Shown here: piece after piece, positions 1 through 64,000 of the stretch
How the letters are laid out: every line of letters starts with the position of its first letter
Numbering within the stretch: the first letter of the stretch is position 1
Origin: an uncultured Verrucomicrobiales bacterium
Lineage (GTDB): Bacteria > Verrucomicrobiota > Verrucomicrobiia > Verrucomicrobiales > Akkermansiaceae
Length of the DNA stretch: 64,000 nucleotides
Assembly (NCBI GenBank): GCA_937928545.1
Contig: CALGJQ010000011.1
Location: forward strand, 62,001-126,000
Direction: 5' to 3'
The notes under the pieces: generated by a model
Seen by the model: the letters and a program-made list of their open reading frames with translations, nothing else
What the model was told of the DNA's origin: nothing
Databases searched by the model: none
Program-made: the position numbers and the translations under genes

Positions 1-2
1 AG

Positions 3-209
3 GACCTGTGCCAGAAGTCTGGGTACCAACACGGCACGACCTCCGACGCGCTCGAAATTTTCGAGAAAGCTTCAGCTCTTCCCGAGATGGAGATGCCCAA
101 AGTCGCCGGAACTCTTCGCAAACTCCACCGCGTAGCACCATTTCTTTTCCTGAATGGAAACACCTTCGCTGAGATTGGAAAAAGCATTCGAAGACGAAAG
201 AGAGAATAA
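3..209 (+). CDS. C-terminal tail of an unidentified protein (partial)
   Basis: The window opens inside a reading frame that closes at TAA 207-209, leaving a 68-residue C-terminal fragment. It is charged and ends in a basic cluster (SIRRRKRE). The N-terminal part is outside the window and I recognise no family. It lies 54 bases upstream of tgt on the same strand, so it may belong to the same transcript. Because the frame is short and truncated, coding status is plausible but not proven. Confidence 0.45.
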   Translation, partial: DLCQKSGYQHGTTSDALEIFEKASALPEMEMPKVAGTLRKLHRVAPFLFLNGNTFAEIGKSIRRRKRE

Positions 210-263
210 TCAAGATCTCTAATTTTCAATTTGCCCATCCTAGGCTAACACCCGCCCGCGCCC

Positions 264-1391
264 ATGTTCGAACTCCTCCACAGCGACTCTGACTCCAAGG
301 CCCGCCGCGGTCGCCTCACCACTCCACACGGAGTGATCGAAACCCCAATCTTTATGCCCGTCGGCACTCAGGGTTCCGTCAAAACCCTCCATCCCGATGA
401 CCTCGTCATGATGGATGCTCAGATCATCCTCGGAAACACCTACCACCTCTGGCTCCGCCCCGGCACTGAAGTCATCGAACAACTCGGCGGCCTCCACTCC
501 TTCACCACCTGGGACCGTCCCATGCTCACCGATTCCGGCGGCTTCCAAGTCTGGTCCCTTTCCAAAATTCGCAAGATCACCGAAGAAGGCGTGCAATTCC
601 AAAGCCACCTCGACGGCACCCGCATGATGCTCAGCCCCGAGAAGAGCATGGAAATCCAAGCGATCTTCGGCTCTGACATCGCGATGCTTTTCGACGAATG
701 CCCGCCCTATCCCTGCGAGCGCAAATACGCCGAAGATTCCACCGCGCTTACCACCCGCTGGGGAAAACGATGCAAGGACTGGATCGAAGCCAACAAGCCC
801 ACCAGCGGCACCGGACGCCAACTCCACTTCGGCATCGTGCAAGGCAGCTCCTACCCCGACCTCCGCGAGCTTTCCGCCCGTCAACTCGTCGATCTCGATC
901 TCGACGGCTACGCCATCGGCGGCGTCTCCGTCGGCGAACCCGAACACGAAATGTTCGCCGCCATCCAAAATGCCGAACCCTTTCTCCCAAAAGACAAGCC
1001 TCGCTACGCCATGGGCCTCGGCACCCCCACCCAGCTGCTCGAAATGATCGGCCAAGGCGTCGACATGTTCGACTGCGTTCACCCCACCCGCTGCGCTCGT
1101 CATGGTCAGGCCTTCACTCCCGATGGCCCCATCCACATTAAGAACAAGCAATTCGAATTCGACGCCAAGCCGCTCTCCGAAGACGCCCACCCCCACGTCG
1201 CCCGCTTCTCCCGTGCCTTCCTCCGCCACAGCTTCCGAGCCGGAGAAATCATCGCCCAGCGGGTCCTTTCCTTCCATAACCTCCACTTTTACCTCGGCCT
1301 CATGGAAGGAGCCCGCAAGGCCATCTCCGAAGACCGCTTTCGCGAATTCCAACGCGAATTTGTGGCCCGCTATACCGCCGGACAAAAATAA
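264..1391 (+). CDS. tgt: tRNA-guanine transglycosylase lacking the zinc cysteines
   Basis: Exchanges guanine 34 for a queuosine precursor base in GUN-anticodon tRNAs. At 375 residues it has normal family length. Seen: the substrate-binding Asp in LTDSGGFQ (D90), DEC at 144-146, GIVQG near 190, GGVSVGE near 219-225, and the nucleophile Asp in MFDCV (D270). The usual Cys-x-Cys-x2-Cys zinc segment is replaced by Ala308, Pro310 and Ala313 (local sequence DAHPHVA). The later zinc-ligand His is kept (H338 in SFHN). The family PTRxxRNG motif reads PTRCARHG. It is followed by yajC and secDF, a classical bacterial gene order. queD at 24.8 kb also serves the queuosine pathway. Family assignment is secure; the missing zinc ligands are the oddity. 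Confidence 0.95.
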   Translation: MFELLHSDSDSKARRGRLTTPHGVIETPIFMPVGTQGSVKTLHPDDLVMMDAQIILGNTYHLWLRPGTEVIEQLGGLHSFTTWDRPMLTDSGGFQVWSLSKIRKITEEGVQFQSHLDGTRMMLSPEKSMEIQAIFGSDIAMLFDECPPYPCERKYAEDSTALTTRWGKRCKDWIEANKPTSGTGRQLHFGIVQGSSYPDLRELSARQLVDLDLDGYAIGGVSVGEPEHEMFAAIQNAEPFLPKDKPRYAMGLGTPTQLLEMIGQGVDMFDCVHPTRCARHGQAFTPDGPIHIKNKQFEFDAKPLSEDAHPHVARFSRAFLRHSFRAGEIIAQRVLSFHNLHFYLGLMEGARKAISEDRFREFQREFVARYTAGQK

Positions 1392-1578
1392 AGAACATCC
1401 CCCTCTTGCGATTCCCAATTCTCAAGCTCCATTTGTTCATTCCTAAATCGTTCATTTGTTCGTTCCAGAGGCGGTTTAGGATTGCTTTCCTTAGCTAATC
1501 CTAGTTTTTTCCCCGTCTTCGCTCGTTTTGCCAAATTTGGCGTAGCGGTCCTCACAATTCTACATACCTTCCACTCCA

Positions 1579-1941
1579 GTGACTTCGACATTCTCAATTC
1601 TCGCTCAACAACCTGCCGGTGGCGGCATCCTCGGAAACCCTCTCGTCATGATCGGTCTCATGATCGTGATGTTCTACTTCCTTCTCATCCGCCCGCAGAA
1701 GAAGCAGCGCCAAGAGCTCGAAGCCCGCATCGCCTCAATGGCCAAAGGAGACAAAATCATAACGATCGGTGGAATGCACGGCATCGTTCACCACATCTCT
1801 CCCGAGACGGTGACCATCAAAATCTCCGAAGGCGTCTTCGTCCCTTTCAATAAGTCCTCCATCGCCACCGTCGACAAGACCGGCAAGGGCGACAAGAAAG
1901 CCCCTGAAGTGATTGAGGCTGACGAAGTCACCAAAGGCTAA
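1579..1941 (+). CDS. yajC: Preprotein translocase subunit YajC
   Basis: Small inner-membrane partner of SecDF in the Sec translocon. The 120-residue product has a single N-terminal membrane segment (about residues 20-38), then the typical basic stretch IRPQKKQRQE and a small soluble domain containing GDKIITIGGMHGIV. The start is a GTG at 1579, the first start codon before the conserved region. No clear Shine-Dalgarno sequence is visible. It sits 38 bases before secDF, as in many bacteria, and is probably co-transcribed with it. The tail is charged and looks unstructured. Confidence 0.93.
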   Translation: MTSTFSILAQQPAGGGILGNPLVMIGLMIVMFYFLLIRPQKKQRQELEARIASMAKGDKIITIGGMHGIVHHISPETVTIKISEGVFVPFNKSSIATVDKTGKGDKKAPEVIEADEVTKG

Positions 1942-1979
1942 TCCTGCTCTCTCCCTAAATTTCTCAAATCAACTCATTC

Positions 1980-4418
1980 ATGGATCTCCAAGATTATCCT
2001 CTTCTCGTCGTTGGCGCCGGTATCGCCATCGTCGGTCTCATTTTCTGGTATGTCGCGAGCGAAATCGACCGCCGTAAGCGCAACGTCGGCTCAATCGCGA
2101 TCGCAATCGTCATTCTCTTATGCACCGTCGCCATTTTCCCGAACTTCTACAAAGCGGACTTTTCACCAAACCTCAGAGGCGGAATCGATCTCATCGGAGG
2201 ATCGTCCTTCACCGTTGAAATCGAAGAAGGCACCGACCGCGATGAAAATCCCATCCCCGTCACACCTGAAGCGGTCCAACAAGCCATCGCCACTCTCTCC
2301 GATCGCCTCTCTGGCAGCGGCTTGACCGATAACCTGATGCAACCTCTCGGTGAGAATCGCATCATCATTGAAATGCCCGGTCTCGGAGATGAAAACCGCG
2401 CAGATGTTCGAGACACGATCGAACGCACCGCACGCCTTGAGCTCAAAGAAGTTCACCCTCAGAGCGATGAAATCATCGCAGGAATCGAATCTGGCAGCCG
2501 CTTAGCCCCTCCGGGATACCGAGTTTACCAACTCCCCATTATTGACGAGGAAAGCCAAACCAAAATCGGCGACCGTCCCATTCTCCTTCGCGGACGAAAC
2601 ATCGTTGGGGGTGAATCCGTCAAGACCGCTCGAGCCACGAATCGGATTGGTGAAATCGCCGTCCTCCTCACCAAAGAAGGTGGCGAGCGAGTCCGCAACT
2701 CCACTGAAAAAATGACAAAGGGCCGAGACCGCATGGCCGTGGTCCTCGATGACCAAGCTCTCATTGCCCCAACCGTGCAAGCCGTCCTAAGCCGAGACTT
2801 CGTCATCAATGGACTCGATAACAAAGAAGAAGTCCGCCGGATCGTCTTCGCCCTAAACAACCCTCTGAAGAACCCGCTCAAAATTCTTTCCGAGAACAAC
2901 GTGAGTGCTCGCTACGGTAAGGAAGTGGTTCGTCAAGGAATCACCGCAGCCGTGACAGGCCTTGCCTTGACCCTCCTTTTCATTCTTCTCTACTACCGCT
3001 TTGCTGGTGTTGTCGCCCTAATCGGCCTCGCGATCAACATGCTCATCCTCTTCGGAGCGATGGCAATGTTTGGCGCGACCTTCACCCTTCCCGGTATTGC
3101 CGGTATCATCCTCACCATCGGTGTTGCCGTTGATGCCAATGTTCTCATCTACGAGCGCCTTCGCGAGGAAATGGCTGCTGGCAAATCACTCAAGAACGCT
3201 CTCAAGGCAGCTTATGAAAAGGCCTTTAGTGCCATCTTCGATGCCAACATCACCACTCTTTTAACTGCCATTATTCTCCTCTGGCGGGCTTCCGATCAGA
3301 TGAAGGGCTTCGCGATCACCCTAACGATCGGAATTCTCTCTTCGATGTTTGCCGCACTTCTTGTCACTCGCGTGGTCTTCTTTTGGGGACAAGATACAGG
3401 AGCATTGAAAAAACTGAGTTTCATGAACCTAATCCCTGAAAAGACGGTCAAGTTCATGCAGATGCGTAAGCCCGCTTTCATGCTTTCAGCTCTCCTCTTT
3501 ATCGGATCACTCGTCATCATGGGCACCAAGGGAAACTCAGCTCTCGGCATCGATTTCCTTGGAGGAAGCCGTATCACAGCTCAGCTAGAAAAAGGACAAG
3601 AGCTCAGCGCAGAAACTGTGACAGAAGTAATTTCAGATCTTACGCTCGCGAAGAATGCCACCGTGCAACTTGAAAGCGTCCCTAATGCTGATGGTAAAAT
3701 CATCAGAATTAAGTGCGACACTAAGGACGTTGATCAAATTGAAGCTGAGCTCCGCACAGAGATCGACATCTTTGGAGAGAAAAATGCTGACGGTAAATGG
3801 GCTCTTAAAATCACGCCCGAAAGTATCTCAGCCTCCCTCGGCGGAGAGTTCCTCAAAAACTCCCTCTGGGCTCTCGGCTTGGGTCTCTTCGCCGTTCTGA
3901 TCTACATCAGCCTGCGCTTCGAGTTCTCCTTCGCCGTCGGTGCTTTTGCCGCGCTCTTCCACGATCTCGTCATCTGTATCGGAGTGGTCATTCTCTTTGG
4001 CACGGAACTCTCCCTCATTCACGTCGGAGCTTTCCTCACCATTGCCGGTTACTCGATCAACGACACCATCGTGGTCTTTGACCGCATGCGCGAAGCTTTG
4101 CGAAGCAAACGAGGTGAGGTGATCGATGTCATGAACGCCGCGATCAACGCAACCCTCTCACGGACCATCCTGACCTCGGTCACGACCTTCGTAGCGGTCT
4201 TGGTTCTCTACATCTTCGGTGGTGCCGCACTGAAAGACTTCTCCTTCGCCATCATGATCGGAGTCGTCGTCGGAACCTACTCCTCGATCTTCATCGCCGC
4301 TCCCGTGGTTTACCTCTGGAGTAAGGCCCGCGGAACGAACCTCCGCAAAGAGCTTCTCGACGCAGACCTCGATATGTCCACCATGCTTCAGGACAAGAAG
4401 CCTGCCGAGTCAGAGTAA
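1980..4418 (+). CDS. secDF: Fused protein-export membrane protein SecDF
   Basis: Proton-motive-force-driven component that completes protein translocation from the outer face of the membrane. At 812 residues it is a natural fusion of SecD (about 1-480) and SecF (about 490-812), as in Bacillus and many PVC bacteria. SecD signatures: RGGIDLIGGS near 62 and VAVDANVLIYERLREE in the fourth SecD helix. SecF signatures: GIDFLGGSR and AGYSINDTIVVFDRMRE. About twelve transmembrane segments with two large periplasmic loops fit the family. The gene is followed at once by a strong hairpin terminator, so tgt-yajC-secDF probably ends here. Confidence 0.96.
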   Translation: MDLQDYPLLVVGAGIAIVGLIFWYVASEIDRRKRNVGSIAIAIVILLCTVAIFPNFYKADFSPNLRGGIDLIGGSSFTVEIEEGTDRDENPIPVTPEAVQQAIATLSDRLSGSGLTDNLMQPLGENRIIIEMPGLGDENRADVRDTIERTARLELKEVHPQSDEIIAGIESGSRLAPPGYRVYQLPIIDEESQTKIGDRPILLRGRNIVGGESVKTARATNRIGEIAVLLTKEGGERVRNSTEKMTKGRDRMAVVLDDQALIAPTVQAVLSRDFVINGLDNKEEVRRIVFALNNPLKNPLKILSENNVSARYGKEVVRQGITAAVTGLALTLLFILLYYRFAGVVALIGLAINMLILFGAMAMFGATFTLPGIAGIILTIGVAVDANVLIYERLREEMAAGKSLKNALKAAYEKAFSAIFDANITTLLTAIILLWRASDQMKGFAITLTIGILSSMFAALLVTRVVFFWGQDTGALKKLSFMNLIPEKTVKFMQMRKPAFMLSALLFIGSLVIMGTKGNSALGIDFLGGSRITAQLEKGQELSAETVTEVISDLTLAKNATVQLESVPNADGKIIRIKCDTKDVDQIEAELRTEIDIFGEKNADGKWALKITPESISASLGGEFLKNSLWALGLGLFAVLIYISLRFEFSFAVGAFAALFHDLVICIGVVILFGTELSLIHVGAFLTIAGYSINDTIVVFDRMREALRSKRGEVIDVMNAAINATLSRTILTSVTTFVAVLVLYIFGGAALKDFSFAIMIGVVVGTYSSIFIAAPVVYLWSKARGTNLRKELLDADLDMSTMLQDKKPAESE

Positions 4419-4440
4419 GCGCCTGATCAAACTCTCTCAC

Positions 4441-4476
4441 AAAAGCCTATCTGGATTGTTTCCGGATAGGCTTTTT
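4441..4476 (+). terminator. Rho-independent terminator after secDF
   Basis: Stem AAGCCTATCTGG / CCGGATAGGCTT (12 pairs with one G-U) around a 7-base loop, followed by a T run. It lies 25 bases after the secDF stop and before the deacetylase start. Confidence 0.9.
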
Positions 4477-4521
4477 CAATGATTGCAAAAGTTACTTAAG
4501 TCTTCTAAACTAAACGCCGCC

Positions 4522-5691
4522 ATGACTCACTCCGCATTCGCCTTGTTGACCTTGGGAACTCTTTTTCCATTTTCCCCGCTCGCGGCCCAAGAATCCCCAA
4601 ACAATGCTCCCGCACCTGCGGCCAAAGCACCGGTGCCCCTAGAAGACGATGGCTCCCGCGTCTCCGTGCTTGGTTATCATGTTTTCCACGCCACCCAAAA
4701 GCCCTCTCAAATGCGGATTCGCACCTCGAAGTTTCGCGAGCAAATGCAGGCCATTAAAAATTCGAATATCCCAGTGATCAGCATGGAGCAATTTCTCGGC
4801 TGGCGACGCGGAGAGCAAGAGATCCCACCCAAGTCCTTTCTCATCACCATGGATGATGGCTGGAAATCGGTCTACACCGAGGCCTACCCAGTTTTGAAGG
4901 AATTCCAAATGCCCTTCACCATCTTCCTTTATAAAAAATACGTTGGCTCAAATCGCGGAAGCCGAGCGATGTCTCTGAAGATGATCAATGAAATGGTCGA
5001 TAGTGGTCTTTGCACCATCGGTTCCCACTCCGTCAGCCACCCTTTTCCCAGTGATGTCAAAAAGGCCGCCAAAAATGGACCCGCAGCCTATGACGAATTT
5101 CTACAAATGGAACTCGGAGACTCCAAGAGCTTCCTCGAAGAGACCTTTAAGAAAAGCGTGACCACTTACGCCTACCCTGGTGGCTATCATACCGACGAAA
5201 TGTTCCCGATCGCGGATTCTCTCGGCTATGACAATCTCTTCACCGTTCTTCCCGGAAAAGTCCGCCGTGATTCCGCCTCGCATACTCTTCCTCGCTACAT
5301 CGTTCTTGGAAATCATGATGGCCCCTTCAATACCGCCATGGTTTTTCGTAATAGCCCCCGCTTTTCTTCCGCTCCCGTGACTTTACCACACCCCACCAAA
5401 CCTGAATCAGGAGCCATCGTGTCCTCCCGTCTCCCCACAATCTCAGTCGACCTCTCCAATGTCATCGACCTCGATCCCGAATCCGTCGTCATGAGAGTCG
5501 CGGGCTTTGACAAAGTCCCCGTTGTAGTTAACCCAAACACCAAGGTCTTCGAATGGACCGTTACTCGTCCACTCCGCCAACCGATGTGTGAAGTCACGGC
5601 TCAGTGGAGACTTCTCTCAAAAGAGAAATACGAGCCCGTCATGCGTTGGTCTTTCCGCTTAGACCGAGAATCGGCCTATCAGGCAAATTAG
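4522..5691 (+). CDS. Secreted polysaccharide deacetylase (NodB-like)
   Basis: Probable carbohydrate esterase family 4 enzyme acting outside the cytoplasm. I chose ATG 4522 because it yields a clear signal peptide ending in PLAAQES; an in-frame TTG at 4483 would start just behind the secDF terminator. NodB motifs: ITMDDGW (metal-binding Asp pair), GSHSVSHPFP (the two metal His) and TYAYPGGYH. A further 130 or so residues form a C-terminal beta-rich domain I cannot name. The substrate (peptidoglycan, chitin-like or capsule glycan) cannot be told from sequence. Neighbours give no pathway clue. Confidence 0.88.
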   Translation: MTHSAFALLTLGTLFPFSPLAAQESPNNAPAPAAKAPVPLEDDGSRVSVLGYHVFHATQKPSQMRIRTSKFREQMQAIKNSNIPVISMEQFLGWRRGEQEIPPKSFLITMDDGWKSVYTEAYPVLKEFQMPFTIFLYKKYVGSNRGSRAMSLKMINEMVDSGLCTIGSHSVSHPFPSDVKKAAKNGPAAYDEFLQMELGDSKSFLEETFKKSVTTYAYPGGYHTDEMFPIADSLGYDNLFTVLPGKVRRDSASHTLPRYIVLGNHDGPFNTAMVFRNSPRFSSAPVTLPHPTKPESGAIVSSRLPTISVDLSNVIDLDPESVVMRVAGFDKVPVVVNPNTKVFEWTVTRPLRQPMCEVTAQWRLLSKEKYEPVMRWSFRLDRESAYQAN

Positions 5692-5857
5692 CCGACTTTA
5701 ATAGAGTCCGGATATCCAAAAGACCGCACATCGAGGGAAATAGCCACTTTTCAAGCTATCATAACCCTGAAAACTCTCATTTTCTCGAAGAAACGGTCAT
5801 TTTTACTTGCCATGACTCGAAATTAAGGCAGTCTTCCGCCCGAAACACCCAACTTTC

Positions 5858-7585
5858 ATGAGCAAAAAGAAAATCGACGGAGCACAGGCTCTCATCAAGA
5901 CTCTTGATGACCTCGGAATCGAATACATCTTCGGATATTCCGGCGGTGCAGCCATTCCTATTTTTGACGCCTTAGAAACCGTCAAAACCAAGATGAAGTT
6001 CATTCTCGTTCGTCACGAGCAAGGAGCAGTTCACATGGCAGACGGCTACGCCCGCGCCACTGGCAAGCCAGCTGCGGTTCTCGTCACCTCTGGACCAGGA
6101 GCAGGAAACACCGTCACTGGCCTCATGACCGCTCAGATGGACTCCGTCCCCATGCTCGTGATCTGCGGACAGCAAGTCACTTGGATGCTTGGGAAGGACG
6201 CCTTCCAAGAAGCGGACATTTTCGGAATCACCGTTCCCGTCGTTAAGCACAACTATCTCGTTAAGGAGACCAACGATCTCGTGCGCATTACCAAAGAAGC
6301 TCATCACATCGCGACCACCGGCCGCCCGGGCCCTGTCCTCATCGATGTTCCTAAAGATGTTTCTTCAGGAGACTTCACCGCCTCCATGGATCCTGAGCTC
6401 GATCTCCCCGGCTACGATCCTTACGAATCTCTCAATATCGACCCGAAAGGGGTCGCCGATGTCGTCGCCTTAATCAAGGAAGCCAAGCGCCCCGTCATTC
6501 TGGCCGGCCAAGGCACCATGATTTCCCGCGCCGACAAGGAACTCATGGAGCTAGCGGAAACTCTCCGTTGCCCAGTCACCTCCACCCTTTTAGGAAAAGG
6601 CGTCTTCCCCGAGACTCACGAACTCAGCCTCGGGATGCTCGGAATGCACGGCACCGCCTATGCCAACAAAGCGATGTGTGAGTGCGATCTCCTCATCAAT
6701 GTCGGCTCCCGTTTCGACGACCGCATTATCGGTCAGCCAGACAAGTTCTGCGCCGACGCCAAGATCGTCCACATCGACATCGACCCCGCCGAGATGGACA
6801 AGATGATCCGTCCCGACGTTCAGATCGTCGGAGATGCCAAAGCGGCCCTCGCCCTCATCAATCAAGAAATCGAGCCCCTCGAAACCGCCGATTGGCTCAA
6901 GAAATTGGACGGCTACAAGAAGAAGTTCCCCCTTGCCTACAAAAAGCAAGGCGGCCTGCGCATGCAGCAAGTCATTGAGGAACTTTACGAGCAAACCGAG
7001 GGCAAGGCCATCGTCTCCACCGACGTCGGTCAGCACCAAATGTGGGCTGCTCAGTTTTACAAGAACAACGAATCCTACCACTGGCTCTCTTCTGGAGGTG
7101 CCGGAACCATGGGCTTCGGATTCCCCGCCGCAATTGGTGCTCAGCTCGCTCAGCCTGACAAAATGGTGATCTCGATCTCTGGAGACGGAGGATTCCAAAT
7201 GACCCTCTTCGAATTGGCCACCGCCGCCATTCACAAGCTTCCCATCAAGATCGTGGTTCTCAACAACCACTACCTCGGAATGGTTCGCCAATGGCAGGAG
7301 CTCTTCTTTGAAAACCGCGAATCCGGAGTCGACCTCGAAGGAAACCCTGACTTCTGCAAGCTCGCAGCAGCCTACGGAATCCCCAGTGTCCACTTCAAGC
7401 GCCCCGCTGATTGCAAACGTAAGATCGAAGAGGCCCTCGCCTATAACGATGGCCCCATCCTCATTCACGCTGAGTGCGTGAAATATGAAAACGTCTTCCC
7501 GATGATCCCTGCCGGAGCCGCGCTCGAAGACATGATCACCGAGCCGCCGAAACACCAAATGGCGAAACCCACTGGATCGACCTAA
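5858..7585 (+). CDS. ilvB: Acetolactate synthase large subunit
   Basis: Thiamine-diphosphate enzyme for the first shared step of valine, leucine and isoleucine synthesis, joining pyruvate to pyruvate or 2-oxobutyrate. The 575-residue protein begins with an [11 protein letters not shown] segment and carries the catalytic-Glu region [16 protein letters not shown], the FAD-binding central part and the TPP/Mg motif [12 protein letters not shown] with downstream LNN. ilvN follows after 94 bases, so the two subunits probably form one unit. The 166-base leader shows no obvious peptide attenuator. Confidence 0.96.
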
Positions 7586-7679
7586 AAAAGTGACTAGGGG
7601 ACTGAGTTAGCGAGTTATTAAGCCTCACTGCTACCGTCGTCCCTTAACATCATAACCAATAACCAAATCACTTGATTTC

Positions 7680-8219
7680 ATGTCCAAGACAATCGTAACC
7701 ACCGATACTCCGGTTGAAGACGCCACCCGTGGTGCTTCAAACACTCTTTCGATCCTCGTGAACAACAGCCCTGGCGTGCTCATGCGCATCTGCCAGGTCT
7801 TCTCACGACGAGCATTCAATATTGATTCCCTTGTCGTTTCCGAGGGGCGCACTGGTGCCTTCTCTCGCATGACGATCGACGTCTCAGGCCACCCCGATGG
7901 CTTGGAGCAGATCATCAAGCAGGTGAACAAGCTCATTGATGTCATTCACTGCTTCGAGCACACCGCTCAAAACTCGGTGGTGCGTGAAATGCTCCTCGTG
8001 AAAATCCTTGCCGGAAATGATGAGCGCAACGCCGCCCTTCAAATCATCGAGCACTTCGCTGGTAAGACCGTCGACATGAGCCCCACTTCGATGGTTGCGA
8101 TGTTCACTGGAACGACGAGCAAACTCGACGCCGTCACACTCATGCTAAGTCAGTGCGAAGTCATCGAAACGATCCGCACCGGTAAAGTCGTGATGGCACG
8201 CGGCAGCCAAGCGACCTAA
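7680..8219 (+). CDS. ilvN: Acetolactate synthase small (regulatory) subunit
   Basis: Regulatory partner of IlvB that makes the holoenzyme valine-sensitive. The 179-residue protein has an ACT domain (HTLSILVNNSPGVLMRICQVFSRRAFNIDSL is its recognisable core, here starting NTLSILVNNSPGVL) and the usual C-terminal ALS_ss_C region containing VREMLLVKI. It is slightly longer at the N terminus than enterobacterial IlvH. It lies directly behind ilvB and before a hairpin terminator that it shares with convergent mpl. Confidence 0.95.
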   Translation: MSKTIVTTDTPVEDATRGASNTLSILVNNSPGVLMRICQVFSRRAFNIDSLVVSEGRTGAFSRMTIDVSGHPDGLEQIIKQVNKLIDVIHCFEHTAQNSVVREMLLVKILAGNDERNAALQIIEHFAGKTVDMSPTSMVAMFTGTTSKLDAVTLMLSQCEVIETIRTGKVVMARGSQAT

Positions 8220-8261
8220 ACGGAGAGGCTCTCTCCAGAGTGCCCAAGCTCATTTCAAAAC

Positions 8262-8296
8262 AAAAGCGGCTCGGAATTCATCTGAGCCGTTTTTTG
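8262..8296 (+). terminator. Terminator between ilvN and mpl
   Basis: Hairpin CGGCTC / GAGCCG with an 11-base loop and a run of six T on the plus strand. A short A run on the other side means it may also serve the convergent mpl gene. Confidence 0.75.
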
Positions 8297-8305
8297 TGAC
8301 CGCGA

Positions 8306-9808
8306 TCACACCTTCTCCAAACCGATCTGCTCGATGATCTCCTCTTGGATATGATCAAAGTGGCCGTTGCTCATCGTGATCAAAATGTCCCGCTCTTTGA
8401 TCTCATCTTCTAGATAGGAAAGGATCTGCTCATTCGTCTCAAAACGAACAGCCGGAACTCCGAGGGCCTTGATCATTTCACACACTCTTTCCGAGTCCAT
8501 GAAATCGGCTTCATCGTCATTGTGGCGAAAGGGAGGAATTTTCAAAATCGCCAAATCGGCCGCTTCAAACGAAGCGGGATAATCATTCTCAAAGGACTTC
8601 CGCCGACTTGAGTTCGATCGAGGCTCAAAGATCGCGACAATCCGATTCTTCTCCTTCGGATAACGCTTCCGCATCCCCGCCAGAGTCGCCTGAACCGCAG
8701 TCGGGTGATGAGCGTAATCATCAATCAACTCGATTCCTTTCTCAGAACATTGAGCAAGAAGCTCCTGACGCTTTTTCATCCCGCTAAATTTAGAAATCGT
8801 CTCTCTCAGCGAAGCCATCGCGAGACCATTCTCAATCGCAACCCCCAAGGCACAGGCCACATTTAGGAAATTGTATTCGCCCGTGAGAGGAGTCGCAACT
8901 TGCCCGAGTTCCTCTCCAAAGAATTGGAAGTTCAACACCTGCAATGCGGCATCGCTTTCTCCACAAGAAACTTTCAAGTCGGCTTCCTCTGCGAACCCAT
9001 AGGAGATGACCTTCCCTTTGCAGTAAGGCCGGAGCTTCGCAGCGTCATTGTCAGCACAAAGGAAGACCGTGCTGTCCTCAGACATTTCTTCGACCAAATA
9101 GCGGAAGGCCGTAAAATAATCTTCCTCGTCCCGATAGATGTCGGTGTGGTCCAACTCCAAGGAAGTCACAATGAGAAACTTGGCGTCATAATGGAGGAAC
9201 TTCGGACGCTTATCAAAATAGGCCGTGTCATATTCATCACCCTCGATGATGAAGGATTTTCCTGACGTCGTCGCATAGGCCGTATTCTCGCCCTGCACCA
9301 CGCCGCCAACCAAAAAGCTCGGGTCAGCTCCGGCATCGATAAAGAGCTTCAGAAGAAGTCCGGTCGTCGTCGTTTTGCCATGTGTCCCCGCCACCACAAT
9401 CCGCTCCTGTTCGCCCATCACGAAAAGCGAGAGAGCCTCCGCGACTGAAATGTAAGGCGTCCCCAACTCCCTCGCCGCCACGGCTTCGACATTGTCCGGC
9501 CCCAAGGCATTCCCAACAATGATGAGATCAGCATGAGCGACATTCTCCGCGGCAAAAGGCTTCTCCTCGATTCCCAGCTCTCGGATGACATCGGCCATCG
9601 GAGGCGCAAAGGTATTATCCGATCCTGTGACTCGATATCCCTTCGCCACCAACAAACCGGCAAGAGGCGCCATCGCTTTTCCGCAAACCCCACAAACATG
9701 AATCGTTTTCACCGCCTCTGGCGATGGAATCATTGGCCGCTCAGCGCGGCGCGCTTCTTCGTGTTTTAAACCGCTAATCTTCTGTCTGAAATACTCTTCT
9801 GATGTCAT
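8306..9808 (-). CDS. mpl: UDP-N-acetylmuramate:L-alanyl-gamma-D-glutamyl-meso-DAP ligase
   Basis: Cytoplasmic peptidoglycan-recycling enzyme that attaches the recovered tripeptide to UDP-MurNAc. The 500-residue protein has the Mur ligase architecture: N-terminal Rossmann part (HVCGVCGKAMAPLA), ATP loop GTHGKTTTTG, the Mpl-typical FIIEGDEYDTAYFDKRPKF stretch, LELDHTDIY and the YAHHPTAV motif. The EGDEYDTAYFDK segment points to Mpl rather than MurC. It implies meso-DAP peptidoglycan recycling. The HAD gene on the same strand lies 18 bases upstream. Confidence 0.93.
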   Translation of the reverse strand: MTSEEYFRQKISGLKHEEARRAERPMIPSPEAVKTIHVCGVCGKAMAPLAGLLVAKGYRVTGSDNTFAPPMADVIRELGIEEKPFAAENVAHADLIIVGNALGPDNVEAVAARELGTPYISVAEALSLFVMGEQERIVVAGTHGKTTTTGLLLKLFIDAGADPSFLVGGVVQGENTAYATTSGKSFIIEGDEYDTAYFDKRPKFLHYDAKFLIVTSLELDHTDIYRDEEDYFTAFRYLVEEMSEDSTVFLCADNDAAKLRPYCKGKVISYGFAEEADLKVSCGESDAALQVLNFQFFGEELGQVATPLTGEYNFLNVACALGVAIENGLAMASLRETISKFSGMKKRQELLAQCSEKGIELIDDYAHHPTAVQATLAGMRKRYPKEKNRIVAIFEPRSNSSRRKSFENDYPASFEAADLAILKIPPFRHNDDEADFMDSERVCEMIKALGVPAVRFETNEQILSYLEDEIKERDILITMSNGHFDHIQEEIIEQIGLEKV

Positions 9809-9826
9809 TGGGGAAAAAATCTCTGC

Positions 9827-10708
9827 TTAAAATCCTGGTGCCGCCACCCGGCCCAGTTGCCCTTCTTCGAGGCGTTCCTTGAGAATTCGGTCTGCGACTT
9901 CCACGACCATCTCTTCAAGAAGAAGGCGGAGATGACTCCCCTTCGTGTAGTCCGCAGGCGCGATGTGCTTCACCCGATCCGCATGGGTGCAAAGTTGATA
10001 GCACTTCCGAAAACTCCTCCCGCTCGGATCCTTCGGATTATAAACCGCGATGCCATGACCGCCATTCTTCTTCATCACGGTGAAGCAAGGAACGTCAGTC
10101 GGACCATCGCCGACATAGATCATATTCTGAAATGGAATGGGACGTGCATCGATTGGCATGTGGTCATTGACGTCATCGTGAGGCGACAACAGCCCTTTAT
10201 TGATTCGGAAAAGATACTGGGTCTTGGTGGTGTGTGAAATGGTGCGCTTTGGGAAACTAATGCGACCCAATTCATCTTCGCCAAATTCGCAGCCGAAGAT
10301 CGCCTTCACCTTCCCCGCTAAAGAACAACCATCGAGAAGAGCCTGCAGACCCGAGGAAACGATGTAGTGTTCCACCTTAATCCCCGCTGCCTCGTGCTCC
10401 GGCCGAATGCAGAACTCGCGAATCTCTTCAAAAACATCCTCCACTCCCGGATAGTAACTCAGGCCTTTCCCAAGCTCGGTGAGATCCGCGTTGGTGACAT
10501 TATCCATACCCAAGTAATCAAGGAGGCATTTCATGTAAGCCAGCTCCCCATCCCACTGCTTCTCTTTGACGAGAATATTGCACTTCTTCCAGAACTGCTC
10601 GGGATCGATTCCAAACTTCGGGAAAAGCACGTCGTCCTGCATATAGCTAGGACTCAAGGTCTGATCATAATCATAAACCAGAGCGATCGTGTTTTGCGGG
10701 ACGGACAT
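9827..10708 (-). CDS. HAD-superfamily phosphatase (phosphoserine-phosphatase-like)
   Basis: 293-residue cytoplasmic HAD-type hydrolase. The nucleophile loop is VYDYDQTLSP (Asp12 and Asp14 by position), and the C-terminal acidic motif is YVGDGPTDVPCF. An inserted cap of about 100 residues follows the first motif. Its substrate cannot be assigned; similar proteins are usually annotated only as haloacid dehalogenase-like hydrolases. It lies 18 bases upstream of mpl, so the two may be co-transcribed. Confidence 0.8.
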   Translation of the reverse strand: MSVPQNTIALVYDYDQTLSPSYMQDDVLFPKFGIDPEQFWKKCNILVKEKQWDGELAYMKCLLDYLGMDNVTNADLTELGKGLSYYPGVEDVFEEIREFCIRPEHEAAGIKVEHYIVSSGLQALLDGCSLAGKVKAIFGCEFGEDELGRISFPKRTISHTTKTQYLFRINKGLLSPHDDVNDHMPIDARPIPFQNMIYVGDGPTDVPCFTVMKKNGGHGIAVYNPKDPSGRSFRKCYQLCTHADRVKHIAPADYTKGSHLRLLLEEMVVEVADRILKERLEEGQLGRVAAPGF

Positions 10709-10776
10709 CGCGGAAGAGAATGCCCCCTTCCCGCCCCTCTGTCAAAATCCAAGATCGTTAGAAAATCAGGCCATCT

Positions 10777-11583
10777 TTACCACGCCACCGGATCTAGGCC
10801 GTAGTAATTCTTCAACTGCTCATAAAGCTCCGGATAATCCTCCTGCAACTGCTTGGCCTTCTCAAAAAAGGTCTCGGTCGCAACCGCGAAGAACTCCGCT
10901 GGATTGGTGGCGCCATAGGAATCCATGACGGTCTTTCGACCTGCATCGAGGTCTTTGCAAAAGTCTTCATAAGCCTCCGAAAAAGCATGAGCCCAATTCC
11001 CAATCGCGGAACGACTTTCGAGTTGCGGCAAGCCATCGGCATGACGATTTTCCTGATCCAGTTGATGCGCGAATTCGTGAATCACGACATTGTGACCATC
11101 CTCGTCATTCTCGCCTCCCTTTTCGACACTCTTCCACGAGAGAATCACCGAGCCCGATTCCCAACTCTCGCCCAATCTTACCGAGTCATCGTCTTCATCT
11201 TTTCGCCCTCCTTTGAAGGCATTCGGATAAACCAAAATGCTTTGTAACTTCGGGTAGAGCTTATGATTTCTTCCCACCAAGAGCAAAGCCGCTTGCGCCA
11301 TGATGACCACTTCCATTTCGCGCGTCACCTCATCAAGATCACCGCAGGCTTCAAAGTTCTTTTCCGCGATGAGAACCTGAATAATGGGCTCCATTTTCTC
11401 GCGAACCGCAGTTGGAATCTCTTCGTAGAGACGAAAATGCTCCGCAAGATAAGATCGATCCAGATCATTTAAGGGGCCCGCTTCCGCCAGAGCTTTCGCG
11501 CGCTTTCTCTTCACTCCGCCAAAAGCCCAGATCGCAATTGCAATAATCACCACAACCCAAATTACCCAAAGAAATCCACTCAT
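10777..11583 (-). CDS. MtfA-type zinc peptidase (M90 family)
   Basis: 268-residue protein with one N-terminal membrane segment (about 3-22), followed by a soluble peptidase domain. The zinc motif is HEFAHQLD with a downstream Glu in NPAEFFAVATETFFE. The family is known from E. coli MtfA, a peptidase that interacts with the Mlc repressor, although many homologues lie in other regulatory settings. The membrane anchor is common in homologues outside the enterobacteria. It is downstream of the ribosomal cluster terminator, so probably has its own promoter. Confidence 0.87.
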   Translation of the reverse strand: MSGFLWVIWVVVIIAIAIWAFGGVKRKRAKALAEAGPLNDLDRSYLAEHFRLYEEIPTAVREKMEPIIQVLIAEKNFEACGDLDEVTREMEVVIMAQAALLLVGRNHKLYPKLQSILVYPNAFKGGRKDEDDDSVRLGESWESGSVILSWKSVEKGGENDEDGHNVVIHEFAHQLDQENRHADGLPQLESRSAIGNWAHAFSEAYEDFCKDLDAGRKTVMDSYGATNPAEFFAVATETFFEKAKQLQEDYPELYEQLKNYYGLDPVAW

Positions 11584-11649
11584 GGATGGAAGTTAGCAGC
11601 GCGATGAGAAAGAGGAAGTCTTGGCTGAATCTTGGTTGGGGGGATCCCT

Positions 11650-11825
11650 AACCACGGATCTTCACGAATCTCGGTTGAGGGGCTGAGAATTGATCAAGCA
11701 CGAAACTTACGAAAGAAAGAGGTTGATGACGTGGTTGAGGGTTTTGAGCTTTCTCCTTCTCACCCTTCCACTTTCAAATTTCAGAGATCCCCGCCCTCCG
11801 CAGTGATTCGTGTCGATTCGTGGTT
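11650..11825. repeat. Imperfect inverted repeat in a 314-base intergenic gap
   Basis: The gap 11584-11897 holds two arms, 11650-11670 and 11805-11825, which are near-inverted copies of one another (AACCACGRATCnnCACGAATC against its reverse complement) about 134 bases apart. I see no convincing gene between them. The arms look like a REP-type dispersed palindrome. The remaining feature of the gap is the rpsD terminator. Confidence 0.6.
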
Positions 11826-11844
11826 GCCTCCTTTCCGGCCAAAG

Positions 11845-11881
11845 AAAAAAGCCCCACCTCGAAGAACGAGATGAGGCTTTG
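11845..11881 (-). terminator. Terminator of the rpsM-rpsK-rpsD cluster
   Basis: Read on the minus strand: AGCCTCATCTCG, loop TTCTT, CGAGGTGGGGCT, then six T. All pairs form if two G-U wobbles are allowed. It lies 16 bases beyond the rpsD stop. Confidence 0.88.
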
Positions 11882-11897
11882 AAAGTGTTGAAGAACT

Positions 11898-12509
11898 TTA
11901 ACGCGAGTAAAGTTCGACGATCAGCTGAAGGTTGACTGGTGCGTCTACGTCTTCCTTCTCAGGGAGACGAGAAACCGTTCCTTCCATCTTCTCGCGGTCG
12001 AGAGCCAACCAGTCCTGAAGAGGAACCGACTGAGTCAAGTCGAGCATACGAAGTCCGAGTTGCTGCGAAGAAGCGCGGTCACCAACTTTGATGACGTCTC
12101 CTGCTTTCACTTGGTATGAAGGAATGTCGAGCTTCTTGCCATTCACAAGCACGTGACCGTGGTTGACGAGCTGGCGAGCGGACTGACGAGAGTTGCCGAA
12201 GCCGAGGCGGTAGCAAACATTGTCGAGACGAGTCTCAAGGAGAAGGAGCATGATGTCTCCAGTAATTCCACGACGACGCCCCGCTTCTGCGAAGTATCCA
12301 CGGAACTGCTTCTCAAGAACTCCGTAGATGAACTTGAGCTTCTGCTTCTCACCGAGAGCAATTGCGTAATCTGACTTCTTCCGGCGACCGGAGCGGAGTC
12401 CGTGTGGGCCTGGAGGGTAGTTACGACGCTCGAGTGCTTTTGAAGGTCCGAAAAGTGGAACTCCGAAGCGGCGGTTGATTTTATCTTTTGGGCCGGTGTA
12501 ACGTGCCAT
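11898..12509 (-). CDS. rpsD: 30S ribosomal protein S4
   Basis: Primary 16S rRNA-binding protein of the small subunit body. 203 residues, normal length. It begins MARYTGPKDKINRRFG, carries the conserved LERRNYPPGPHG region, then the S4 RNA-binding domain (LDNVCYRLGFGNSRQSARQLV, listed here in part, with NHGHVLVNGKK) and a C terminus ending in ELYSR. It is the last gene of a three-gene cluster and is followed by a terminator, so rpoA and rplQ do not follow as they do in many bacteria. Confidence 0.97.
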   Translation of the reverse strand: MARYTGPKDKINRRFGVPLFGPSKALERRNYPPGPHGLRSGRRKKSDYAIALGEKQKLKFIYGVLEKQFRGYFAEAGRRRGITGDIMLLLLETRLDNVCYRLGFGNSRQSARQLVNHGHVLVNGKKLDIPSYQVKAGDVIKVGDRASSQQLGLRMLDLTQSVPLQDWLALDREKMEGTVSRLPEKEDVDAPVNLQLIVELYSR

Positions 12510-12540
12510 TGATCTGTTCTATAAATTAGGGTTAGAAGAA

Positions 12541-13155
12541 TTACACGCGACGTGCCTTTTTAGGACGGCAGCCGTTGTGAGGAATTGGAGTGACATCAAG
12601 AATGCCGGAGACTTCTACGCCGAGGCCTTGCACGGCACGGACGGCAGACTCACGACCTGCCCCAGGTCCCTTGACCCGGACAAGAGCTTCTTTCAATCCG
12701 TGAGACATTGCCTGACGGCAAGCATCTTGGGAAACAACCTGTGCCGCGTAAGCGGTGCTCTTACGAGACCCCTTGAAGCCCATCTTCCCTGAAGAAGACC
12801 AGCCAATGGTGTTACCACGCTCGTCGGTGACGGTGACGCAGGTGTTGTTGAAAGTCGCAGTGACATGAACGATCCCCTTGGTGACGTTCTTGCTCTTCTT
12901 GGACTTGTGAATCTTGACCTTGTCAGGATCCTCTTCTCCGAGAAGCTCCGCGAAAATATCGCGCTTCTTCTCTTCCTTCGGTGCCGTAGACTCTCCTTCG
13001 GAGGCGCCTTCGGTTGTGCTTTCACCCGCAACAGGAGCGTCATCTTTTGCCGGAGCATCGGACGCTTCTGGAGCTGCTTCTTCAGCAGCCGCCTCAGGGG
13101 CTGGAGTTTCCGCAGGCTTCACCTCGGTCTCCTCGTTTTTTTCTTCTTCAGCCAT
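12541..13155 (-). CDS. rpsK: 30S ribosomal protein S11 with long acidic N-terminal extension
   Basis: The last 120 or so residues are a standard S11 ([54 protein letters not shown]), which shapes the platform of the small subunit. The protein is 204 residues against the usual 120-130. Residues 1 to about 80 are an added tail of Glu, Ala, Pro and Ser with low complexity (for example [14 protein letters not shown]), ending near [19 protein letters not shown]. The ATG at 13155 opens the acidic tail, and no good internal start close to the S11 core is evident. It lies between rpsM and rpsD. Confidence 0.96.
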
Positions 13156-13195
13156 GTTTATGGAATGGAAATTTTTCGGTAACCTTCAAGCGAGA

Positions 13196-13564
13196 TTACT
13201 TAGCAACACCGACGGTGCGACGCTTACCCTTGCGAGTGCGAGCATTGGTGCTGGTGCGCTGTCCGCGAACGGGAAGGCCACGCTTGTGACGAATTCCGCG
13301 GTAGCAGTTGATGGAGGAAAGGCGCTTCATCTGGCCTTGCTGCTCACGACGAAGGTCACCTTCAATCAGGATTCCTTCGTTTTGGATGACCGCTGCGATC
13401 TTGACGAGCTGCTCTTCGCTGAGCTCACCAGTGCGAATGTCAGGATTCACGCCTGCGTGATCGAGAATCTTCTTGGACGTAGAAGGTCCAATTCCGAAGA
13501 TGTAGGGAAGAGATGCTTCAATACGCTTCTCGTTAGGGATGTCTGTGCCGAAGAGTCGTGCCAT
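13196..13564 (-). CDS. rpsM: 30S ribosomal protein S13
   Basis: Head protein of the small subunit that contacts 5S/23S rRNA and the P-site tRNA. The 122-residue protein begins MARLFGTDIPNEKRIEASL and has the helix-two-turn-helix region (YIFGIGPSTSKKIL), RLSSINCYRGIRHKRGLPVRG and a basic tail TRKGKRRTVGVAK. It is the first gene of rpsM-rpsK-rpsD. rpmJ and secY, frequent upstream neighbours, are not present; the 159 bases upstream hold nothing I can identify. Confidence 0.97.
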   Translation of the reverse strand: MARLFGTDIPNEKRIEASLPYIFGIGPSTSKKILDHAGVNPDIRTGELSEEQLVKIAAVIQNEGILIEGDLRREQQGQMKRLSSINCYRGIRHKRGLPVRGQRTSTNARTRKGKRRTVGVAK

Positions 13565-13723
13565 GATCGTAAATGTTCAAAAAATCCCACCTCAATGCCT
13601 TCTGCACCGCTGCGGGGACGGGTTCTGTATCAAAGATCACCATCCTGGCAAGAGGAATTCAGCAATTTTCACGAAGAAAAGGCATTTAATTTAGCTTTAT
13701 GAAGTATTTCTAGATTCAAGACC

Positions 13724-14035
13724 TCAGCGCCATCTTTTCCTGAGAGGTTCAAAGTATCTCAGAATCAATCCGGCAACCCCAATGACGCCCCCCGTGATAA
13801 ATTGCCCCCATGCCACTCTCTCGGTCTTTGCTTCCATGAATTCCGGTGACTTCCCTGAATTTAGAACGAGCCAAAAGAGCCCGCCGCACAGCACAAAAAC
13901 AAATGACAAAAGAAGAAGCACCATTCCCCAATGGAAGATCGCCGCAAAAAGGGGGGTCTTGATCACGAGTTCATCCTCCGTCGATTCAGAATCGAGATCC
14001 AATGATTCCCAATCAGGTTTTCCTTCCCCTCTCAC
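13724..14035 (-). CDS. Small two-helix membrane protein, unknown function
   Basis: 103 residues: an acidic N terminus (SLDLDSESTEDELV), two hydrophobic segments (about 32-56 and 74-92) separated by a polar loop with GKSPEFMEAKTERVAWGQ, and a basic C terminus (EPLRKRWR). I recognise no family. It lies between rpsM and the tmRNA gene on the same strand, directly downstream of the tmRNA terminator. Confidence 0.6.
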   Translation of the reverse strand: MRGEGKPDWESLDLDSESTEDELVIKTPLFAAIFHWGMVLLLLSFVFVLCGGLFWLVLNSGKSPEFMEAKTERVAWGQFITGGVIGVAGLILRYFEPLRKRWR

Positions 14036-14049
14036 GTCCTCTTGGTGAA

Positions 14050-14088
14050 CAAAAAACCCTCACCAGACAAGGTCTGAGGAGGGCTTTT
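14050..14088 (-). terminator. Terminator downstream of tmRNA
   Basis: On the minus strand: CCCTC-CT-CAGAC, loop, GTCTG-GT-GAGGG, then six T. The stem has one internal loop. It starts immediately beyond the tmRNA CCA end. Confidence 0.75.
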
Positions 14089-14449
14089 TGGTGGAGGCGA
14101 CGGGAATTGAACCCGTGTCCTAGATGCCTTTCACGAAGGCGTCTACATGTATAGCTAGGCGTTTGCTGCTTTAAAACCGATGGGCCTCACCTAGCCCGTC
14201 CATTGATTCGATGACCCTGTTTAATCTCACTGCTTTACCCGGATCCCCGACTCAGCAGCCAGCCTATTAAGTAGTCGCCCCGCACCGTAATAGGCGTCAA
14301 GTTTGGGACGTTGCTGTCAATTAAGCAGCAAGTGCGAGCTCGTTAGAGTCTGCAATTATTTGTTTTGAGCGGCTTTTTAAAGAGGCCAACCGATCAACCT
14401 CTACATGCAGCCAGCGTTATGAACATCCAGTCGAAACCAAAACGCCCCC
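14089..14449 (-). ncRNA. ssrA: Transfer-messenger RNA (tmRNA)
   Basis: Rescues stalled ribosomes and tags the nascent chain. On the minus strand the RNA begins GGGGGCGTTTTGGTTTCGAC and ends with a T arm (GGTTCAATTCCCGTC) and CGCCTCCACCA, so the two ends form the alanine-type acceptor stem and CCA is encoded. Length is about 361 bases in one piece, not the split form. The reading frame for the tag resumes with GCA at 14353-14351 and stops with TAA at 14323-14321, giving the tag ADSNELALAA, ten residues with the ALAA ending expected for ClpXP/ClpAP recognition. Upstream (14458-14491) there are only weak promoter-like hexamers. Confidence 0.95.
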
Positions 14450-14526
14450 ACAAGCTATTGATAAGATGCCTTGTTGAACTAAAATATTCAACCTCAATCA
14501 CCTTTCTGCCATAGAAATTCCACACC

Positions 14527-15975
14527 ATGATTTTTCGCACCTCCTATTTCACCTTTTTTCTAGGGATTCTCTCCCTTTCCGCCGAACCCCTCATCACTCT
14601 GCAAGAGGCAAATGGTAGCGATCAACTCAAAGTTGAACTCCTCGACTTAGAAAAAGACATTGCTCTACTCCGCCGAGCTGACGGTCAGGAATTCCAAACT
14701 CCCCTTGCCTATCTTGCCGAGGATTCCCGCGCTGAAATCCGAGCAACTTGGGCCTCCCATCGCACAGGCATCGAGAAACATCTTACCCCTCTCAACAAGG
14801 CCCTCGGCCACCCTCTTTTTTCTAATCGTGGTAATATTTGGAACGAGCCCATCGACGAAGTTGCGAAACGTCTCAGACTTCCACTAGAGTCCAAGACGCC
14901 CTTCACCAGCAGCTTCCGCCTTTACACCCGCGATGCCTATACCTTCGCTGGCGCCAAACCTAAAACTCTAGTCGCTTACGGAGATCACAAGGGCCGCGCT
15001 CTTTCGCTTTCCATCATTTACTCCAACAAGGGAGATTCCCTCAGCAATGTTGGCTCCGGAGAGGATCACTTTAAAAAGGACGGTCAGGAAATTGATCGCA
15101 AAACCCTCAAAGGAGCAATGAACTATGATGCCGCATCCATCGCGCACACCTTGACTCAAGTTCTCGGAAAACCACTGGAGCAGCGCATGCTGGGACAGGG
15201 AAACAAAAGTCACAAGGTTCAACGCTGGGACTGGAACGGGCATTCCTTCCTCCTCGCGAATGTGAAGGGCGAATACGTAGGTCTCAATATCGTCCGGGCC
15301 GACTTTGCCGATGGCGGTGGCCGCTTTTCCCGCGTGAGCGACGGCGAAATGAAGGTCCGCTTAAAGGGCAGTGTCACCAGCAGGAAAAACGGCGACGTCT
15401 TCATCAAAGACATCCCCATGGTCGACCAAGGACCAAAAGGCTACTGCGCTCCCGCAACTTTTGAACGCGCCATGCGTCACGCCGGAGTTCCCGCAGACAT
15501 GTATCTCCTCGCCACTCTTGCGACCATCGGAGGAGGAGGAACAAATACGGCCAAGCTCTACGATGAAGTCGCCTTCACCACTCGCAGCAAAGGTGGCCGC
15601 ACCGCCCGTGAAATTTCACTCAAGTCTCTCTCCCCAAATAAGATCAAACGCTACATCGACAAAGGGGTCCCCATCCTTTGGCAAATGTGTAGCCTCCCGA
15701 ACTACAATCAGATCGCAAATGCCCGAACTCGCGCCCGCAAAAGTATTAAGGATTGGTCAGCCTATGCTGCCAAAATCGCCAAAGAAGCGGAGACCAATGC
15801 CCGCCAAATGCAGGGAAAAGGGAATTACCATATCTGCATGATCATCGGGTATAACGAAGCCACCAAAGAGGTCGCCGTGAGCGATTCGTGGGGGAAAAAT
15901 TACAGCATCCGCTGGGTCCATATTGATGAAGCAGAAGCGGTCAGCAACCAAAATGGCTTCGTGATCGACATTTAA
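14527..15975 (+). CDS. Secreted protein with SHD1-like region and C39-like cysteine peptidase domain
   Basis: 482 residues with an N-terminal signal peptide (cleavage near LSLSAEP). Residues about 25-75 resemble the SHD1-type beta-barrel common in secreted PVC proteins (ALLRRADGQEFQTPLAYL). From about residue 298 a C39-like fold is visible: DQGPKGYCAPATF with the candidate nucleophile C307, a His in GNYHICMIIGYN (H435) and an Asp in VSDSWG (D453). This gives the Cys-His-Asp set of papain-like enzymes, so an active extracellular peptidase or amidase is likely. It converges with the EEP gene, with a 4-base overlap of the stop codons. Confidence 0.75.
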   Translation: MIFRTSYFTFFLGILSLSAEPLITLQEANGSDQLKVELLDLEKDIALLRRADGQEFQTPLAYLAEDSRAEIRATWASHRTGIEKHLTPLNKALGHPLFSNRGNIWNEPIDEVAKRLRLPLESKTPFTSSFRLYTRDAYTFAGAKPKTLVAYGDHKGRALSLSIIYSNKGDSLSNVGSGEDHFKKDGQEIDRKTLKGAMNYDAASIAHTLTQVLGKPLEQRMLGQGNKSHKVQRWDWNGHSFLLANVKGEYVGLNIVRADFADGGGRFSRVSDGEMKVRLKGSVTSRKNGDVFIKDIPMVDQGPKGYCAPATFERAMRHAGVPADMYLLATLATIGGGGTNTAKLYDEVAFTTRSKGGRTAREISLKSLSPNKIKRYIDKGVPILWQMCSLPNYNQIANARTRARKSIKDWSAYAAKIAKEAETNARQMQGKGNYHICMIIGYNEATKEVAVSDSWGKNYSIRWVHIDEAEAVSNQNGFVIDI

Positions 15976-16790
15976 TCGCTCGCGATAACCAGCACCACCG
16001 GATGATGGTCCGAATTCACCGGATCTCCATCAGCAAGAACTTCAAATCGTCCATTTTTAAAAGACGGGCTCGTGAAAATATGATCGATCCGTAAGCCCTC
16101 TTTGAGCTCCGCTTTCCAAAAATTAAAAGTCACCATCTGTTCCTCTCCGCCGTGGTCGACCAGTAAAGCTGAATTCAAAAGCGTCTTTATCGCAGGATTC
16201 TCAGTTGTGGCATTAAAGTCCCCCATCAAAATCACCGGATCATCACCGGATGTCCGAGCCTTAATCCGTTCTAATACCAATAACGCCGCCTTCTCACGCG
16301 ATGGCTGACTTTGATGGTCCCAGTGCGTGTTATAGACATAGATCGACTTCCCGTTCTTCCCAGTCAATCGAGCCCACGAGCAAATCCTCGTCACCCCATT
16401 CCCCCAAGTCTTACTGCCCGGCACCTTCGGCGTATCCGACAACCAAAAAGTCCCTTGCTCATTCTCATCAGCAGTCCAAATCGCTGGGTCATAAAACAAA
16501 GGCGAATACTCTCCGCTCTTCTTACCATCGTCTCTTCCAACGCCAATCCGCTTAAATGAAGGAAGCCCCTTCTGAACATCCTCCAATTGATTGTGCTTCA
16601 CTTCCTGTAGACCGATGATCGAAAACCCACCTTCGTTGAGAAACTTCACCACCCCAGGCATCCTTTGACTCCAATCCCGAGCTCCACGATCACCACCGGT
16701 ATCCTGCCGGATATTGTAAGAGCTTACTTTAATTTCTCCAGCCGTCGCAAAAAGCGAAACACCTAAAAACAACAAAACCTTCAGAGCCAT
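15972..16790 (-). CDS. Secreted endonuclease/exonuclease/phosphatase-family protein
   Basis: 272 residues with a short signal peptide (MALKVLLFLGVSLFATAG). EEP-fold motifs appear in order: SYNIRQDTGG, GLQEVKH (metal-binding Glu), NTHWDHQS, LMGDFNAT, RIDHIFTS and NSDHHPVV. Family members cleave nucleic acids or phosphoesters; the exact substrate cannot be assigned. The secretion signal suggests a scavenging role. It lies 3 bases downstream of purK. Confidence 0.88.
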   Translation of the reverse strand: MALKVLLFLGVSLFATAGEIKVSSYNIRQDTGGDRGARDWSQRMPGVVKFLNEGGFSIIGLQEVKHNQLEDVQKGLPSFKRIGVGRDDGKKSGEYSPLFYDPAIWTADENEQGTFWLSDTPKVPGSKTWGNGVTRICSWARLTGKNGKSIYVYNTHWDHQSQPSREKAALLVLERIKARTSGDDPVILMGDFNATTENPAIKTLLNSALLVDHGGEEQMVTFNFWKAELKEGLRIDHIFTSPSFKNGRFEVLADGDPVNSDHHPVVLVIASD

Positions 16791-16793
16791 CCC

Positions 16794-17900
16794 CTAGCTA
16801 AGCAACTTCTCCTTCAAAGCGCGAGCTCTCTCCTCCACCGAACTCCCTCCCACCAAATTCACGTGACCCAACTTTCTCCGGCCACTCGGATTCTTTTTCC
16901 CATAGAGATGAAGCTTGGCTCCTTCCGTTGCGAAAATTTCCGCCTCCTTAAGCTCGGGATTCCACATATCTCCGAGCAAGTTCAACATCACCGTCTCTCC
17001 GAGCAATTCGCTCGATCCCAGCGGCAAGCCACACACCGCCCTGAGCTGCTGCTCGAACTGCGAAGTCACACAGCCATTCATCGTGAAGTGACCTGAATTG
17101 TGCGGCCGAGGAGCCATCTCATTCACAAGCACCCGCCCCGATTGCTCGACAAAAAACTCCACCGCCAAAAGCCCGCGATAGTTCAGCTTCTCCGCCAATC
17201 GAATCGCAGTCTCTTCCGCTTCTTTTCTGGTCTCATCTGACACCCGGGCCGGCACGATTGTCAGATCCAAAATATGATGCCGGTGCTCGTTCTCAGCTAC
17301 TGGAAAAGCCAAACATCTCCCCGCTTCATCACGAGCCACCAGAACTGAAACCTCGCACTTAAAATCGACAAAACCTTCCAAAACCGAAGGCTCACCCTGC
17401 ACCGATTCCCAAGCCGCCTCGACTTGATCTGCCGCCGTGATCTTCACCTGACCCTTGCCATCGTAACCAAAAGCCGCCGTCTTCAAAACCGTTGTCGGTC
17501 CCAGCTCAGCATAAGCCGCCTGAAGTTCCTCCAACGAATTCACCAGAGCAAAAGGCGCACAAGGAATCCCGTTCTCTTTGAGGAAGGTCTTCTCTCTCGA
17601 TCGATGCTGACTGATCCCTATGCTCTCCGCCGATGGATAAAGCCCCACTGCTTCCTCAACTTCCCTCAAGGTCTCCAGCGGAATATTCTCAAACTCAACC
17701 GTCGCCACATCGACCTGATCACAAAACTCCGCCCGTGCCGCTTCATTATCGAAGCCCTTCATGATCACCAGATCCGCCACCCCTACGGTAGGTTCCGCCG
17801 TCGGAGTCCCACTCCACACCACCGTGCGAAATCCCATCCGCCGCGCATCGAGGCAAAGCATTCGCGCCAATTGCCCCCCGCCTAAAATACCAAGTGTCAT
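16794..17900 (-). CDS. purK: N5-carboxyaminoimidazole ribonucleotide synthase
   Basis: ATP-grasp enzyme of purine synthesis that carboxylates AIR to N5-CAIR. 368 residues. Seen: N-terminal LGILGGGQLARMLC, FENIPLETL, the ATP-grasp core LKTAAFGYDGKGQ, GLLAVEFFVEQSG and the closing NEMAPRPHNSGHFT. It lies 2 bases downstream of purE on the same strand, so the two consecutive CAIR enzymes form one unit. Confidence 0.96.
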   Translation of the reverse strand: MTLGILGGGQLARMLCLDARRMGFRTVVWSGTPTAEPTVGVADLVIMKGFDNEAARAEFCDQVDVATVEFENIPLETLREVEEAVGLYPSAESIGISQHRSREKTFLKENGIPCAPFALVNSLEELQAAYAELGPTTVLKTAAFGYDGKGQVKITAADQVEAAWESVQGEPSVLEGFVDFKCEVSVLVARDEAGRCLAFPVAENEHRHHILDLTIVPARVSDETRKEAEETAIRLAEKLNYRGLLAVEFFVEQSGRVLVNEMAPRPHNSGHFTMNGCVTSQFEQQLRAVCGLPLGSSELLGETVMLNLLGDMWNPELKEAEIFATEGAKLHLYGKKNPSGRRKLGHVNLVGGSSVEERARALKEKLLS

Positions 17901-17902
17901 TC

Positions 17903-18406
17903 TTAGAGCTCTGGAGGTAAAACTTTCCCAAGAACGGTGTCTCTTTGATCAATCCGAAACTGCTCAAGCTTCCCCGCCAATTCCTCATCACTCGTTGCCA
18001 AGATTGAAACAGCCGAAAGACCCGCATTCCCCGCACCCGCTTCTCCAATTGCGAAAGTCGCCACCGGAATGCCCTTCGGCATCTGAACGATCGAGAGCAA
18101 CGAATCCATCCCACTGAGCGCCCGCGATTGCACCGGAACCCCGAGCACCGGAAGTGTCGTCATCGAAGCCACCATCCCTGGCAAATGCGCCGCTCCTCCC
18201 GCTCCCGCAATGATCACCTTGAGACCTCGCTCCTTCGCCGATTTAGCATATTCGACCAAAAGCTCCGGCGTGCGATGCGCACTCACCACCTTAGCTTCAC
18301 AAGGCACACCGAACTCTTTAAGTACGGCGAATGCTTTCTCCATCGTCGGCCAATCGGAATCACTACCCATGACCACACCAACAAGGGGATGTTTGGAATC
18401 GCTCAC
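17903..18406 (-). CDS. purE: N5-CAIR mutase
   Basis: Class I PurE, which converts N5-CAIR to CAIR. 167 residues. Family motifs: [14 protein letters not shown] near the N terminus, [11 protein letters not shown] and [13 protein letters not shown]. The presence of purK immediately downstream confirms the two-step bacterial route rather than the direct AIR carboxylase. Confidence 0.96.
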
Positions 18407-18465
18407 AGGCGGAGTATCAGACTAAGAATGCAACCTTGGCAAGACTAGCGTCAATTGATGGGTCT

Positions 18466-19047
18466 TTATCGCTGCTCTTCATATCGCTCAAGCATGTGAC
18501 TCCAACGCGCATGAAGAAGTTGATCAAACTCGGCCCTCAAAGGTTCCCCAGTAATTTCATCCACCTCTAGGAGCCGCTTTTCCAAAAAATGAACCCGGTC
18601 TTTTGCCAAGCGGTAAGCAGGGGCCTCTAAATTTCTCATCACCGCCGGGAAGCCGATACATAAACTCATGAAAATCAGCAATACTCCCCCCCGTCTCAAT
18701 CGCCATTCACTAGACCAAGCCCTCGCAAAAAAGAGAAGAAAGCATACCGCCGAGAGCAGCACTGAGAACCAGAAAAGAAGGTCCCACAGATGTAGTCCAA
18801 ACCTCTCATCTCGAACGATGAAAATTTCCAAAAAATCAGGGCTCAAGCTACTCGTATAAGTCGCTACCAAAAAACAAAGCCAAGTGAAGGCCCAGAGCAT
18901 TACGCAGTTTAAAGTTGTCAAAAACCATGCCTCGCCGAGCTCAACATCTTGGAACTCTAGCAATGCAAACAGCTGCTGCCTTTTTGAAACCCGAGAACGC
19001 GATGGGCGATATTTAATGGAATCATCCACTGATGAGAAGAATGCCAC
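18466..19047 (-). CDS. Membrane protein of unknown function
   Basis: 193 residues with three probable membrane helices (about 42-65, 88-108 and 119-136) and a cytoplasm-facing charged C-terminal region predicted to be helical (LEKRLLEVDEITGEPL). No recognised family. It stands alone between purE and the carbonic anhydrase gene, both on the same strand. Confidence 0.65.
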   Translation of the reverse strand: MAFFSSVDDSIKYRPSRSRVSKRQQLFALLEFQDVELGEAWFLTTLNCVMLWAFTWLCFLVATYTSSLSPDFLEIFIVRDERFGLHLWDLLFWFSVLLSAVCFLLFFARAWSSEWRLRRGGVLLIFMSLCIGFPAVMRNLEAPAYRLAKDRVHFLEKRLLEVDEITGEPLRAEFDQLLHARWSHMLERYEEQR

Positions 19048-19100
19048 AGCCTTGTCAATTCACTGCTACAAAATCTTCCTCATTTTCTCCGCAAACCCCC

Positions 19101-19694
19101 TTAACCCACGAGTGGATCCTGCAAGCTCTTCACCTTTCCATCAGCGAGACCGTAAATCCATGAGTGGATTTCAAGCTTCTGCCCCCTATTTCGAGCATCT
19201 TCCAGCACCGTAGAACGACTCAGATTCCTCGCCTGCGCCAAAACATTGAGTTCACAAAGGCGGTCCAATTTCCCCGCCTCGTCCATTTCCGCCAACTCCC
19301 CCTCATGAGCCTCCGCAACATCCGCAATCGGCTTGATCCAGTTATCGACGATCCCATGTCTCTGACCATCCACCGAAGCTGCCACTCCTCCGCAGCCGTA
19401 ATGACCGCATACAATCACGTGCTCCACCTTTAGATGCTCCACCGCATACTGAACCACCGAGAGCATGCTCAAATCACTGTGATGAACCTGATTCGCGATA
19501 TTCCGATGCACAAAAATCTCTCCAGGATCCAGTCCCAGCAGTTGGTTCGGAGGAACCCGACTATCGGCACAGCCAATCCAGAGATACTTAGGCGATTGCC
19601 CCCCGGCATGACGCTCAAAGAATCCCGGATCGGAGGCTTCTTTCGCTTGGGCCCATGCTTCGTTGTTTTCGAAAAGAGTCGGTAGTGTCTTCAC
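19101..19694 (-). CDS. can: Beta-class carbonic anhydrase
   Basis: Interconverts CO2 and bicarbonate in the cytoplasm. 197 residues, close to the E. coli Can length. The zinc ligands are C42 and D44 in GCADSRVPPNQ, then H98 and C101 in VCGHYGCGGV. The dyad Asp44/Arg46 is intact. The GLDPGEIFVHRNIANQV segment is characteristic. Bicarbonate supply is relevant to the ATP-dependent carboxylation in PurK and pyrimidine synthesis, but no operon link is seen. Confidence 0.95.
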   Translation of the reverse strand: MKTLPTLFENNEAWAQAKEASDPGFFERHAGGQSPKYLWIGCADSRVPPNQLLGLDPGEIFVHRNIANQVHHSDLSMLSVVQYAVEHLKVEHVIVCGHYGCGGVAASVDGQRHGIVDNWIKPIADVAEAHEGELAEMDEAGKLDRLCELNVLAQARNLSRSTVLEDARNRGQKLEIHSWIYGLADGKVKSLQDPLVG

Positions 19695-19748
19695 GGCGGC
19701 AGACTAATTCAGAATGAAATTCTCACAAGTGGCCTTTTTGCCTCCTCT

Positions 19749-20294
19749 TCATTCTTCGATTGAGAGCAACTCGACCTCGAATTCGAGCGTGGAATCCCCC
19801 GGAATCTGCTCGCCCGCTCCACGTTCTCCGTAAGCCAGCTCAGGAGGAATGACAAAACGCCACTTCCCACCCGGCTTCATCAACTGCACGCCCTCTCCCC
19901 ATCCCTTAATGACCTGATGAAGCCCAAAAACAGCCGGCTCACCTCGATCATAACTACTGTCAAAGACCGTCCCATCCATCAAGCGCCCCACGTAGTGCAC
20001 CTTCACATTCGAAAGCAAAGTCGGATGCTCTCCACTCCCTTCCTGCAAGACCTGATACTTCAAACCCGAAGCCGTCGTCGTCATTTGCTCCGCTCTTAAA
20101 ATCCGCTCCGACCTCGTCAGCGACTTCTCGCGCTTCGAGCTTGAAGAACTCATCGACTTCGATCGCGTAGCCCCAGATTCCGTCACCCCATCCTTTTCAT
20201 CTTTCTCCTTTTGATCCTCTCCACAACTCGCCACTGCCATCAAAGCCAAGATCACCATTCCTTTACGCATTTTCATTTGCCCATTCTTAGCCAA
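19749..20294 (-). CDS. FKBP-type peptidyl-prolyl isomerase lipoprotein
   Basis: 181 residues. A lipobox (LMAVASC, Cys near 24) marks it as a lipoprotein; an alternative start at M7 would also work. A Ser/Lys-rich linker follows, and then an FKBP domain from about residue 75: GLKYQVLQEGSGEHP, VHYVGRLMDGTVFDSSYDRG, VIKGWGEGVQLMKPGGKW and PPELAYGERGAGE. The active-site aromatic and YG residues are present. It probably folds proteins in the periplasm. It is divergent from rarA. Confidence 0.92.
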   Translation of the reverse strand: MAKNGQMKMRKGMVILALMAVASCGEDQKEKDEKDGVTESGATRSKSMSSSSSKREKSLTRSERILRAEQMTTTASGLKYQVLQEGSGEHPTLLSNVKVHYVGRLMDGTVFDSSYDRGEPAVFGLHQVIKGWGEGVQLMKPGGKWRFVIPPELAYGERGAGEQIPGDSTLEFEVELLSIEE

Positions 20295-20375
20295 TCATCA
20301 CCTCTGGATCAACTCTCATCCCCGAAGTCAAAAAATTCCGTGGCACCTCGCCCCTTCTCCTCTTAAACATCTTCC

Positions 20376-21719
20376 ATGGACTCACTCTTCGCACCGGACG
20401 ACCAGCCGTCCGAAATGATGTCCAGCCACTCCGGCGAACCCCTCGCCGCGCGCATGCGTCCGAAGACTCTCGAAGAAATCGCCGGACAACAACACATCCT
20501 CGCCGAAGGAAAACTCCTCCGCCGCGCCATCGAGGCCGACCGCTTCACGTCCCTCATCTTCTACGGCCCTCCCGGAACGGGAAAAACCACCCTCGCTTCC
20601 GTCATCGCCCACACCACCGGCTCCCGCTTCGAATCCCTCAACGGCGTCGAATCGAACGTCGCCGAAATCCGCGCCAAGATCGAGGCCGCCCGCACCTACC
20701 AAACCCTCCGCGATCAAACCACCGTCCTCTTCATTGACGAGATCCACCGCTTCAACAAAGCACAACAAGACACCCTTCTCCCGCACCTCGAACGCGGCAC
20801 CGTCCGCTTCATTGGGGCCACCACTCACAATCCCTACTTCTACGTCAATTCCCCCCTCGTTTCCCGCTCGCAGATCTTCCAGCTCGAGCCTGTCGCCACT
20901 CCCGATCTCGTTCCCCTCCTCTACCGCGCACTCCAAGACGAGGAACGCGGCTTTGGAAAAATGAAAATCGAAGCTCACGACGAGGCCCTTCACCATCTCG
21001 CCGAGAAAGCCGATGGCGACGCCCGCAAGGCCCTCACCGCGCTCGAACTCGCCGTCCTCACCACTCCTCCCGTCGATGACACCGTCATCATCGATCTCGC
21101 CATCGCCGAGGAATCGATTCAGGAAAAAGCGGTCCTCTACGACTCCGATGGTGACCAGCACTACGACACCATTTCAGCCTTCATCAAATCGATCCGAGGC
21201 TCCGATCCCGATGCCGCCCTCTACTGGTTGGCCAAGATGCTGCACGCCGGAGAAGACCCGCGCTTCATTGCTCGACGCCTCGTCATCTCCGCCTCCGAAG
21301 ACATTGGCCTCGCCGATTCCTCAGCCCTCCAAATCGCCATCGCCGCGCAGCAGGCTTTCGAATTCCTCGGCATGCCCGAAGGCCGCATCCCTCTCGCTCA
21401 CGCCACCGTCCACCTCGCCACCGCGCCCAAGTCCGCCTCTGCTTACAAAGCTCTCGGCTTCGCCCAAGAGGACATTAAAAACGGGGCCACCCTCAAAGTC
21501 CCCGACCATCTCGTCACCCGCTTCCGTAAGAAAATCGCCGAACAATCCGGCGTCGAAAAAGCCGCAATGAACTACCTCTACTCACACGACTACGAGGGAA
21601 ACTTCACTCCTCAAGCCTACCTCCCCGAAGGCCGGAGCTACTACACCCCCACCGAAAACGGAATGGAGAAGCGCATCAAAGAACGCCTCGAACACTGGAA
21701 GTCCCAGTTTGAAGACTGA
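20376..21719 (+). CDS. rarA: Replication-associated recombination protein A
   Basis: AAA+ ATPase of the clamp-loader group that acts at stalled replication forks (MgsA/RarA/WRNIP1 family). 447 residues. Seen: [20 protein letters not shown], Walker [10 protein letters not shown] (64-72), Walker [15 protein letters not shown], sensor GATTHNPYF and the C-terminal tetramerisation region including [12 protein letters not shown]. It lies alone on the plus strand and converges with the HtrA-like pair. Confidence 0.96.
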
Positions 21720-21722
21720 GGT

Positions 21723-22862
21723 TTATTCGCCCTCCAAGCGACGCTGTAATCGCTCCATCATCCGGCGCATCATCTCCAACTCACGGCTCATCACATCACG
21801 TTGATCTCCCTCGAGGATGCGTGGACGAACTCGGCGCTCAGCTTGAGGATTTGGCACAAAAGGAGTGACTTCTTTCCGAAGAACTTCCTCGATCTCATCA
21901 CCCGGTAAAATAAGCGTGCTGATTCGTCCCGCCCGCGCGATCACCATCCCCACAATGCGGCCCTCTAAGTCCACCACCGGCAGACCAGCGTGAGAACTCT
22001 CAAGCTCCATATCCGACTGGATAACGCTTCTAAAATCTCCGCGAACTCTGCTCTGCGAACCACTCATGCGGTCCATCCGCTCCAAACGACGCGACTGAGT
22101 CTCATCAATTTCTCGCTCCCTCAGCTTTGGCTTCACCTTAAAATCCTTTCCGGCACGAAGCAATTCGATCTCCGGCTGATCACCACTTTTCATACGGCGC
22201 AGCCGAGTGGAGAGTTCGAAGGAACCTTTCACTTTTTCGCTATCAATTGACTTGATGACATCCCCCACTTTGATTCCGGCCTCCGCCGCCGCCGATCTTG
22301 GCTCCACATGCTCCACACGCACCCCCTGACCAATTTCGCGAGGGTCCATTCGAATTCCTAAAAAGCCCTGATCTTCCGATTTCAGGCTCCTTTCCTTCAC
22401 GCTCAAGACACCCATCGCTTGCGCTTCCCCGTCGGCCCGGATCGCCGCTAAAATCGCTCCTTCGTCCAGGGATTCCGCCTCAGCCCATTTCACCGGAGCC
22501 GCTTGTAAACCGGCCACTTCAACAATTGCCAAATCTTCCTCGGGATAAGTGCCGATCACTTTCGCAGCGAGCGCTTCATTCTCTCGACTCGCCGTAAAAA
22601 TCGCCCGCTCTGTCACCACTTCGCTCGCCTTAGTTAAAAGAAGATTTTCCCCCAGCGAAATCCCATACGCAATTCGCTCACGCCCCGCATAGATCGGATA
22701 AACCACCTTCTTCGCCTCAAAGTTCACCGCACGCAGCGCCTTAAAAATTCTCGCTCCCTGCGCATCGGTCGTGGCTCGATCCTTCTCTGGAATATCATCA
22801 ACCATCAGCTGCGCTTGCAGACCAGTTGTGATGAGCAGGGTAGATAAAATTAGATTCTTCAT
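21723..22862 (-). CDS. Degenerate HtrA-like protein with inserted PDZ domain (pseudo-protease)
   Basis: 379 residues from the preferred ATG at 22862, which gives a signal peptide (MKNLILSTLLITTGLQAQ). A farther upstream ATG at 22901 would overlap the htrA gene. The N-terminal half looks like an S1C protease barrel but the catalytic His position reads LLLTKASEVV, where a normal HtrA reads LTAAHV. Asp is kept in EEDLAIVEV. A PDZ domain follows (FLGIRMDPREI, PRSAAAEAGIKVGDVIKSI). Then comes a segment like the missing barrel strands, in which the Ser motif is SSHAGLPVVDLEG instead of GDSGGP. So His and Ser are lost and PDZ sits inside the protease fold. The C terminus is a Met/Arg-rich helix. It lies 7 bases after the intact htrA. 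Confidence 0.75.
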   Translation of the reverse strand: MKNLILSTLLITTGLQAQLMVDDIPEKDRATTDAQGARIFKALRAVNFEAKKVVYPIYAGRERIAYGISLGENLLLTKASEVVTERAIFTASRENEALAAKVIGTYPEEDLAIVEVAGLQAAPVKWAEAESLDEGAILAAIRADGEAQAMGVLSVKERSLKSEDQGFLGIRMDPREIGQGVRVEHVEPRSAAAEAGIKVGDVIKSIDSEKVKGSFELSTRLRRMKSGDQPEIELLRAGKDFKVKPKLREREIDETQSRRLERMDRMSGSQSRVRGDFRSVIQSDMELESSHAGLPVVDLEGRIVGMVIARAGRISTLILPGDEIEEVLRKEVTPFVPNPQAERRVRPRILEGDQRDVMSRELEMMRRMMERLQRRLEGE

Positions 22863-22869
22863 TTCGAAT

Positions 22870-23850
22870 TTAACGTCGCTGGTTTGGGTAAATCTCGCCA
22901 AGCCGAGCCAGCTTGACCGTCTTGTTTAACTTCTTTTGACCTCTGATCAATGTCACCTCGACCTCCGCTCCAGCGGTCAAATCTACAAAGATCCCAGTGA
23001 GTTGCTCAACCTTGCTGATCTTCTCTCCCGCAATTGAGGTGACAATATCTCCCGGTAAAAAACCCGCCGCAAATGCAGGGCCTCTCTCTGGGACCGAATC
23101 TACAATCAAACCACCATCAACTGCTGCAAGATTCAATCCCATCACCGGACGATTCAGATCACGTAGATCTCCTCCTAAAACACCCCATGATTTCCCAGCC
23201 AACATGTTGTCCCAAGAACGCTTGAATCCTGAAAGCCCCGCGTGATTGTTGATTTGACGATTCGAGCCAATATTCGAGTGAATCCCCACGACTTTCCCGC
23301 GCAGATCAAAGAGCGGTCCACCGCTATCACCACCAATCAAGGTGCAATCCGTAGTAATAAAATCGAGCTCCCGCTTCGTCATGATCCGTCCAAAACGCAC
23401 CGGAGGCCGACGCGTCGGGTCGTATCCCTTCGGATGTCCCATCGCGACCACGAAGTCACCCACTTCAAGCGACTTCGAGTCACCCATCTCCGCATAAGGC
23501 CAAGGTCCCTCACCCACTAACTTCACCATCGCGCTATCGCGACTATAATTTGCGCCCAAGACCTTCGCTTTTTCCTGACTCCCGTCCGGGAAAATCACGG
23601 TCATGAACTTACTTCCTTCAATGACATGAGCCGCCGTAAGAATCAGCCCCTCACTCGAAACGATCACCCCACTTCCAGACGCCCCCATCCTTGGCGAAAC
23701 CAGCGAAACCGTCGCGTCGGTATTCTCACGAACCACCTTTTGGATCTGCTTTTCCAGCTTCTTAAGATCCCCCAAGCTTTGCACCTTTGGAGCCGCCGAT
23801 AGCAGGGTCGCGCTCGATAAGATGAGAATTGGAATGAGATTTTTGATCAT
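22870..23850 (-). CDS. Secreted HtrA/DegP-like serine protease with one PDZ domain
   Basis: 326 residues from ATG 23850, chosen because it gives a signal peptide (MIKNLIPILILSSATLLSA); an upstream ATG at 23928 adds a poor leader. The catalytic triad is present: H75 in LTAAHVIEG, D105 in YSRDSAMV and S176 in GGDSGGPLFDL. One PDZ domain follows at about 225-310 (GLIVDSVPERGPAFAAGFLPGD). It is probably a periplasmic quality-control protease. The next gene, 7 bases downstream, is a catalytically dead relative, which suggests a functional pair. Confidence 0.9.
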   Translation of the reverse strand: MIKNLIPILILSSATLLSAAPKVQSLGDLKKLEKQIQKVVRENTDATVSLVSPRMGASGSGVIVSSEGLILTAAHVIEGSKFMTVIFPDGSQEKAKVLGANYSRDSAMVKLVGEGPWPYAEMGDSKSLEVGDFVVAMGHPKGYDPTRRPPVRFGRIMTKRELDFITTDCTLIGGDSGGPLFDLRGKVVGIHSNIGSNRQINNHAGLSGFKRSWDNMLAGKSWGVLGGDLRDLNRPVMGLNLAAVDGGLIVDSVPERGPAFAAGFLPGDIVTSIAGEKISKVEQLTGIFVDLTAGAEVEVTLIRGQKKLNKTVKLARLGEIYPNQRR

Positions 23851-23972
23851 GTTCTTACCAGAGTATCGTTTGATAAGAGTCCTCTTGTTTGTGAAAAATT
23901 CAAGAGTCCTAACAAAAAACTCTCGCAACTTTTCCGTTCCAGACCGCCAAGCCCTCTGACAAAGTCACTTCC

Positions 23973-24773
23973 GTGACCGACATCTCTCAGGCCATTCTCC
24001 AAAGTCTGATCCAAGCGCCCCTCCTCCTCGAGGACCTCCCCGAAGCCAAGGGCTTCCCTCATCAAACCCTCACCCTTCCGCCCGAAACCTCGCCTCTCAA
24101 TTTCGAGCAAAAACTGGGTCATCTCTACGAGAATGCGCTCGCCCAACTCTTAGAGACATCGTCGAGCCACAAACTCCTCGCTCAGAATCTCCAGATTCAA
24201 AAAGACCAACACCGCACCGTCGGCGAACTCGACTTCCTCATCCGCGATTTAACAAGTGGCCAGCTCGTCCATCTCGAACTCGCCACCAAATTCTACCTCG
24301 CCGTCGAAACTCCCAATGGACTCACCCTTCCCGGCCCCGACGCTCGCGATAACTACTTCAAAAAACTTGCTCGCCTTCGCGAACACCAGTTACAGCTCCC
24401 TTCTCTCTTCAAAGATTACCTCCCCCCAGAATTCCAAAACGAGCCCATCCTCACCCAGCACCTCGTCAACGGCTGCATTTTCGACCACATCAATTCAGCA
24501 AACTCCGCTTCACCAGAATCTCTAAACCCAAATTGTCGCCGCGGAAAATGGCTCCACCATAAGGACCTCCTCAAGCACTTCCCGTCCAAAAGCAGCTTCA
24601 AAATCATCCCAAAGCCTCTCTGGCCAGCCCCCTTCCATCTCCTTACAGGCATCCCCCTCGAAACCTGGATCCAAGAAGAGCCTCTGACCCGCTGCCTCAT
24701 GCTCCGCATCGACGACGAACCCATGCCCTACTTCATGGTTTCCAACGGTTACCCTAAGGAGCTTGGACTTTAG
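23973..24773 (+). CDS. DUF1853 family protein
   Basis: 266 residues starting at GTG 23973. The recognisable core is FEQKLGHLYENALAQLL and VGELDFLIRD with HLELATKFYLAV, the pattern of DUF1853, which resembles a PD-(D/E)xK nuclease-like core (Glu-Leu-Asp, then Glu-Leu-Ala-x-Lys). Function is not established. It is divergent from htrA and converges with queD. Confidence 0.78.
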   Translation: MTDISQAILQSLIQAPLLLEDLPEAKGFPHQTLTLPPETSPLNFEQKLGHLYENALAQLLETSSSHKLLAQNLQIQKDQHRTVGELDFLIRDLTSGQLVHLELATKFYLAVETPNGLTLPGPDARDNYFKKLARLREHQLQLPSLFKDYLPPEFQNEPILTQHLVNGCIFDHINSANSASPESLNPNCRRGKWLHHKDLLKHFPSKSSFKIIPKPLWPAPFHLLTGIPLETWIQEEPLTRCLMLRIDDEPMPYFMVSNGYPKELGL

Positions 24774-24779
24774 TCCAAG
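24762..24779. repeat. Perfect 8-base-arm palindrome over a stop codon
   Basis: CTTGGACT-TT-AGTCCAAG spans the TAG stop of the DUF1853 gene in a convergent intergenic space. There is no T run on either side, so a classical terminator is unlikely, though it could stop or stabilise either transcript. Confidence 0.5.
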
Positions 24780-24790
24780 TCCCCTCAGCT

Positions 24791-25156
24791 TTAAAACTCC
24801 CCCTTAAACGAGCACCGCGCTGTCGGCGTCTCAAAAATGACAATCTCACAAAGCCCCGGCAGGTCCTTTTCCAACTTCCGCCAAAACCACGCTGCCATGA
24901 TTTCAATGGTGGGACTTTCCAACCCTTCGATATCGTTCAGGTAGCTATGATCCATCATCTCAAGAAGCGGCTTCATCGCCTCCGAGATGCATTTGTGATC
25001 GTAAACCCAACCCACTTCCTTGTTCACCTCGCCCTCGACGTGGATCTCGACCTTAAAACTATGCCCGTGCATTTGACGGCATTTATGGTCCTCCGGCAGG
25101 CTCGGTAAGGTGTGAGCTGCTTCAAAGCGAAAGTCTTTAATAATTCGGGCGCGCAT
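24791..25156 (-). CDS. queD: 6-carboxytetrahydropterin synthase
   Basis: 121-residue tunnelling-fold enzyme of queuosine precursor synthesis, making carboxytetrahydropterin from dihydroneopterin triphosphate. Zinc ligands are H15 (FEAAHTLP), H30 and H32 (MHGHSF); the catalytic Cys is C26 in HKCRQMHG; a downstream VYDHK and MDHSYLN complete the pattern. I start at ATG 25156 because the frame is open much farther upstream only by chance, opposite trpA. With tgt at 0.3 kb it supports de novo queuosine synthesis. Other que genes are not in the window. Confidence 0.93.
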   Translation of the reverse strand: MRARIIKDFRFEAAHTLPSLPEDHKCRQMHGHSFKVEIHVEGEVNKEVGWVYDHKCISEAMKPLLEMMDHSYLNDIEGLESPTIEIMAAWFWRKLEKDLPGLCEIVIFETPTARCSFKGEF

Positions 25157-25234
25157 AAAAATCGTTGGGATCGTGTTCTTGCCTGAGGATAGACTTGTCT
25201 CCCTCGCCGTCCATCGCCAAGTTACGCGCAGTTC

Positions 25235-26038
25235 ATGGCCAATCGCATCGACACCACTTTTGCCCGCTTGCGGGAGCAAAACCGCAAAGCCTTCGTCGCC
25301 TACGTCGCAGGAGGAGATCCTGATTTCGACCGATCGCTCGAAATCCTCCACGCCCTCGCCGAGGCCGGGTCCGATGTCATTGAGCTCGGTGTCCCTTTCT
25401 CGGACCCCATGGCCGATGGCATTGTCAACCAACTCGCCGCCGACCGCGCGCTCAAGGCTGGGATGAACGTCCACCGCATCATCGACCTCATTCGCGCTTT
25501 CCGCGAAACGCACGAGACCCCGCTCGTCCTCTTCACCTACCTTAATCCGGTTTACGCCTACGGATTTGAAAAATTCCACAACGACGCTGCCGAGGCTGGA
25601 GCGGATGGCATTCTCCTCCTCGATCTCCCGCCCGCCGAAGCTGCCATCAATACCGACTTTGCCAATGCCGAGGCCCTGCATCACATCCATCTCATCGCCC
25701 CGACGACGCCTGATGCTCGTAAAAAGACCCTCGCGCAATCTTCGCAAGGCTTCATCTACGCGCTCTCTCGTACCGGAGTGACTGGTGGGCACTCCGCTCC
25801 GTCGGAATCAATCGGGGCCCAAGTTGCCGAAATCCGAAAACTCACCAACACCCCGATTTGCGTCGGCTTTGGCATCACCACGCCCGAGCAAGCCGCCGAG
25901 GTTGCAGCTCACGGAGATGGCGTTATCGTCGGTTCAGCGATCGTTCGCACGGTGCAAGAAAATGCTGACGATCCCAATGTCGCTCAAAATCTCAAAGATT
26001 TCGTCACCCCTCTCATCGAAGCCACTCACTCAGTCTAG
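25235..26038 (+). CDS. trpA: Tryptophan synthase alpha chain
   Basis: Cleaves indole-3-glycerol phosphate to indole for TrpB. 267 residues with catalytic Glu in DVIELGVPFSDPMADG, the Asp in GILLLDLPPAEA, and the phosphate-binding GFGITTPEQA and VIVGSAIV. A (beta/alpha)8 fold is expected. trpB is not adjacent. dapF starts 4 bases after the stop, so the two amino-acid genes are probably co-transcribed. Confidence 0.96.
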   Translation: MANRIDTTFARLREQNRKAFVAYVAGGDPDFDRSLEILHALAEAGSDVIELGVPFSDPMADGIVNQLAADRALKAGMNVHRIIDLIRAFRETHETPLVLFTYLNPVYAYGFEKFHNDAAEAGADGILLLDLPPAEAAINTDFANAEALHHIHLIAPTTPDARKKTLAQSSQGFIYALSRTGVTGGHSAPSESIGAQVAEIRKLTNTPICVGFGITTPEQAAEVAAHGDGVIVGSAIVRTVQENADDPNVAQNLKDFVTPLIEATHSV

Positions 26039-26042
26039 TCTC

Positions 26043-26846
26043 ATGAATTTGTCATTCACCAAAATGAACGGAGCCGGAAACGACTTCGTCGTCATCGATA
26101 ACCGCGCGCTCGATAAGAATCTTTCGAAGGAGCAAATTGAACGCCTCTGTGATCGCCATCGTGGCGTGGGTGCCGATGGACTCCTCGCCGTCGAACCGGC
26201 CGAAAGCGGAGCCGATGTGAAATTCCGTTACTACAATGCCGACGGCGGTGAAGCGGAAATGTGTGGAAATGGTGCTCGTTGTTTCGGTCGCTACACCGCC
26301 CGCCTTCTCGGCGGCGACCGCACTTTTTTGACCTTCGAAACCATCGCGGGAACCTTGAAGGCCGAATTGATCGGCAGCGATGTCTGCATCGACATGTCAG
26401 ATCCCATTGACTTGGAAATGAATTCCCCTGTCGAATCCGTGGCCCCCGTTCACAATTTTAACACCGGAGTTCCTCACGCTGTGGTATTCGTCGATGACCT
26501 CGAAAACTGCGACATTGTTAAAAATGGCGCTGCCATTCGCTATCACGACCACTATTCGCCCAATGGGACCAACGCCAATTTTGTCGGCGTCCTAGCTCCC
26601 GATCACCTCGCGGTCCGGACCTATGAGCGCGGCGTAGAAGGTGAAACTCTCGCCTGCGGCACCGGCATCACCGCTTGCGCCTTAATTCACCATCTCCTTA
26701 CTGATTCGCCGTCCCCCATCAAAATCGACGTCCAAGGCGGCGACACTCTCTCAATTGGCTTTAAAGCAGGTCCAGACCAGACTTTCACCAAGGTCACCCT
26801 GACTGGACCGGCCGATTTTGTCTTCGATGGCGAGATCACCGTCTAA
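26043..26846 (+). CDS. dapF: Diaminopimelate epimerase
   Basis: Converts LL-DAP to meso-DAP for lysine and peptidoglycan. 267 residues from ATG 26043; the open frame extends upstream into trpA without meaning. Seen: FTKMNGAGNDFVVID at the start, the first catalytic Cys in EMCGNGARCFGRY, the second in ETLACGTGITACA, and FNTGVPHAVVFVD. It agrees with the meso-DAP recycling enzyme Mpl at 8.3 kb. Confidence 0.96.
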   Translation: MNLSFTKMNGAGNDFVVIDNRALDKNLSKEQIERLCDRHRGVGADGLLAVEPAESGADVKFRYYNADGGEAEMCGNGARCFGRYTARLLGGDRTFLTFETIAGTLKAELIGSDVCIDMSDPIDLEMNSPVESVAPVHNFNTGVPHAVVFVDDLENCDIVKNGAAIRYHDHYSPNGTNANFVGVLAPDHLAVRTYERGVEGETLACGTGITACALIHHLLTDSPSPIKIDVQGGDTLSIGFKAGPDQTFTKVTLTGPADFVFDGEITV

Positions 26847-26898
26847 CAAATGCCGCTTTCCTCAGCGAGAGCAGTATGTTTCACTTACTTAAGCATCC

Positions 26899-27177
26899 AT
26901 GGAACTCGATTTTACAGACACCCCATTTGATACCAAAGAGATCAAACCTCACGAGATTGAGGAGGTGTTCGAGGACCCTTTCTCAATCCGCCTCCTTCCA
27001 GATAACGAACGAGCCGATGGTGAGGCCCGCTTTTACCTGCTCGGAAAAACCATCGGCAATCGAGGTCTCTTCCTAGCCTTTTGGTCGAACGGCAAGAAAG
27101 CCCGCGTCATCGCAGCTCGTGAGTTCGCCACTGATGAAGACGCTTACTACGAGCGCAAGCTCGCCGAATTAAAATAA
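26899..27177 (+). CDS. BrnT-like toxin, divergent
   Basis: 92 residues resembling BrnT RNase toxins: EEVFEDPFSIRL, a central RFYLLGKTIGNRGLFLAFW and a C-terminal RVIAAREFATDEDAYYERK. The N-terminal part is not the common FEWDxxKxxxNxxKHGV form, so it is a divergent member. It is followed 17 bases later by a gene for a BrnA-like protein, the usual toxin-first order. Role inferred only from family and context. Confidence 0.7.
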   Translation: MELDFTDTPFDTKEIKPHEIEEVFEDPFSIRLLPDNERADGEARFYLLGKTIGNRGLFLAFWSNGKKARVIAAREFATDEDAYYERKLAELK

Positions 27178-27194
27178 CCCCTGATCCTGACGCT

Positions 27195-27482
27195 ATGAAT
27201 ACCATCTCCGACTGGAACGAGGTTCCCGATTTTGAATCTGACGAAGCTGAACACGAATTTTGGACGAAGAACTCGCTCAATCCTCGCCTCATCAACGCTT
27301 CGGTTCACTCGCCTGATTCCAAGGAATCAACCACGATCACCCTCCGCTTTGACCCACGCATGCTCTCGCGCATCAAACGCATCGCACGCTCCCGCTTCCT
27401 CAACTACCAGTCCATGATGAAGCAGTGGCTCGCCGAGCGCATGGAAGAAGAGATGCGCCGCAGCGGCGATCAAGACTCGTAG
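27195..27482 (+). CDS. BrnA-like antitoxin
   Basis: 95 residues. The acidic N terminus with VPDFESDEAEHEFWTKN matches the toxin-binding part of BrnA-type antitoxins, and residues from about 45 form a CopG/ribbon-helix-helix-like region (TTITLRFDPRMLSRIKRIAR) with a helical C terminus. It probably neutralises the upstream BrnT-like protein and autoregulates the pair. Confidence 0.72.
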   Translation: MNTISDWNEVPDFESDEAEHEFWTKNSLNPRLINASVHSPDSKESTTITLRFDPRMLSRIKRIARSRFLNYQSMMKQWLAERMEEEMRRSGDQDS

Positions 27483-27492
27483 AGAATTGGGA

Positions 27493-27885
27493 ATGCCCAA
27501 CTCATACCGACAGAGCCCGCGCTTTTGGGCAATTTGCTTTCTCCTTTGGTTCATCGTCCTGAACCTTCTTTCTCACGGCGACAAGTTTCAGCCAGAACCC
27601 CTTACATTCGACATACCACACCTCGATAAGATCGCTCACTTTGGATACTTCTTTGGCGGCGGAGGCCTCCTTTCAGCGGCCCTCTTTTTCAAGATCTCCC
27701 CAACTTGGGCCAAACTCACCCTTATCGTCACGCTCTCGCTCTCGATCATCGGAATTTGGGATGAATTCCACCAATCCTTCTTCGAAAACCGCACCGGCAA
27801 TGACCCCAGCGACTGGGCAGCCGATACCCTCGGCGCACTTTGCGGGACCCTTGTCTTCCGGCGTCTCCATCGTCGCTTACTCTAA
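27493..27885 (+). CDS. VanZ-like membrane protein
   Basis: 130 residues with about four membrane helices and VanZ-family signatures: FDIPHLDKIAHFGYFFGGG and IGIWDEFHQSFFENRTGNDP with SDWAADTLGALCG. ATG 27493 was preferred to an in-frame TTG at 27487. The family is widespread and its role outside glycopeptide resistance is unclear. It lies 10 bases after the antitoxin and 57 before the lipoprotein of the lipid operon. Confidence 0.85.
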   Translation: MPNSYRQSPRFWAICFLLWFIVLNLLSHGDKFQPEPLTFDIPHLDKIAHFGYFFGGGGLLSAALFFKISPTWAKLTLIVTLSLSIIGIWDEFHQSFFENRTGNDPSDWAADTLGALCGTLVFRRLHRRLL

Positions 27886-27942
27886 AACTTGGCATCATTT
27901 CCCCTTGCCGATTCGCGTTTCTCACTGATTGATGGTCTTGAG

Positions 27943-28557
27943 ATGCTTTCATTAATTTTCCATCCAGTCTCTTCATTTATTCTCGGGGTCTTCATGGCCT
28001 TGCTTGTGACCTCTCTTGTTCTTAGCTCTTGTTCAGGACCAAATGACAGCGCTCAAGTGGTCGCAAACTACCAGTCCGCAATCCTACAAGCAGACTCCAA
28101 AGGTCTCGAACCAGGAACCCCTGAAGAAAAGGCCGCTCTGGAGCGCTTCACCAACTTTCTAAAAAACGTTGGAAACAAGGACTACCTCGAAAAAGAAACC
28201 GCAAAAACCTATGCCCAAGGAGCCTTTCTCGACGACACCATCGTCACTCACAACGGCCCCGAGGAGATTCAGCAGTATTTTATCCAAACAGCGGCAACAA
28301 TGACCAAGTTTGAACTCACAATTCTCGATACCGCCCGATCCGGATCCGACTATTACATTCGTTGGAAGATGATTTTCGCCGCGCCCAAACTCAGCAAAGG
28401 GAGCCCGATCCACTCCGTAGGAATGAGCCAAGTGCGCTTCAACTCAAAAGGCCAAGTCACCTTCCACCAGGACTTCTGGGATTCTGGGAAAAACATCTAT
28501 GGTCATATTCCAGTCGTCGGGGGATTGATCAAAATCATTCGTAATAGGATGAAGTAA
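27943..28557 (+). CDS. NTF2/SnoaL-like lipoprotein, first gene of lipid operon
   Basis: About 204 residues from ATG 27943 (ATG 27994 is an alternative). A hydrophobic stretch runs to the lipobox LVLSSC, so the product is probably a lipoprotein. The rest has the alternating helix and beta-strand look of NTF2-like proteins, with FLDDTIVTHNGPEEIQQYF and YIRWKMIF. Proteins of this class often accompany CFA/DUF1365 clusters in Proteobacteria. Its stop is 3 bases before the desaturase start. Function unknown; lipid carrier or binding is conceivable. Confidence 0.7.
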   Translation: MLSLIFHPVSSFILGVFMALLVTSLVLSSCSGPNDSAQVVANYQSAILQADSKGLEPGTPEEKAALERFTNFLKNVGNKDYLEKETAKTYAQGAFLDDTIVTHNGPEEIQQYFIQTAATMTKFELTILDTARSGSDYYIRWKMIFAAPKLSKGSPIHSVGMSQVRFNSKGQVTFHQDFWDSGKNIYGHIPVVGGLIKIIRNRMK

Positions 28558-28560
28558 ACC

Positions 28561-29529
28561 ATGTCTAAACCTAATCACCAAAAGGCCTCCCCGCTCGCGA
28601 CCACGGGTCGTGTCATCGGCCAATGGTTGGATTCCGATTTCCGACGCGAGGACTCTCCCGATCCCTCGAATCTCCCTGACAAGGTCAATTGGGAACGCAC
28701 CTTGCCCTTCATCTTCCTCCACCTCGGCTGCCTTGCAGTCTTCTGGGTGGGCATCAACTGGACCGTCGTTCTTGCCGCTGCCTTTCTTTACCTCCTGCGG
28801 ATGTTCGCCATCACCGGGTTCTATCACCGCTACTTTTCCCATCGCACTTTCAAGACCTCCCGAGTCGGCCAGTTCCTTTTCGCCGCCCTCGGTAATAGCT
28901 CCATGCAGCGCGGCCCGCTCTGGTGGGCCTCTACTCATCGTCATCATCACAAGCATTCGGACGAAGAAGTCGATGTTCATTCTCCCGTTCAACACGGCTT
29001 CGCCTGGTCCCATATCGGTTGGCTCACTTCGATGAAGAATTTCCCTACCGACTACGAGCGAATCCCCGATCTCAAAAAATTCCCCGAACTCGTTTTCCTC
29101 AACCGCTACGACCAAGTCGTGCCCTTCGTTTACGGACTCGTCATGCTCGCAATCGGCGCGGGGCTAGAACACTTCGCACCCTCCCTCGGCGTCACAATGG
29201 GCCAGTTCTTCATCTGGACCTTCTTCATTAGCACCACCGTGCTCCTCCACGGCACGCTCTTTATCAACTCCCTCGCGCACGTCTGGGGAAAGCGCCGCTA
29301 CGATACCACTGATGACAGCCGCAACTCCTACCTCCTCGCCCTCATTACCCTTGGCGAAGGTTGGCATAATAATCACCACCGCTACCCCCACTCCGCTCGC
29401 CAAGGATTCCGCAAACGGGAATTCGACCCAACCTACTACGGGCTCAAAATCCTCTCATGGCTGGGCATCATCTGGGACCTCAAACCCGTTCCCCAACGCG
29501 TCAAAGAGGAAGGTGGAACAACCCAATGA
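28561..29529 (+). CDS. Membrane fatty acid desaturase
   Basis: 322-residue di-iron desaturase of the acyl-CoA/acyl-lipid delta-9 class. The three His boxes are YHRYFSH, HRHHHKH and WHNNHHRYP, with about four membrane helices between them. It would introduce a cis double bond into saturated chains, providing the substrate for the methyltransferases in the same operon. The stop overlaps the next start (ATGA at 29526). Confidence 0.92.
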   Translation: MSKPNHQKASPLATTGRVIGQWLDSDFRREDSPDPSNLPDKVNWERTLPFIFLHLGCLAVFWVGINWTVVLAAAFLYLLRMFAITGFYHRYFSHRTFKTSRVGQFLFAALGNSSMQRGPLWWASTHRHHHKHSDEEVDVHSPVQHGFAWSHIGWLTSMKNFPTDYERIPDLKKFPELVFLNRYDQVVPFVYGLVMLAIGAGLEHFAPSLGVTMGQFFIWTFFISTTVLLHGTLFINSLAHVWGKRRYDTTDDSRNSYLLALITLGEGWHNNHHRYPHSARQGFRKREFDPTYYGLKILSWLGIIWDLKPVPQRVKEEGGTTQ

Positions 29530-30770
29530 TTGCGGGTCGCAAGAAAATCGCCATCGTTGGCTCCGGAATCTCCGGCATGGCCTGCGCGCATTTCCTCCAC
29601 CCTCATCACGACATTACTCTCTTTGAAAAAGACGACCGCATCGGCGGACATTCCAATACCGTGATGGCGGGCGATGATCCCATCGACACTGGCTTCATGG
29701 TCTACAACGAGGTCACTTACCCTCTCCTCACCCGCCTCTTCAAAGACCTCAAGGTTGAAACAAAAGAGACCTCGATGTCCTTCAGCGTCCAACATCAGAA
29801 GGACGGTCTAGAATTTAATGGCGGCAGTCTCAACCTCCTCTTTGGACAGCGAAAAAACCTCTTTCGCCCCCGCTTCTGGAAGATGCTCCTTCAAATCAAC
29901 CGCTTTAATAAAGAGACGGTCGAGGAGTTAAAAAAACCTGAAGAAACCACTCTCACTCTCGCCCAATACGTCGAGGAACGAGGCTACGGACAAGACTTTC
30001 TCCGCTGGTATCTCTCACCCATGGCCGCCGCCGTTTGGTCCAGCCCACCGGAGAAAATCGAAGACTTCCCCGCCATCACTCTCATGCGCTTTTGGCATAA
30101 CCACGGCTTCCTCGGGCTCGACACCCAGCACCCCTGGCGCACCGTCGTGGGCGGTTCACAGGAGTATGTCAAAAAGATCATCACGCCCTTCGCTGATCGT
30201 ATTAAAAAAGGCGACCCCGTTCTCTCCATCACCCCAGAAAACGAAGTAACTCTCTCCTCTGGTCAGCGCGAAAAATTCGATCTTATCATCAGCGCCGCGC
30301 ACGGAGACCAAGCTCTCAATCTCCTCACTGATCCAACGCAACTCGAGCAGGACATCCTCTCCAATTTTCCCTACCAAGCAAACAAAGCCGTCCTCCACAC
30401 CGACGAGCAGTTCATGCCAAAGACCCGTCGTTGCTGGGCCTCTTGGAACTACCGCATCGATCGCGGAAAGCATTCCACCATCTACTGGATGAATAGCCTG
30501 CAAGGAGCGACCGCCCCGAAGAACTTCTTCGTATCGATCAATCCCTCCGCGCCCATTGCTAAGGAGCACCTCATCAAGGAGCTCGACTACGAACACCCGC
30601 TCTTCGATCTCGCCAGCATCGCCGCCCAGAGTCGAATCCCCGAACTCCACGACGCCGAGACCGGCCGCTACTTCTGCGGCGCTTGGCAACGCTACGGCTT
30701 CCACGAAGACGGACTCTGGTCGGCCTTTCGACTCTGCGAAAAAATCCTAGGAAGGGCCCCTTGGTCATGA
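29526..30770 (+). CDS. FAD-dependent amine-oxidase-like protein
   Basis: 414 residues. The dinucleotide-binding motif is IAIVGSGISGMACAHFL followed by FEKDDRIGGHSNTV, as in the NAD(P)/FAD amine oxidase group found beside DUF1365 and CFA genes. C-terminal FAD contacts are likely in ETGRYFCGAWQRYGFHEDG. Related proteins are candidates for oxidation or reduction of membrane acyl chains, for instance the desaturase step in bacterial furan fatty acid synthesis; the substrate here is unknown. The start ATG overlaps the desaturase stop by 4 bases and the end overlaps the DUF1365 start by 4. Confidence 0.88.
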   Translation: MIAGRKKIAIVGSGISGMACAHFLHPHHDITLFEKDDRIGGHSNTVMAGDDPIDTGFMVYNEVTYPLLTRLFKDLKVETKETSMSFSVQHQKDGLEFNGGSLNLLFGQRKNLFRPRFWKMLLQINRFNKETVEELKKPEETTLTLAQYVEERGYGQDFLRWYLSPMAAAVWSSPPEKIEDFPAITLMRFWHNHGFLGLDTQHPWRTVVGGSQEYVKKIITPFADRIKKGDPVLSITPENEVTLSSGQREKFDLIISAAHGDQALNLLTDPTQLEQDILSNFPYQANKAVLHTDEQFMPKTRRCWASWNYRIDRGKHSTIYWMNSLQGATAPKNFFVSINPSAPIAKEHLIKELDYEHPLFDLASIAAQSRIPELHDAETGRYFCGAWQRYGFHEDGLWSAFRLCEKILGRAPWS

Positions 30771-31549
30771 CTTCCTGCCTCTACGAATGCGAGATCATGC
30801 ACCGACGCCTCAAGCCGGAGCAAAAGCGCTTCGACTACCGCATTTTCATGCTCAGCGTGGACCTCGACGAACCCCCAAAGGTCCCTTTCCTCGGGCTCAA
30901 CCGCTTCAATCTCTTCGCCCTCAACGACCGCGACCACATCGACCTCGGCCAACCCGGCGGCATCCGCGCCAATCTCTTCGCTTGGATGAAGCAGGAAAAC
31001 ATCGACTGCCCAGCCGATGCCCGCGTCCGTCTCGTCACCCTCCCCCGCGTTCTCGGCTACGCTTTCAAGCCGGTCTCTTTTTACTACCTCAGCACAAAAG
31101 AAGGCATACCTCTCTTTTCCATCGCCGAGGTTCGGAACACTTACCACGAGATGAAACTCTTCCTCGTCGATGGGGAGAAAGAAAAGGGATGGCAGCGGCG
31201 CGTCAAAAAAGACTTCTACGTCTCCCCCTTCTCAGACGTCGAAGACTCCTTCCACTTCAAGCTCGGCCTCCCCGCCGACAACTGGGCCGTCAATATCGAC
31301 AACCTCGATTCCGAAGGCGTAACCCTCGTCTCCGCAATCCGTGGTAAAACAAAGCCCCTCACCGGCCGCCGACTTCTCTGGTATGGCTTTAAATATCCCC
31401 TTCTCTCACTTAAGGTCATATTCATGATTCACTGGCAAGCGCTCAAACTCTGGACCCGCAAGGTACCGCACTTTGCCAAGTCAGCCAAAAAGGAATCTCA
31501 AACCGATGTCCTCCGCCCCCACTCCTCACTCACTTCGACCGATGACTAA
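30767..31549 (+). CDS. DUF1365 family protein
   Basis: 260 residues with the DUF1365 hallmarks: LYECEIMHRRLKPEQKRFDYRIF (shown only in part by CEIMHRRLKP), LVTLPRVLGYAFKPVSFYY, AEVRNTYHE and KDFYVSPFSDVE. The family is almost always found beside the FAD protein and a CFA-like methyltransferase, suggesting a shared lipid reaction, but no biochemical role is proven. Start by 4-base overlap (ATGA). Confidence 0.9.
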   Translation: MTSCLYECEIMHRRLKPEQKRFDYRIFMLSVDLDEPPKVPFLGLNRFNLFALNDRDHIDLGQPGGIRANLFAWMKQENIDCPADARVRLVTLPRVLGYAFKPVSFYYLSTKEGIPLFSIAEVRNTYHEMKLFLVDGEKEKGWQRRVKKDFYVSPFSDVEDSFHFKLGLPADNWAVNIDNLDSEGVTLVSAIRGKTKPLTGRRLLWYGFKYPLLSLKVIFMIHWQALKLWTRKVPHFAKSAKKESQTDVLRPHSSLTSTDD

Positions 31550-32786
31550 TTCTCCCGCTCCTACCAAAAACGGCCTTCCCGAAAAACTCGTCGTAGGCCT
31601 CCTCAACAAAATGCCCGAAGGCCACCTCCGCATGACCTATGCCGATGGCTCCGTGCGGGAATTTGGCGATCTCGAAAGTGAGGTCACCGCTGAAGTCACG
31701 ATCAACGACGATCAGGAATTTTTCAAACGCTGCGCTTACTACGGAAACGTCGGCATGGGCGAAGCCTACACCGATGGACTCTGGGACACACCCGATATCC
31801 GCGCCGTCATCAATTGGTTCATCATAAACATGCAGGCCCTGCAAGGTGCCGACACCTCATCGGACAAACTCCCCGGCGTCGGCCTTCTTAAAGTGGTCAA
31901 TTGGTTCCGCCACCTCAAGCGCGCCAACACCATCGAAACGAGCCGCCGAAACATCTCCGAGCACTACGATCTCGGCAATGAATTCTACTCACTCTGGCTC
32001 GATGCCACCATGACCTATTCCTGCGCGAAATTTGAGAAAGGCGATGAAGCCTTCGAAGATGCCCAAAGCGCAAAATACGAAGCCTTGTGCCAAAAACTCC
32101 AACTCAAACCGACCGATCACGTCCTCGAAATCGGCTGCGGTTGGGGTGGCTTTGGCGTTCATGCCGCCAAGCACCATGGTTGCAAGGTCACCGGAGTCAC
32201 CATCTCGAACGAGCAAGCAAAGTATGCCCGCGAGCGCGTCAAAAAGGCAGGCCTCGAAGACAAGTTCGAAATCCGTATCGAAGACTACCGCCACATCAAA
32301 GGGACCTTCGATAAAATCGTTTCGATCGAAATGATCGAAGCGGTCGGCGACAAATTCCACCAACCCTTCTTCGAGAAATGCCACGAAGTCCTCGCCCCCG
32401 ATGGCATCATGGCAATCCAGATGATCACGGTTCCCGACAACCGATACAAGAGCCTAACCAAAGGCGTCGATTGGATCCAAAAAACAATCTTCCCCGGTTC
32501 CCTCCTCATGAGCGTCGGCCGCGTTAATGAGGTCCTTTTAAAAACGAGCGACCTCTTCCTTCACGACCTCGAAGACTTTGGCGCCTACTACGTGCGCACT
32601 CTCCAAAACTGGCATCGCAAGTTCAATGACTCGCGCGAATCCCTCCTCAAACTCGGTTTCGATGAACCCTTCATCCGCACTTGGAACTACTACCTCAAGT
32701 ATTGCGAAGCCGGCTTCGCCTCTCGCAATATCTCCGTCGTGCAAGCCGTTTACACCCGACCAAACAATCCCGCATTAATGGCGTGA
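31542..32786 (+). CDS. Cyclopropane-fatty-acyl-phospholipid synthase-like methyltransferase (first copy)
   Basis: 414 residues from ATG 31542, which overlaps the DUF1365 stop by 8 bases; an upstream ATG at 31506 is possible. The N-terminal domain is followed by ISEHYDLGNEFYSLWLD, TYSCAKF with the conserved Cys (C161), the SAM motif VLEIGCGWGG and EMIEAVG with the catalytic-region Glu, then YYLKYCEAGFASRNI. These match the CFA synthase family, which adds a methylene or methyl group from SAM to unsaturated phospholipid chains. Key residues look intact. Confidence 0.9.
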   Translation: MTNSPAPTKNGLPEKLVVGLLNKMPEGHLRMTYADGSVREFGDLESEVTAEVTINDDQEFFKRCAYYGNVGMGEAYTDGLWDTPDIRAVINWFIINMQALQGADTSSDKLPGVGLLKVVNWFRHLKRANTIETSRRNISEHYDLGNEFYSLWLDATMTYSCAKFEKGDEAFEDAQSAKYEALCQKLQLKPTDHVLEIGCGWGGFGVHAAKHHGCKVTGVTISNEQAKYARERVKKAGLEDKFEIRIEDYRHIKGTFDKIVSIEMIEAVGDKFHQPFFEKCHEVLAPDGIMAIQMITVPDNRYKSLTKGVDWIQKTIFPGSLLMSVGRVNEVLLKTSDLFLHDLEDFGAYYVRTLQNWHRKFNDSRESLLKLGFDEPFIRTWNYYLKYCEAGFASRNISVVQAVYTRPNNPALMA

Positions 32787-33289
32787 GCGAAGGAGAGGAC
32801 AAACAAGATCCTTGGTGGAAGCGCTGGTTTATTAACCCAGTTCTCAAGCAACTCACCCAAGGAATCTCAGCCGAAAAACTCGCTTGGACCATCGCCATCG
32901 GCTGTGGCTGCGGCATCTTCCCCATCATGGGGACGACCTCCATTGTTTGCTTCATCGCAGCCGCCACGCTGGGGCTCAACCAACCCGTCATTCAAGTCGT
33001 TTGCCACTCACTCTGGCCCGCTCACCTCGCTCTCATTCTTCCCTTCATCAAGTTCGGCCAATGGATCCACGGAAGCCCTCCACTCACCGCATCCATCCCC
33101 ACGCTCCTCAAAGAATTCTTCGCCAGTCCTTGGCAATTTGCACAGGACTACTGGCTCGTCGCTTGGCATGGCGTCGTCGCTTGGCTTTTGATCGCCCTTC
33201 CACTCGTCTTCCTCATCCGCCTCCTGATGCTCCCTCTTCTCCGCGCCGCCGCGCTGCGGATTGAAAAGCGAAAGGAGGCCGCCGCATGA
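32783..33289 (+). CDS. DUF2062 membrane protein
   Basis: 168 residues from GTG 32783, whose GTGA overlaps the preceding stop. DUF2062 features: WTIAIGCGCGIFPIMGTTSI and a Pro-containing second half, with three or four membrane helices. The family occurs beside glycosyltransferases and lipid genes, with no established activity. Being locked into the operon by overlaps on both sides suggests a role at the membrane in the same pathway. Confidence 0.8.
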   Translation: MSEGEDKQDPWWKRWFINPVLKQLTQGISAEKLAWTIAIGCGCGIFPIMGTTSIVCFIAAATLGLNQPVIQVVCHSLWPAHLALILPFIKFGQWIHGSPPLTASIPTLLKEFFASPWQFAQDYWLVAWHGVVAWLLIALPLVFLIRLLMLPLLRAAALRIEKRKEAAA

Positions 33290-34074
33290 ACGATCTCACT
33301 CTCCTCCCAATCGTATCCGCCCTCGTCGTCATCGATTTCATCGCAGGCTGGTGGTTCGGTTCTAAGATCAAAAACTACTCCCTCGTCGATGCCCTCTGGG
33401 CAGGCTGGATCGGCCTCGCCGGACTCATCTACGCCCTCTTCGGAAACGGCACGGTCTCCAAACGAATCGCCGCCGGAGCCATCGCCCTCATCTGGGGTGG
33501 CCGCCTCGCCTACCACCTGCAAAAGCGCATCCGCAAGCATCACCCGGAAGAAGACACCCGATACCAAAAGCTCCGCGAAATCTGGCAAGGCCGCGTCAAA
33601 TCATCCTTCTTTTGGTTCTTCCTCGCGCAAGCCCTCTCCGTCCTCATCCTCTCCCTTCCCTACTTCCTCATCACTCGCGATTCCTCCCCTTGGGGCCACT
33701 TTGAAACCCTCGGCCTCATCGTCGTCATCATCGGCCTCGCTGGTGAAATCCTCTCCGACCACCAAATGTCGAAGTTTAAAGAAAGGGACAATCGCTCGAC
33801 CTCCGTCTGCCGCGATGGCCTCTGGAACTACTCCCGCCACCCCAACTACTTCTTCGAGATGGTCATCTGGATTGGCCTCTATCTCTTCGCCTGCGGCTCC
33901 GCTTGGGGATGGACCACCATCTTCGCCCCTCTCAGCATCACCTACCTCCTCCTCAAGGTCACCGGCATCCCGCCGACTGAAGCCTCCGCCCTGAAACGAA
34001 AAGGCGAGGCCTACCGCGAGTATCAGCGCACCACGAGCGCCTTTATTCCTCTTCCACCAAAAAAATCATCATGA
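33286..34074 (+). CDS. DUF1295 / steroid 5-alpha-reductase-like membrane protein
   Basis: 262 residues with about six membrane helices. The signature is the C-terminal CRDGLWNYSRHPNYFFEMVIW with LLKVTGIPP and KRKGEAYREYQRTTSAFIP, shared by DUF1295, isoprenylcysteine methyltransferases and steroid reductases. A reductase or methyltransferase acting in the bilayer is plausible. It is translationally coupled on both sides by 4-base overlaps. Confidence 0.88.
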   Translation: MNDLTLLPIVSALVVIDFIAGWWFGSKIKNYSLVDALWAGWIGLAGLIYALFGNGTVSKRIAAGAIALIWGGRLAYHLQKRIRKHHPEEDTRYQKLREIWQGRVKSSFFWFFLAQALSVLILSLPYFLITRDSSPWGHFETLGLIVVIIGLAGEILSDHQMSKFKERDNRSTSVCRDGLWNYSRHPNYFFEMVIWIGLYLFACGSAWGWTTIFAPLSITYLLLKVTGIPPTEASALKRKGEAYREYQRTTSAFIPLPPKKSS

Positions 34075-35111
34075 GCACGATCGACGACATTCTAGCCAAA
34101 GACATCATCCCCGATGCCCTCATCCGCATCGGCATCCGCTCTCGTCTCAAAGGGACCCTCGCACCGTTTGAAAAACTCACTTGCGAAGAACGCCAAGCCT
34201 TGGTGATGCAGCACGTCCGCGAACTCAAAAAAAGCCCTCTCGCCATCGCAACCGACGAAGCAAACGAGCAACACTACGAACTCCCCACCGCCTTTTTCCA
34301 AAAGTGCCTCGGCCCACACATGAAATACAGCTCCGGCTATTGGGATCCCGGCGTCACTGATATCGAAACCTCGGAAGCCCGCATGCTCGCCCTTTCCTGT
34401 GAACGTGCCGAACTCGAAGACGGTCATCGCATTCTCGAACTCGGCTGCGGTTGGGGCTCACTCACCCTCTGGATGGGAAAACATTATCCAAACTCCAAAA
34501 TCACCGCTGTCTCCAATTCCCGCACCCAAAAAGAATACATCGATGCTCAGGCCAAAGAACGAGGCCTCGCCAATATCGAAGTTAAAACAGTCAACATGAT
34601 CGACTACCAAGGCGAGGGCGAAAGCGTCTTCGACCGCGTCGTCTCAGTCGAAATGTTCGAGCACATGAAAAACTACGAACTCCTCCTCGGACGCGTTTCG
34701 CAGTGGCTCAAACCCGAGGGAAAACTCTTCGTCCATATCTTCACCCACCGTGAATATGCCTACCACTACGAGGCCAAGGACGAGAGCGACTGGATGGCCC
34801 TTTACTTCTTCACCGGTGGCCAAATGCCTTCCGACGACCTCCTCCTCTACTTCCAAAACGACCTTAAAATCGACGATCATTGGCAAGTCAGCGGAACCCA
34901 TTACCAAAAAACCTCAGAAGCCTGGCTCTCCCGCATGGACGCCGCCAGCGACGAACTCAAACCCCTCATCGCCGAAACCTACGGCGAATCCGACGCCAAA
35001 CAATGGTGGGTTTGGTGGCGCTGCTTCTACATGGCCTGCGCCGAACTCTGGGGCTACAAAGGCGGCGACGAATGGATCGTCTCCCACTACCGCTTCACTA
35101 ACCAAAAGTAG
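34071..35111 (+). CDS. CFA-like methyltransferase (second copy, Cys replaced by Ser)
   Basis: 346 residues. It has the SAM motif ILELGCGWGSLTLW and VSVEMFEHMKNYE, but lacks much of the N-terminal domain of the first copy and reads KYSSGYW (S88) where CFA synthases have YSCGYW. The C-terminal half (HIFTHREYAYHYE, FFTGGQMPSDDLL, WWRCFYMACAELWGY) differs from classical CFA and resembles the group that includes coclaurine N-methyltransferase-like proteins. It is probably a SAM methyltransferase with a different product from the first copy. It is the last gene of the operon. Confidence 0.85.
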   Translation: MSTIDDILAKDIIPDALIRIGIRSRLKGTLAPFEKLTCEERQALVMQHVRELKKSPLAIATDEANEQHYELPTAFFQKCLGPHMKYSSGYWDPGVTDIETSEARMLALSCERAELEDGHRILELGCGWGSLTLWMGKHYPNSKITAVSNSRTQKEYIDAQAKERGLANIEVKTVNMIDYQGEGESVFDRVVSVEMFEHMKNYELLLGRVSQWLKPEGKLFVHIFTHREYAYHYEAKDESDWMALYFFTGGQMPSDDLLLYFQNDLKIDDHWQVSGTHYQKTSEAWLSRMDAASDELKPLIAETYGESDAKQWWVWWRCFYMACAELWGYKGGDEWIVSHYRFTNQK

Positions 35112-35140
35112 ACGGAAGCTCCAGCTTTCGCCCCCCATTC

Positions 35141-35413
35141 CTAGCCCAATTCAATCAAGTCATTAATCTCATCCCGCACCGCCGGTTCGGAGATATGAAA
35201 AATTTCTTGGAGGTAAGGCCGAACAGCTCCCGAAAAACTAGGATTCGCCCTCAATAAGGTCCACAGCTTCTGGCTCGCCTTCATCGCACGCACCTCCTTC
35301 TTCGCGGCAAGATCTTGAAGCAACTTAGTCAGCACTTTGCCATCCTCTGGCGAGACTCCGTGCTTCTCCCATTTCTCCATTCGCAATCGTTTCCACAGCG
35401 GTTCCGCACTCAT
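35141..35413 (-). CDS. 90-residue protein, twin copy A
   Basis: Small, basic, probably all-helical protein beginning MSAEPLWKRLRMEKWEKHG, with KVLTKLLQDLAAKKE and a C terminus FHISEPAVRDEI. I recognise no family. Its twin at 45577-45849 matches 73 of 90 residues by eye, with identical length. The high protein conservation argues that both are translated. I start at the ATG shared by the two copies. A common upstream box GCTTCCAAA lies 27 bases before this start. Confidence 0.75.
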   Translation of the reverse strand: MSAEPLWKRLRMEKWEKHGVSPEDGKVLTKLLQDLAAKKEVRAMKASQKLWTLLRANPSFSGAVRPYLQEIFHISEPAVRDEINDLIELG

Positions 35414-35460
35414 TGCCAAACCCTACTCGTTCTCGAACGCTTTGGAAGCACCACCCAAAA

Positions 35461-38400
35461 CTAAGGAGCATTCACCTCAATCTTCACACGGAAGAACCTC
35501 CGCCCAATCATCGCCCCATCCTGCCATTGCAGTGGCTCACTTCCAAGGAAAGTCAGCTCGTCTTCATGCCAAGTTTCTAGATCATCACTCCACTGAAGAA
35601 TCACCGTCGCATCATCCGCACCCGCTCTCTTAGGAACATTCACCACTCCCGTGCTAGGATCGTAACTCAAGCTTCCGTCCAGAGCATAAGACAAGAGATC
35701 TCCACCAAGGTAAGGAATCGAATCACTCCCTCCCGGATTACCACCCACCGCAAGACTCGCCCGCCAGTTTTGCGGTTCATCGGGATCACCTGAAAGAAAG
35801 ACTAAGCTCGTCCCGACCTCACCCGGACTCACGGGCCATGCCCCCTCATTCTCATAAGTAAACTCCGCAATCGTAGAACCATCGGCATCATCAAGCTTCA
35901 GCGTCTCGCCACCATTTCGCAGGGAGCCCGAAGTGAATTCACTCTTCATCACGACAATCCGGCCACCCGGCGCAAGCATCGTTCCCGCTGGAAAAGTATA
36001 CTCAATTCCATCCGTAAACTGCACACCACTCAAATCAAGAGTCAGACTATCGCTCGTATTTAAAAGCTCGATAAACTCCGCCTCTTCATCTGGTTGCGGA
36101 TCATACATTACCTCACTGATCACAAGATGAAGCTGATTAGGATTCGGCATCACCGGAGTCGTCGTCTGAGCAACCACCGCACTCACCTCATTCACCAAAG
36201 TCAGACTCTCTCCAAAATTCGAAAGCTTCCCACTGTAGTTTCCGAGAACGAATCGTCGCTCTTCTCCAGTCGGGCCGGTGGCACGACTTCTAAAACTCAC
36301 CACCTCAGGGCTCAGGAAACAACTAGAGTTGGCCGGAATCACACTCCCCGGAGGGAAGGTGTAAGAAACACCCCCATTCAAAACCCAGTCCGAAACATCA
36401 ACTGCCCATGAATTAGGATTCGTAATCTCAATAAACTCTTCATCTTGATTCCCACTCACTGGATTTGCCACAATCTGGCCAAAGCCTACGATCGAATTCA
36501 GCGGCGCCTCCTCTGGCAAAAGCCCACCCCAAGTCACATAAAGCTGCTGACGCCGAGTCGGCAGGTAAAAGTCAATGAGATCATCTTGCACGTCAACCAG
36601 CGACAGCGGCCACTGCGTGGCATCAAAGCTTCGCTCAGCCGCCACCTGCGTATCGAGCGTTACGAAAAGATCATCCATCCAAGTCGTCGCGAGGTAATCA
36701 TCCATCAAGGTCCGCAAGCGACGATAATACATCTCACGCACGACCTCATTCTTAAAGAGCGCCGCAGACATTCCATTAAATGAGCGACCCTCTTCGCCAT
36801 CAGGAAACAGCGGATGATTAAAGTCCGGATCTTGGAAGCGTGAATTGATCAAAAGGTTCAAATCGGTATCCCACGCCAACTGCGTCCACTCATCTTTCTC
36901 ACGATCATGGTGAACGTAGAAATTATGACCCACGCGGTCGTAGTTGTAAGTCAGCGCATCCACCGCGAACTTATTTATGATCCCCGGGAGATCGAGGTGA
37001 TCGAAGACATAATCTGATCGTGCAGGCTCGGCCGCATTGAGCTGATCAATCAAGGCCACCAGATCATCATAAGGCTCATCTTTTCGAGTCGCTTTTCCAA
37101 AGCGGTCTGGAGTTCCGGTGCCCACCCCAAGATTCGCGCCATTTCTTGACTTATAAAGCGCGCCATCATCATCGAGCCCTCGACGTCGCAAAAAAGTCGC
37201 ATTGATTTGCTCCGTAAATGAGAAGAGCCCGAAGTAATCACTATTCTGGCGCACCTGCATATAGAACATGTGAAAAACCGGCATCCCCACCTCATTGGCG
37301 AGCCCTAAGTAGGCATACTCGCGAAGAAAGGAGCTTCGCGCATTTGGGAATTGATCCACAAAGTGAGACTGCAAATTAAATTCATCGACCGGCTCCTCCG
37401 CAGGATCCCACTCCATTTCGTAACCCTCATTGAGCTCGACCTTAAACTTCGGCTTCTCCCATCTCGACGCGGAATTCCCCCGTGTCCTCATCTGCGCATT
37501 GTCGTAAAACTTGCCCTCATACGATAAGGAAACTGGGCCGAAATCGGAGTTATTCGGCTTACTCGTCCGACCTGCTGAATCCCAACCAGAGTCCTTATAC
37601 CAGTCCGGATCTTCGGCAAAGGTATGCAAGACCGGGAACGCGGTATTGATCGAACTATCCTCGGCCACCACTCCATAATACTGGGGAGAAAAGTCAGCAG
37701 GAACATTCGCCGGATATGGCGTCACTCGTCCCAGCGCATCACTCGCCGTCGCACGCCAGCGCAGCATCTCCCCCTCACCCACCGCGCTCGTCGGAACCGT
37801 CGCCGACCAAATATTCCCACCCGTGTTCGTCATCGATAATTGTGACTCCGCGCCATACCCAATCCGATAGTGCAGCGTAACATCAGTCAGCGCTGAACCA
37901 TTTTCATAAACCGCCACACTCACCGGGATGCTGATCGGAGAAAAAGCAGGATCCTCCGTCAACGCCGTCAACACTGACCCCGTCTCCACCGTAAGCGCGC
38001 CATTCGGAGCACCCGGAGTGGGCGATTCAAAAAATCCAAGCGAAACCAAGTCCGGCCCGAGACCATAAGAGACATCTTCGTGCATCTCCGGAAGAAAAGG
38101 AATGAAAGCTTGCTCCACCGTGACGCCATCAGCAGCCACCAGCGCCAGATAATCACTCCCACCACTCAGCTTAAAAGAAGTGTGAATCTCTCCTCCGACC
38201 GAGACATCATCGCCTGAGGCAAAAACCACCAACGAGCCATTCGCCGGAACAATCGAGTTCACCGGAAAACTCCACTTCATCAAATCGCCCAAATCATCCG
38301 ATAAGAAAGCCCCACTCAAATCATAGTCACTCTCCGTAAAGTTCGTGAGCTCAATCCAATCGGGCGACGATCCATCTGCCGCGAAAAGAATGTTGTCATT

Positions 38401-39411
38401 GTCCGACATTACCTCCGTGATTTTCACCGGAAAATCATCCGCAAAAACCAAGAGCCCCCGAGTCTCGGTAAATGCCCCCTTCGTAACCTCTAGCTCATAA
38501 TAGTGAGTCTCCGCCACACTCAGAGAAAGACTTCCCGCTCCATTCGTGGTCTGACCCGAAACATCGACTCCATCCAATGTCACCGTATCAAAGTCGACCA
38601 AGTCCCATTCCAACAGAACCGTTGCCCCGGGCAAAACCGACTGGGAATCACTCATGAACGAACTGATCAACTCCGCGCTCTCACCACTCGCCAGAACATT
38701 ATCGAGCCAGAAGCCCGAAGAAACTCCACTTGTGCCACCATTCAATTCGAAACCAATTCGGTTTAGCGTCGCCGCATTCCCTGAATAAGGCAGCTCTGCC
38801 GATGTCCACTCACCATTACCGCCATCATGCTCAATGACGTATCCACTGTCTCCCAAGACCAACTTAATCTCAGCCAAAGCCGAGGGATCCCACGAACCTA
38901 AAAAAGCATGATCCCCTCCTCCTCCGGCGGGGACATTCGTATACCCATTATCTGGATGAGTGTAAGCAACACGCATCCCATCGCTCCCACTACTCACTGC
39001 CGTGAGAATCACCTGAAACGAAATCGCATCTGTAGCATCGTAACCCGTCACGATCACATCCTTCACGTGACTCCCTATCGACCTCCGGATCGCATAAGAA
39101 AACGAAACCTCAGCACCATCGATAAGACCCAAGGGACTTTCCAAATTTGCATTGATCTCTTGATCCGCTGATGGACGATCGATCAAAAGCCCCTTATCTC
39201 CACCACTGTCGAAAACCCCAAGCGAAGATGCATTCCCCGGAAGATCAGACCAAGTCCCCACCGCTGAGCCCGCATTCAAGTTCTCCTCAGTTGTCGGATC
39301 ACTTACCAAGGAAGCATTAAAATCGGCATCGAAAGCGACACCCTGAGCCTTAAGAGAGCCAACGAAAATAATGCTTCCCCAAAGAATGAGGTGAAAGGGG
39401 TAATTTAGCAT
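35461..39411 (-). CDS. Large secreted LTD/CotH protein
   Basis: 1316 residues from ATG 39411, which gives a signal peptide (LNYPFHLILWGSIIFVGSLKAQ in part). Order: a lectin-like module (about 25-240), a PKD-like stretch, a lamin-tail domain (from about 328: VKITEVMSDNDN), a CotH-type kinase domain (about 650-850, with KPKFKVELNEG, LFSFTEQINATFLRRRG and LAWDTDLNLLI), two further lamin-tail domains (near 977 and 1097) and a C-terminal segment LQWSDDLETW ending in RRFFRVK. CotH domains are atypical protein kinases. It is likely cell-surface or extracellular. It is divergent from the thrombospondin-repeat gene. Confidence 0.88.
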   Translation of the reverse strand: MLNYPFHLILWGSIIFVGSLKAQGVAFDADFNASLVSDPTTEENLNAGSAVGTWSDLPGNASSLGVFDSGGDKGLLIDRPSADQEINANLESPLGLIDGAEVSFSYAIRRSIGSHVKDVIVTGYDATDAISFQVILTAVSSGSDGMRVAYTHPDNGYTNVPAGGGGDHAFLGSWDPSALAEIKLVLGDSGYVIEHDGGNGEWTSAELPYSGNAATLNRIGFELNGGTSGVSSGFWLDNVLASGESAELISSFMSDSQSVLPGATVLLEWDLVDFDTVTLDGVDVSGQTTNGAGSLSLSVAETHYYELEVTKGAFTETRGLLVFADDFPVKITEVMSDNDNILFAADGSSPDWIELTNFTESDYDLSGAFLSDDLGDLMKWSFPVNSIVPANGSLVVFASGDDVSVGGEIHTSFKLSGGSDYLALVAADGVTVEQAFIPFLPEMHEDVSYGLGPDLVSLGFFESPTPGAPNGALTVETGSVLTALTEDPAFSPISIPVSVAVYENGSALTDVTLHYRIGYGAESQLSMTNTGGNIWSATVPTSAVGEGEMLRWRATASDALGRVTPYPANVPADFSPQYYGVVAEDSSINTAFPVLHTFAEDPDWYKDSGWDSAGRTSKPNNSDFGPVSLSYEGKFYDNAQMRTRGNSASRWEKPKFKVELNEGYEMEWDPAEEPVDEFNLQSHFVDQFPNARSSFLREYAYLGLANEVGMPVFHMFYMQVRQNSDYFGLFSFTEQINATFLRRRGLDDDGALYKSRNGANLGVGTGTPDRFGKATRKDEPYDDLVALIDQLNAAEPARSDYVFDHLDLPGIINKFAVDALTYNYDRVGHNFYVHHDREKDEWTQLAWDTDLNLLINSRFQDPDFNHPLFPDGEEGRSFNGMSAALFKNEVVREMYYRRLRTLMDDYLATTWMDDLFVTLDTQVAAERSFDATQWPLSLVDVQDDLIDFYLPTRRQQLYVTWGGLLPEEAPLNSIVGFGQIVANPVSGNQDEEFIEITNPNSWAVDVSDWVLNGGVSYTFPPGSVIPANSSCFLSPEVVSFRSRATGPTGEERRFVLGNYSGKLSNFGESLTLVNEVSAVVAQTTTPVMPNPNQLHLVISEVMYDPQPDEEAEFIELLNTSDSLTLDLSGVQFTDGIEYTFPAGTMLAPGGRIVVMKSEFTSGSLRNGGETLKLDDADGSTIAEFTYENEGAWPVSPGEVGTSLVFLSGDPDEPQNWRASLAVGGNPGGSDSIPYLGGDLLSYALDGSLSYDPSTGVVNVPKRAGADDATVILQWSDDLETWHEDELTFLGSEPLQWQDGAMIGRRFFRVKIEVNAP

Positions 39412-39652
39412 GAACTGAGCTGAAATGAACTTTGGAAACCCGAAGCCTGCAAGAGCTAAGATCATTCAGAAAATAAATGGGCAGGGATCTGATGAGACAT
39501 CTTCTCTGTGTGCCAATGAAAGCGCGCCTGTAACCGCCTAACTTTTAGGGTTCTGTCTTTCTCAGACCGACAATAAGCCACTCGCCCCAGCATGTATAAC
39601 AACTCAAAATAACTTGCGCCACTTTCTCGGCAGCCCTAAATTTCAGCTTCAT

Positions 39653-42157
39653 ATGCGTTTTCGACTTAATTCCTTTTCTTCCAAGCTTTCTGCCTTTGGT
39701 TTAACACTTGCTCTCGCTGCTTCGGCAAAGGCCCAGACCGTCCTCGTTGACTTTAGTGATGTAAGCACCATCGCTAACACTGGAACCGACACCTACAACA
39801 TCATTGCCAATCCACAGGGGACGACCACAACCAATCACCCACTCCCTTCTGGCCAGACTCTAACTTTAGATGACCTCTTTGATTCGGCAGGCCTCGCCAC
39901 AGGTGTTGATGTCATTCTAGACACCTACAATAACGGATCTGGTCAACTTCGTGGAGGTACTGCGAACGGCAACGGTCTCACTCATTTCCCCGTAGTCGGC
40001 GTCGAGGATAGCGCCTCTACAGATTCTTTCTGGCTAAATAATCACAACTCAAATGGCACAGGCGCGGGAAACGAATTCGGCTTCGTCCTCACCTTTAATG
40101 AGCTCACTGAATCTTTCTACAACATCACTGTTTTCGTTGGCTCAACGAACCTAGCCGGCTCTTGGTCTGTCACGACCGGAACAGGAGACACAAACATTAA
40201 CGCCTTCGAAAACGACCAAGATAATGTCCTAACATGGACAAATGTCTCACCAATTAACGGCTCCATTACTCTCACCGGTGAGAGTCTTCCTTCGAATTCA
40301 AATTTTCAAAACACCTCTATTTCCTTCGCTTCCATCGAGAACGCGACCCCCGCTGGAATCTCTGACCCAGAATTCTCCGCCCCCACAGAAGTTGATTTCG
40401 AAGTCGTCCCCACTCCTCCCGGAACCGCAACCAAGACGATCTCGGTCCGGAACGTCGGTGCCTTAAATGACCTAAACATCACAGGGACTTCATTCACCGG
40501 TCCAAACGCTGCGAACTTCTCCGTAGTCTCCGCTCCTACCACTCTCACTCCGGGAGAAATTGGCTCGATCGAAATCGCTTTCGATGCCTTGACCGATACT
40601 GGCGATCTCACCGCAGCTTTCGAAGTCACCAGCAATGACCCCGATGACAGTCCAATCGTGATCGACCTCACCGCAACCGTCGATCCCGATGGCGACTCCG
40701 ATGACGACGGCAGCTCTGATGCTGATGAAGAGACGAATGGCACCGATCCACTCAATCCTGATTCCGACGGCGACACCATTAATGATGGCGATGAAGCGAA
40801 CCTTGGCACAAATCCTCTTTTAGCAGACTCCGATGGCGATGGCTTCACTGATCCGGAGGAAGTCGCCTTCTCCTCCAACCCTACCGATGCCAATGCCGAT
40901 GGAGACATGGACGATCTTACCGACACCGAAGAATTTGCCGCAGGCACCAACCCCGGCAATGACGACACCGACGGCGACACGATCAACGATGGAGCAGAAC
41001 TCGCTTCCAACCCAGCCACCAACCCTCTTCTGGCTGACAGCGATGGCGACGGACTCGATGACAATGAGGAAGCAACCTCTAATACCGACCCCACCAATCC
41101 AGACAGCGATGGCGACGGCATCCCAGACGGCACCGAAGTCGCCTCATCCTCAAACCCAAACAATGCCAATGACCCCATTGTCGGTGGCTTAACAACCACT
41201 TTCCTCAGCGGTTTTGAATACTCAGCAGGAGCACCCATCGTGGGAACCGATGCCGCAAATCTCGACGGCGCCGACGACCAAGTCGGAAGCTGGTCTGGAA
41301 CTGTTCCCGGAGCAGTCGCTGGCGCTGGTGGCACCGAACTCTTCAGCTTCCAAGATGTCAGTGGCGACCAATTCCTTCTCGCCGACCGCCCCGGCGGCAT
41401 CGCAACCTTCGATGCTGTCTTCACAAGCCCAGTCACCCTCGACTTCGCACGGGTCAACCTTGATACAGCTGTTCGCCGCACCATTGGCGGACAAGGAAAA
41501 GACCTAGAGATTGTAGGACTCGATAGCCTCGGCCAAGAATCCTTCCACCTCATTGTAAGCGCCGCTTCCTCCGGAGCGACTTCTGGAAAAATTGGCATCC
41601 GCAGCATAAATGATGGAGGAGCAGCGATCTTCGACCTCCCCACCACAGTCGGCGATGATTTACCCGGTGAATTACCTTTCTTTAGCGGCACTCAATTAAA
41701 CAACTTTGGTAATGTCTCAATCGCCCTCGAGAGCGATGGCTATACCATCACTTTTTCTAAAGGCAGCGTGATCTACGTCACCGACAAACTGGACTTCAAT
41801 GGAACTCCTGTCGATCTCAGTAGCATTCGCTTCATCGTTCCTGGCTCTCCCGATAATGGTAACATCCAAGGAGGTCTCTGGCTCGACGATGTCCAAGCAA
41901 TTGGAGTCCCTACCGCACCAGCGACTCAAGCTCTCCAAATTATCTCCATCGACTTCGATGAAGCCCAGCGAAACACCACCATCCGCTTCGGCTCCACTCC
42001 CGGCGCCACCTATATCGCGGAATACTCCGATGACCTCGTTAACTGGATCGAAATCACGGATAGTCTCGAATCCGAAGGCGCAGAGACCGAATTTGAAGAC
42101 TTAGCCATCCCAGTCAGCGAAAAAAAACGCTTCTACCGTTTTACTAAGAATCAATAG
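39653..42157 (+). CDS. Secreted thrombospondin type 3 repeat protein
   Basis: 834 residues from ATG 39653, with a signal peptide (AFGLTLALAASAKAQ). A beta-rich N-terminal part is followed by a choice-of-anchor-D/ASPM-like domain (about 242-345: TLTPGEIGSIEIAFDAL), then about 165 residues of calcium-binding thrombospondin type 3 repeats (DSDGDGLDDNEEA, DTDGDTINDGAEL and variants). A lectin-like module (about 516-760) and a C-terminal segment AEYSDDLVNW ending KKRFYRF follow. It is probably a calcium-rigidified surface or matrix protein. It shares modules with both neighbours. Confidence 0.87.
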   Translation: MRFRLNSFSSKLSAFGLTLALAASAKAQTVLVDFSDVSTIANTGTDTYNIIANPQGTTTTNHPLPSGQTLTLDDLFDSAGLATGVDVILDTYNNGSGQLRGGTANGNGLTHFPVVGVEDSASTDSFWLNNHNSNGTGAGNEFGFVLTFNELTESFYNITVFVGSTNLAGSWSVTTGTGDTNINAFENDQDNVLTWTNVSPINGSITLTGESLPSNSNFQNTSISFASIENATPAGISDPEFSAPTEVDFEVVPTPPGTATKTISVRNVGALNDLNITGTSFTGPNAANFSVVSAPTTLTPGEIGSIEIAFDALTDTGDLTAAFEVTSNDPDDSPIVIDLTATVDPDGDSDDDGSSDADEETNGTDPLNPDSDGDTINDGDEANLGTNPLLADSDGDGFTDPEEVAFSSNPTDANADGDMDDLTDTEEFAAGTNPGNDDTDGDTINDGAELASNPATNPLLADSDGDGLDDNEEATSNTDPTNPDSDGDGIPDGTEVASSSNPNNANDPIVGGLTTTFLSGFEYSAGAPIVGTDAANLDGADDQVGSWSGTVPGAVAGAGGTELFSFQDVSGDQFLLADRPGGIATFDAVFTSPVTLDFARVNLDTAVRRTIGGQGKDLEIVGLDSLGQESFHLIVSAASSGATSGKIGIRSINDGGAAIFDLPTTVGDDLPGELPFFSGTQLNNFGNVSIALESDGYTITFSKGSVIYVTDKLDFNGTPVDLSSIRFIVPGSPDNGNIQGGLWLDDVQAIGVPTAPATQALQIISIDFDEAQRNTTIRFGSTPGATYIAEYSDDLVNWIEITDSLESEGAETEFEDLAIPVSEKKRFYRFTKNQ

Positions 42158-42262
42158 ATACTCCGCTAAAGCCGTATTTCACCTTGCTTCAGGAAAAACT
42201 CATTTCAAGATCATCATCTAACAGATCCTAAAAAATCGTCTAACCACCCATCACAACCAATC

Positions 42263-43024
42263 ATGAAACTTCGACAGTCCGCACTCACATTAGGAGCAAT
42301 CTTACCTCTCGCATTCTCGAGCACGGCGAACGCAACTACTGTTTTAACGACCGATTTTGATTCCTTAGCGACCGGCGCAGTCACTTCGACAAATCTCGAC
42401 GGCATAACCACTGGCGGCACTTGGGCGCTCAACACAAGCCGCGATGCCACCTACATCATCCAAGATGATGGCGGAGATAGAGCATTGCTTGCTGATGATA
42501 CTACAGGCTCAACTCCTGGTCGTGTTGATTTTTTTACTGTTTCACTGGGCTTACCGGCAGATATCAACGCCACAAGCATCGCAACTGTTGATTTCACCAC
42601 TGCAACCCGCAGAACAGGTCAGAGCAAAGCACTGACCTACGAGTTCCTGGATAGTGGCGGAAACATCATCTCGAGAATCATTTGGGCAAACAGCGGAGCC
42701 GTCACTCTCAATGCTGGTGGCAGCCAAGGAAGTTCACCATTCTTTTTCACTGGCTCTTGGGATGCAGATGGAACGGGCGTTCGTGATGTTTCAGTGTCAT
42801 TTGATGGAACAAATACCATCCTAGACTTTAATGGCGTGACTGGGACTGTCCCACTCCTCACAGCTTCGACTGATCTGGCGGCTATTCGAGTGTCATCTGA
42901 TTTCAACGCAGCCAACGGAAAAGGACTTTTTTTCACAGATCTCACCGTAAGTGTCGTCCCAGAGCCCAGCTCCGCTCTTCTCGGATTCTGTAGTCTCGCT
43001 CTCTTACTAAGACGCCGCCGCTAG
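42263..43024 (+). CDS. PEP-CTERM secreted protein with lectin-like module
   Basis: 253 residues. Signal peptide ends at STANA; the middle is one beta-rich module (FDSLATGAV, RALLADDTTG, TATRRTGQSKALTYEF, LFFTDLTV); the C terminus is VVPEPSSALLGFCSLALLL and RRRR, a textbook PEP-CTERM sorting signal cleaved by an exosortase. It probably ends outside the cell. An exosortase gene lies at 60.4 kb, but whether it handles this substrate is unknown. A strong terminator follows. Confidence 0.88.
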   Translation: MKLRQSALTLGAILPLAFSSTANATTVLTTDFDSLATGAVTSTNLDGITTGGTWALNTSRDATYIIQDDGGDRALLADDTTGSTPGRVDFFTVSLGLPADINATSIATVDFTTATRRTGQSKALTYEFLDSGGNIISRIIWANSGAVTLNAGGSQGSSPFFFTGSWDADGTGVRDVSVSFDGTNTILDFNGVTGTVPLLTASTDLAAIRVSSDFNAANGKGLFFTDLTVSVVPEPSSALLGFCSLALLLRRRR

Positions 43025-43056
43025 AGTTTAATCGCGAACCTCAAAATTTAGAATCA

Positions 43057-43086
43057 ACCACTCGCTCACCGGCGAGTGGTTTTTTC
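43057..43086 (+). terminator. Terminator after the PEP-CTERM gene
   Basis: Perfect 9-base stem ACCACTCGC / GCGAGTGGT with a 6-base loop TCACCG and a run of T, 32 bases after the stop. Confidence 0.9.
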
Positions 43087-43171
43087 ATGCCATCTCCCCA
43101 CTATCCTCACTCACCATTAACAATGGCCTTTCCACGCATCAAATTGAGCTTAGACTATAAAATTCGTTCTC

Positions 43172-45550
43172 ATGAAGATTGCCACCAGCCTCCTCTTCGG
43201 ACTCCTCCTCTCAAGCCTCTCTCTCTTCGGCAAAGAAAAACCCTCCTTGTCCGGTATCTACCCGCACCTTTCCTTCTTCAATGACGAAAACGAATGCGGC
43301 ACCGGAGCCGTCGTCCCCTTCGCCGACCGACTCTGGGCCGTCACCTACGCGCCCCACTGGCCCACTGGATCATCTGACAAACTCTACGAGATTGATAAAG
43401 ACCTCAACATGGTCATCCGCGAAGAATCCATCGGCGGCACTCCCGCCAACCGCATGATCCACCGCGAATCGAACCAACTCTTCATCGGACCCTACGCCAT
43501 CGATCAAAACCGCAAGGTCCGCACTATTCCCTACACAAAAATGTTCGGACGCCACACCGGTAACGCCCGACACCTTACCGATCCCGCCAATAAAATCTAC
43601 TACGCCACCATGGAAGAAGGTCTCTACGAAGTGGATGTTAAGACCCTCGACGTCAAAACCCTCTTCTACGATGAAGCGCAAAAAGGTTCTCCAAAAACCG
43701 ACCTTCACGGTTACCACGGAAAAGGATTTTACTCAGGACAAGGTCGCGTCGTCTATTCCAACAATGGTCAACGAGGAAAAGCAGCCAAGACAAACCCCTT
43801 CACCAAATCCGGCGTCCTCGCTCAGTGGGATGGCAAAGCTAAAACCTTCGAAACTGTCCTCGAAAACCAATTCACCGAAGTCACCGGACCCGGTGGAATC
43901 TACGGACCCGAAAACCCCGCCACCGACCCCATTTGGGCCCACGGCTGGGACGCTCGATCCCTCATCCTCATGTGCCTTCACGATGGCGAGTGGCACCGCT
44001 ACCGTCTCCCCAAAGCAAGCCATAGCTACGATGGCGCACACGGCTGGAACACCGAATGGCCCCGCATCCGCGAGATCGGCGAGGGCGATGACTTCCTCAT
44101 GACGATGCACGGCATGTTCTGGAAATCCCCCAAAACCTTCTCCGCCAAAAACTCCGCCGGCATCGCCCCCCGCTCCTCCTACCTCAAGGTCATCGGCGAC
44201 TTCGCCCGCTGGGGAGACCACGTCGTCATGGGCTGCGATGACACCGCAAACTCCGAATTCCTCAATAAACGAAAAGCGAAAGGCCACCTCGCCGCCCCCC
44301 AATCCCAGTCCAACCTGTGGTTCGTCAAACCCGACCAACTCGACCACTTCGGCCCCGTCATCGGACGAGGTTCCGTCTGGCTCAATGACGAAGTCAAAGC
44401 AGGCGTCCCCTCCGATCCCTTCCTCTTCGCCAACTTCCGCCGCCGCGCCCTCCACCTCACCAGTGACGTCCCCACCGAAATCACGATCGAGATCGACCGC
44501 CTCGGCAACGGCACCTGGGAACTCCTCAAAAAAGAACCGCTCGACCGCTACAACTGGCTCAGCTTCCCCGATGACCAAGCCGGCACCTGGATCCGCCTCA
44601 CCTCCTCCGTCTCTCTGAAAAAAGCCACCGCCTGGTTCACCTACGGCGGCGAACCTCAGAAGCAAGACCTCGCCCCCTTCAAAGGCCTCGCCCGCATCGG
44701 CGAAAAAGACATCTCCTCAGGCCTCGTCCGCGCCCGCGATAAAAACAAGCGCACCCTCCACCTCGGCACCGACTCCGCCGTCTATACCCTCGACGACAAA
44801 GCCCAGCTCACCGCCGACAAAAACTCCGACGCCCTCCCTTGGATCAAAGAAAACGTCGCCATCCCCTCTCGCCAAGGAGTCCTCCAAGTCGATGCCTCCT
44901 CCGTCCTCTACATCGATGACAAAGGAAAACGATTCCGCCTCCCCAAAGGCCCCGCCGCCTTCGACCAAGACGCCAGCCGCCTCTGCCGTGAAGTCGCCAC
45001 CGAGCGCGACCTCTTCAACTGCCACGGCACCTTCTACGAGCTCCCCGCAGAAAATGCCCTCGGCTTCGCCCGCGTCCGCCCCGTCTCCAGTCACGACCTC
45101 CAAATCCACGACTTCTGCAGCTACCGCGGCATGCTCGTCCTCTCCGGCATCAACCTCGCCGCCACCGAAGACAACCCGCACATCGTCAAGTCAGACGATG
45201 GCAAAGCAGCCCTCTGGCTCGGCGCCATCGACGACCTCTGGAAGCTCGGAAAACCCACCGGAACCGGCGGCCCTTGGTTCAACTCCCCCGTCAAAAAAGG
45301 AGCCCCCTCCGACCCCTACCTCATGACCGGCTACGACAAAAAGACCCTCACCTTGAGCGCCGAAACCGCCACCACCATCACCGCCGAAATCGACATCACC
45401 GGCAACGACGACTGGCACACGGGCCGCACCTGGCAAGTCACCCCGGACTCCCCCGTCACCGAAACCCTCCCCGAAGCCTTCCAAGCCTACTGGATCCGCT
45501 TTACCTCCAGCGCAGACACCACCGTCAGCGCTCAGCTCATCTACCGCTAA
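43172..45550 (+). CDS. Large secreted protein with a duplicated C-terminal-type module
   Basis: 792 residues with a signal peptide (MKIATSLLFGLLLSSLSLFG). The first half has repeated short beta motifs that look like a propeller (KIYYATMEEGLYEVD, RVVYSNNGQRG). Two regions are internal duplicates: about 399-494 (GSVWLNDEVKAGVPSDPFLF, EIDRLGNGTWEL, WIRLTSS) and about 699-792 (GGPWFNSPVKKGAPSDPYLM, EIDITGNDDW, WIRFTSS). I know no function for the family. It ends just before the second twin gene. Confidence 0.78.
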   Translation: MKIATSLLFGLLLSSLSLFGKEKPSLSGIYPHLSFFNDENECGTGAVVPFADRLWAVTYAPHWPTGSSDKLYEIDKDLNMVIREESIGGTPANRMIHRESNQLFIGPYAIDQNRKVRTIPYTKMFGRHTGNARHLTDPANKIYYATMEEGLYEVDVKTLDVKTLFYDEAQKGSPKTDLHGYHGKGFYSGQGRVVYSNNGQRGKAAKTNPFTKSGVLAQWDGKAKTFETVLENQFTEVTGPGGIYGPENPATDPIWAHGWDARSLILMCLHDGEWHRYRLPKASHSYDGAHGWNTEWPRIREIGEGDDFLMTMHGMFWKSPKTFSAKNSAGIAPRSSYLKVIGDFARWGDHVVMGCDDTANSEFLNKRKAKGHLAAPQSQSNLWFVKPDQLDHFGPVIGRGSVWLNDEVKAGVPSDPFLFANFRRRALHLTSDVPTEITIEIDRLGNGTWELLKKEPLDRYNWLSFPDDQAGTWIRLTSSVSLKKATAWFTYGGEPQKQDLAPFKGLARIGEKDISSGLVRARDKNKRTLHLGTDSAVYTLDDKAQLTADKNSDALPWIKENVAIPSRQGVLQVDASSVLYIDDKGKRFRLPKGPAAFDQDASRLCREVATERDLFNCHGTFYELPAENALGFARVRPVSSHDLQIHDFCSYRGMLVLSGINLAATEDNPHIVKSDDGKAALWLGAIDDLWKLGKPTGTGGPWFNSPVKKGAPSDPYLMTGYDKKTLTLSAETATTITAEIDITGNDDWHTGRTWQVTPDSPVTETLPEAFQAYWIRFTSSADTTVSAQLIYR

Positions 45551-45576
45551 AAAAACGACACGAGGACTTGTCCCCC

Positions 45577-45849
45577 TCAACCCAGATCCATCAGCTCATT
45601 AATTTCATCACATACCGCAGGCTCGGAGATATGAAAAATCTCCTGCAAATAGGGCCGAATCGGTCCCAGAAAAGAAGGATTCTCTCGTAGCAAGCTCCAC
45701 AACTTCTGGCTTGCCTTCATCGCGCGTGCTTCTTTCTTCGCGGCGAGGTCTTGAAGAAGCTTTGTCAGAACTTTCCCCTGATCGGGAGAAATCCCGTCCT
45801 TCTCCCACTTTGCCATTCGAAGGCGTTTCCAAAGTGGGTCTGAGCTCAT
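45577..45849 (-). CDS. 90-residue protein, twin copy B
   Basis: Beginning MSSDPLWKRLRMAKWEKDG, with KVLTKLLQDLAAKKE and FHISEPAVCDEI, it aligns without gaps to the copy at 35141-35413 (about 81% identity by eye). The changes are mostly conservative. GGCTTCCAAA occurs 26 bases upstream of the start, as in copy A. No known family; both copies are on the minus strand and flank the 10-kb secreted-protein block. Confidence 0.75.
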   Translation of the reverse strand: MSSDPLWKRLRMAKWEKDGISPDQGKVLTKLLQDLAAKKEARAMKASQKLWSLLRENPSFLGPIRPYLQEIFHISEPAVCDEINELMDLG

Positions 45850-45950
45850 GAACCACACTAATCAATTCAGTCGCATTTGGAAGCCTGACCCGCTTCTTGG
45901 GTCAAGAAAGTCTTGCAACAAGGCCGTTCCAAGGGCATTTCAAAGGCCTT

Positions 45951-46904
45951 ATGCCATCCCAACTTGACAGCCTCAAAGACTTTACAACCGTCGTAGCCGA
46001 TACTGGTGACTTCACCTCCATGGAGGAATACAAGCCTCAGGACGCGACCACAAACCCTTCCCTCATCCTCCAAGCCGCCAGCAAGCCTGAGTATAAATCC
46101 CTCGTTGAAAAGGCCGTTGCCGAAAACAAGGACTCCGGACTCACTGGCCCAGCCCTTACCGAAGCGATCATGGACCGCGTCCTCATCCTCTTCGGCGTAG
46201 AAATCCTTAAGATCGTTCCTGGCCGCGTCTCCACCGAAGTCGACGCCCGTCTTTCCTTCGACACCCAAGCCACCATCGCCAAGGCAAAGCAGCTCATCGC
46301 CGCTTACGACGCCGAGGGCATTTCAAAGGACCGCATCCTCATCAAGATCGCTTCCACTTGGGAAGGCATCAAGGCTGCCGAAGAACTCGAGAAGGAAGGC
46401 ATCCACTGTAATCTCACTCTCCTCTTCGCCTTCGCCCAAGCCGTCGCTTGTGCCGAAGCGAAAGTTCAGCTCATCTCGCCCTTCGTAGGTCGCATCTACG
46501 ACTGGTTCAAAAAGGAGAACAACACCGACTACGTCGGTGACGACGATCCCGGCGTCCAGTCCGTTGCCAAGATCTACAACTACTACAAAAAGCACGGTTA
46601 CAAGACCGAGGTCATGGGCGCCTCTTTCCGCAACGTCGGCCAAATCACCTCCCTCGCCGGATGCGACCTTCTCACCATTTCTCCCGGACTTCTTGAGGAA
46701 CTTCAGAATGCCGATGGCCCACTTGAGCAGAAGCTCAACGCCGACGCTCCTGACAGCAAGCTCGACAAAATCTCGCTCGACGAAAAAGCCTTCCGCTTCG
46801 AATTCAACGAAGACGCCATGGCCACCGAGAAAACCGCTCAAGGCATTCGCGCCTTCTCCGCTGACATCGTGAAGCTCGAGAAGCTCATCGAATCAATGGT
46901 CTAA
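45951..46904 (+). CDS. tal: Transaldolase
   Basis: 317 residues, the E. coli TalB class, moving a dihydroxyacetone unit between sugar phosphates in the pentose phosphate pathway. Seen: [16 protein letters not shown] near the N terminus, the Schiff-base Lys in [31 protein letters not shown] and [10 protein letters not shown], and [10 protein letters not shown]. Start at ATG 45951; an in-frame upstream ATG at 45897 adds an unconserved leader. Followed by a strong terminator. Confidence 0.96.
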
Positions 46905-46923
46905 ACGACCTCTCGTATTTTCC

Positions 46924-46957
46924 AAAAAGCCCGCATCGCATGATGCGGGCTTTTTTT
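46924..46957 (+). terminator. Terminator after tal
   Basis: AAAAAGCCCGCATC, loop GCAT, GATGCGGGC then seven T. It is symmetrical, with an A run opposite, and lies 19 bases beyond the tal stop. Confidence 0.93.
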
Positions 46958-46971
46958 ATAGCCTCTCAAAA

Positions 46972-47664
46972 ATGAAAATAGTCATTCCGATCATCACCCT
47001 CATCCTCGGCGGAATGATTGGGTATTTCCTTCGACCTGATGCTCCCGCTCCCTTGCCGCCCAAAGTCACCCTACAAGGTCTCGGCGAAGTCACAGGAGGT
47101 CACTTTACCTTAGCCGACGTCATTGAACAAACGAGCGGCGTCAAAATTCTCACTGCGGACTCCAGCCACGCCGACCTCCTCGCTGAAATCGAAAAAGCCG
47201 GGCACAAAATCAGCGAACTCATGAGCCAAGCCGACTCACCGGCCCGCCAAAAACGTCGCATCAATGAAGTCTCATCTCTCTTCGAAGACGCTCTTCGTGA
47301 AGAGCTCAATGCTCACCCTGATCTCACCTGCGACTTCCCAAAAACCCTCGCTGGCGAAGCGCAACGCTCTGGCTACCCCGACCTCCGCGTTGAACATCTC
47401 CCAAGCGGAACCATTGCCTACCTCGACCCTAAGCTCTTCGAAGACAAATCCATCAAATCAAGCTTCCGCACCTTCTACTTCGAACCAGGCGGCAAAACCT
47501 CCAAAGTCACCGAAGACGCCCTCCACCTCCTCATCGGATTCCCTCACGATGGCAAAACCGGCCAATGGACCTTCGCTAAGCCCCACCTCGTCGATCTCTC
47601 CAAACTCACCGTAAAACTCAAAACCGAGTTCTCCGCCTCCAACAAAGAGCTTTATCAAGAATAG
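46972..47664 (+). CDS. Membrane-anchored protein of unknown function
   Basis: 230 residues. One N-terminal membrane segment (about 3-20, IVIPIITLILGGMIGYFL) is followed by a Pro-rich spacer and a soluble region with a helical part (LLAEIEKAGHKISELM) and a beta-rich C-terminal half. I recognise no family. It stands alone after the tal terminator and before a palindromic repeat element. Confidence 0.68.
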   Translation: MKIVIPIITLILGGMIGYFLRPDAPAPLPPKVTLQGLGEVTGGHFTLADVIEQTSGVKILTADSSHADLLAEIEKAGHKISELMSQADSPARQKRRINEVSSLFEDALREELNAHPDLTCDFPKTLAGEAQRSGYPDLRVEHLPSGTIAYLDPKLFEDKSIKSSFRTFYFEPGGKTSKVTEDALHLLIGFPHDGKTGQWTFAKPHLVDLSKLTVKLKTEFSASNKELYQE

Positions 47665-47690
47665 CTCCCCCATCCGCACCACTGTGAAAA

Positions 47691-47878
47691 TTGGCCAAAG
47701 GCCAAACCCATACCAGCATGGGGCAACGCCCCATGTCTCCATTCTCTCCACAAAGGTTCGCTGAAGGCGAACGTCATAAGCTCCATCCCATCGCGATGTC
47801 CTTCAGAGAAACCGACTCATCACACCTAATCCATGGGGCGATACCCCATGCTGGTATGAGCCAGGCCCTTGGCCTATG
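47691..47878. repeat. REP-like inverted repeat element
   Basis: Outer arms 47691-47735 and 47831-47878 are inverted copies around CATACCAGCATGGGG and its complement CCCCATGCTGGTATG. Each arm is itself a hairpin (ATGGGGCAACGCCCCAT; ATGGGGCGATACCCCAT), and a third hairpin GTTCGC/GCGAAC lies in the middle (47755-47771). The element fills the 220-base gap between the unknown protein and proA; no gene is supported in it. Confidence 0.75.
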
Positions 47879-47884
47879 AAGACA

Positions 47885-49147
47885 CTAGGCTTTCAACTGC
47901 CCATCACCTCTCACGCGGTATTGGTAGGAGGTCAGTTCACGAAGTCCCATTGGCCCCCGCGCATGAAGCTTATCAGTCGAGATCCCAATCTCTGCACCAA
48001 AGCCAAATTCTTCCCCATCACTAAAGCGGGTCGAGACATTGTGGAAGACACAGGCCGAATCAATTTCGCGCATAAACTTCTCCGCAGCCTCACCATCTTT
48101 CGTGACAATCACTTCGGTATGCTGAGAACTGAATTCGTTGATATGAGCCACCGCCGCTTCGAGCGAAGGCACCACTTTCACCGCGAGAATGTAGTCGAGA
48201 TACTCCGTCCCCCAGTCCTCCTCTGTCGCCGCCTTTGCGTCAATGATCGCACAAGTCTTCTCATCACCGCGCAGCTCGACCTTCTTCTCAGCGAGGGCTA
48301 CCGCAACTAAAGGTAAAAACTCAGCGGCAATCGCCTCATCGACCAAAAGCGTCTCCAAGGCATTACACACGCTGGGTTTCTGCGTCTTAGAATCGACGAC
48401 GATCTTCACAGCCATCTCCAAGTCAGCCTTGGGATGAATGTAGGCATGGCAAATTCCATCGTAGTGTTTGATCACCGGCATCCTCGCCAAAGAAACCACC
48501 GTTTCAATGAGTCCCTTACCACCGCGCGGGATAATCAAATCAAGATACTGATCCATCCCCGCCATCACCGCGACACTCTCCCGATCCGTGAAGGGAATGA
48601 GCTGAATCGCGCCTTCCGGAAGCCCCGCCTTTTCACCACCTGCTTGCAAAGCCTCCGCAAGCGCTCGGTTCGAGTGAATCGCTTCTGAACCACCACGTAA
48701 AATCGTGGCATTGCCCGACTTTAAGCAAAGCACCGCTGCATCGCTCGTCACGTTCGGACGGCTCTCGTAAATGATCCCAATCACTCCAATCGGCACACGG
48801 AGCTGCTGAATCCGAATTCCATTCGGCCGATCCCACTCTCCCAAAACTTCGCCAACTGGGTCAGGCAAAGTCGCAACCTTTTCCACCCCGGCCGCCACCG
48901 CTTCAAGGCGAACCGCATCAAGCCGGAGACGATCCAGCATTGCGGAGGTCAGACCTCTTTCTTCTCCCGCTGAGATATCCTTTGCATTTGCCTCCAAAAT
49001 CCCCGCCGCTGAATCCCGAATCCCCGCCGCCATTGCGCGCAAAATTTCGTTCTTCTTTTCCTCAGACAGCACTGCCAACGCAAGCGCCGCCGCTCTTGCC
49101 TTTTTGCCCATTGCGTAAACTTGCTCTTTGATTTCCTCGCTGGTCAT
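47885..49147 (-). CDS. proA: Gamma-glutamyl phosphate reductase
   Basis: Second enzyme of proline synthesis, reducing glutamyl-5-phosphate with NADPH. 420 residues from ATG 49147 (an upstream in-frame ATG at 49177 gives an atypical leader). Aldehyde-dehydrogenase-like features: VIGIIYESRPNVTSDA, CLKSGNATILRGGSEA, the catalytic Cys in KPSVCNALETLLV, VSTRFSDGEEFGFGAE and KLHARGPMGLREL. proB is not adjacent. Confidence 0.96.
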   Translation of the reverse strand: MTSEEIKEQVYAMGKKARAAALALAVLSEEKKNEILRAMAAGIRDSAAGILEANAKDISAGEERGLTSAMLDRLRLDAVRLEAVAAGVEKVATLPDPVGEVLGEWDRPNGIRIQQLRVPIGVIGIIYESRPNVTSDAAVLCLKSGNATILRGGSEAIHSNRALAEALQAGGEKAGLPEGAIQLIPFTDRESVAVMAGMDQYLDLIIPRGGKGLIETVVSLARMPVIKHYDGICHAYIHPKADLEMAVKIVVDSKTQKPSVCNALETLLVDEAIAAEFLPLVAVALAEKKVELRGDEKTCAIIDAKAATEEDWGTEYLDYILAVKVVPSLEAAVAHINEFSSQHTEVIVTKDGEAAEKFMREIDSACVFHNVSTRFSDGEEFGFGAEIGISTDKLHARGPMGLRELTSYQYRVRGDGQLKA

Positions 49148-49195
49148 CTGGGGTGAGAAATAAACACAATCCAGCAAAGAAGGGAGTGCTAAAAA

Positions 49196-50284
49196 TCAAA
49201 GATGCTCCTTCGCCGCCTCAAGGTAGCGCTCCCAGTCCCATTCCGTGATATTGTGTTTCCCGTCGCGGAGGTGATAACGCACCTTGCCATCTCCAGCCGA
49301 TTCACCAGCTCCCGGCATTTTGGATAATGTTTCTCCCCAAGCAGGCGCGGCCATTTTCGTCGCCAAAAACTCTCCTTCCGGATCTGCCCAACGATCCTTG
49401 GAGGCGCTAGCAACATAGACCGGACGCGGAGCGATACAGGCGATCAATTGATGCTGGTCCACGGGAAGGCTTTCCTCTTTGTCTCCATACTTCCGAAAAT
49501 TCTTCGCAAACCAATGAGGAAAAACCTGATTAATCCGAGCCACCGTTTCACCCTTCTTCCGCTGACTCAAGGCCGCGCCTCCACAACCAGAGTTATTTGA
49601 AATCACCATCGCAAATTTTTCGTCTCTCGCGCCCGCCCATAGCGCCGTTTTCCCAAGCCGTGAATGCCCAATCACCACCACTTTGCTCGCGTCAATTTCA
49701 GCAACTTTCTCAAGCTGCTCTCTCACCTGACTCAAACCCCAAGCCCAGCCCGTAATCGTTCCCCAGCTTTGCTCATCACGTTTCGGTGGAAACAAGCCAT
49801 GCACTCCATTCTTAAAACCATCGTCTTCATCGGGATCAAAGTCATCGCAGTGAACCGTCACCAAAGCAAAACCCGCATCCGTAATCATTTTCACCGGCCA
49901 ACGTCCCTTGGCCTTCCCTCTCGCCTCCTCGTTGCTTTTGGTGATCCACTCATCTTCCTCCAAAGTATGATTCCCTCGAAAATTCAGCCCTAGAAATGCC
50001 GGAACAGCTTTCTTCCCCGCAGGAAGAAAAACGAGAGCACGAGCAGTCAAAGATCCCCCAAGAGTCAAAAGATACTCTCGGCGCACGACCTTCCCCTCCA
50101 TGATTGAACTCTCGCGATCAAGTTTCCAAACCCGAGAAACTTCATCGCTGGGGTTCACCCCATAAACTTCACGCGCAAAGACCTCCAAGGTCTTCTTCCG
50201 AGCCTCAGGAGACCATTTGGCGGGATCAGAAACTGGCTCAGCTGATACAAGTGATGCCGTAAGAAGCAGTATCCAAAGTTTCAT
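49196..50284 (-). CDS. Secreted CE15-like esterase (glucuronoyl-esterase family)
   Basis: 362 residues with a signal peptide (MKLWILLLTASLVSA). It is an alpha/beta hydrolase with VVVIGHSRLGKTALWAGA (nucleophile S208), NNSGCGGAAL, CIAPRPVYVAS and a C-terminal His in DGKHNITEWDW (H344). The pattern fits CE15 relatives, which cleave esters between lignin and glucuronoxylan. The usual CE15 serine motif GCSRxGK here has His in place of Cys. It is probably involved in polysaccharide breakdown; the exact substrate is not certain. Confidence 0.83.
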   Translation of the reverse strand: MKLWILLLTASLVSAEPVSDPAKWSPEARKKTLEVFAREVYGVNPSDEVSRVWKLDRESSIMEGKVVRREYLLTLGGSLTARALVFLPAGKKAVPAFLGLNFRGNHTLEEDEWITKSNEEARGKAKGRWPVKMITDAGFALVTVHCDDFDPDEDDGFKNGVHGLFPPKRDEQSWGTITGWAWGLSQVREQLEKVAEIDASKVVVIGHSRLGKTALWAGARDEKFAMVISNNSGCGGAALSQRKKGETVARINQVFPHWFAKNFRKYGDKEESLPVDQHQLIACIAPRPVYVASASKDRWADPEGEFLATKMAAPAWGETLSKMPGAGESAGDGKVRYHLRDGKHNITEWDWERYLEAAKEHL

Positions 50285-50321
50285 CCCGCCATTAAGCCTT
50301 ATTCAGCCGAGAGAACAAGGA

Positions 50322-50378
50322 GGGACACTTTGGAAAGTGTCCCAATATAGAGAGCGTGGCTTCCAGCCCGCTTACCCC
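50322..50378. repeat. Perfect hairpin plus half of a REP-like element
   Basis: GGGACACTTT-GG-AAAGTGTCCC (50322-50343) is a perfect 10-base-arm hairpin. Directly after it, 50345-50378 matches the left arm of the repeats at 62431 and 62573 (ATAnnGAGAGCGnGCTT, AGCCCGCTTACCC), without its inverted partner. It lies between the CE15-like gene and the lipoprotein gene. Confidence 0.65.
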
Positions 50379-50410
50379 CAACCTAAACGACCGAGCAAAC
50401 AAACTTTAAT

Positions 50411-51028
50411 CTATTCAAATGAAGACCCACGTGTCAGATGAACCCCACTTTTTTCAGAATGGCTCACCTTCCCAAACACTGAAAACACATCTGGGGCGAG
50501 TCGTATGATTGGATGTTCTCCCACTCTTTCCACCCTCAAGATCCGATTACCAAATGCCTTAAGTAGCCAATTTTCATTCTGGATTTCATGAAGGGAAAGA
50601 TCGTGCCAAGTAAAAGGTAATTTAGAAATCGCAACCTCATCTTGATTCTCTCGATCAACTGAAATCATCAATCCATCGACGATTTCATACCCACCATTTC
50701 GCGAGAAAAGTAAGAGCCATGCATCGGGATCTTCTCTATTTCGGAGGAGCTTCACATCGGTCTCAGGATCGTGTCCAAGGCCTTCAGCCTCGCAGACAAA
50801 GACTTCTTCACCACCACATTTCACATAGTAATCGCCAAGTTCACCAAGAGCTACCGTATTGCCCTCGCGCCCAAAATGGAGAAAAACGTCCGCAGAAAGC
50901 TCATGCGATCTGACCCCATTCTGAAACAGAGGCTCTTCTGGATCATTAACGCCCTCTGGATCTCTAGCCTCTTCTGAGCACCCGAAGCAAATAAGGGAGA
51001 TTACAACCAAGACTAAATTGAATCGCAT
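50411..51028 (-). CDS. Lipoprotein of unknown function
   Basis: 205 residues. The N terminus is a lipoprotein signal (LVLVVISLICFGC, Cys17), followed by an acidic linker (SEEARDPEGVNDPEE) and a soluble beta-rich region. No family recognised. It lies 18 bases downstream of... the pyrC side is reversed: pyrC ends at 51047 on the same strand, so this gene follows pyrC by 18 bases and may be read through from the pyr operon. Confidence 0.68.
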   Translation of the reverse strand: MRFNLVLVVISLICFGCSEEARDPEGVNDPEEPLFQNGVRSHELSADVFLHFGREGNTVALGELGDYYVKCGGEEVFVCEAEGLGHDPETDVKLLRNREDPDAWLLLFSRNGGYEIVDGLMISVDRENQDEVAISKLPFTWHDLSLHEIQNENWLLKAFGNRILRVERVGEHPIIRLAPDVFSVFGKVSHSEKSGVHLTRGSSFE

Positions 51029-51046
51029 CCGCTTGAATAACTAAGA

Positions 51047-52318
51047 TTACCTCTCCAACAACACCTCATCCCCCAGCACCACCATCTCAACCGACCCTTT
51101 GAGAGTCTTGTCCAAAAAGGGCGTATTCGAACTCTTTGACTTCATAAACTCCTTCGTAAAAGTCGTCTCCTTCTTCGGATCAAAAACGATCAAGTCCGCA
51201 GCCTTCCCTTCAGCCACTTCCGCGACTTCCAACTCCATCATGCGACGCGGCTCAGCCGAATATCTTTTCACAATCAGATCCCAACCAAACTCTCCCGTCG
51301 TAATAAACCGGTCGTGCAAGGAAACCAACGCGGTGTCCAATCCGCTAATACCATTCGGCGCATCCACAAAAGCCTGCGATTTTTCAAACTCAGTATGCGG
51401 GGCGTGATCCGTCGCGATGATCCGGAAAACCCCATCCTTCAACCCCTGCAAGAGCGCCGCGTTATCTTCGCGAGTGCGCAGCGGCGGATTCATTTTATAG
51501 TGCGTGTCGTAGTCGCCAATGTCTTCATCCGCGAACATGAGATGATGCGGAGAAACCTCGCCCGAAACCTTGGCCCCGCGTTCGTCACGCCACCAACGGA
51601 TCGTCTCCATCCCAATCGCGGAACTGACATGCTGAATGTGCAAAGTCGCCCCCGTCGCGTGCGCGAGACGAATATCGCGATCCATACAAATCTCCTCCGC
51701 CAAGGCCGGGGTCCCTTGAATTCCGAGTCGATAACTCACGGGCCCTTCATTGAGCGCACGAGGCCCACAAAGCTGCGGATCTTCGCAGTGACTTGCAAAA
51801 AACATTCCAAACTCCGTCCCATATTCCATCGCCCGCTTCAGCAAGGCCGCATTCGGAACAGCGTCGCCATCGTCCGTCAGCATCAAGATCCCCGCATCTT
51901 TCAAACCCGCAATCGGAGCCATCTCCTCCCCCGCTCGATTCACGGTGATACAAGCCGAAGTATGAATCGGAATGCGACACTTCTTTCCCAAATCCAAAAC
52001 CCGCTTCACCACCGTCGGCGAGTCAATCGAAGGCGAGGTATTGGGCATCATGACCACCCCTGTGATGCCGCCATTAATGGCCGATTCCGCGCCGTCATAA
52101 ATCGTCTCCTTATGCTCCTGCCCCGGCTCCCGAAAGTGCACGTGAGCATCAAACATCCCCGGCATGATGACCTGCCCCGTGCAATCCACCACCCGCGCCT
52201 CAGCGGGAGCATCGATCACGCCGACCGCTTTGATGACACCATCGACAATCCAAACGTCCGCGCGCTTGGGAGCTTCATTTTCAGTGGCGACTTCACCGCC
52301 TTGGAGAAAGAGATTCAT
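51047..52318 (-). CDS. pyrC: Dihydroorotase
   Basis: Third step of pyrimidine synthesis, cyclising carbamoyl aspartate. 423 residues from ATG 52318, the class I (PyrC of the Bacillus type) length. Metal sites: DAHVHFREPG near 60, HIQHVSSA, and IATDHAPHT. The larger open frame upstream to 52426 overlaps pyrB and is not used. It lies 4 bases downstream of pyrB in a pyrR-pyrB-pyrC operon. Confidence 0.95.
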   Translation of the reverse strand: MNLFLQGGEVATENEAPKRADVWIVDGVIKAVGVIDAPAEARVVDCTGQVIMPGMFDAHVHFREPGQEHKETIYDGAESAINGGITGVVMMPNTSPSIDSPTVVKRVLDLGKKCRIPIHTSACITVNRAGEEMAPIAGLKDAGILMLTDDGDAVPNAALLKRAMEYGTEFGMFFASHCEDPQLCGPRALNEGPVSYRLGIQGTPALAEEICMDRDIRLAHATGATLHIQHVSSAIGMETIRWWRDERGAKVSGEVSPHHLMFADEDIGDYDTHYKMNPPLRTREDNAALLQGLKDGVFRIIATDHAPHTEFEKSQAFVDAPNGISGLDTALVSLHDRFITTGEFGWDLIVKRYSAEPRRMMELEVAEVAEGKAADLIVFDPKKETTFTKEFMKSKSSNTPFLDKTLKGSVEMVVLGDEVLLER

Positions 52319-52322
52319 AAAA

Positions 52323-53234
52323 TTAAGAAACTTGTGGTTTAAGACCGAAGAGCACCGCCATTCTCGCCGCGATGCCATTCTCAACCTGCTGGGAAATGAG
52401 GCAGCGCTCGTAGTCCAGCACTGCATCGCAGAGTTCCACCCCGCGATTAATCGGTCCCGGATGCATCACATAGATGCCTTCATCGCTGATTCGCTTCAGG
52501 CGCTCTTCGGTAATCCCAAAGACCGAATGATACTCGCGATCACTCGGGTAAAAGGGTGCCTCTTGTCGCTCTTTTTGAACCCGCAAAAGGTAAACCGCAT
52601 CCGGCCCCCACTTCATCGCTTCATCGTAATTCGTGAAGCGTCGAAACTGCGTCTTCGGAACCAAACTCCCCGGCCCACAGAAGGCCACTTCGACTCCCAA
52701 CTTCGAAAGGATGGTGCTCGTCGAGCGCGCCACTCGGCTGTGCAAAATATCCCCCATGATGAGAACCTTGCGCCCCTCCATCTCGGGGTAAACTTCCCGC
52801 AGCGTGAAGGCATCAAGCAAAGCCTGCGTCGGATGCGCATGCGCTCCGTCCCCTGCATTGATCACCGAGGCATTGGTCTGACGCGCAATCGCAGCGGGCT
52901 GCCCCGAGAGACGATGCCGCACCACAATGTAATCCGCGCGCATCGCTTGCAGGGTATCGATGGTATCGCGAACCGACTCCCCCTTCGTCACCGAGGAATG
53001 CGGGACATCAAAGATCGTCACATCTGCCGAGAGCCGCTTCGCCGCCACTTCGAAAGACGAGAGCGTTCGCGTGCTGGGCTCATAAAAAAGCATTAGCACC
53101 GTCTTCCCTTTCAAGGCCGGCACTTTTTTCACCGAGCGAGTGAAGAGATCTTTAAAAGGCACCGCTTGGTCGAGCAGATGAATGATTTCCGCGCGGTCGA
53201 GTGAGACAATATCCAGGAAATCTTTGCGGGCCAT
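52323..53234 (-). CDS. pyrB: Aspartate carbamoyltransferase catalytic subunit
   Basis: Commits carbamoyl phosphate and aspartate to pyrimidine synthesis. 303 residues. Carbamoyl-phosphate site FYEPSTRTLSSFE, then GDGAHAHPTQALLDA, and MHPGPINRGVEL near the C terminus. No PyrI regulatory subunit gene is seen; with PyrR as the neighbour, the control type is like that of Gram-positives. Gap to pyrR is 11 bases. Confidence 0.96.
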   Translation of the reverse strand: MARKDFLDIVSLDRAEIIHLLDQAVPFKDLFTRSVKKVPALKGKTVLMLFYEPSTRTLSSFEVAAKRLSADVTIFDVPHSSVTKGESVRDTIDTLQAMRADYIVVRHRLSGQPAAIARQTNASVINAGDGAHAHPTQALLDAFTLREVYPEMEGRKVLIMGDILHSRVARSTSTILSKLGVEVAFCGPGSLVPKTQFRRFTNYDEAMKWGPDAVYLLRVQKERQEAPFYPSDREYHSVFGITEERLKRISDEGIYVMHPGPINRGVELCDAVLDYERCLISQQVENGIAARMAVLFGLKPQVS

Positions 53235-53245
53235 AATTCTAAAAT

Positions 53246-53767
53246 CTATTGGGTGATGATTTCGACCGAATCCTTACCATCGGTCTTTTGTAAACTGACA
53301 TCAACGCGATCCATGCGGTCGGTTTTGAGAGTCTCTCCGACAAAACGTGGCTCAACCGGAATCTCGCGATGACCTCGATCGATCAACACCGCCAAGTCCA
53401 CCTTCGCGGGGCGACCGTAGTCAAAGAGAGCATCGAGCGCCGCCCGAATGGTGCGTCCGGTAAAAATAACATCGTCCACTAAAACGACATGCGAGCCATC
53501 GACCGGAAATTCGATCTCGCTGCTTTGGAGCGTGGGGTTACTACTGAGATGTTCGTAGTCATCGCGATAGAGCGAAATATCTAAAACCCCGAGCTGAACC
53601 TTCGCGCCCTTCGCTTTTAAAACTTCAAAGACCCGCTCAGCCACTTCATCACCTCGACTCCGGATTCCCACGAGATCGATCTCATTTCCATCCGCCGCGA
53701 GAAAAATCTGCTCTGCAAGACGGTCAATCGCCGTCGAAATTGCGGAGGGGTCCAAGGCAGTGCTCAT
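53246..53767 (-). CDS. pyrR: PyrR bifunctional regulator / uracil phosphoribosyltransferase
   Basis: 173 residues. The PRPP-binding loop is VVLVDDVIFTGRTIRAALD and the DRGHREIPVEPRFVG tail is family-typical. PyrR can bind UMP and pyr mRNA to cause attenuation, and has weak Upp activity. I looked for the PyrR RNA-binding consensus in the short leader 53768-53824 and saw none, so the attenuation role here is unproven. First gene of pyrR-pyrB-pyrC. Confidence 0.94.
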   Translation of the reverse strand: MSTALDPSAISTAIDRLAEQIFLAADGNEIDLVGIRSRGDEVAERVFEVLKAKGAKVQLGVLDISLYRDDYEHLSSNPTLQSSEIEFPVDGSHVVLVDDVIFTGRTIRAALDALFDYGRPAKVDLAVLIDRGHREIPVEPRFVGETLKTDRMDRVDVSLQKTDGKDSVEIITQ

Positions 53768-53824
53768 TTCGTTCGGCGGGATGGTATGATGAAAGTTTCC
53801 GGTGTAAAACAGGAATCAGAAAAA

Positions 53825-54235
53825 TCACGGCGATTGATGAGGAATGACCCGCCGTCCAAAGCGGCGGTAGATCTTAAAGTCCGAGTCCGTGGTAAGCACA
53901 AGCGACTTCTCGGCCAGCTCGCTCAAGCGCACCACGCAAGCATCGGCAATACTCATCGGCGTATCAGAATACTTGTCCATCAGATCTAAAATTCTCACGA
54001 CTCCTTCCTCATCTAGGCCCACCACTTCGAGCGCGCCACGTCGACACGCAGACCTCAGCTGCTGGCACGCATGGGGTTTCAAAAGATGATCCGCTTCAGA
54101 GAGAACCGCCTCACAAGACTTCCAAGGCGGCGGATTTCGCTGAGCTTGAGCCACCGCCCAAGCATGATTCGTGTCGTTGCTGCTGAAAAGCGCCACTAAA
54201 AAGCCCGCATCGGCAATCACGGGACTATTTCCCAT
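53825..54235 (-). CDS. PIN-domain toxin (VapC-like)
   Basis: 136-residue PIN-domain ribonuclease. Acidic metal-binding residues: D9 in VIADAGFLVALF, E47 in AVLSEADHLL, D98 in SIADACVV and D117/D119 in LTTDSDFKIYR. The start overlaps the antitoxin stop by 11 bases, the usual vapB-vapC layout. All four acidic positions look intact, so an active tRNA- or rRNA-cutting toxin is plausible. Confidence 0.85.
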   Translation of the reverse strand: MGNSPVIADAGFLVALFSSNDTNHAWAVAQAQRNPPPWKSCEAVLSEADHLLKPHACQQLRSACRRGALEVVGLDEEGVVRILDLMDKYSDTPMSIADACVVRLSELAEKSLVLTTDSDFKIYRRFGRRVIPHQSP

Positions 54236-54470
54236 AGCCCGTTTTATTTAAGTAGTCCTTCTTCTTTGAACTGAGATCAGGCGGGAGCCCCTCCGCAGAA
54301 CCCACCAAGTCCGCGATCATTTGAAATCCCTCTTTCGCTTCCGTATCCACTTTTCCACCCGCGACCAGCCTACGACGAGCCACTTCAGACTTGGTCAGGT
54401 TCAGCTCTTTTGCCTGCCTCTCCAAATCACGAGCCAAGTCATCGGGAATGCGAACGACAATCGTTTCCAT
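54225..54470 (-). CDS. Ribbon-helix-helix antitoxin (VapB-like)
   Basis: 81 residues. The N terminus METIVVRIPDDLARDLERQ and LNLTKSEVARRRLV form an Arc/MetJ-type ribbon-helix-helix DNA-binding region; the C-terminal half (PPDLSSKKKDYL) is the probable toxin-binding tail. It precedes and overlaps the PIN toxin gene. Confidence 0.8.
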   Translation of the reverse strand: METIVVRIPDDLARDLERQAKELNLTKSEVARRRLVAGGKVDTEAKEGFQMIADLVGSAEGLPPDLSSKKKDYLNKTGYGK

Positions 54471-54519
54471 GAGGAGAATGTATTACACGACTACCGAAAA
54501 CGCAATACAAACACTCTCC

Positions 54520-55773
54520 CTAAAAATGCATCCTCCCAATATCAGCACGCCGCTGGCTTCCATCAAAAGTTACCTTCGCTGCTTCGGCGTGGGCCTTATC
54601 AACTGCCTCTTCACGAGTTTCTCCGCCCGCGACGATCGCCAGCACACGGCCGCCATTCGTTGCCCAGTCGCTTCCAAGCTTTTTGGTCCCAGCGTGGTAA
54701 ACACGGGCATCATCGACCTCGTCCAAGCCACTGATGACGTCATCGGCGCGGGAGGTCTCAGGATAGCCAGCCGAAGCCAAAATACAGCAAACCGACCAGC
54801 CCTCGCTAAATGAAAGCAGTTCTGGTTTTAAATTCCCCTTCGCCCCTTCGAGGCAGAATTCGGCAAGATCACCAGAAACCAGCGGCATGACGGCCTGGCA
54901 CTCTGGATCTCCAAAGCGGCAGTTATACTCGATGATCTTTGGGCCATTTTCCGTGAGCATGAGACCAAAATAGAGGAAGCCCTTGTAGTTCAACTCATCC
55001 TTTTCTAGCCCCGCCACCGTCGGAGCTACGATTTCGTCCTCAATCCGCTTCATCAACTCAGGATCAGCCAACTGACGACTCGCCACCGCGCCCATTCCGC
55101 CGGTATTCGGCCCCTCATCACCTTCTCCAATTCGCTTATAATCACGCGCCGGAGTCAGGATGAGATACTCTGGCCCACTCACCGCCGCAAAGATCGAGAT
55201 CTCAGGTCCAATCAAGCATTCCTCAACCAGCAAACGCCCCGGTCCAAATCGCCGCTCGACCATCACCTCTTGCAGAAACTCCTCGGCCGTCGCTTCATCA
55301 GGACAAACCGCGACGCCTTTACCTGCAGCCAGCCCATCAAACTTCAAAACCGTGGGATACTTCCCCGCAATCGCGGCCCGCGCCTCATCGACATCCGCAC
55401 AGCCTGCTGCATCGCCTGTCGGGATGGCATGACGCTGCATGAACTCCTTCGCAAACTCCTTCGAAGCCTCCATCTGAGCCGCCGCAAAAGGTGGCCCCCA
55501 ACATGGAATCCCTGCCTCCTCACAACGATTCGCCAAGCCCTCTCCTGTCACCAAATAACTTTCCTCACCCGCCACACAAAGATCAATTCCCTCCATCGTC
55601 ATCCACGAGATCAGCGAATCCAAATCATGCGCTTCCACCTTCCCCGCTCCTTCCAGTTCATGAATCGCCTCACTTCCGGGAAAGCAAAACACCTCAGGCT
55701 GACTTGCTGACTCACCAAGAGAACGAATCAGAGCATGCTCACGACCACCTTTTCCAACAACGCAGATTTTCAC
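54520..55773 (-). CDS. purD: Phosphoribosylamine-glycine ligase
   Basis: ATP-grasp enzyme joining glycine to phosphoribosylamine in purine synthesis. 417 residues from a GTG at 55773, which places the conserved KICVVGKGGREHAL at the extreme N terminus as in homologues; longer frames add an unconserved leader. Other motifs: TVLKFDGLAAGKGV, EECLIGPEISIFA, PNTGGMGAVA and EYNCRFGDPECQA. It stands apart from purE-purK. Confidence 0.95.
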   Translation of the reverse strand: MKICVVGKGGREHALIRSLGESASQPEVFCFPGSEAIHELEGAGKVEAHDLDSLISWMTMEGIDLCVAGEESYLVTGEGLANRCEEAGIPCWGPPFAAAQMEASKEFAKEFMQRHAIPTGDAAGCADVDEARAAIAGKYPTVLKFDGLAAGKGVAVCPDEATAEEFLQEVMVERRFGPGRLLVEECLIGPEISIFAAVSGPEYLILTPARDYKRIGEGDEGPNTGGMGAVASRQLADPELMKRIEDEIVAPTVAGLEKDELNYKGFLYFGLMLTENGPKIIEYNCRFGDPECQAVMPLVSGDLAEFCLEGAKGNLKPELLSFSEGWSVCCILASAGYPETSRADDVISGLDEVDDARVYHAGTKKLGSDWATNGGRVLAIVAGGETREEAVDKAHAEAAKVTFDGSQRRADIGRMHF

Positions 55774-55869
55774 GCCGCCGAAATAACGCAAGACGGCACC
55801 TTTAACCAAGGAAACAATAGAGATTCTCCCTTGCCATTCTCTCTCAATCCCGCCCAAATCCCTTCCGAC

Positions 55870-56784
55870 ATGGCAAATTCCCCTGCACTCGTTGTTCTCG
55901 CCGCCGGAATGGGCAGCCGTTATGGCGGCCTAAAACAGATGGATCCGATGGGCCCAAACGGCGAAACCGTTCTCGACTACTCCGTATTCGACGCGATCCG
56001 CGCCGGATTCTCGAAAGTCATTTTTGTCATCCGCGAAGACTTCGCCGAGGCTTTCAAAAGCTCCGTCGGAGCCAAGTTCGCTTCACAAATCGAGGTCGCC
56101 TATTCCTTCCAAAAACTCGATGACCTCCCCGAGGGCTTCTCCGTCCCCGAAGGTCGCGAAAAACCTTGGGGAACGTCACACGCCATCCTCGCCGCGCGCG
56201 ATGAAATCGACCGCCCCTTCGCCGTCATCAATGCCGACGATTTCTACGGAGCCGACGCCTACCAACAAGCCGCCAGCTTCCTCACCAGCAATCCTCCTCA
56301 CGATGACAAGGCTCACTACGCCCTCGTCGGCTACCACATCGTGAACACCCTTTCCGATCACGGCGCCGTCAATCGCGGCATTTGCCAAACCGACCAAGGC
56401 CTTCTCAAAGGAGTCGAGGAAGTCGTCAATATCTCCCGCAAGGACACAAACGAAATTGAAGGGATCGCACTCAATGGCTCCGCTTGCCTCGTGGAAGAAG
56501 ACGTCGTCGTCTCGATGAATCTCTGGGCCTTCCCCACTTCCTTCATCAAGGAGCTGCAAGATCACTTCGTGCAATTCCTCACCGATCATATCAACACCGA
56601 AAAAAGCGAGTGCTACATCCCCACCGTGGTTGATGACCTCGTCAGTCGCGGCATTGCCGACTGCCACGTTCTGGAAACTTCCTCTTCATGGTTTGGCGTC
56701 ACTTATCCGGACGACAAACCCCACGTCGTCGAAAGTATCAAGGGCCTCGTCGACTCCGGCCAATATCCCTCACCCCTCGTCTAG
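55870..56784 (+). CDS. Sugar nucleotidyltransferase-like protein
   Basis: 304 residues from ATG 55870. GT-A fold nucleotidyltransferase: LVVLAAGMGSRYGGLKQMDP is the nucleotide-binding loop and AVINADDFYGADAYQ carries the metal-binding Asp. It resembles NDP-sugar pyrophosphorylases acting in glycan precursor synthesis, but the sugar cannot be told. The fdhD start lies 6 bases after its stop. Confidence 0.85.
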   Translation: MANSPALVVLAAGMGSRYGGLKQMDPMGPNGETVLDYSVFDAIRAGFSKVIFVIREDFAEAFKSSVGAKFASQIEVAYSFQKLDDLPEGFSVPEGREKPWGTSHAILAARDEIDRPFAVINADDFYGADAYQQAASFLTSNPPHDDKAHYALVGYHIVNTLSDHGAVNRGICQTDQGLLKGVEEVVNISRKDTNEIEGIALNGSACLVEEDVVVSMNLWAFPTSFIKELQDHFVQFLTDHINTEKSECYIPTVVDDLVSRGIADCHVLETSSSWFGVTYPDDKPHVVESIKGLVDSGQYPSPLV

Positions 56785-56790
56785 ACTCTC

Positions 56791-57561
56791 GTGTCAAAGT
56801 CCTCTTCTTCCGTCAAAATCACCCGATGGTCGGGAGGACAAAGCGAGACCCGCGATGACTTCGTCTCCGTCGAGGAGCCGCTCCAAGTCATCATCGATGG
56901 CCGCCCGCTCGCCGTCTTGATGCGCACCCCGGGAGATGACGAAGTCCTCATCATGGGCTTCCTCCTCACCGAGGGCATCATTGAGCAAGCCAGCCAAGTC
57001 AGCCGTATCGATCTCGAAGCGCGCGATAATCACGCCCTCGTCTTCCTCATCGACGACCACCCCTGCGACTGGGATCGCCTCACCCGTCACCTCTTCTCCG
57101 CCTCCTCCTGTGGCCTTTGCGGAAAAGCCACCATCGATGCCATCCTCCAAAGCCACCCGCCCATCGAGAACCGGCCAAGCTTCGATCCCGAAGTCATACA
57201 AAAAGCCCCCGACGCCATGCGCGCGGCGCAAGCGAACTTTGATTCCACCGGCGGCATTCACGCCTCCGGCATCTTCTCAAGCGAAGGCGAACTCATCATC
57301 CTCCGCGAAGACATCGGCCGCCACAGCGCACTCGACAAAGCGATCGGCGAAGGACTCATCAAAGGCCTCGATTTCTCAAACTGCTTCCTCCTCGTCTCCG
57401 GCCGCATCTCCTTCGAGCTCATGCAAAAAGCAGTCGCCGCCCGCCTCCCCCTCGTCGCCGGAATCTCCGCCCCCTCCTCCCTCGCCGTCAGCTTTGCCAA
57501 GACCTCTGGCCAATCCCTGATCGGCTTCCTCCGCCCCCCGAAGATGAATATTTACGCTTAA
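56791..57561 (+). CDS. fdhD: Formate dehydrogenase accessory sulfurtransferase FdhD
   Basis: 256 residues from GTG 56791. Transfers sulfur from IscS to the molybdenum cofactor so that formate dehydrogenase becomes active. Seen: EEPLQVIIDGRPLAVLMRTP, the conserved Cys pair in SSCGLCGK (C107, C110), GGIHASGIFSSEGEL, REDIGRHSALDKAIG and a C terminus near SLIGFLRPPKMNIY. No formate dehydrogenase gene lies in the window. Confidence 0.93.
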   Translation: MSKSSSSVKITRWSGGQSETRDDFVSVEEPLQVIIDGRPLAVLMRTPGDDEVLIMGFLLTEGIIEQASQVSRIDLEARDNHALVFLIDDHPCDWDRLTRHLFSASSCGLCGKATIDAILQSHPPIENRPSFDPEVIQKAPDAMRAAQANFDSTGGIHASGIFSSEGELIILREDIGRHSALDKAIGEGLIKGLDFSNCFLLVSGRISFELMQKAVAARLPLVAGISAPSSLAVSFAKTSGQSLIGFLRPPKMNIYA

Positions 57562-57595
57562 GATGCTCAAAACCGTAACTCTAGCCGCAATAAAA

Positions 57596-58288
57596 ATGAA
57601 CCTCACCATCATCTGCTGTACTATCCTTCTCGCTCTTCCATTGTTTGCTCAAGAGAAAGAAAAAAAAGCCCCACACCCTGCGACCACCGCCGTTCTCACA
57701 TGGGTGAAAGCAGTGAAATCTGACACTCTTACGCCAAAGGACACACCTTTCCGCCCCAAAGACCTTGTTGCTTTAAAATCCGCTTCCAATAACGAAGGAG
57801 ACGTTCAAAAAAAGCTCGCAGAATTTATCATCGAAAACAAAAAGGGACTCCACTTTGTATTGAACAAAAAGAACCCAACAAAAGGCTTCTTAATATCAGA
57901 TGACAAAAAGCGTCTCTCAATGGTTAAAGAAGGAGATCGCTGGTTCATCGACACGCTTGCCAGCCTGAGAACAATTAAAGAAGAAGCGCAAAAAGAGACG
58001 GTTCTCGCTGACATCAGAGCATTAACTTCAAACCTTGAGATGTACAAGAACATCGGCGGCCGCTACCCATCCGTCGAGCAAGGTCTAAAGTCTCTTGTCA
58101 AAAAGCCCAACTCTTCACCGCGGCCCCGCCGTTGGGTCCAAAGTATCGACTCTGTCGATTCCCTCAATGATCCGTGGGGAAATCCTTATCAATACCGGCT
58201 CGTGGATGATGCCCCTCAAATCTCATCTCTCGGTCCTGACGGAAAGATTAGCAAAGACGATATCGCCCTCTCAAAAATAGTCCGGTAA
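57596..58288 (+). CDS. Secreted protein with GspG-like head domain
   Basis: About 230 residues from ATG 57596, which gives a clean signal peptide (MNLTIICCTILLALPLFAQ); ATG 57563 is an alternative. The middle is Lys-rich and unassigned. The last 95 or so residues match the C-terminal domain of type II secretion major pseudopilin GspG: LEMYKNIGGRYPSVEQGL, DPWGNPYQYR and SLGPDGKISKDD, including the calcium-loop-like end. The usual prepilin N-terminal helix and its Gly-Phe cleavage site are absent, so it is not a standard pilin. Role unknown. Confidence 0.75.
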   Translation: MNLTIICCTILLALPLFAQEKEKKAPHPATTAVLTWVKAVKSDTLTPKDTPFRPKDLVALKSASNNEGDVQKKLAEFIIENKKGLHFVLNKKNPTKGFLISDDKKRLSMVKEGDRWFIDTLASLRTIKEEAQKETVLADIRALTSNLEMYKNIGGRYPSVEQGLKSLVKKPNSSPRPRRWVQSIDSVDSLNDPWGNPYQYRLVDDAPQISSLGPDGKISKDDIALSKIVR

Positions 58289-58326
58289 CCGATTCACCTT
58301 CACTCAATCTATTCCGGTACAAGGAA

Positions 58327-58399
58327 CACGGAGCGGCGTACGTCCCGTCGCCGACCACCTCGTCCTAACAGCCGGGCGGCGAGACGCCGCCCCTCCGTG
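58327..58399. repeat. REP-like GC-rich palindrome
   Basis: Arms CACGGAGCGGCG (58327-58338) and CGCCGCCCCTCCGTG (58385-58399) are near-inverted, with a second GC-rich inverted part inside (CCGTCGCCG, GGGCGGCG). It sits in the 179-base space before the VIT-vWA gene. No gene is supported in this space. Confidence 0.6.
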
Positions 58400-58467
58400 G
58401 CAAATCCTCCGAATCTTCACATTCGGATCATCAAGCCTTCACATAGCCCTTTCATCGTCCCAGCACG

Positions 58468-60381
58468 ATGAAAGCCATCCTATCTATCCTCGCCGCGCTC
58501 ACGACCTTCACGCACGCCTCTGAGCAATCTCCTCACTTCCAAATTCACGGGAAGCATCAAGTCGATTCCTTCCCGCTGAAATCCTCGCACTCCGAGGTCA
58601 CGATCACCGGCCCCATTGCCGAGGTCACTCTCACCCAAACTTACACCAACGATGGCGACGCTCCCATCGATGCCACCTATCTCTTCCCCGCTTCTACCAA
58701 AGCCGCCGTCCATGGCATGACGATGACAATCGGCGACCGAACCATCGTCGCGGAAATCCAAGAGAAAGAAAAAGCCCGCGCCACTTTCGAAAAGGCCAAG
58801 AGCCAAAACAAGTCCGCCAGCCTCCTCACTCAGAAACGCCCTAATGTCTTCTCGATGGAGGTCGCCCGCATTCTCCCCGGCGACGAACTCAGCCTCACGC
58901 TGCGTTACTCCGAAATTCTCGTCCCGAACTCCAGCACCTACGAATTCGTCATCCCCACCGCCATCGGTCCGCGCTACGAAGGCGAGAGCAAAAGCCAAAA
59001 AAGCATCGCCAACCCTTTCCTAGATCAAGGCGCTAGCATCCCCACTCGCTTCTCACTCTCTCTTGCTCTCACCAGCCCGCTTCCCATCAAATCACTCGCT
59101 TGCCCGAGCCACGAATCAGCCAAGATCCACTTCGACAGCAAAACCGAAGCCAAACTCCTTCTCCCAAGCACCACGCCCGACCGCGATTTCGTCCTCCGTT
59201 ATCAGCTCGCCGGACAAAAAATCCAAAGCGGACTTCTCAGCCACCAAGGCCCTGACGAAAACACCTTCCTTCTCCAAATCGAGTCCCCCATCGACGTCTC
59301 TCCACAAGACATCCCCGAGCGCGACTTCATCTTCGTGGTCGATGTCTCCGGCTCCATGACCGGCTTCCCCCTCAATCTCGCCAAAGACCTCTTCCGCGAG
59401 CTCACCACCGCTCTGCGACCCGAAGACAGCTTCAACATGCTCCTCTTCGCCGGAGACAATCAAATCCTCTCACCCCAATCCCTTCCAGCAACCCCCGCGA
59501 ACATTAAACAAGCCATCCACTTCCTCCAGAGCAAACGCGGCGGCGGCGGCACCAAGCTCCTCAACGCGCTCGACCAAGCCTTCGATCTCCCTCACGACCA
59601 CGATCGCTCCCGCTCGCTCGTCCTGATCTCAGATGGCTTCATCTCGGCCGAAGTCGAAGTCTTCGACCTCATCAAAAACAAAGCGAAAGGAACCAACATC
59701 TTCCCTCTCGGGGTCGGCTCCAGCGTCAACCGTCACCTCATCGAGGGCCTCAGCCACTTTGCGGGAAACGATCACGTCATCGTCTCCCACTCCACCGAAA
59801 GCGACGCTGCGAAAGAACGCTTCATCAAGTCCATCTCCCTCCCTGTCCTGACCAATATTCAAGTGAAGGCCGAAGGCGTCACCCTCAGTGATCTCCTTCC
59901 CGCCCGTCAGCCCGACCTCTTTGCCGGACAACCGCTCTCCCTCGTCGGGAAGTGGACAGGCAAAAGCGGAACAATCACCATGACCGGCACCACCGGAAGC
60001 GGAAAGAAGATCTCACAGAGCTTCACCATCAGCCCCGAACAAAGCGAACCCACTCTCCCCATCCTCTGGGCCCGCAACAAAGTACGGGAACTCTCTGACT
60101 TCGCCACCCTCTCGAAGCGTGACTCTGAAAAAGAAGAAGTGACGCGACTCGGTCTCAAATACCAACTCCTCACGCCCTACACCTCCTTCGTGGCTGTCGC
60201 GCCAGAAACCCGCAGTAACAAAAACAACAGCGTGGCAGTCAAACAAGCCCTCCCGCTTCCCAAAGGAGTCTCGAACCATGCCAAAACCGGGTCATCAGGA
60301 TCAGTCCCAGAACCCGGCACCGGACTACTCGTCATCCTCGTCGGCCTCCTCACCCTCGGTCTCCGCGTTCGCCGCAGCTAA
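58468..60381 (+). CDS. VIT and vWA domain protein with PEP-CTERM tail
   Basis: 637 residues. Signal peptide at 1-17. VIT domain about 30-160 (SEVTITGPIAEVTLTQTY, KARATFEKAKSQNKSASLL in part, LPGDELSLTLRYSEI). vWA domain from about 285 with an intact MIDAS start DVSGSM (D292) and SRSLVLISDGFISAEV. The C terminus is VPEPGTGLLVILVGLLTLGL and RVRRS: PEP motif (614-616), hydrophobic helix and Arg cluster, a PEP-CTERM sorting signal. It is followed 19 bases later by an exosortase gene, so it is probably that enzyme's substrate. Similar VIT-vWA proteins are partners of dedicated sortases and exosortases in other phyla. Confidence 0.9.
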   Translation: MKAILSILAALTTFTHASEQSPHFQIHGKHQVDSFPLKSSHSEVTITGPIAEVTLTQTYTNDGDAPIDATYLFPASTKAAVHGMTMTIGDRTIVAEIQEKEKARATFEKAKSQNKSASLLTQKRPNVFSMEVARILPGDELSLTLRYSEILVPNSSTYEFVIPTAIGPRYEGESKSQKSIANPFLDQGASIPTRFSLSLALTSPLPIKSLACPSHESAKIHFDSKTEAKLLLPSTTPDRDFVLRYQLAGQKIQSGLLSHQGPDENTFLLQIESPIDVSPQDIPERDFIFVVDVSGSMTGFPLNLAKDLFRELTTALRPEDSFNMLLFAGDNQILSPQSLPATPANIKQAIHFLQSKRGGGGTKLLNALDQAFDLPHDHDRSRSLVLISDGFISAEVEVFDLIKNKAKGTNIFPLGVGSSVNRHLIEGLSHFAGNDHVIVSHSTESDAAKERFIKSISLPVLTNIQVKAEGVTLSDLLPARQPDLFAGQPLSLVGKWTGKSGTITMTGTTGSGKKISQSFTISPEQSEPTLPILWARNKVRELSDFATLSKRDSEKEEVTRLGLKYQLLTPYTSFVAVAPETRSNKNNSVAVKQALPLPKGVSNHAKTGSSGSVPEPGTGLLVILVGLLTLGLRVRRS

Positions 60382-60400
60382 CTTTCCCCGGACAACTGAG

Positions 60401-61684
60401 ATGAACACCCGAAAGCTCCTCGCTCTCATCGCCCTCACGGTCGCCTTCTTCCCAGTCCTGAACTGGTATTGGCTCCGTCTCGGCAATGGTAGCGGGGAGC
60501 CCTTCGGCCTACTCGCCCTTGCTCTCGCGGTCGGCTTCGCCCTGCAGGATCGCCAGCCCGCTCAGCTTCGCTTTGCAGAAATCTCCCTCCTCATCTACGC
60601 GATCGGCCTCTTCTTCCTCCCCCCGCTCCTCCGCAGTATCCCCGCCCTCGCCACCATTGCCTTCCTCTCCGGAATGCACCGTCAAGCGGGACAATTCGCC
60701 CTGCTCCTCCTCTCACTCCCAGTTCAAGCCTCACTCGATTTCTTCCTCGGCTATCCCTTCCGCCTCATCACGGCCGAAGGTTCCCGCCTGCTCGTGAACC
60801 TCCTTGGCTATCCCGTCGAGCGGCTAGGCGTCCAACTCTCGTTAAAAGGCGTCATCGTCTCGGTCGATCCGCCCTGCAGCGGTCTCCAGATGCTCTGGGC
60901 CACCGCGCTCCTCACCGCCATCCTCGCCGCTCTCTTCCGCCTCAGTTACTTCCGCACCTTCAAGCTCAGCCTCATCGCCCTGACCCTCTGCCTCCTCGCC
61001 AACATCCTCCGCGCAGCCTTCCTCTTCTTCCCCGAGTCAGGAATGATCACTCTCCCAGGATTCCTACACGAAGGAATGGGCCTCCTCTTCTTTGCCCTCG
61101 CTAGTCTCGTCCTTTGCCAAATGGCTCGCAGCTTTCAAAAAGCCACGCCCTCCCTTCCTCTTCCTAAAAAACAAAACCCCACTCGCCTCCTCACTCTCGC
61201 CTGCGGAGTTTCACTCATCACCCTCCTTCCTGCCCGAACTCACAGTCCAAACCCGCCCTCAAACTTCGAAAGCCTCAGCACATATCACGGACGGGCAGTC
61301 GAGGAAGTCTCTCTCAGCCCCCGCGAAGAATCATTCGCCGAAAATTTCCCCGGTCAGCTCAAGATCTACCGCGTCGGGCATGACACCCTCATCATTCGCC
61401 GCATCACGAAAGCCTCCCGCATGCTCCACCCCAGCTATCATTGCCTCAAAGCGGAAGGCTTCATCATCAGCGATTCTCAAATCGAAAGCGACGACCAAGG
61501 CCAGCCCTTCCTCCGCTACCGCGCCACTCGAAATGACGAAGCCTTCCTCGTCAGCGAAAAGATCCGCGATCTCCAAAACACCAAGCAATGGACTGAAGTC
61601 TCGGCCTGGTATTGGCATGCCCTCTTCCACCCAAACTCCGGCCCTTGGGAAGCCGAAACTCTCATGACCCCAATCCAACTATGA
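60401..61684 (+). CDS. Exosortase with C-terminal periplasmic domain
   Basis: 427 residues from ATG 60401. The first 270 residues contain about eight membrane helices and the exosortase active site: C159 in PPCSGLQMLW, R204 in ANILRAAFLFF and H223 in FLHEGMGLLFF. The remaining part (about 290-427) is a soluble region, with LHPSYHCLKAEGF reminiscent of EpsI-like domains fused to some exosortases. It would cleave and transfer PEP-CTERM proteins at the membrane. It is placed between its likely substrate (VIT-vWA) and a membrane protein gene that it overlaps by 4 bases. Confidence 0.9.
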   Translation: MNTRKLLALIALTVAFFPVLNWYWLRLGNGSGEPFGLLALALAVGFALQDRQPAQLRFAEISLLIYAIGLFFLPPLLRSIPALATIAFLSGMHRQAGQFALLLLSLPVQASLDFFLGYPFRLITAEGSRLLVNLLGYPVERLGVQLSLKGVIVSVDPPCSGLQMLWATALLTAILAALFRLSYFRTFKLSLIALTLCLLANILRAAFLFFPESGMITLPGFLHEGMGLLFFALASLVLCQMARSFQKATPSLPLPKKQNPTRLLTLACGVSLITLLPARTHSPNPPSNFESLSTYHGRAVEEVSLSPREESFAENFPGQLKIYRVGHDTLIIRRITKASRMLHPSYHCLKAEGFIISDSQIESDDQGQPFLRYRATRNDEAFLVSEKIRDLQNTKQWTEVSAWYWHALFHPNSGPWEAETLMTPIQL

Positions 61685-62430
61685 ACGAACAAAATACCAA
61701 TAGCCTCGGCCATCTCTTCGAAGGCCTCCTCAAAAGCCCGCTGACTCTGATCGAAGAGATTCGCGCGAACAAAAACCCCGGACACATCATCGGGAAGCTC
61801 CTCCTCATCACCCTCGTCGGCTTCCTGATCTTTGGAGTCACTCTGGGCAGTTTCTCCTTCGGCGAACAACTCTGGGCCGCGCCCGTGAAAGCCCTTCTCG
61901 GCATCAGCTTAAGCACCATCATTTGCCTCCCTAGCCTTTACATCTTCTCCGCTCTCACCGGCACGAGCTTGGGGATGAAAGAGATCGCGCAAGGAATGGC
62001 CGGAGCCCTCGCTCTCATCGCCAGCCTTCTTCTCGGCTTCACGCCAGTTCTCTGGGTTTTCTCTCAATCGACCACCTCCGAGGCCTTCTTCGGCTTCCTC
62101 GTTCTCCTCACCTGGCTCATCGCCCTTTTCTTCGGGACTGGCTTCCTCATCAAAATGCTGACCCAAAGCGGCACCGAAAAAAACACCCCCCTCAAAATTT
62201 GGATCGGGATTTTCCTCCTCGTCACCCTACAAATGTCGACTACCCTCCGCCCGCTCATCGGGACGTCTGATCAATTTTTCAACAGCGAGAAACGCTTCTT
62301 CCTCGCACACTGGGCCATGGACACCGAACCCGACGGCTTGGGCTTCAATCGAGGCGGACCACCTTCCGGCGATGAGAGTCCAAAGAAGAAGAAAGGGAAC
62401 TCAAAGGAAAACCCCTTCCTCGAAGAATAA
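61681..62430 (+). CDS. Multi-pass membrane protein (Yip1-like) in the exosortase unit
   Basis: 249 residues; its ATG overlaps the exosortase stop by 4 bases (ATGA at 61681). About five membrane helices, with the common pattern IIGKLLLITLVGFLIFG, a middle GTSLGMKEIAQGMAGA and IWIGIFLLVTLQ. It ends in a hydrophilic Lys/Pro tail. It resembles Yip1-domain-like proteins, which are structural rather than catalytic, but assignment is weak. The coupling suggests a helper role for the exosortase. Confidence 0.7.
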   Translation: MNEQNTNSLGHLFEGLLKSPLTLIEEIRANKNPGHIIGKLLLITLVGFLIFGVTLGSFSFGEQLWAAPVKALLGISLSTIICLPSLYIFSALTGTSLGMKEIAQGMAGALALIASLLLGFTPVLWVFSQSTTSEAFFGFLVLLTWLIALFFGTGFLIKMLTQSGTEKNTPLKIWIGIFLLVTLQMSTTLRPLIGTSDQFFNSEKRFFLAHWAMDTEPDGLGFNRGGPPSGDESPKKKKGNSKENPFLEE

Positions 62431-62515
62431 TATGGAGAGCGGGCTTGTAGCCCGCTTACCCTCTGCAAAAGCCCTCTTGGTTGTGGATGAAGCGGGCTAC
62501 AAGCCCACTCTCCTT
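62431..62515. repeat. REP-like element, copy 1
   Basis: Left arm GGAGAGCGGGCTTGTAGCCC and right arm ending GGGCTACAAGCCCACTCTCC are inverted copies around a spacer of about 40 bases. It begins directly after the membrane protein stop. Within the left arm AGCGGGCTTGTAGCCCGCT is itself a hairpin. Confidence 0.8.
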
Positions 62516-62572
62516 ATTCCCACTCTCCGCCCCGCCCATCGGGAGGTCGGATGACCTCTTCCTCAAGTAACA

Positions 62573-62652
62573 TTATGGAGAGCGGGCTTGCAGCCCGCTT
62601 ACCCTCAACCAAGTCCCCTCTCAAAACCAAGCGGGCTACAAGCCCACTCTCC
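62573..62652. repeat. REP-like element, copy 2
   Basis: Second copy of the same element: left arm GGAGAGCGGGCTTGCAGCCC, right arm GGGCTACAAGCCCACTCTCC. Orientation matches copy 1, with 57 bases between the copies. It abuts the stop of the Nudix gene. The two copies and the solitary arm at 50345 form one dispersed family. Confidence 0.8.
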
Positions 62653-63183
62653 TTATTTCCACCCTCGCCAACGCCCCAAAGACTTCTCCCCAAAAACGAC
62701 ATCGTGCCAGATGATCTTCTCTTCGGCGAAGAGGAACTTAGCATCAAAACTCTGTCCCTTCAGCGCTTGCCGCAGCCAGTAGGAATCATCTTCCCACATC
62801 CGCTCAAAAGGAATCTCGGCAATCTCACACCAATGAGGATTCGCCTCGCGAGTCGCGGTGGGCGTGCCTTCGAATTCCGTCGCGGTATAAACGTGGCAAT
62901 GAATATCCGGCAAATCCGACATCGCGAACCACAGCTCCCCCCGCTTCACCGGATTCAGACAAGTGATGTGCAGTTCTTCTTGGCATTCACGAATCACTCC
63001 CTCTTCCGGCGTTTCACCGGGATCGATTTTCCCGCCGGGGCCATTGATCTTTCCCATCCCGATTCCAGTGAGCTTCTCGATCAAGAGAACCCGACTCCCC
63101 TGATGCACAAACATCAAGGTTGCATGAAGATCTGGCTTCCAATTCGCCCAATCTGGCGTGTCGTTATATTGATTCTCGGGCAT
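62653..63183 (-). CDS. Nudix hydrolase (MutT/MTH1-like)
   Basis: 176 residues from ATG 63183. The Nudix box is intact: [16 protein letters not shown] with RECQEEL (GG, Glu, REx2EE positions). The rest ([26 protein letters not shown]) resembles 8-oxo-dGTP diphosphatases of the MTH1 type, which clean oxidised nucleotides. The exact substrate is inferred. The start overlaps the gcvP stop by about 20 bases. Confidence 0.88.
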
Positions 63184-64000
63184 AGGCTTCGACCGTGTCG
63201 CAAGTGCAAACGAGGTTGCGGTCTCCATGCACATTGTCAACCCTGCCCACGACGGGCCAGAACTTGTGACTTCGCAAACGCGTCACCGGAAAGGCTGCTC
63301 TCTCGCGACTATAGGGGTGCGTCCAGTCATCACTCATCACCATCTCGGCGGTGTGAGGGGCATTTTTCAAAAGGTTATCTTCCGCGTCCATTTCACCACG
63401 CTCGATCTCTCCCACCTCCTCATAAATCGACAGCATGGCATCGCAAAAACGATCCAGCTCCTCCTTCGACTCAGACTCCGTAGGCTCAATCATCAAGGTT
63501 CCCGCAACAGGCCAACTCATTGTGGGAGCGTGGAATCCATAGTCGATCAAGCGCTTCGCTACATCCTCAACTCCAATCCCACTTCGGGCAGCCAAGGGGC
63601 GAGTATCGATAATGCATTCATGCGCCACCAAGCCATCGCGGCCAGTGTAGAGAATCGGATAGGACTCGCGCAAACGATGGGCGACGTAGTTGGCATTCAA
63701 GATCGCGACTTGGGTCGCTTCTTTCAAACCATCATCTCCCATCATCGCGATATACATCCAAGAGATCACATTGATCGAAGCACTACCGTAAGGGGCAGAG
63801 CAAACAACATTGGTGCTTTGCTCCATCATTTCATGCCCCGGAAGAAAATCGACCAGATGAGCCGCGACCCCAATCGGCCCGACTCCGGGGCCTCCTCCGC
63901 CATGTGGAATACAGAAAGTTTTATGAAGGTTTAGGTGGCACACATCTGCCCCAATCATCCCAGGATTGGTCAAGGCGACCTGTGCATTCATATTTGCCCC
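63164..64000 (-). CDS. gcvP: Glycine dehydrogenase (decarboxylating), C-terminal part
   Basis: PLP enzyme of the glycine cleavage system. The window holds about the last 278 residues; the N-terminal part continues beyond 64000. Seen: [20 protein letters not shown] (PLP Lys in HLNLHKTF), [23 protein letters not shown] at the window edge, [18 protein letters not shown] and a C terminus with [15 protein letters not shown]. Only this subunit is visible. Confidence 0.95.

Follow-up and report, generated by a model that had tools for sequence, protein, structure and literature searches.

The sortase modelled by TIGR03784, the enzyme called class GN in a preliminary description of this DNA, has as its target the VIT-vWA proteins of model TIGR03788. 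Going by the names of their models, XrtN and its target (TIGR04476 and TIGR04477) likewise join an exosortase to a VIT-domain partner. A VIT-vWA homolog with a PEP-CTERM tail was described in 2011 from Verrucomicrobium spinosum DSM 4136, and an exosortase was named as its cognate enzyme (PMC3237569).

The locus considered here lies in a window of 64,000 nucleotides, the whole stretch of DNA that was analysed, and carries a VIT-vWA gene directly followed by an exosortase gene. We think it likely, with a probability of roughly 0.8, that the two genes form a cassette in which the exosortase is accompanied by its own VIT-vWA target.

Gene layout and conserved residues

The VIT-vWA gene (58468..60381, + strand; 637 aa) was identified from the open reading frame call and from Pfam and NCBIfam matches. 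The protein matches Pfam VIT at 116.9 bits (residues 37-147) and vWA at 54.7 bits (residues about 287-444), and the motif DVSGS at residue 292, inside vWA, is of the MIDAS type. Its C-terminal PEP-CTERM sorting tail, SVPEPGTGLLVILVGLLTLGLRVRRS (60301..60378, + strand), was located with TIGR02595, where residues 612-636 pass the cut-off of 16 with 17.6 bits in the protein scan and 22.0 bits in the genome search; against Pfam PF07589 the tail scores 16.8 bits, under the cut-off of 20.7.

The exosortase gene (60401..61684, + strand; 427 aa) begins with an ATG at 60401, 19 bases past the VIT-vWA stop. Its product belongs to the exosortase/archaeosortase superfamily (PF09721, 91.9 bits; cut-off 25.7) and has its membrane core in residues about 1-245. 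Exosortases use Cys, Arg and His as catalytic residues, and Cys159 (presumed catalytic; codon 60875..60877, + strand), Arg204 and His223 do not vary across the 41 aligned sequences. The AlphaFold2 model has a mean pLDDT of 89.4 and matched none of the solved structures at E 0.001; a search by sequence for a homologue of solved structure gave one match, at E 0.13, which we judged to be chance. The third exosortase of this genome bears a TGA. No selenocysteine tRNA was found in the scanned part of the genome (about 1.23 of 3.98 Mb, excluding the 3.8-kb contig L389).

Alignment and predicted structure delimit a fused C-terminal domain (61283..61681, + strand) in an EpsI-like position. We considered whether it is EpsI itself, but the relation is weak by profile comparison (hhalign probability 24.8), and TIGR02914 (EpsI) was not among the matches listed at E 1. 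The preliminary description had suggested that this domain could be a specific part of the system, and it does look like a real one: Arg340, His343, Cys348, Trp403, Trp405 and Trp416 are the same in all 41 sequences of the alignment, though in several lineages the domain is a separate gene directly after the exosortase core.

A membrane protein gene (61681..62430, + strand) starts within the exosortase stop, in the sequence ATGA, for an overlap of 4 bases. Reading frames and coordinates agree with the preliminary description on the VIT-vWA protein with its PEP-CTERM tail, the 19-base gap, the three exosortase residues and this overlap. The membrane protein had also been labelled Yip1-like and suggested as a specific part. 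The Yip1 label is not supported, as Yip1 was not among the Pfam matches listed at E 10, in a search whose filters remove most hits weaker than about 0.1; the gene is homologous to a common MP1/YIP pair.

One could envisage a system of three genes, with the overlapping membrane protein as an obligate chaperone, acceptor carrier or exporter. Besides the overlap itself, the order VIT-Xrt-MP1-YIP in G082 (L036), L163 and L187, and Xrt-MP1-YIP in L037-L039, would suit such a system, as would the presence of the membrane gene in 15 of 17 family genomes with the exosortase versus 45 of 80 without it (Fisher p 0.014, with no kinship correction). However, those 45 genomes carry the gene without this exosortase, it adjoins the exosortase in 8 of the 17 and is non-adjacent in the other 9, and among 80 named loci only 12 have it in their available flanks, none of them proteobacterial. 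Despite its enrichment, this wide spread disfavours an obligate role, a three-gene system is improbable, and the membrane gene is probably a bystander to the two-gene cassette.

Affiliation of the exosortase

Among the NCBIfam models the best match of the window exosortase is XrtQ (NF012182; 132.6 bits, cut-off 270). It also matches XrtN (TIGR04476; 60.9 bits, cut-off 200) and the XrtA or general EpsH type (TIGR03109; 53.2 bits, cut-off 208). It stays under the cut-offs of all specific Xrt models among its matches, as might be expected if an exosortase type with a single target had evolved independently in Verrucomicrobia only. The preliminary description had raised the possibility of such a further type.

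The tree points elsewhere. It was built, with a midpoint root, from 80 rows (the window exosortase, 45 hand-picked Q-like loci and 34 others) and omits the 21 loci L246-L266 (many of which repeat Q-like loci, and some of which are fragments), 19 of 30 gammaproteobacterial-class loci and any XrtN sequence. The window exosortase falls within a group of 46 rows, all lying to one side of a branch with strong support (100/99), and this group is separate from the two other exosortases of its own genome and from the gammaproteobacterial general exosortases. Three proteobacterial-group members of the same 46 rows, L189, L191 and L205, pass the XrtQ model (scores among the three of 362, 398 and 307 bits; cut-off 270). 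The window exosortase is thus a verrucomicrobial branch of an XrtQ-like lineage. Given this grouping, and a PEP-CTERM tail on a V. spinosum VIT-vWA homolog already in print in 2011 (PMC3237569), an independently evolved new type is not supported; we regard a type confined to Verrucomicrobia as very improbable. The same tree bears on the outcome that the preliminary description had proposed to watch for, clustering with the general XrtA type: the enzyme stands apart from general exosortases.

A search with the XrtN model placed 0 of 143 genomes above its cut-off. Our literature search returned no paper that uses the words exosortase and VIT domain together, and met the name XrtQ only in an unrelated paper.

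Pairing with VIT proteins and the range of clients

Three overlapping samples describe the neighbourhood of this exosortase; some named loci are the same records as family or phylum genomes, and some records are present twice under different handles (e.g., L190/G417 and L181/G030). In the family sample of 97 genomes, the exosortase was called at E below 1e-39, with four weaker matches dropped (G027, G029, G032 and G090), and a close VIT ortholog was defined by E below 1e-140, a line set once the list had been seen. The exosortase is present in 17 of the 97. A VIT gene lies directly upstream in 14 of these, elsewhere in the genome in two and as a remnant in one, and a close VIT ortholog occurs in 16 of the 17 genomes with the exosortase versus 0 of the 80 without it (table 16/0/1/80; like all our co-occurrence statistics, without kinship correction). 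With such counts the pairing is not chance.

There are departures from this pattern. One genus has kept the exosortase without an adjacent VIT gene, a remnant is all that G059 has of VIT, G086, with no match to the exosortase, carries a VIT fragment at the end of a contig, and in G112 the exosortase is alone, with no VIT protein found alongside. On the side of the pairing, in the same-genus genomes G057 and G094 fdhD, the membrane gene and a nudix gene adjoin, with neither the VIT gene nor the exosortase between fdhD and the membrane gene.

The pairing extends well beyond the family. Among 80 named relatives, a soluble VIT-vWA gene was found upstream in 63 by HMM and in two more by tblastn, and a polytopic VIT protein in a further six, for a VIT-family total of 71; upstream of L230 there is only a fragment, in which vWA is weak and a PEP tail is present, and in the remaining eight loci no upstream VIT-family protein or fragment was found. 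In the phylum draw, 20 of 387 genomes were positive and 19 of the 20 have a VIT-family gene upstream. Of 65 soluble VIT tails, 63 carry the motif PEP and one more has PEA, and VIT and exosortase distances are correlated (Spearman 0.75 over 65 pairs, in a comparison that included no control gene). The preliminary description had proposed co-occurrence as a check, and the VIT-vWA gene is indeed the usual neighbour and companion of this exosortase. Because such pairs turn up again in distant bacteria, this appears to be an old sorting system of one enzyme and one protein, not something newly invented in this lineage.

How exclusive is the partnership? The exosortase may instead be a redundant general PEP-CTERM enzyme with other clients as well, the VIT adjacency reflecting co-transcription and not dedication. 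The window's own genome encodes two further exosortases and has 63 PEP-CTERM matches, 60 of them above cut-off. We asked whether the VIT tail scores apart from these other tails and found that it does not, ranking 42nd of 63 and within their range; because it is not clearly unlike them, cross-processing is possible. G025, with 24 PEP-CTERM matches, and G108, with 35 (28 above cut-off), also fit a general enzyme, as this is the only exosortase detected in either. On the other hand, the tree puts the exosortase away from general enzymes, and it and the VIT gene are jointly present or absent, both of which disfavour a general identity. In addition, of nine genomes where this was the only exosortase found, seven have the adjacent VIT protein as their best PEP-CTERM match and four have it as their sole match above cut-off. 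Among 14 control genomes, the tail search at E 10 gave matches in 12, and matches above cut-off in two, so weak PEP-CTERM matches are noise. We consider a redundant general enzyme unlikely, and infer that the VIT-vWA protein is the exclusive client of the exosortase in its own genome.

By analogy with known exosortases, the VIT-vWA protein of such a cassette would be exported by Sec and held in the inner membrane by the PEP-CTERM helix at its C-terminus. The exosortase would then cut near the Pro-Glu-Pro motif, with Cys159 as nucleophile assisted by Arg204 and His223, and the cut protein would be released or transferred, possibly onto a lipid or glycan. It may subsequently act at the cell surface through its vWA and VIT domains.

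A possible lineage of VIT-bound exosortases and the closest known systems

The neighbour of the XrtQ-like lineage is nearly always a VIT-family protein. A wider reading is that this one exosortase lineage is tied to VIT partners as such, the body of the partner being swapped between soluble VIT-vWA and polytopic membrane VIT proteins. We lean slightly towards it. The lineage so conceived spans Verrucomicrobiota and Pseudomonadota, together with NCBI-ranked Myxococcota, Bdellovibrionota, Planctomycetota and other records.

If this is true, the VIT domain, beyond the tail alone, would hold enzyme and target together, and VIT proteins would have been recruited repeatedly by C-terminal processing systems, including the LPXTG sortase, a GlyGly-CTERM branch and XrtN. 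Why several different sorting enzymes serve the same kind of VIT protein is a testable question. Exosortases that serve dozens of targets are difficult to study. Variovorax ginsengisoli S09.D, Parachitinimonas caeni DQS-5 and Agitococcus lubricus DSM 5822 each have a lone exosortase beside its apparent sole target, as does Pseudomonas ullengensis UL070 with one further weak candidate. Such single-exosortase strains could offer a clean setting in which to locate the cleavage site and the acceptor.

Set against the known systems, the window protein resembles the class GN target (TIGR03788), also a VIT-vWA protein, which it matches over most of its length at 376.4 bits; it differs in staying under the cut-off of 551.65 bits and in its PEP-CTERM tail. 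In the class GN system the tail is of the LPXTG kind and the enzyme is a sortase, which is unrelated to exosortases (PMC3237569). XrtN shares with our locus an exosortase with a VIT-domain partner, and the six polytopic partners in the Q-like group weakly resemble its target (TIGR04477; 82-122 bits, cut-off 250), whereas the window exosortase stays below the XrtN cut-off. The V. spinosum protein is of the same target kind, tail kind and phylum, but the section concerned shows one protein and deals with neither adjacency to an exosortase, nor its type, nor its spread (PMC3237569). As for XrtQ, the window exosortase misses its cut-off by about half, but it is the best-scoring named type, and the three proteins seen to pass the model share the tree group of the window exosortase, each with a VIT-vWA gene directly upstream.

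An XrtQ-like exosortase and its neighbours

The exosortase encoded at 60401-61684 of the window is a verrucomicrobial branch of an XrtQ-like lineage that is paired with VIT proteins. Its gene starts 19 bases after a VIT-vWA gene (58468-60381) and shares an ATGA overlap with a membrane gene (61681-62430). In the protein encoded by the VIT-vWA gene, VIT (116.9 bits) and vWA domains are followed by a PEP-CTERM tail at the C-terminus. Re-reading of the window bore out the layout, domains and tail given in the preliminary description, as well as Cys159, Arg204 and His223 of the enzyme. A GspG-like pseudopilin-domain gene (57563-58288) lies between fdhD and the VIT gene, and no homologs of it were found among the related loci compared. 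Directly 3' of the membrane gene, at 62430-62660, repeated palindromic elements, gagcgggcttgtagcccgc and gcgggctacaagcccac, were seen by eye.

Among NCBIfam models, exosortase Q (XrtQ; NF012182) scores highest with the window exosortase, at 132.6 bits against a cut-off of 270, followed by XrtT (85.4), XrtN (60.9), XrtO (58.8) and XrtA (53.2). Relatives were sought by scanning genome contigs with an alignment of 12 orthologs. The best 80 of 247 come from Verrucomicrobiota, Pseudomonadota and records under other names (Deltaproteobacteria, Bdellovibrionales, Eremiobacterota, Riflebacteria, Phycisphaerae, Melainabacteria and Pedobacter), and several are MAGs in which contigs may be misbinned. Three of nine exosortase relatives scanned pass the XrtQ cut-off, namely those of Pseudomonas ullengensis (362 bits), Variovorax ginsengisoli (398) and a MAG named Pedobacter (307), and five non-passing relatives score 117-173 bits. 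The VIT proteins of two loci (L189 and L191) reach 419 and 417 bits with TIGR03788, the class GN sortase target model, which is under its cut-off.

The preliminary description had considered clustering with general-type exosortases as the alternative. In a midpoint-rooted tree of 80 rows, from which XrtN, XrtT and XrtO are absent, a branch supported at 100/99 divides 46 Q-like rows, the window exosortase among them, from the two other exosortases of the window's genome and from the general gammaproteobacterial ones. Many branches within the Q-like group are open, and its inner order is unsure.

Outside the window, in a third exosortase gene of the same genome (G000:C6:44231-44953; L003, L031), the very codon expected for the catalytic Cys is an in-frame TGA, and the two orthologs from the same genus (G008:C34, L337 and L400; G040:C181, L129) share it. 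The frame stays open for about 100 codons beyond the TGA, and the three-sequence alignment predicts a short hairpin about 17 bases 3' of it, which is weak by single-sequence z-scores (-1.3, -1.7 and -0.1). The gene is a candidate for a selenocysteine exosortase, for readthrough or for a decaying enzyme. Counting against an active enzyme, the G008 ortholog, as judged by eye, has lost His, and the G040 ortholog both Arg and His. No selenocysteine tRNA was found in the approximately 1.23 of 3.98 Mb scanned.

Pairing with VIT proteins across bacteria

The pairing is well conserved, ordinary in kind and wider than the preliminary description assumed when it proposed an independently evolved one-enzyme/one-target unit. 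By HMM search on open frames, a soluble VIT-vWA gene lies directly upstream of the exosortase in 63 of the 80 named loci. Two more were added by tblastn (L208, and L182 with a frame change), and the largest gap to the exosortase is 327 bases; at L173, L234, L182 and L210 the gene is fragmented or truncated at a contig edge. At six loci (L178, L212, L224, L233, L237 and L240) the upstream gene instead encodes a larger protein, polytopic and recognized by the Pfam VIT model (27.8-46.4 bits; cut-off 26.5), so that 71/80 have a VIT-family gene upstream. L230, grouped with these six, yielded no more than a fragment, which matches vWA weakly and has a PEP tail, and no upstream VIT-family gene was found at L170, L172, L175, L185, L193, L195, L209 and L238. 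The contig of L193 starts within the exosortase, and L170, L175 and L185 are records of a genus whose VIT gene lies elsewhere or is a remnant. At L195, a 257-aa open frame upstream of the XrtQ-like exosortase (7243-8016) has a PEP-CTERM-like tail and a start resembling polytopic VIT proteins; a domain search found no domain in it.

In a draw across the phylum, the exosortase was matched at E 1e-25 in 20 of 387 genomes. Immediately upstream of it, 19 of these encode a VIT-family protein; G307, whose exosortase match is the weakest, does not. Fourteen of these partners were typed by profile (8 soluble, 6 polytopic), all with a PEP motif within the last 60 residues. Upstream of XrtQ-like exosortases at L374, L375, L377 and L379-L381, the polytopic VIT partner is recognized by profile only; these proteins, like the six with a Pfam VIT domain, carry a PEP-CTERM tail. 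Target architecture, soluble or polytopic, may well have been exchanged within the XrtQ-like lineage. The soluble tails at the named loci have a PEP motif in 63 of 65 cases, with one PEA and one (L182) that reads on into the exosortase. VIT and exosortase distances correlate (Spearman 0.75, 65 pairs), for which shared descent alone could suffice.

Within the family, 21 of 97 genomes sampled had an exosortase match, 17 after four weak ones were set aside, and the enzyme is patchy even in the window's genus (4/10 other genomes). Fourteen of the 17 have the VIT gene immediately 5' of the exosortase gene; in three genomes of another genus it lies elsewhere (two) or is a remnant (one). A threshold of E 1e-8 gives VIT matches in 35/97 genomes, and close orthologs (E below 1e-140) are present in 16/17 with the exosortase versus 0/80 without, G086 among the latter having a 102-residue VIT fragment, 73% identical, ended by a contig edge. 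Six more distant VIT proteins (L084-L089), in genomes without the exosortase or distant from its gene, show no PEP-CTERM in the last 32 residues. In two genomes of the window's genus (G057, G094), fdhD, the membrane gene and a nudix gene adjoin, with VIT and exosortase genes both missing between them, which may reflect gain or loss alike.

The membrane gene and the C-terminal domain

The membrane gene had been labelled Yip1-like and proposed as a specific part, and neither idea is upheld. Its product had no match among Pfam families at E 0.1 or among NCBIfam families at E 1, and Yip1 models were absent from the matches listed at E 10. The gene was matched in 60/97 family genomes, 15/17 with the exosortase and 45/80 without (Fisher p 0.014, uncorrected for kinship). 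In most of the regions compared it is preceded by MP1, a gene homologous to it (hhalign probability 92.6). In 8/17 it lies next to the exosortase, either immediately or with MP1 in between; G065 has different genes downstream of the exosortase. Among the 80 named loci it was found in the available flanks of 12, and no proteobacterial locus is among these. A role as a lineage-specific helper is possible, and it is more likely a bystander.

In the C-terminal domain of the exosortase, Arg340, His343, Cys348, Trp403, Trp405 and Trp416 are invariant in 41/41 sequences, and in several lineages the domain is a separate adjacent gene. In position it matches EpsI, and it resembles the C-terminal region of gammaproteobacterial exosortases weakly. 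The predicted model of the exosortase is good (mean pLDDT 89.4), and no solved structural relative was found. Matches to this domain that lack the membrane core occur in G029 (L117: 9235-9879), directly after an MP1-membrane gene pair, and in G090 (L024), possibly as remnants or free-standing copies.

A proposed one-enzyme, one-target pairing, and known systems

Exosortases were counted by PF09721 in 16 genomes behind the loci, and in nine the XrtQ-like enzyme is the only one. In seven of these nine, the tail of the neighbouring VIT protein gives the top-scoring PEP-CTERM match. This tail is the sole match above cut-off in G097, G099, G100 and G102, is joined by a second, weak match (18.1 bits) in G098, and is slightly under the cut-off of 16 in G101 and G105 (15.0 and 15.2). 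Record title or drawn class places six of the seven in the Proteobacteria (G097 by class); the seventh, G105, is a MAG of Verrucomicrobiales. Two of the nine depart from this pattern: in G108 there are 35 PEP-CTERM matches, 28 above cut-off, and no VIT protein was found beside the exosortase of G112. In the tail-search control at E 10, 12 of 14 control genomes gave matches, two of them above cut-off. G025 has 24 PEP-CTERM matches, with the XrtQ-like enzyme as the only exosortase detected. Because the window's genome has two further exosortases and 63 PEP-CTERM matches (60 above cut-off), among which the VIT tail ranks 42nd, we only infer an exclusive pairing there, from kinship.

Our searches, which covered few subscription papers, found no paper on XrtQ or its partner, and within them the link of XrtQ-like enzymes with VIT proteins in several phyla and the apparent swapping of target architecture did not turn up. 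The polytopic partners weakly resemble the XrtN target. According to a 2011 study (PMC3237569), VIT-vWA homologs variously carry GlyGly-CTERM, LPXTG or PEP-CTERM, those with LPXTG have an adjacent dedicated sortase, and the homolog of Verrucomicrobium spinosum carries PEP-CTERM, with an exosortase as its cognate enzyme.

What the first reader, a model, noticed from the sequence alone, without database searches (positions are those of the whole stretch)
58468..62430. Dedicated exosortase with a VIT-vWA target and a coupled membrane protein
Seen: a VIT-vWA protein ending in a PEP-CTERM signal, an exosortase 19 bases later with Cys159, Arg204 and His223 intact, and a multi-pass membrane protein overlapping it by 4 bases. 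Known: similar VIT-vWA proteins are the sole targets of other sortases in Proteobacteria (class GN sortase) and of XrtN exosortase in Bacteroidetes. A one-enzyme/one-target unit carrying a PEP-CTERM tail in a Verrucomicrobia-like genome may be a further, independently evolved type. The fused periplasmic domain and the Yip1-like gene could be specific parts.
Basis: partly seen in the sequence, partly recalled or inferred. Interest (0 to 1): 0.78.

Follow-up and report, generated by a model that had tools for sequence, protein, structure and literature searches.

The report
Stress-linked exosortase with one partner
A bacterial protein-sorting enzyme sits beside its likely single client, a surface protein resembling human inter-alpha-trypsin heavy chains, and DNA marks in front of the pair suggest that a known cell-envelope stress switch (CreBC) controls it, which would make both puzzling systems easier to test.

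Summary
The unit is real, but it is a Verrucomicrobial branch of a wider family, not an isolated new exosortase type. In 61 of 65 distinct family loci a VIT-domain protein with a PEP-CTERM-like tail lies directly upstream; the other four genomes each carry a strong VIT-vWA relative elsewhere. None of 34 other exosortase loci shows a VIT neighbour. Nine examined genomes have this enzyme as the only exosortase found: in five the best PEP-CTERM match of the genome is the adjacent VIT protein, but three have 7-21 PEP-CTERM matches. The best-matching known type is XrtQ (132.8 bits, cut-off 270), not XrtA. The Yip1-like gene is not a dedicated part: in five relatives it ends a creB-creC-yipA-yipB run, and in one the whole pair sits inside that run. 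Arrays of the published CreB tag (11-bp repeats of TTCAC) precede 34 of 38 tested VIT-vWA genes, against 11 of 1311 control stretches. In 863 kb of the window's genome the two best three-site arrays precede this VIT gene and the creC-linked yipA. Best explanation: a CreBC-controlled, largely one-substrate exosortase system. Cleavage, acceptor and CreB binding are inferred.

The parts
58405..58442 (+). CreB-tag-like array, four half-sites at 11-bp period (TCCTC, TTCAC, ATCAT, TTCAC), ending 25 bases before the VIT start codon
   Evidence: Top 4-site and top 3-site array of the window on both strands; only array scoring 16 or more in 863 kb of the own genome; aligned in 12 genus sequences, two of them VIT fragments. 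CreB binding is inferred.
58468..60381 (+). VIT-vWA target protein, 637 aa
   Evidence: long orthologues in 15 of 58 related genomes, own included
58576..58908 (+). VIT domain (residues 37-147)
   Evidence: PF08487, 116.9 bits
59323..59799 (+). vWA domain (residues 286-444) with D292-x-S294-x-S296, T362 and D389, the MIDAS pattern
   Evidence: PF00092; these residues are invariant in 16 of 16 aligned VIT-vWA partners; the MIDAS pattern is recalled knowledge
60304..60375 (+). PEP-CTERM sorting tail (residues 613-636; P614-E615-P616)
   Evidence: TIGR02595 17.6 bits; PEP invariant in 16 of 16; tails of 15 orthologues
60401..61684 (+). Exosortase, 427 aa: membrane core (residues about 1-248) plus C-terminal extracytoplasmic domain (about 290-427)
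   Evidence: PF09721; C159, R204, H223 invariant in 35 of 35; AlphaFold2 mean pLDDT 87.8, pTM 0.82
60875..60877 (+). Codon of the predicted catalytic Cys159
   Evidence: sequence; invariant
61268..61681 (+). C-terminal domain with invariant R333, H343, C348, G353, W403 and G414-P415-W416; a separate overlapping gene in many relatives
61681..62430 (+). Yip1-like membrane protein (yipB), 249 aa; in five genus genomes the last gene of a creB-creC-yipA-yipB run

Best explanation
A largely one-substrate exosortase system under control of the CreBC two-component system. CreC senses an envelope or metabolic signal and CreB binds the 11-bp-repeat array at 58405-58442 (inferred). The VIT-vWA protein is exported through its N-terminal signal and held in the membrane by its PEP-CTERM helix. 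The exosortase next door uses Cys159, Arg204 and His223 to cut at the PEP tail and pass the protein to an unknown acceptor, with help from its C-terminal domain (inferred from the family). The released protein then acts outside through its VIT domain and metal-site vWA domain. The Yip1-like membrane gene is a second output of the CreBC regulon that travelled with the unit, not part of the sorting chemistry. Shown here: pairing, conserved residues, arrays, operon linkage. Inferred: cleavage, acceptor, CreB binding, signal.
For: Pairing: a VIT frame directly upstream on the same strand in 56 of 63 non-redundant loci by a fixed rule, 59 after reading three frame artefacts (L144, L169, L211), 61 of 65 with the window and L252; the tail holds PEP in all but L140 (PEA) of 58 loci checked. 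The other four genomes each have a strong VIT-vWA relative elsewhere (800-851 bits) with a PEP tail. Control: 0 of 34 other exosortase loci has a VIT neighbour (L249 has no upstream DNA, L261 and L262 about 300 bases). One target: of nine genomes with this enzyme as only exosortase found, five have the adjacent VIT protein as best PEP-CTERM match, three of these over the cut-off. Regulation: creB, creC or creD beside the unit in 12 loci, Xylophilus included (proteins of three loci pass NCBIfam cut-offs); array at the VIT gene in 34 of 38 against 11 of 1311 control stretches; own genome. G008 holds creB-creC-VIT-exosortase-yipA-yipB in a row.
Against: No experiment. Of the nine single-exosortase genomes, G001 (86% complete), G015 (65%) and G327 (92%) have 21, 17 and 7 PEP-CTERM matches, and in G439 the VIT tail is not among the two weak matches. 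G013 and G019 keep an intact VIT gene with its tail after losing the exosortase, and between them it evolves at dN/dS 0.155, close to FdhD at 0.123, so the target can persist without its enzyme or be served by the general one. Only 3 of 19 multi-TM partners have an array at the VIT gene; the Desulfobulbaceae locus L148 has none. In the window the published tag alone matches only with two mismatches, which shuffles reach in 16 of 100. Chance windows reach the array score in 6 of 100. The four-site scoring was chosen after seeing hits, and 10 of the 38 promoters are orthologues of one genus.
Confidence: 0.68

Rival explanations
1. The exosortase serves several of the genome's roughly 60 PEP-CTERM proteins, and the VIT-vWA protein is only its closest client.
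For: G001, G015 and G327 have only this exosortase detected and 21, 17 and 7 PEP-CTERM matches. All 16 aligned VIT-vWA partners carry the same PEP motif as general tails.
Against: The own genome has another exosortase beside an EPS sugar transferase, TIGR02602 139.1 bits over its cut-off. Genus VIT tails lack the RR[RK] cluster (0 of 12) that 35 of 40 other tails of the genome have (40 of the 55 others over the cut-off were read), and have 16 residues from PEP to the first basic residue against 14-16. Five of nine single-exosortase genomes show no better target than the VIT protein. G001 and G015 are incomplete.
Confidence: 0.17
2. The VIT-vWA protein is sorted by the genome's general exosortase, and the adjacent enzyme does something else.
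For: VIT persists under purifying selection in G013 and G019, which have lost the adjacent enzyme but keep the general one.
Against: Pairing across phyla, including single-exosortase genomes; loss of both genes at the same place in G010, G016 and G025 and decay in G014.
Confidence: 0.1
3. The pair is a dedicated sorting unit but is not controlled by CreBC; arrays and neighbours reflect shared ancestry only.
For: Genus promoters are orthologous and not independent. Type-B units mostly lack arrays. Cre genes are seen beside the unit in only 12 of the loci. L136, L137 and L154 have no array before the separate enzyme.
Against: Arrays occur in separate lineages, at VIT genes in trans (L255-L258) and at the trans exosortase L138; the two best three-site arrays of 863 kb of the own genome precede this VIT gene and the creC-linked yipA.
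Confidence: 0.2

Closest known systems
Exosortase Q, XrtQ (NCBIfam NF012182)
   Same: Best-matching known exosortase type; the true XrtQ of Xylophilus sp. Leaf220 (365.9 bits) also has creB, creC and a VIT-vWA protein directly upstream and a C-terminal-domain gene downstream; it falls in the same clade.
   Different: Window enzyme scores 132.8 bits against a cut-off of 270; it is fused to the C-terminal domain, a separate gene in Xylophilus.
PEP-CTERM VIT-vWA protein of Verrucomicrobium spinosum (PMC3237569; section 12 read whole; other passages)
   Same: Same protein family, PEP-CTERM tail, Verrucomicrobia, an exosortase named as cognate enzyme.
   Different: That section does not describe a distinct exosortase clade, gene pairing across phyla, or CreBC.
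Class GN sortase system (TIGR03784 sortase, TIGR03788 target, TIGR03785 kinase, TIGR03787 regulator)
   Same: Dedicated sorting enzyme with a related VIT-vWA target (376 bits to TIGR03788) and its own two-component system (model names seen).
   Different: Unrelated enzyme and LPXTG tail (recalled; LPXTG also in PMC3237569); target below the TIGR03788 cut-off of 551.65; regulators here are CreB and CreC.
Exosortase N and its VIT target (TIGR04476, TIGR04477)
   Same: Exosortase with a VIT-domain target; the nine multi-TM VIT partners scanned resemble TIGR04477 (43-168 bits, all under its cut-off of 250).
   Different: Window enzyme 60.9 bits against a cut-off of 200; window target matches TIGR03788, not TIGR04477.
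CreBC/CreD envelope regulon
   Same: Same regulators (CreC 466 and 547 bits over 356, CreB 302 over 273, CreD 480 over 275) and the tag TTCACN6TTCAC (PMC4689548, passages).
   Different: The regulons in the passages seen are of Gammaproteobacteria; no paper with both words CreBC and exosortase (0 papers).
Inter-alpha-trypsin inhibitor heavy chains and PARP4
   Same: Sequence match over VIT and vWA (PARP4 E 8.5e-35, ITIH4 E 2.4e-22; ITIH1 over vWA E 6.5e-11); heavy chains too lose a C-terminal piece and become linked to a glycan (recalled).
   Different: No exosortase; processing and linkage chemistry differ (recalled).

Membership tests
Exosortase superfamily | PF09721 / TIGR04178 match and conserved Cys, Arg, His | tested here: met
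   92 bits (cut-off 25.7) and 45.2 bits (cut-off 23); C159, R204, H223 in 35 of 35
XrtA or general EpsH type | TIGR03109 or TIGR02602 over cut-off | tested here: not met
   53.2 of 208 and 57.6 of 105.55 bits; apart from 24 other exosortases in the tree, SH-aLRT 85
XrtQ | NF012182 over its curated cut-off of 270 bits | tested here: not met
   132.8 bits
XrtQ | Same clade as a true XrtQ | tested here: inconclusive
   Xylophilus XrtQ lies inside the VIT-paired clade, but on a long branch and with supports of 84-85
XrtQ | VIT-vWA protein next door in true XrtQ members | tested here: inconclusive
   One true XrtQ seen, Xylophilus, has it; a wider survey failed
XrtN | TIGR04476 over 200 bits and a TIGR04477 target | tested here: not met
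   60.9 bits; no TIGR04477 match of the window target at E<=0.1
XrtT | NF033770 over 250 bits | tested here: not met
   85.4 bits over residues 100-409, so it shares the C-terminal half
Dedicated (one-target) sorting system, as defined in PMC3237569 | Enzyme paired with a single target in a genome | tested here: inconclusive
   Met in 5 of 9 single-exosortase genomes, unclear in one, with 7-21 PEP-CTERM matches in three; not decidable in the own genome, where 3 exosortase matches and 56 PEP-CTERM matches coexist
CreBC regulon | CreB tag in the promoter | tested here: met
   Array at 58405-58442, with imperfect half-sites TCCTC and ATCAT
CreBC regulon | CreB binding and CreB-dependent expression | not testable with these tools
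   needs experiment
Yip1 family | Yip1 family match | tested here: not met
   no family at E<=0.1; five long helices in the model; no PDB fold match at E<=0.001

The most novel reading that the evidence does not exclude
CreBC, a stress switch whose best-known output (CreD) has no known mechanism, drives in several phyla a covalent surface-display machine: a heavy-chain-like VIT-vWA protein whose tail is removed by its own exosortase and which is coupled to an envelope glycan or lipid when the wall is disturbed. The same VIT-vWA family has been captured at least three times by unrelated sorting enzymes.
Probability: 0.4. Interest if true: 0.82.

Novelty: new variant of a known kind. Interest (0 to 1): 0.66.

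Why it matters
What exosortases attach their clients to is an open question (recalled), made hard by dozens of clients per genome. Here the system is reduced to one enzyme and one closely linked client, in some genomes the only such pair found, so a single protein's C-terminus could be read. The CreBC link gives a handle for inducing it, and gives CreBC a concrete candidate surface effector. It also joins three VIT-protein sorting systems (class GN sortase, XrtN, XrtQ-like) into one recurring theme.

Tried and rejected
Yip1-like gene as a specific part: rejected. The GspG-like gene at 57563-58288 as a part: no relative in the 13 other neighbourhoods compared. Solved relatives of the enzyme: none (best E 0.42, no PDB fold at E<=0.001). 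Plasmid-borne XrtQ: none. A wider XrtQ survey failed. The single published tag, scored alone, is not significant in the window; the array is. Selenocysteine in the interrupted paralogues is not shown: no SECIS family in Rfam at E<=5, no tRNA-Sec in the window or in 40 further stretches of the own genome, together 863 kb of 3.98 Mb.

Rows dropped or read by hand. L144, L169 and L211 fail the rule and were counted as adjacent by reading. Duplicates, the contig-split L046 and the half gene L150 were left out of the 65. The array count used 38 of 44 VIT-vWA genes; of the six left out L139, L256 and L036 score 19.0, 17.5 and 16.5 (L036 outside the fixed stretch), and L037, L144 and L160 lack upstream DNA; of 23 multi-TM partners 19 were used, L152 and L174 score 9 and 12, L168 and L252 are cut. 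In one search, 16 of 74 loci passed the Cre thresholds; L140, L151, L158 and L173 were dropped as weak response-regulator or kinase matches.
Full report
1. What is there. The window holds, on the + strand, a 637-aa VIT-vWA protein (58468-60381), an exosortase (60401-61684, 427 aa) 19 bases later, and a 249-aa membrane protein (61681-62430) overlapping it by 4 bases. VIT and vWA pass Pfam cut-offs; the PEP-CTERM passes the NCBIfam cut-off narrowly (17.6 of 16) and fails the Pfam one in the protein scan (16.8 of 20.7). The exosortase is a safe PF09721 member; its best named type is XrtQ at half its cut-off, then XrtT, XrtN, XrtO; XrtA comes later.

2. Relatives. With the enzyme as query, 13 of 58 related genomes, the own one included, hold an orthologue at about 38% identity or more (G043 in two contig pieces), and in all 13 the VIT-vWA gene lies directly upstream. 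A profile of 12 (A1) found 48 loci in a named genome collection and matches in 19 of 387 genomes of the phylum. By record titles and the tree's labels they include Verrucomicrobiota, Planctomycetota, Lentisphaerota, Pseudomonadota, Thermodesulfobacteriota, Acidobacteriota, a MAG titled Cyanobacteria and Riflebacteria.

3. Pairing. After removal of duplicates there are 63 loci, plus the window and L252. A fixed rule finds a VIT frame directly upstream on the same strand in 56 of 63; three of the seven misses (L144, L169, L211) are effects of stop-to-stop frames. That leaves L136, L137, L138 and L154, whose four genomes each hold one strong VIT-vWA relative elsewhere (800-851 bits; G437 also a weaker one of 217), with a PEP tail. 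So 61 of 65 in cis and 4 of 4 of the rest in trans. One cis pair, L139, is broken by stops. Partners are of two builds: soluble VIT-vWA like TIGR03788, and multi-TM VIT proteins like TIGR04477. Of 58 loci checked, only L140 lacks PEP near the C-terminus (it has PEA). The 34 other exosortase loci fetched show no VIT neighbour; one of them (L249) has no upstream DNA and two (L261, L262) about 300 bases. Family enzymes score 69.8 bits or more to the core profile, the others 44.1 or less or nothing, and the 64 family rows form one side of a branch against 24 others with SH-aLRT 85 (quick tree). The profile was built from VIT-paired members, which may favour them.

4. One enzyme, one target. Of 35 genomes examined with PF09721, nine have this enzyme as the only exosortase found: G001, G015, G327, G439, G448, G451, G453, G455, G456 (completeness is told only for the first three: 86, 65 and 92%). 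In five (G448, G451, G453, G455, G456) the best PEP-CTERM match at E<=0.2 is the VIT protein next to the enzyme, over the cut-off in G448, G453 and G456; G451 has one further weak match; in G439 (Xylophilus) the VIT tail is not reported and two weak matches appear elsewhere. G001, G015 and G327 have 21, 17 and 7 PEP-CTERM matches at E<=0.01. In the own genome three exosortase matches and 56 PEP-CTERM matches over the cut-off coexist. Genus VIT tails differ from 40 of the 55 other over-cut-off tails of the genome: RR[RK] in 0 of 12 against 35 of 40, and 16 residues from PEP to the first basic residue against 14-16; the 12 are orthologues, so this is one lineage.

5. Loss series. At one syntenic place between fdhD and the NUDIX/gcv genes the states are: VIT-enzyme-yipB (window, G003, G015, G020, G021, G026; not every contig shows both flanks); VIT-yipB with a short exosortase remnant read by eye (G013; G019 similar); fragments of VIT and yipB (G014); yipB alone (G010, G016, G025). 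VIT in G013 and G019 still evolves at dN/dS 0.155, FdhD of the same pair at 0.123, so it is not simply useless without its enzyme.

6. The enzyme. C159, R204 and H223 are invariant in 35 sequences, and so are R333, H343, C348, G353, W403 and GPW 414-416 of the C-terminal domain. That domain is a separate overlapping gene in many relatives, of which five were scanned and match only the second half of XrtT. It resembles EpsI by position and by its H-S-C pattern; this is an impression, not a test (EpsI fused to or beside EpsH is described in PMC1569441, passages). The AlphaFold2 model has mean pLDDT 87.8 and no solved counterpart at E<=0.001.

7. The operon it came from. G008 holds creB-creC-VIT-exosortase-yipA-yipB in a row. 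creB/creC or creD lie beside the unit in 12 loci: L039, L141, L146, L153, L162, L170, L202, L204, L211, L212, L213, L215 (many contigs are short). In five genus genomes (G002, G004, G009, G017, G026) yipA and yipB follow creC directly, and in nine more creC is followed by yipA with no yipB seen there, the own genome among them; in other relatives the yipA-yipB pair has no creC in the fetched flank (L115, L118-L120, L122, L124-L126). The own genome's only yipB match is the window's third gene. So the window unit reads as a relocated tail of the creBC operon (inference).

8. The promoter. The published CreB tag is TTCACN6TTCAC (recalled, confirmed in passages of PMC4689548). It occurs as an 11-bp direct-repeat array. 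With at most one mismatch it lies near 19 of 45 VIT genes outside the genus against 0.64 expected from shuffles. A four-half-site score of 15.5 or more is reached at 34 of 38 VIT-vWA genes (10 of them of the genus) and 3 of 19 multi-TM VIT genes, against 11 of 1311 and 6 of 637 random stretches of the same loci. Of the four missing, L141 and L202 carry the array at the head of their creD or creB run, L170 has a perfect tag between creC and the VIT domain, and L148 has none. L212, L213 and L215 carry it ahead of creD. In the window the array at 58405-58442 is the best of both strands; chance windows reach that score in 6 of 100. The scoring was fixed. In 863 kb of own genome, most of it fetched later, it is the only array of 16 or more, and the two best three-site arrays are this one and the one between creC and yipA (already seen), which differ at 2 of 27 bases. 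Trans VIT genes and the trans exosortase L138 have their own arrays; the enzymes of L136, L137 and L154 do not.

9. Mechanism. Shown: pairing, conserved residues, tails, arrays, linkage. Inferred: export, cleavage at PEP, transfer to an acceptor, CreB binding. [quoted passage not shown] The target resembles PARP4 and inter-alpha-trypsin heavy chains; that heavy chains lose a C-terminal piece and are linked to a glycan is recalled.

10. What was known. A VIT-vWA protein with PEP-CTERM in V. spinosum, with an exosortase as its cognate, and relatives with LPXTG or GlyGly-CTERM tails: PMC3237569, section 12. Searches for exosortase with VIT domain (0 papers), with VIT and vWA (1 paper, on methanotrophic archaea, seen as a listing), two or more of exosortase and four Xrt names, von Willebrand factor and Verrucomicrob (2 papers, these same two) and CreBC showed no description of this pairing across phyla or of its control; most subscription journals are not in that library, and the 2012 exosortase survey is not held. 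PMC10936215 and PMC12188702 were seen in passages only.

Noticed in passing
L226 (G000 contig C6:44231-44953), L347, L348, L349: Exosortase paralogues in four genomes of the genus each have one in-frame TGA at the alignment column of the catalytic Cys, followed by 95-104 open codons; identity 38-55% before and 16-38% after it. A hairpin lies about 19 bases after the TGA in the best fold of three of them. Candidate selenocysteine exosortase or conserved truncation; other catalytic residues are partly lost, and no SECIS family or tRNA-Sec was found in what was searched.
   Followed up: partly
57563-58288: Gene with a GspG-like C-terminal domain (T2SSG 68.7 bits, residues 139-231) behind a long N-terminal part without a family match.
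   Followed up: no
L139:5722-9299: VIT and exosortase genes of one MAG are broken by stops and a frame change: pseudogenes or assembly errors.
   Followed up: partly
L041:8332-8589; L107:8209-8355; L108, L109, L111, L114: gcvP is reduced to a short remnant or not detected beside gcvH in several genus members.
   Followed up: no
L140 and L252 (same genome, G447): One genome has two exosortases of this family, each with its own multi-TM VIT protein upstream.
   Followed up: partly
L136, L137, L154: In a Verrucomicrobiaceae group the exosortase follows a gene of 834 aa (kinase, PEGA and sulfatase-modifying-factor domains in L136) instead of VIT, overlapping it by 8 bases in L136.
   Followed up: no
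62430-62660: Intergenic sequence with repeated units around GCGGGCTTG(T/C)AGCCCGC, read by eye, downstream of the unit.
   Followed up: no
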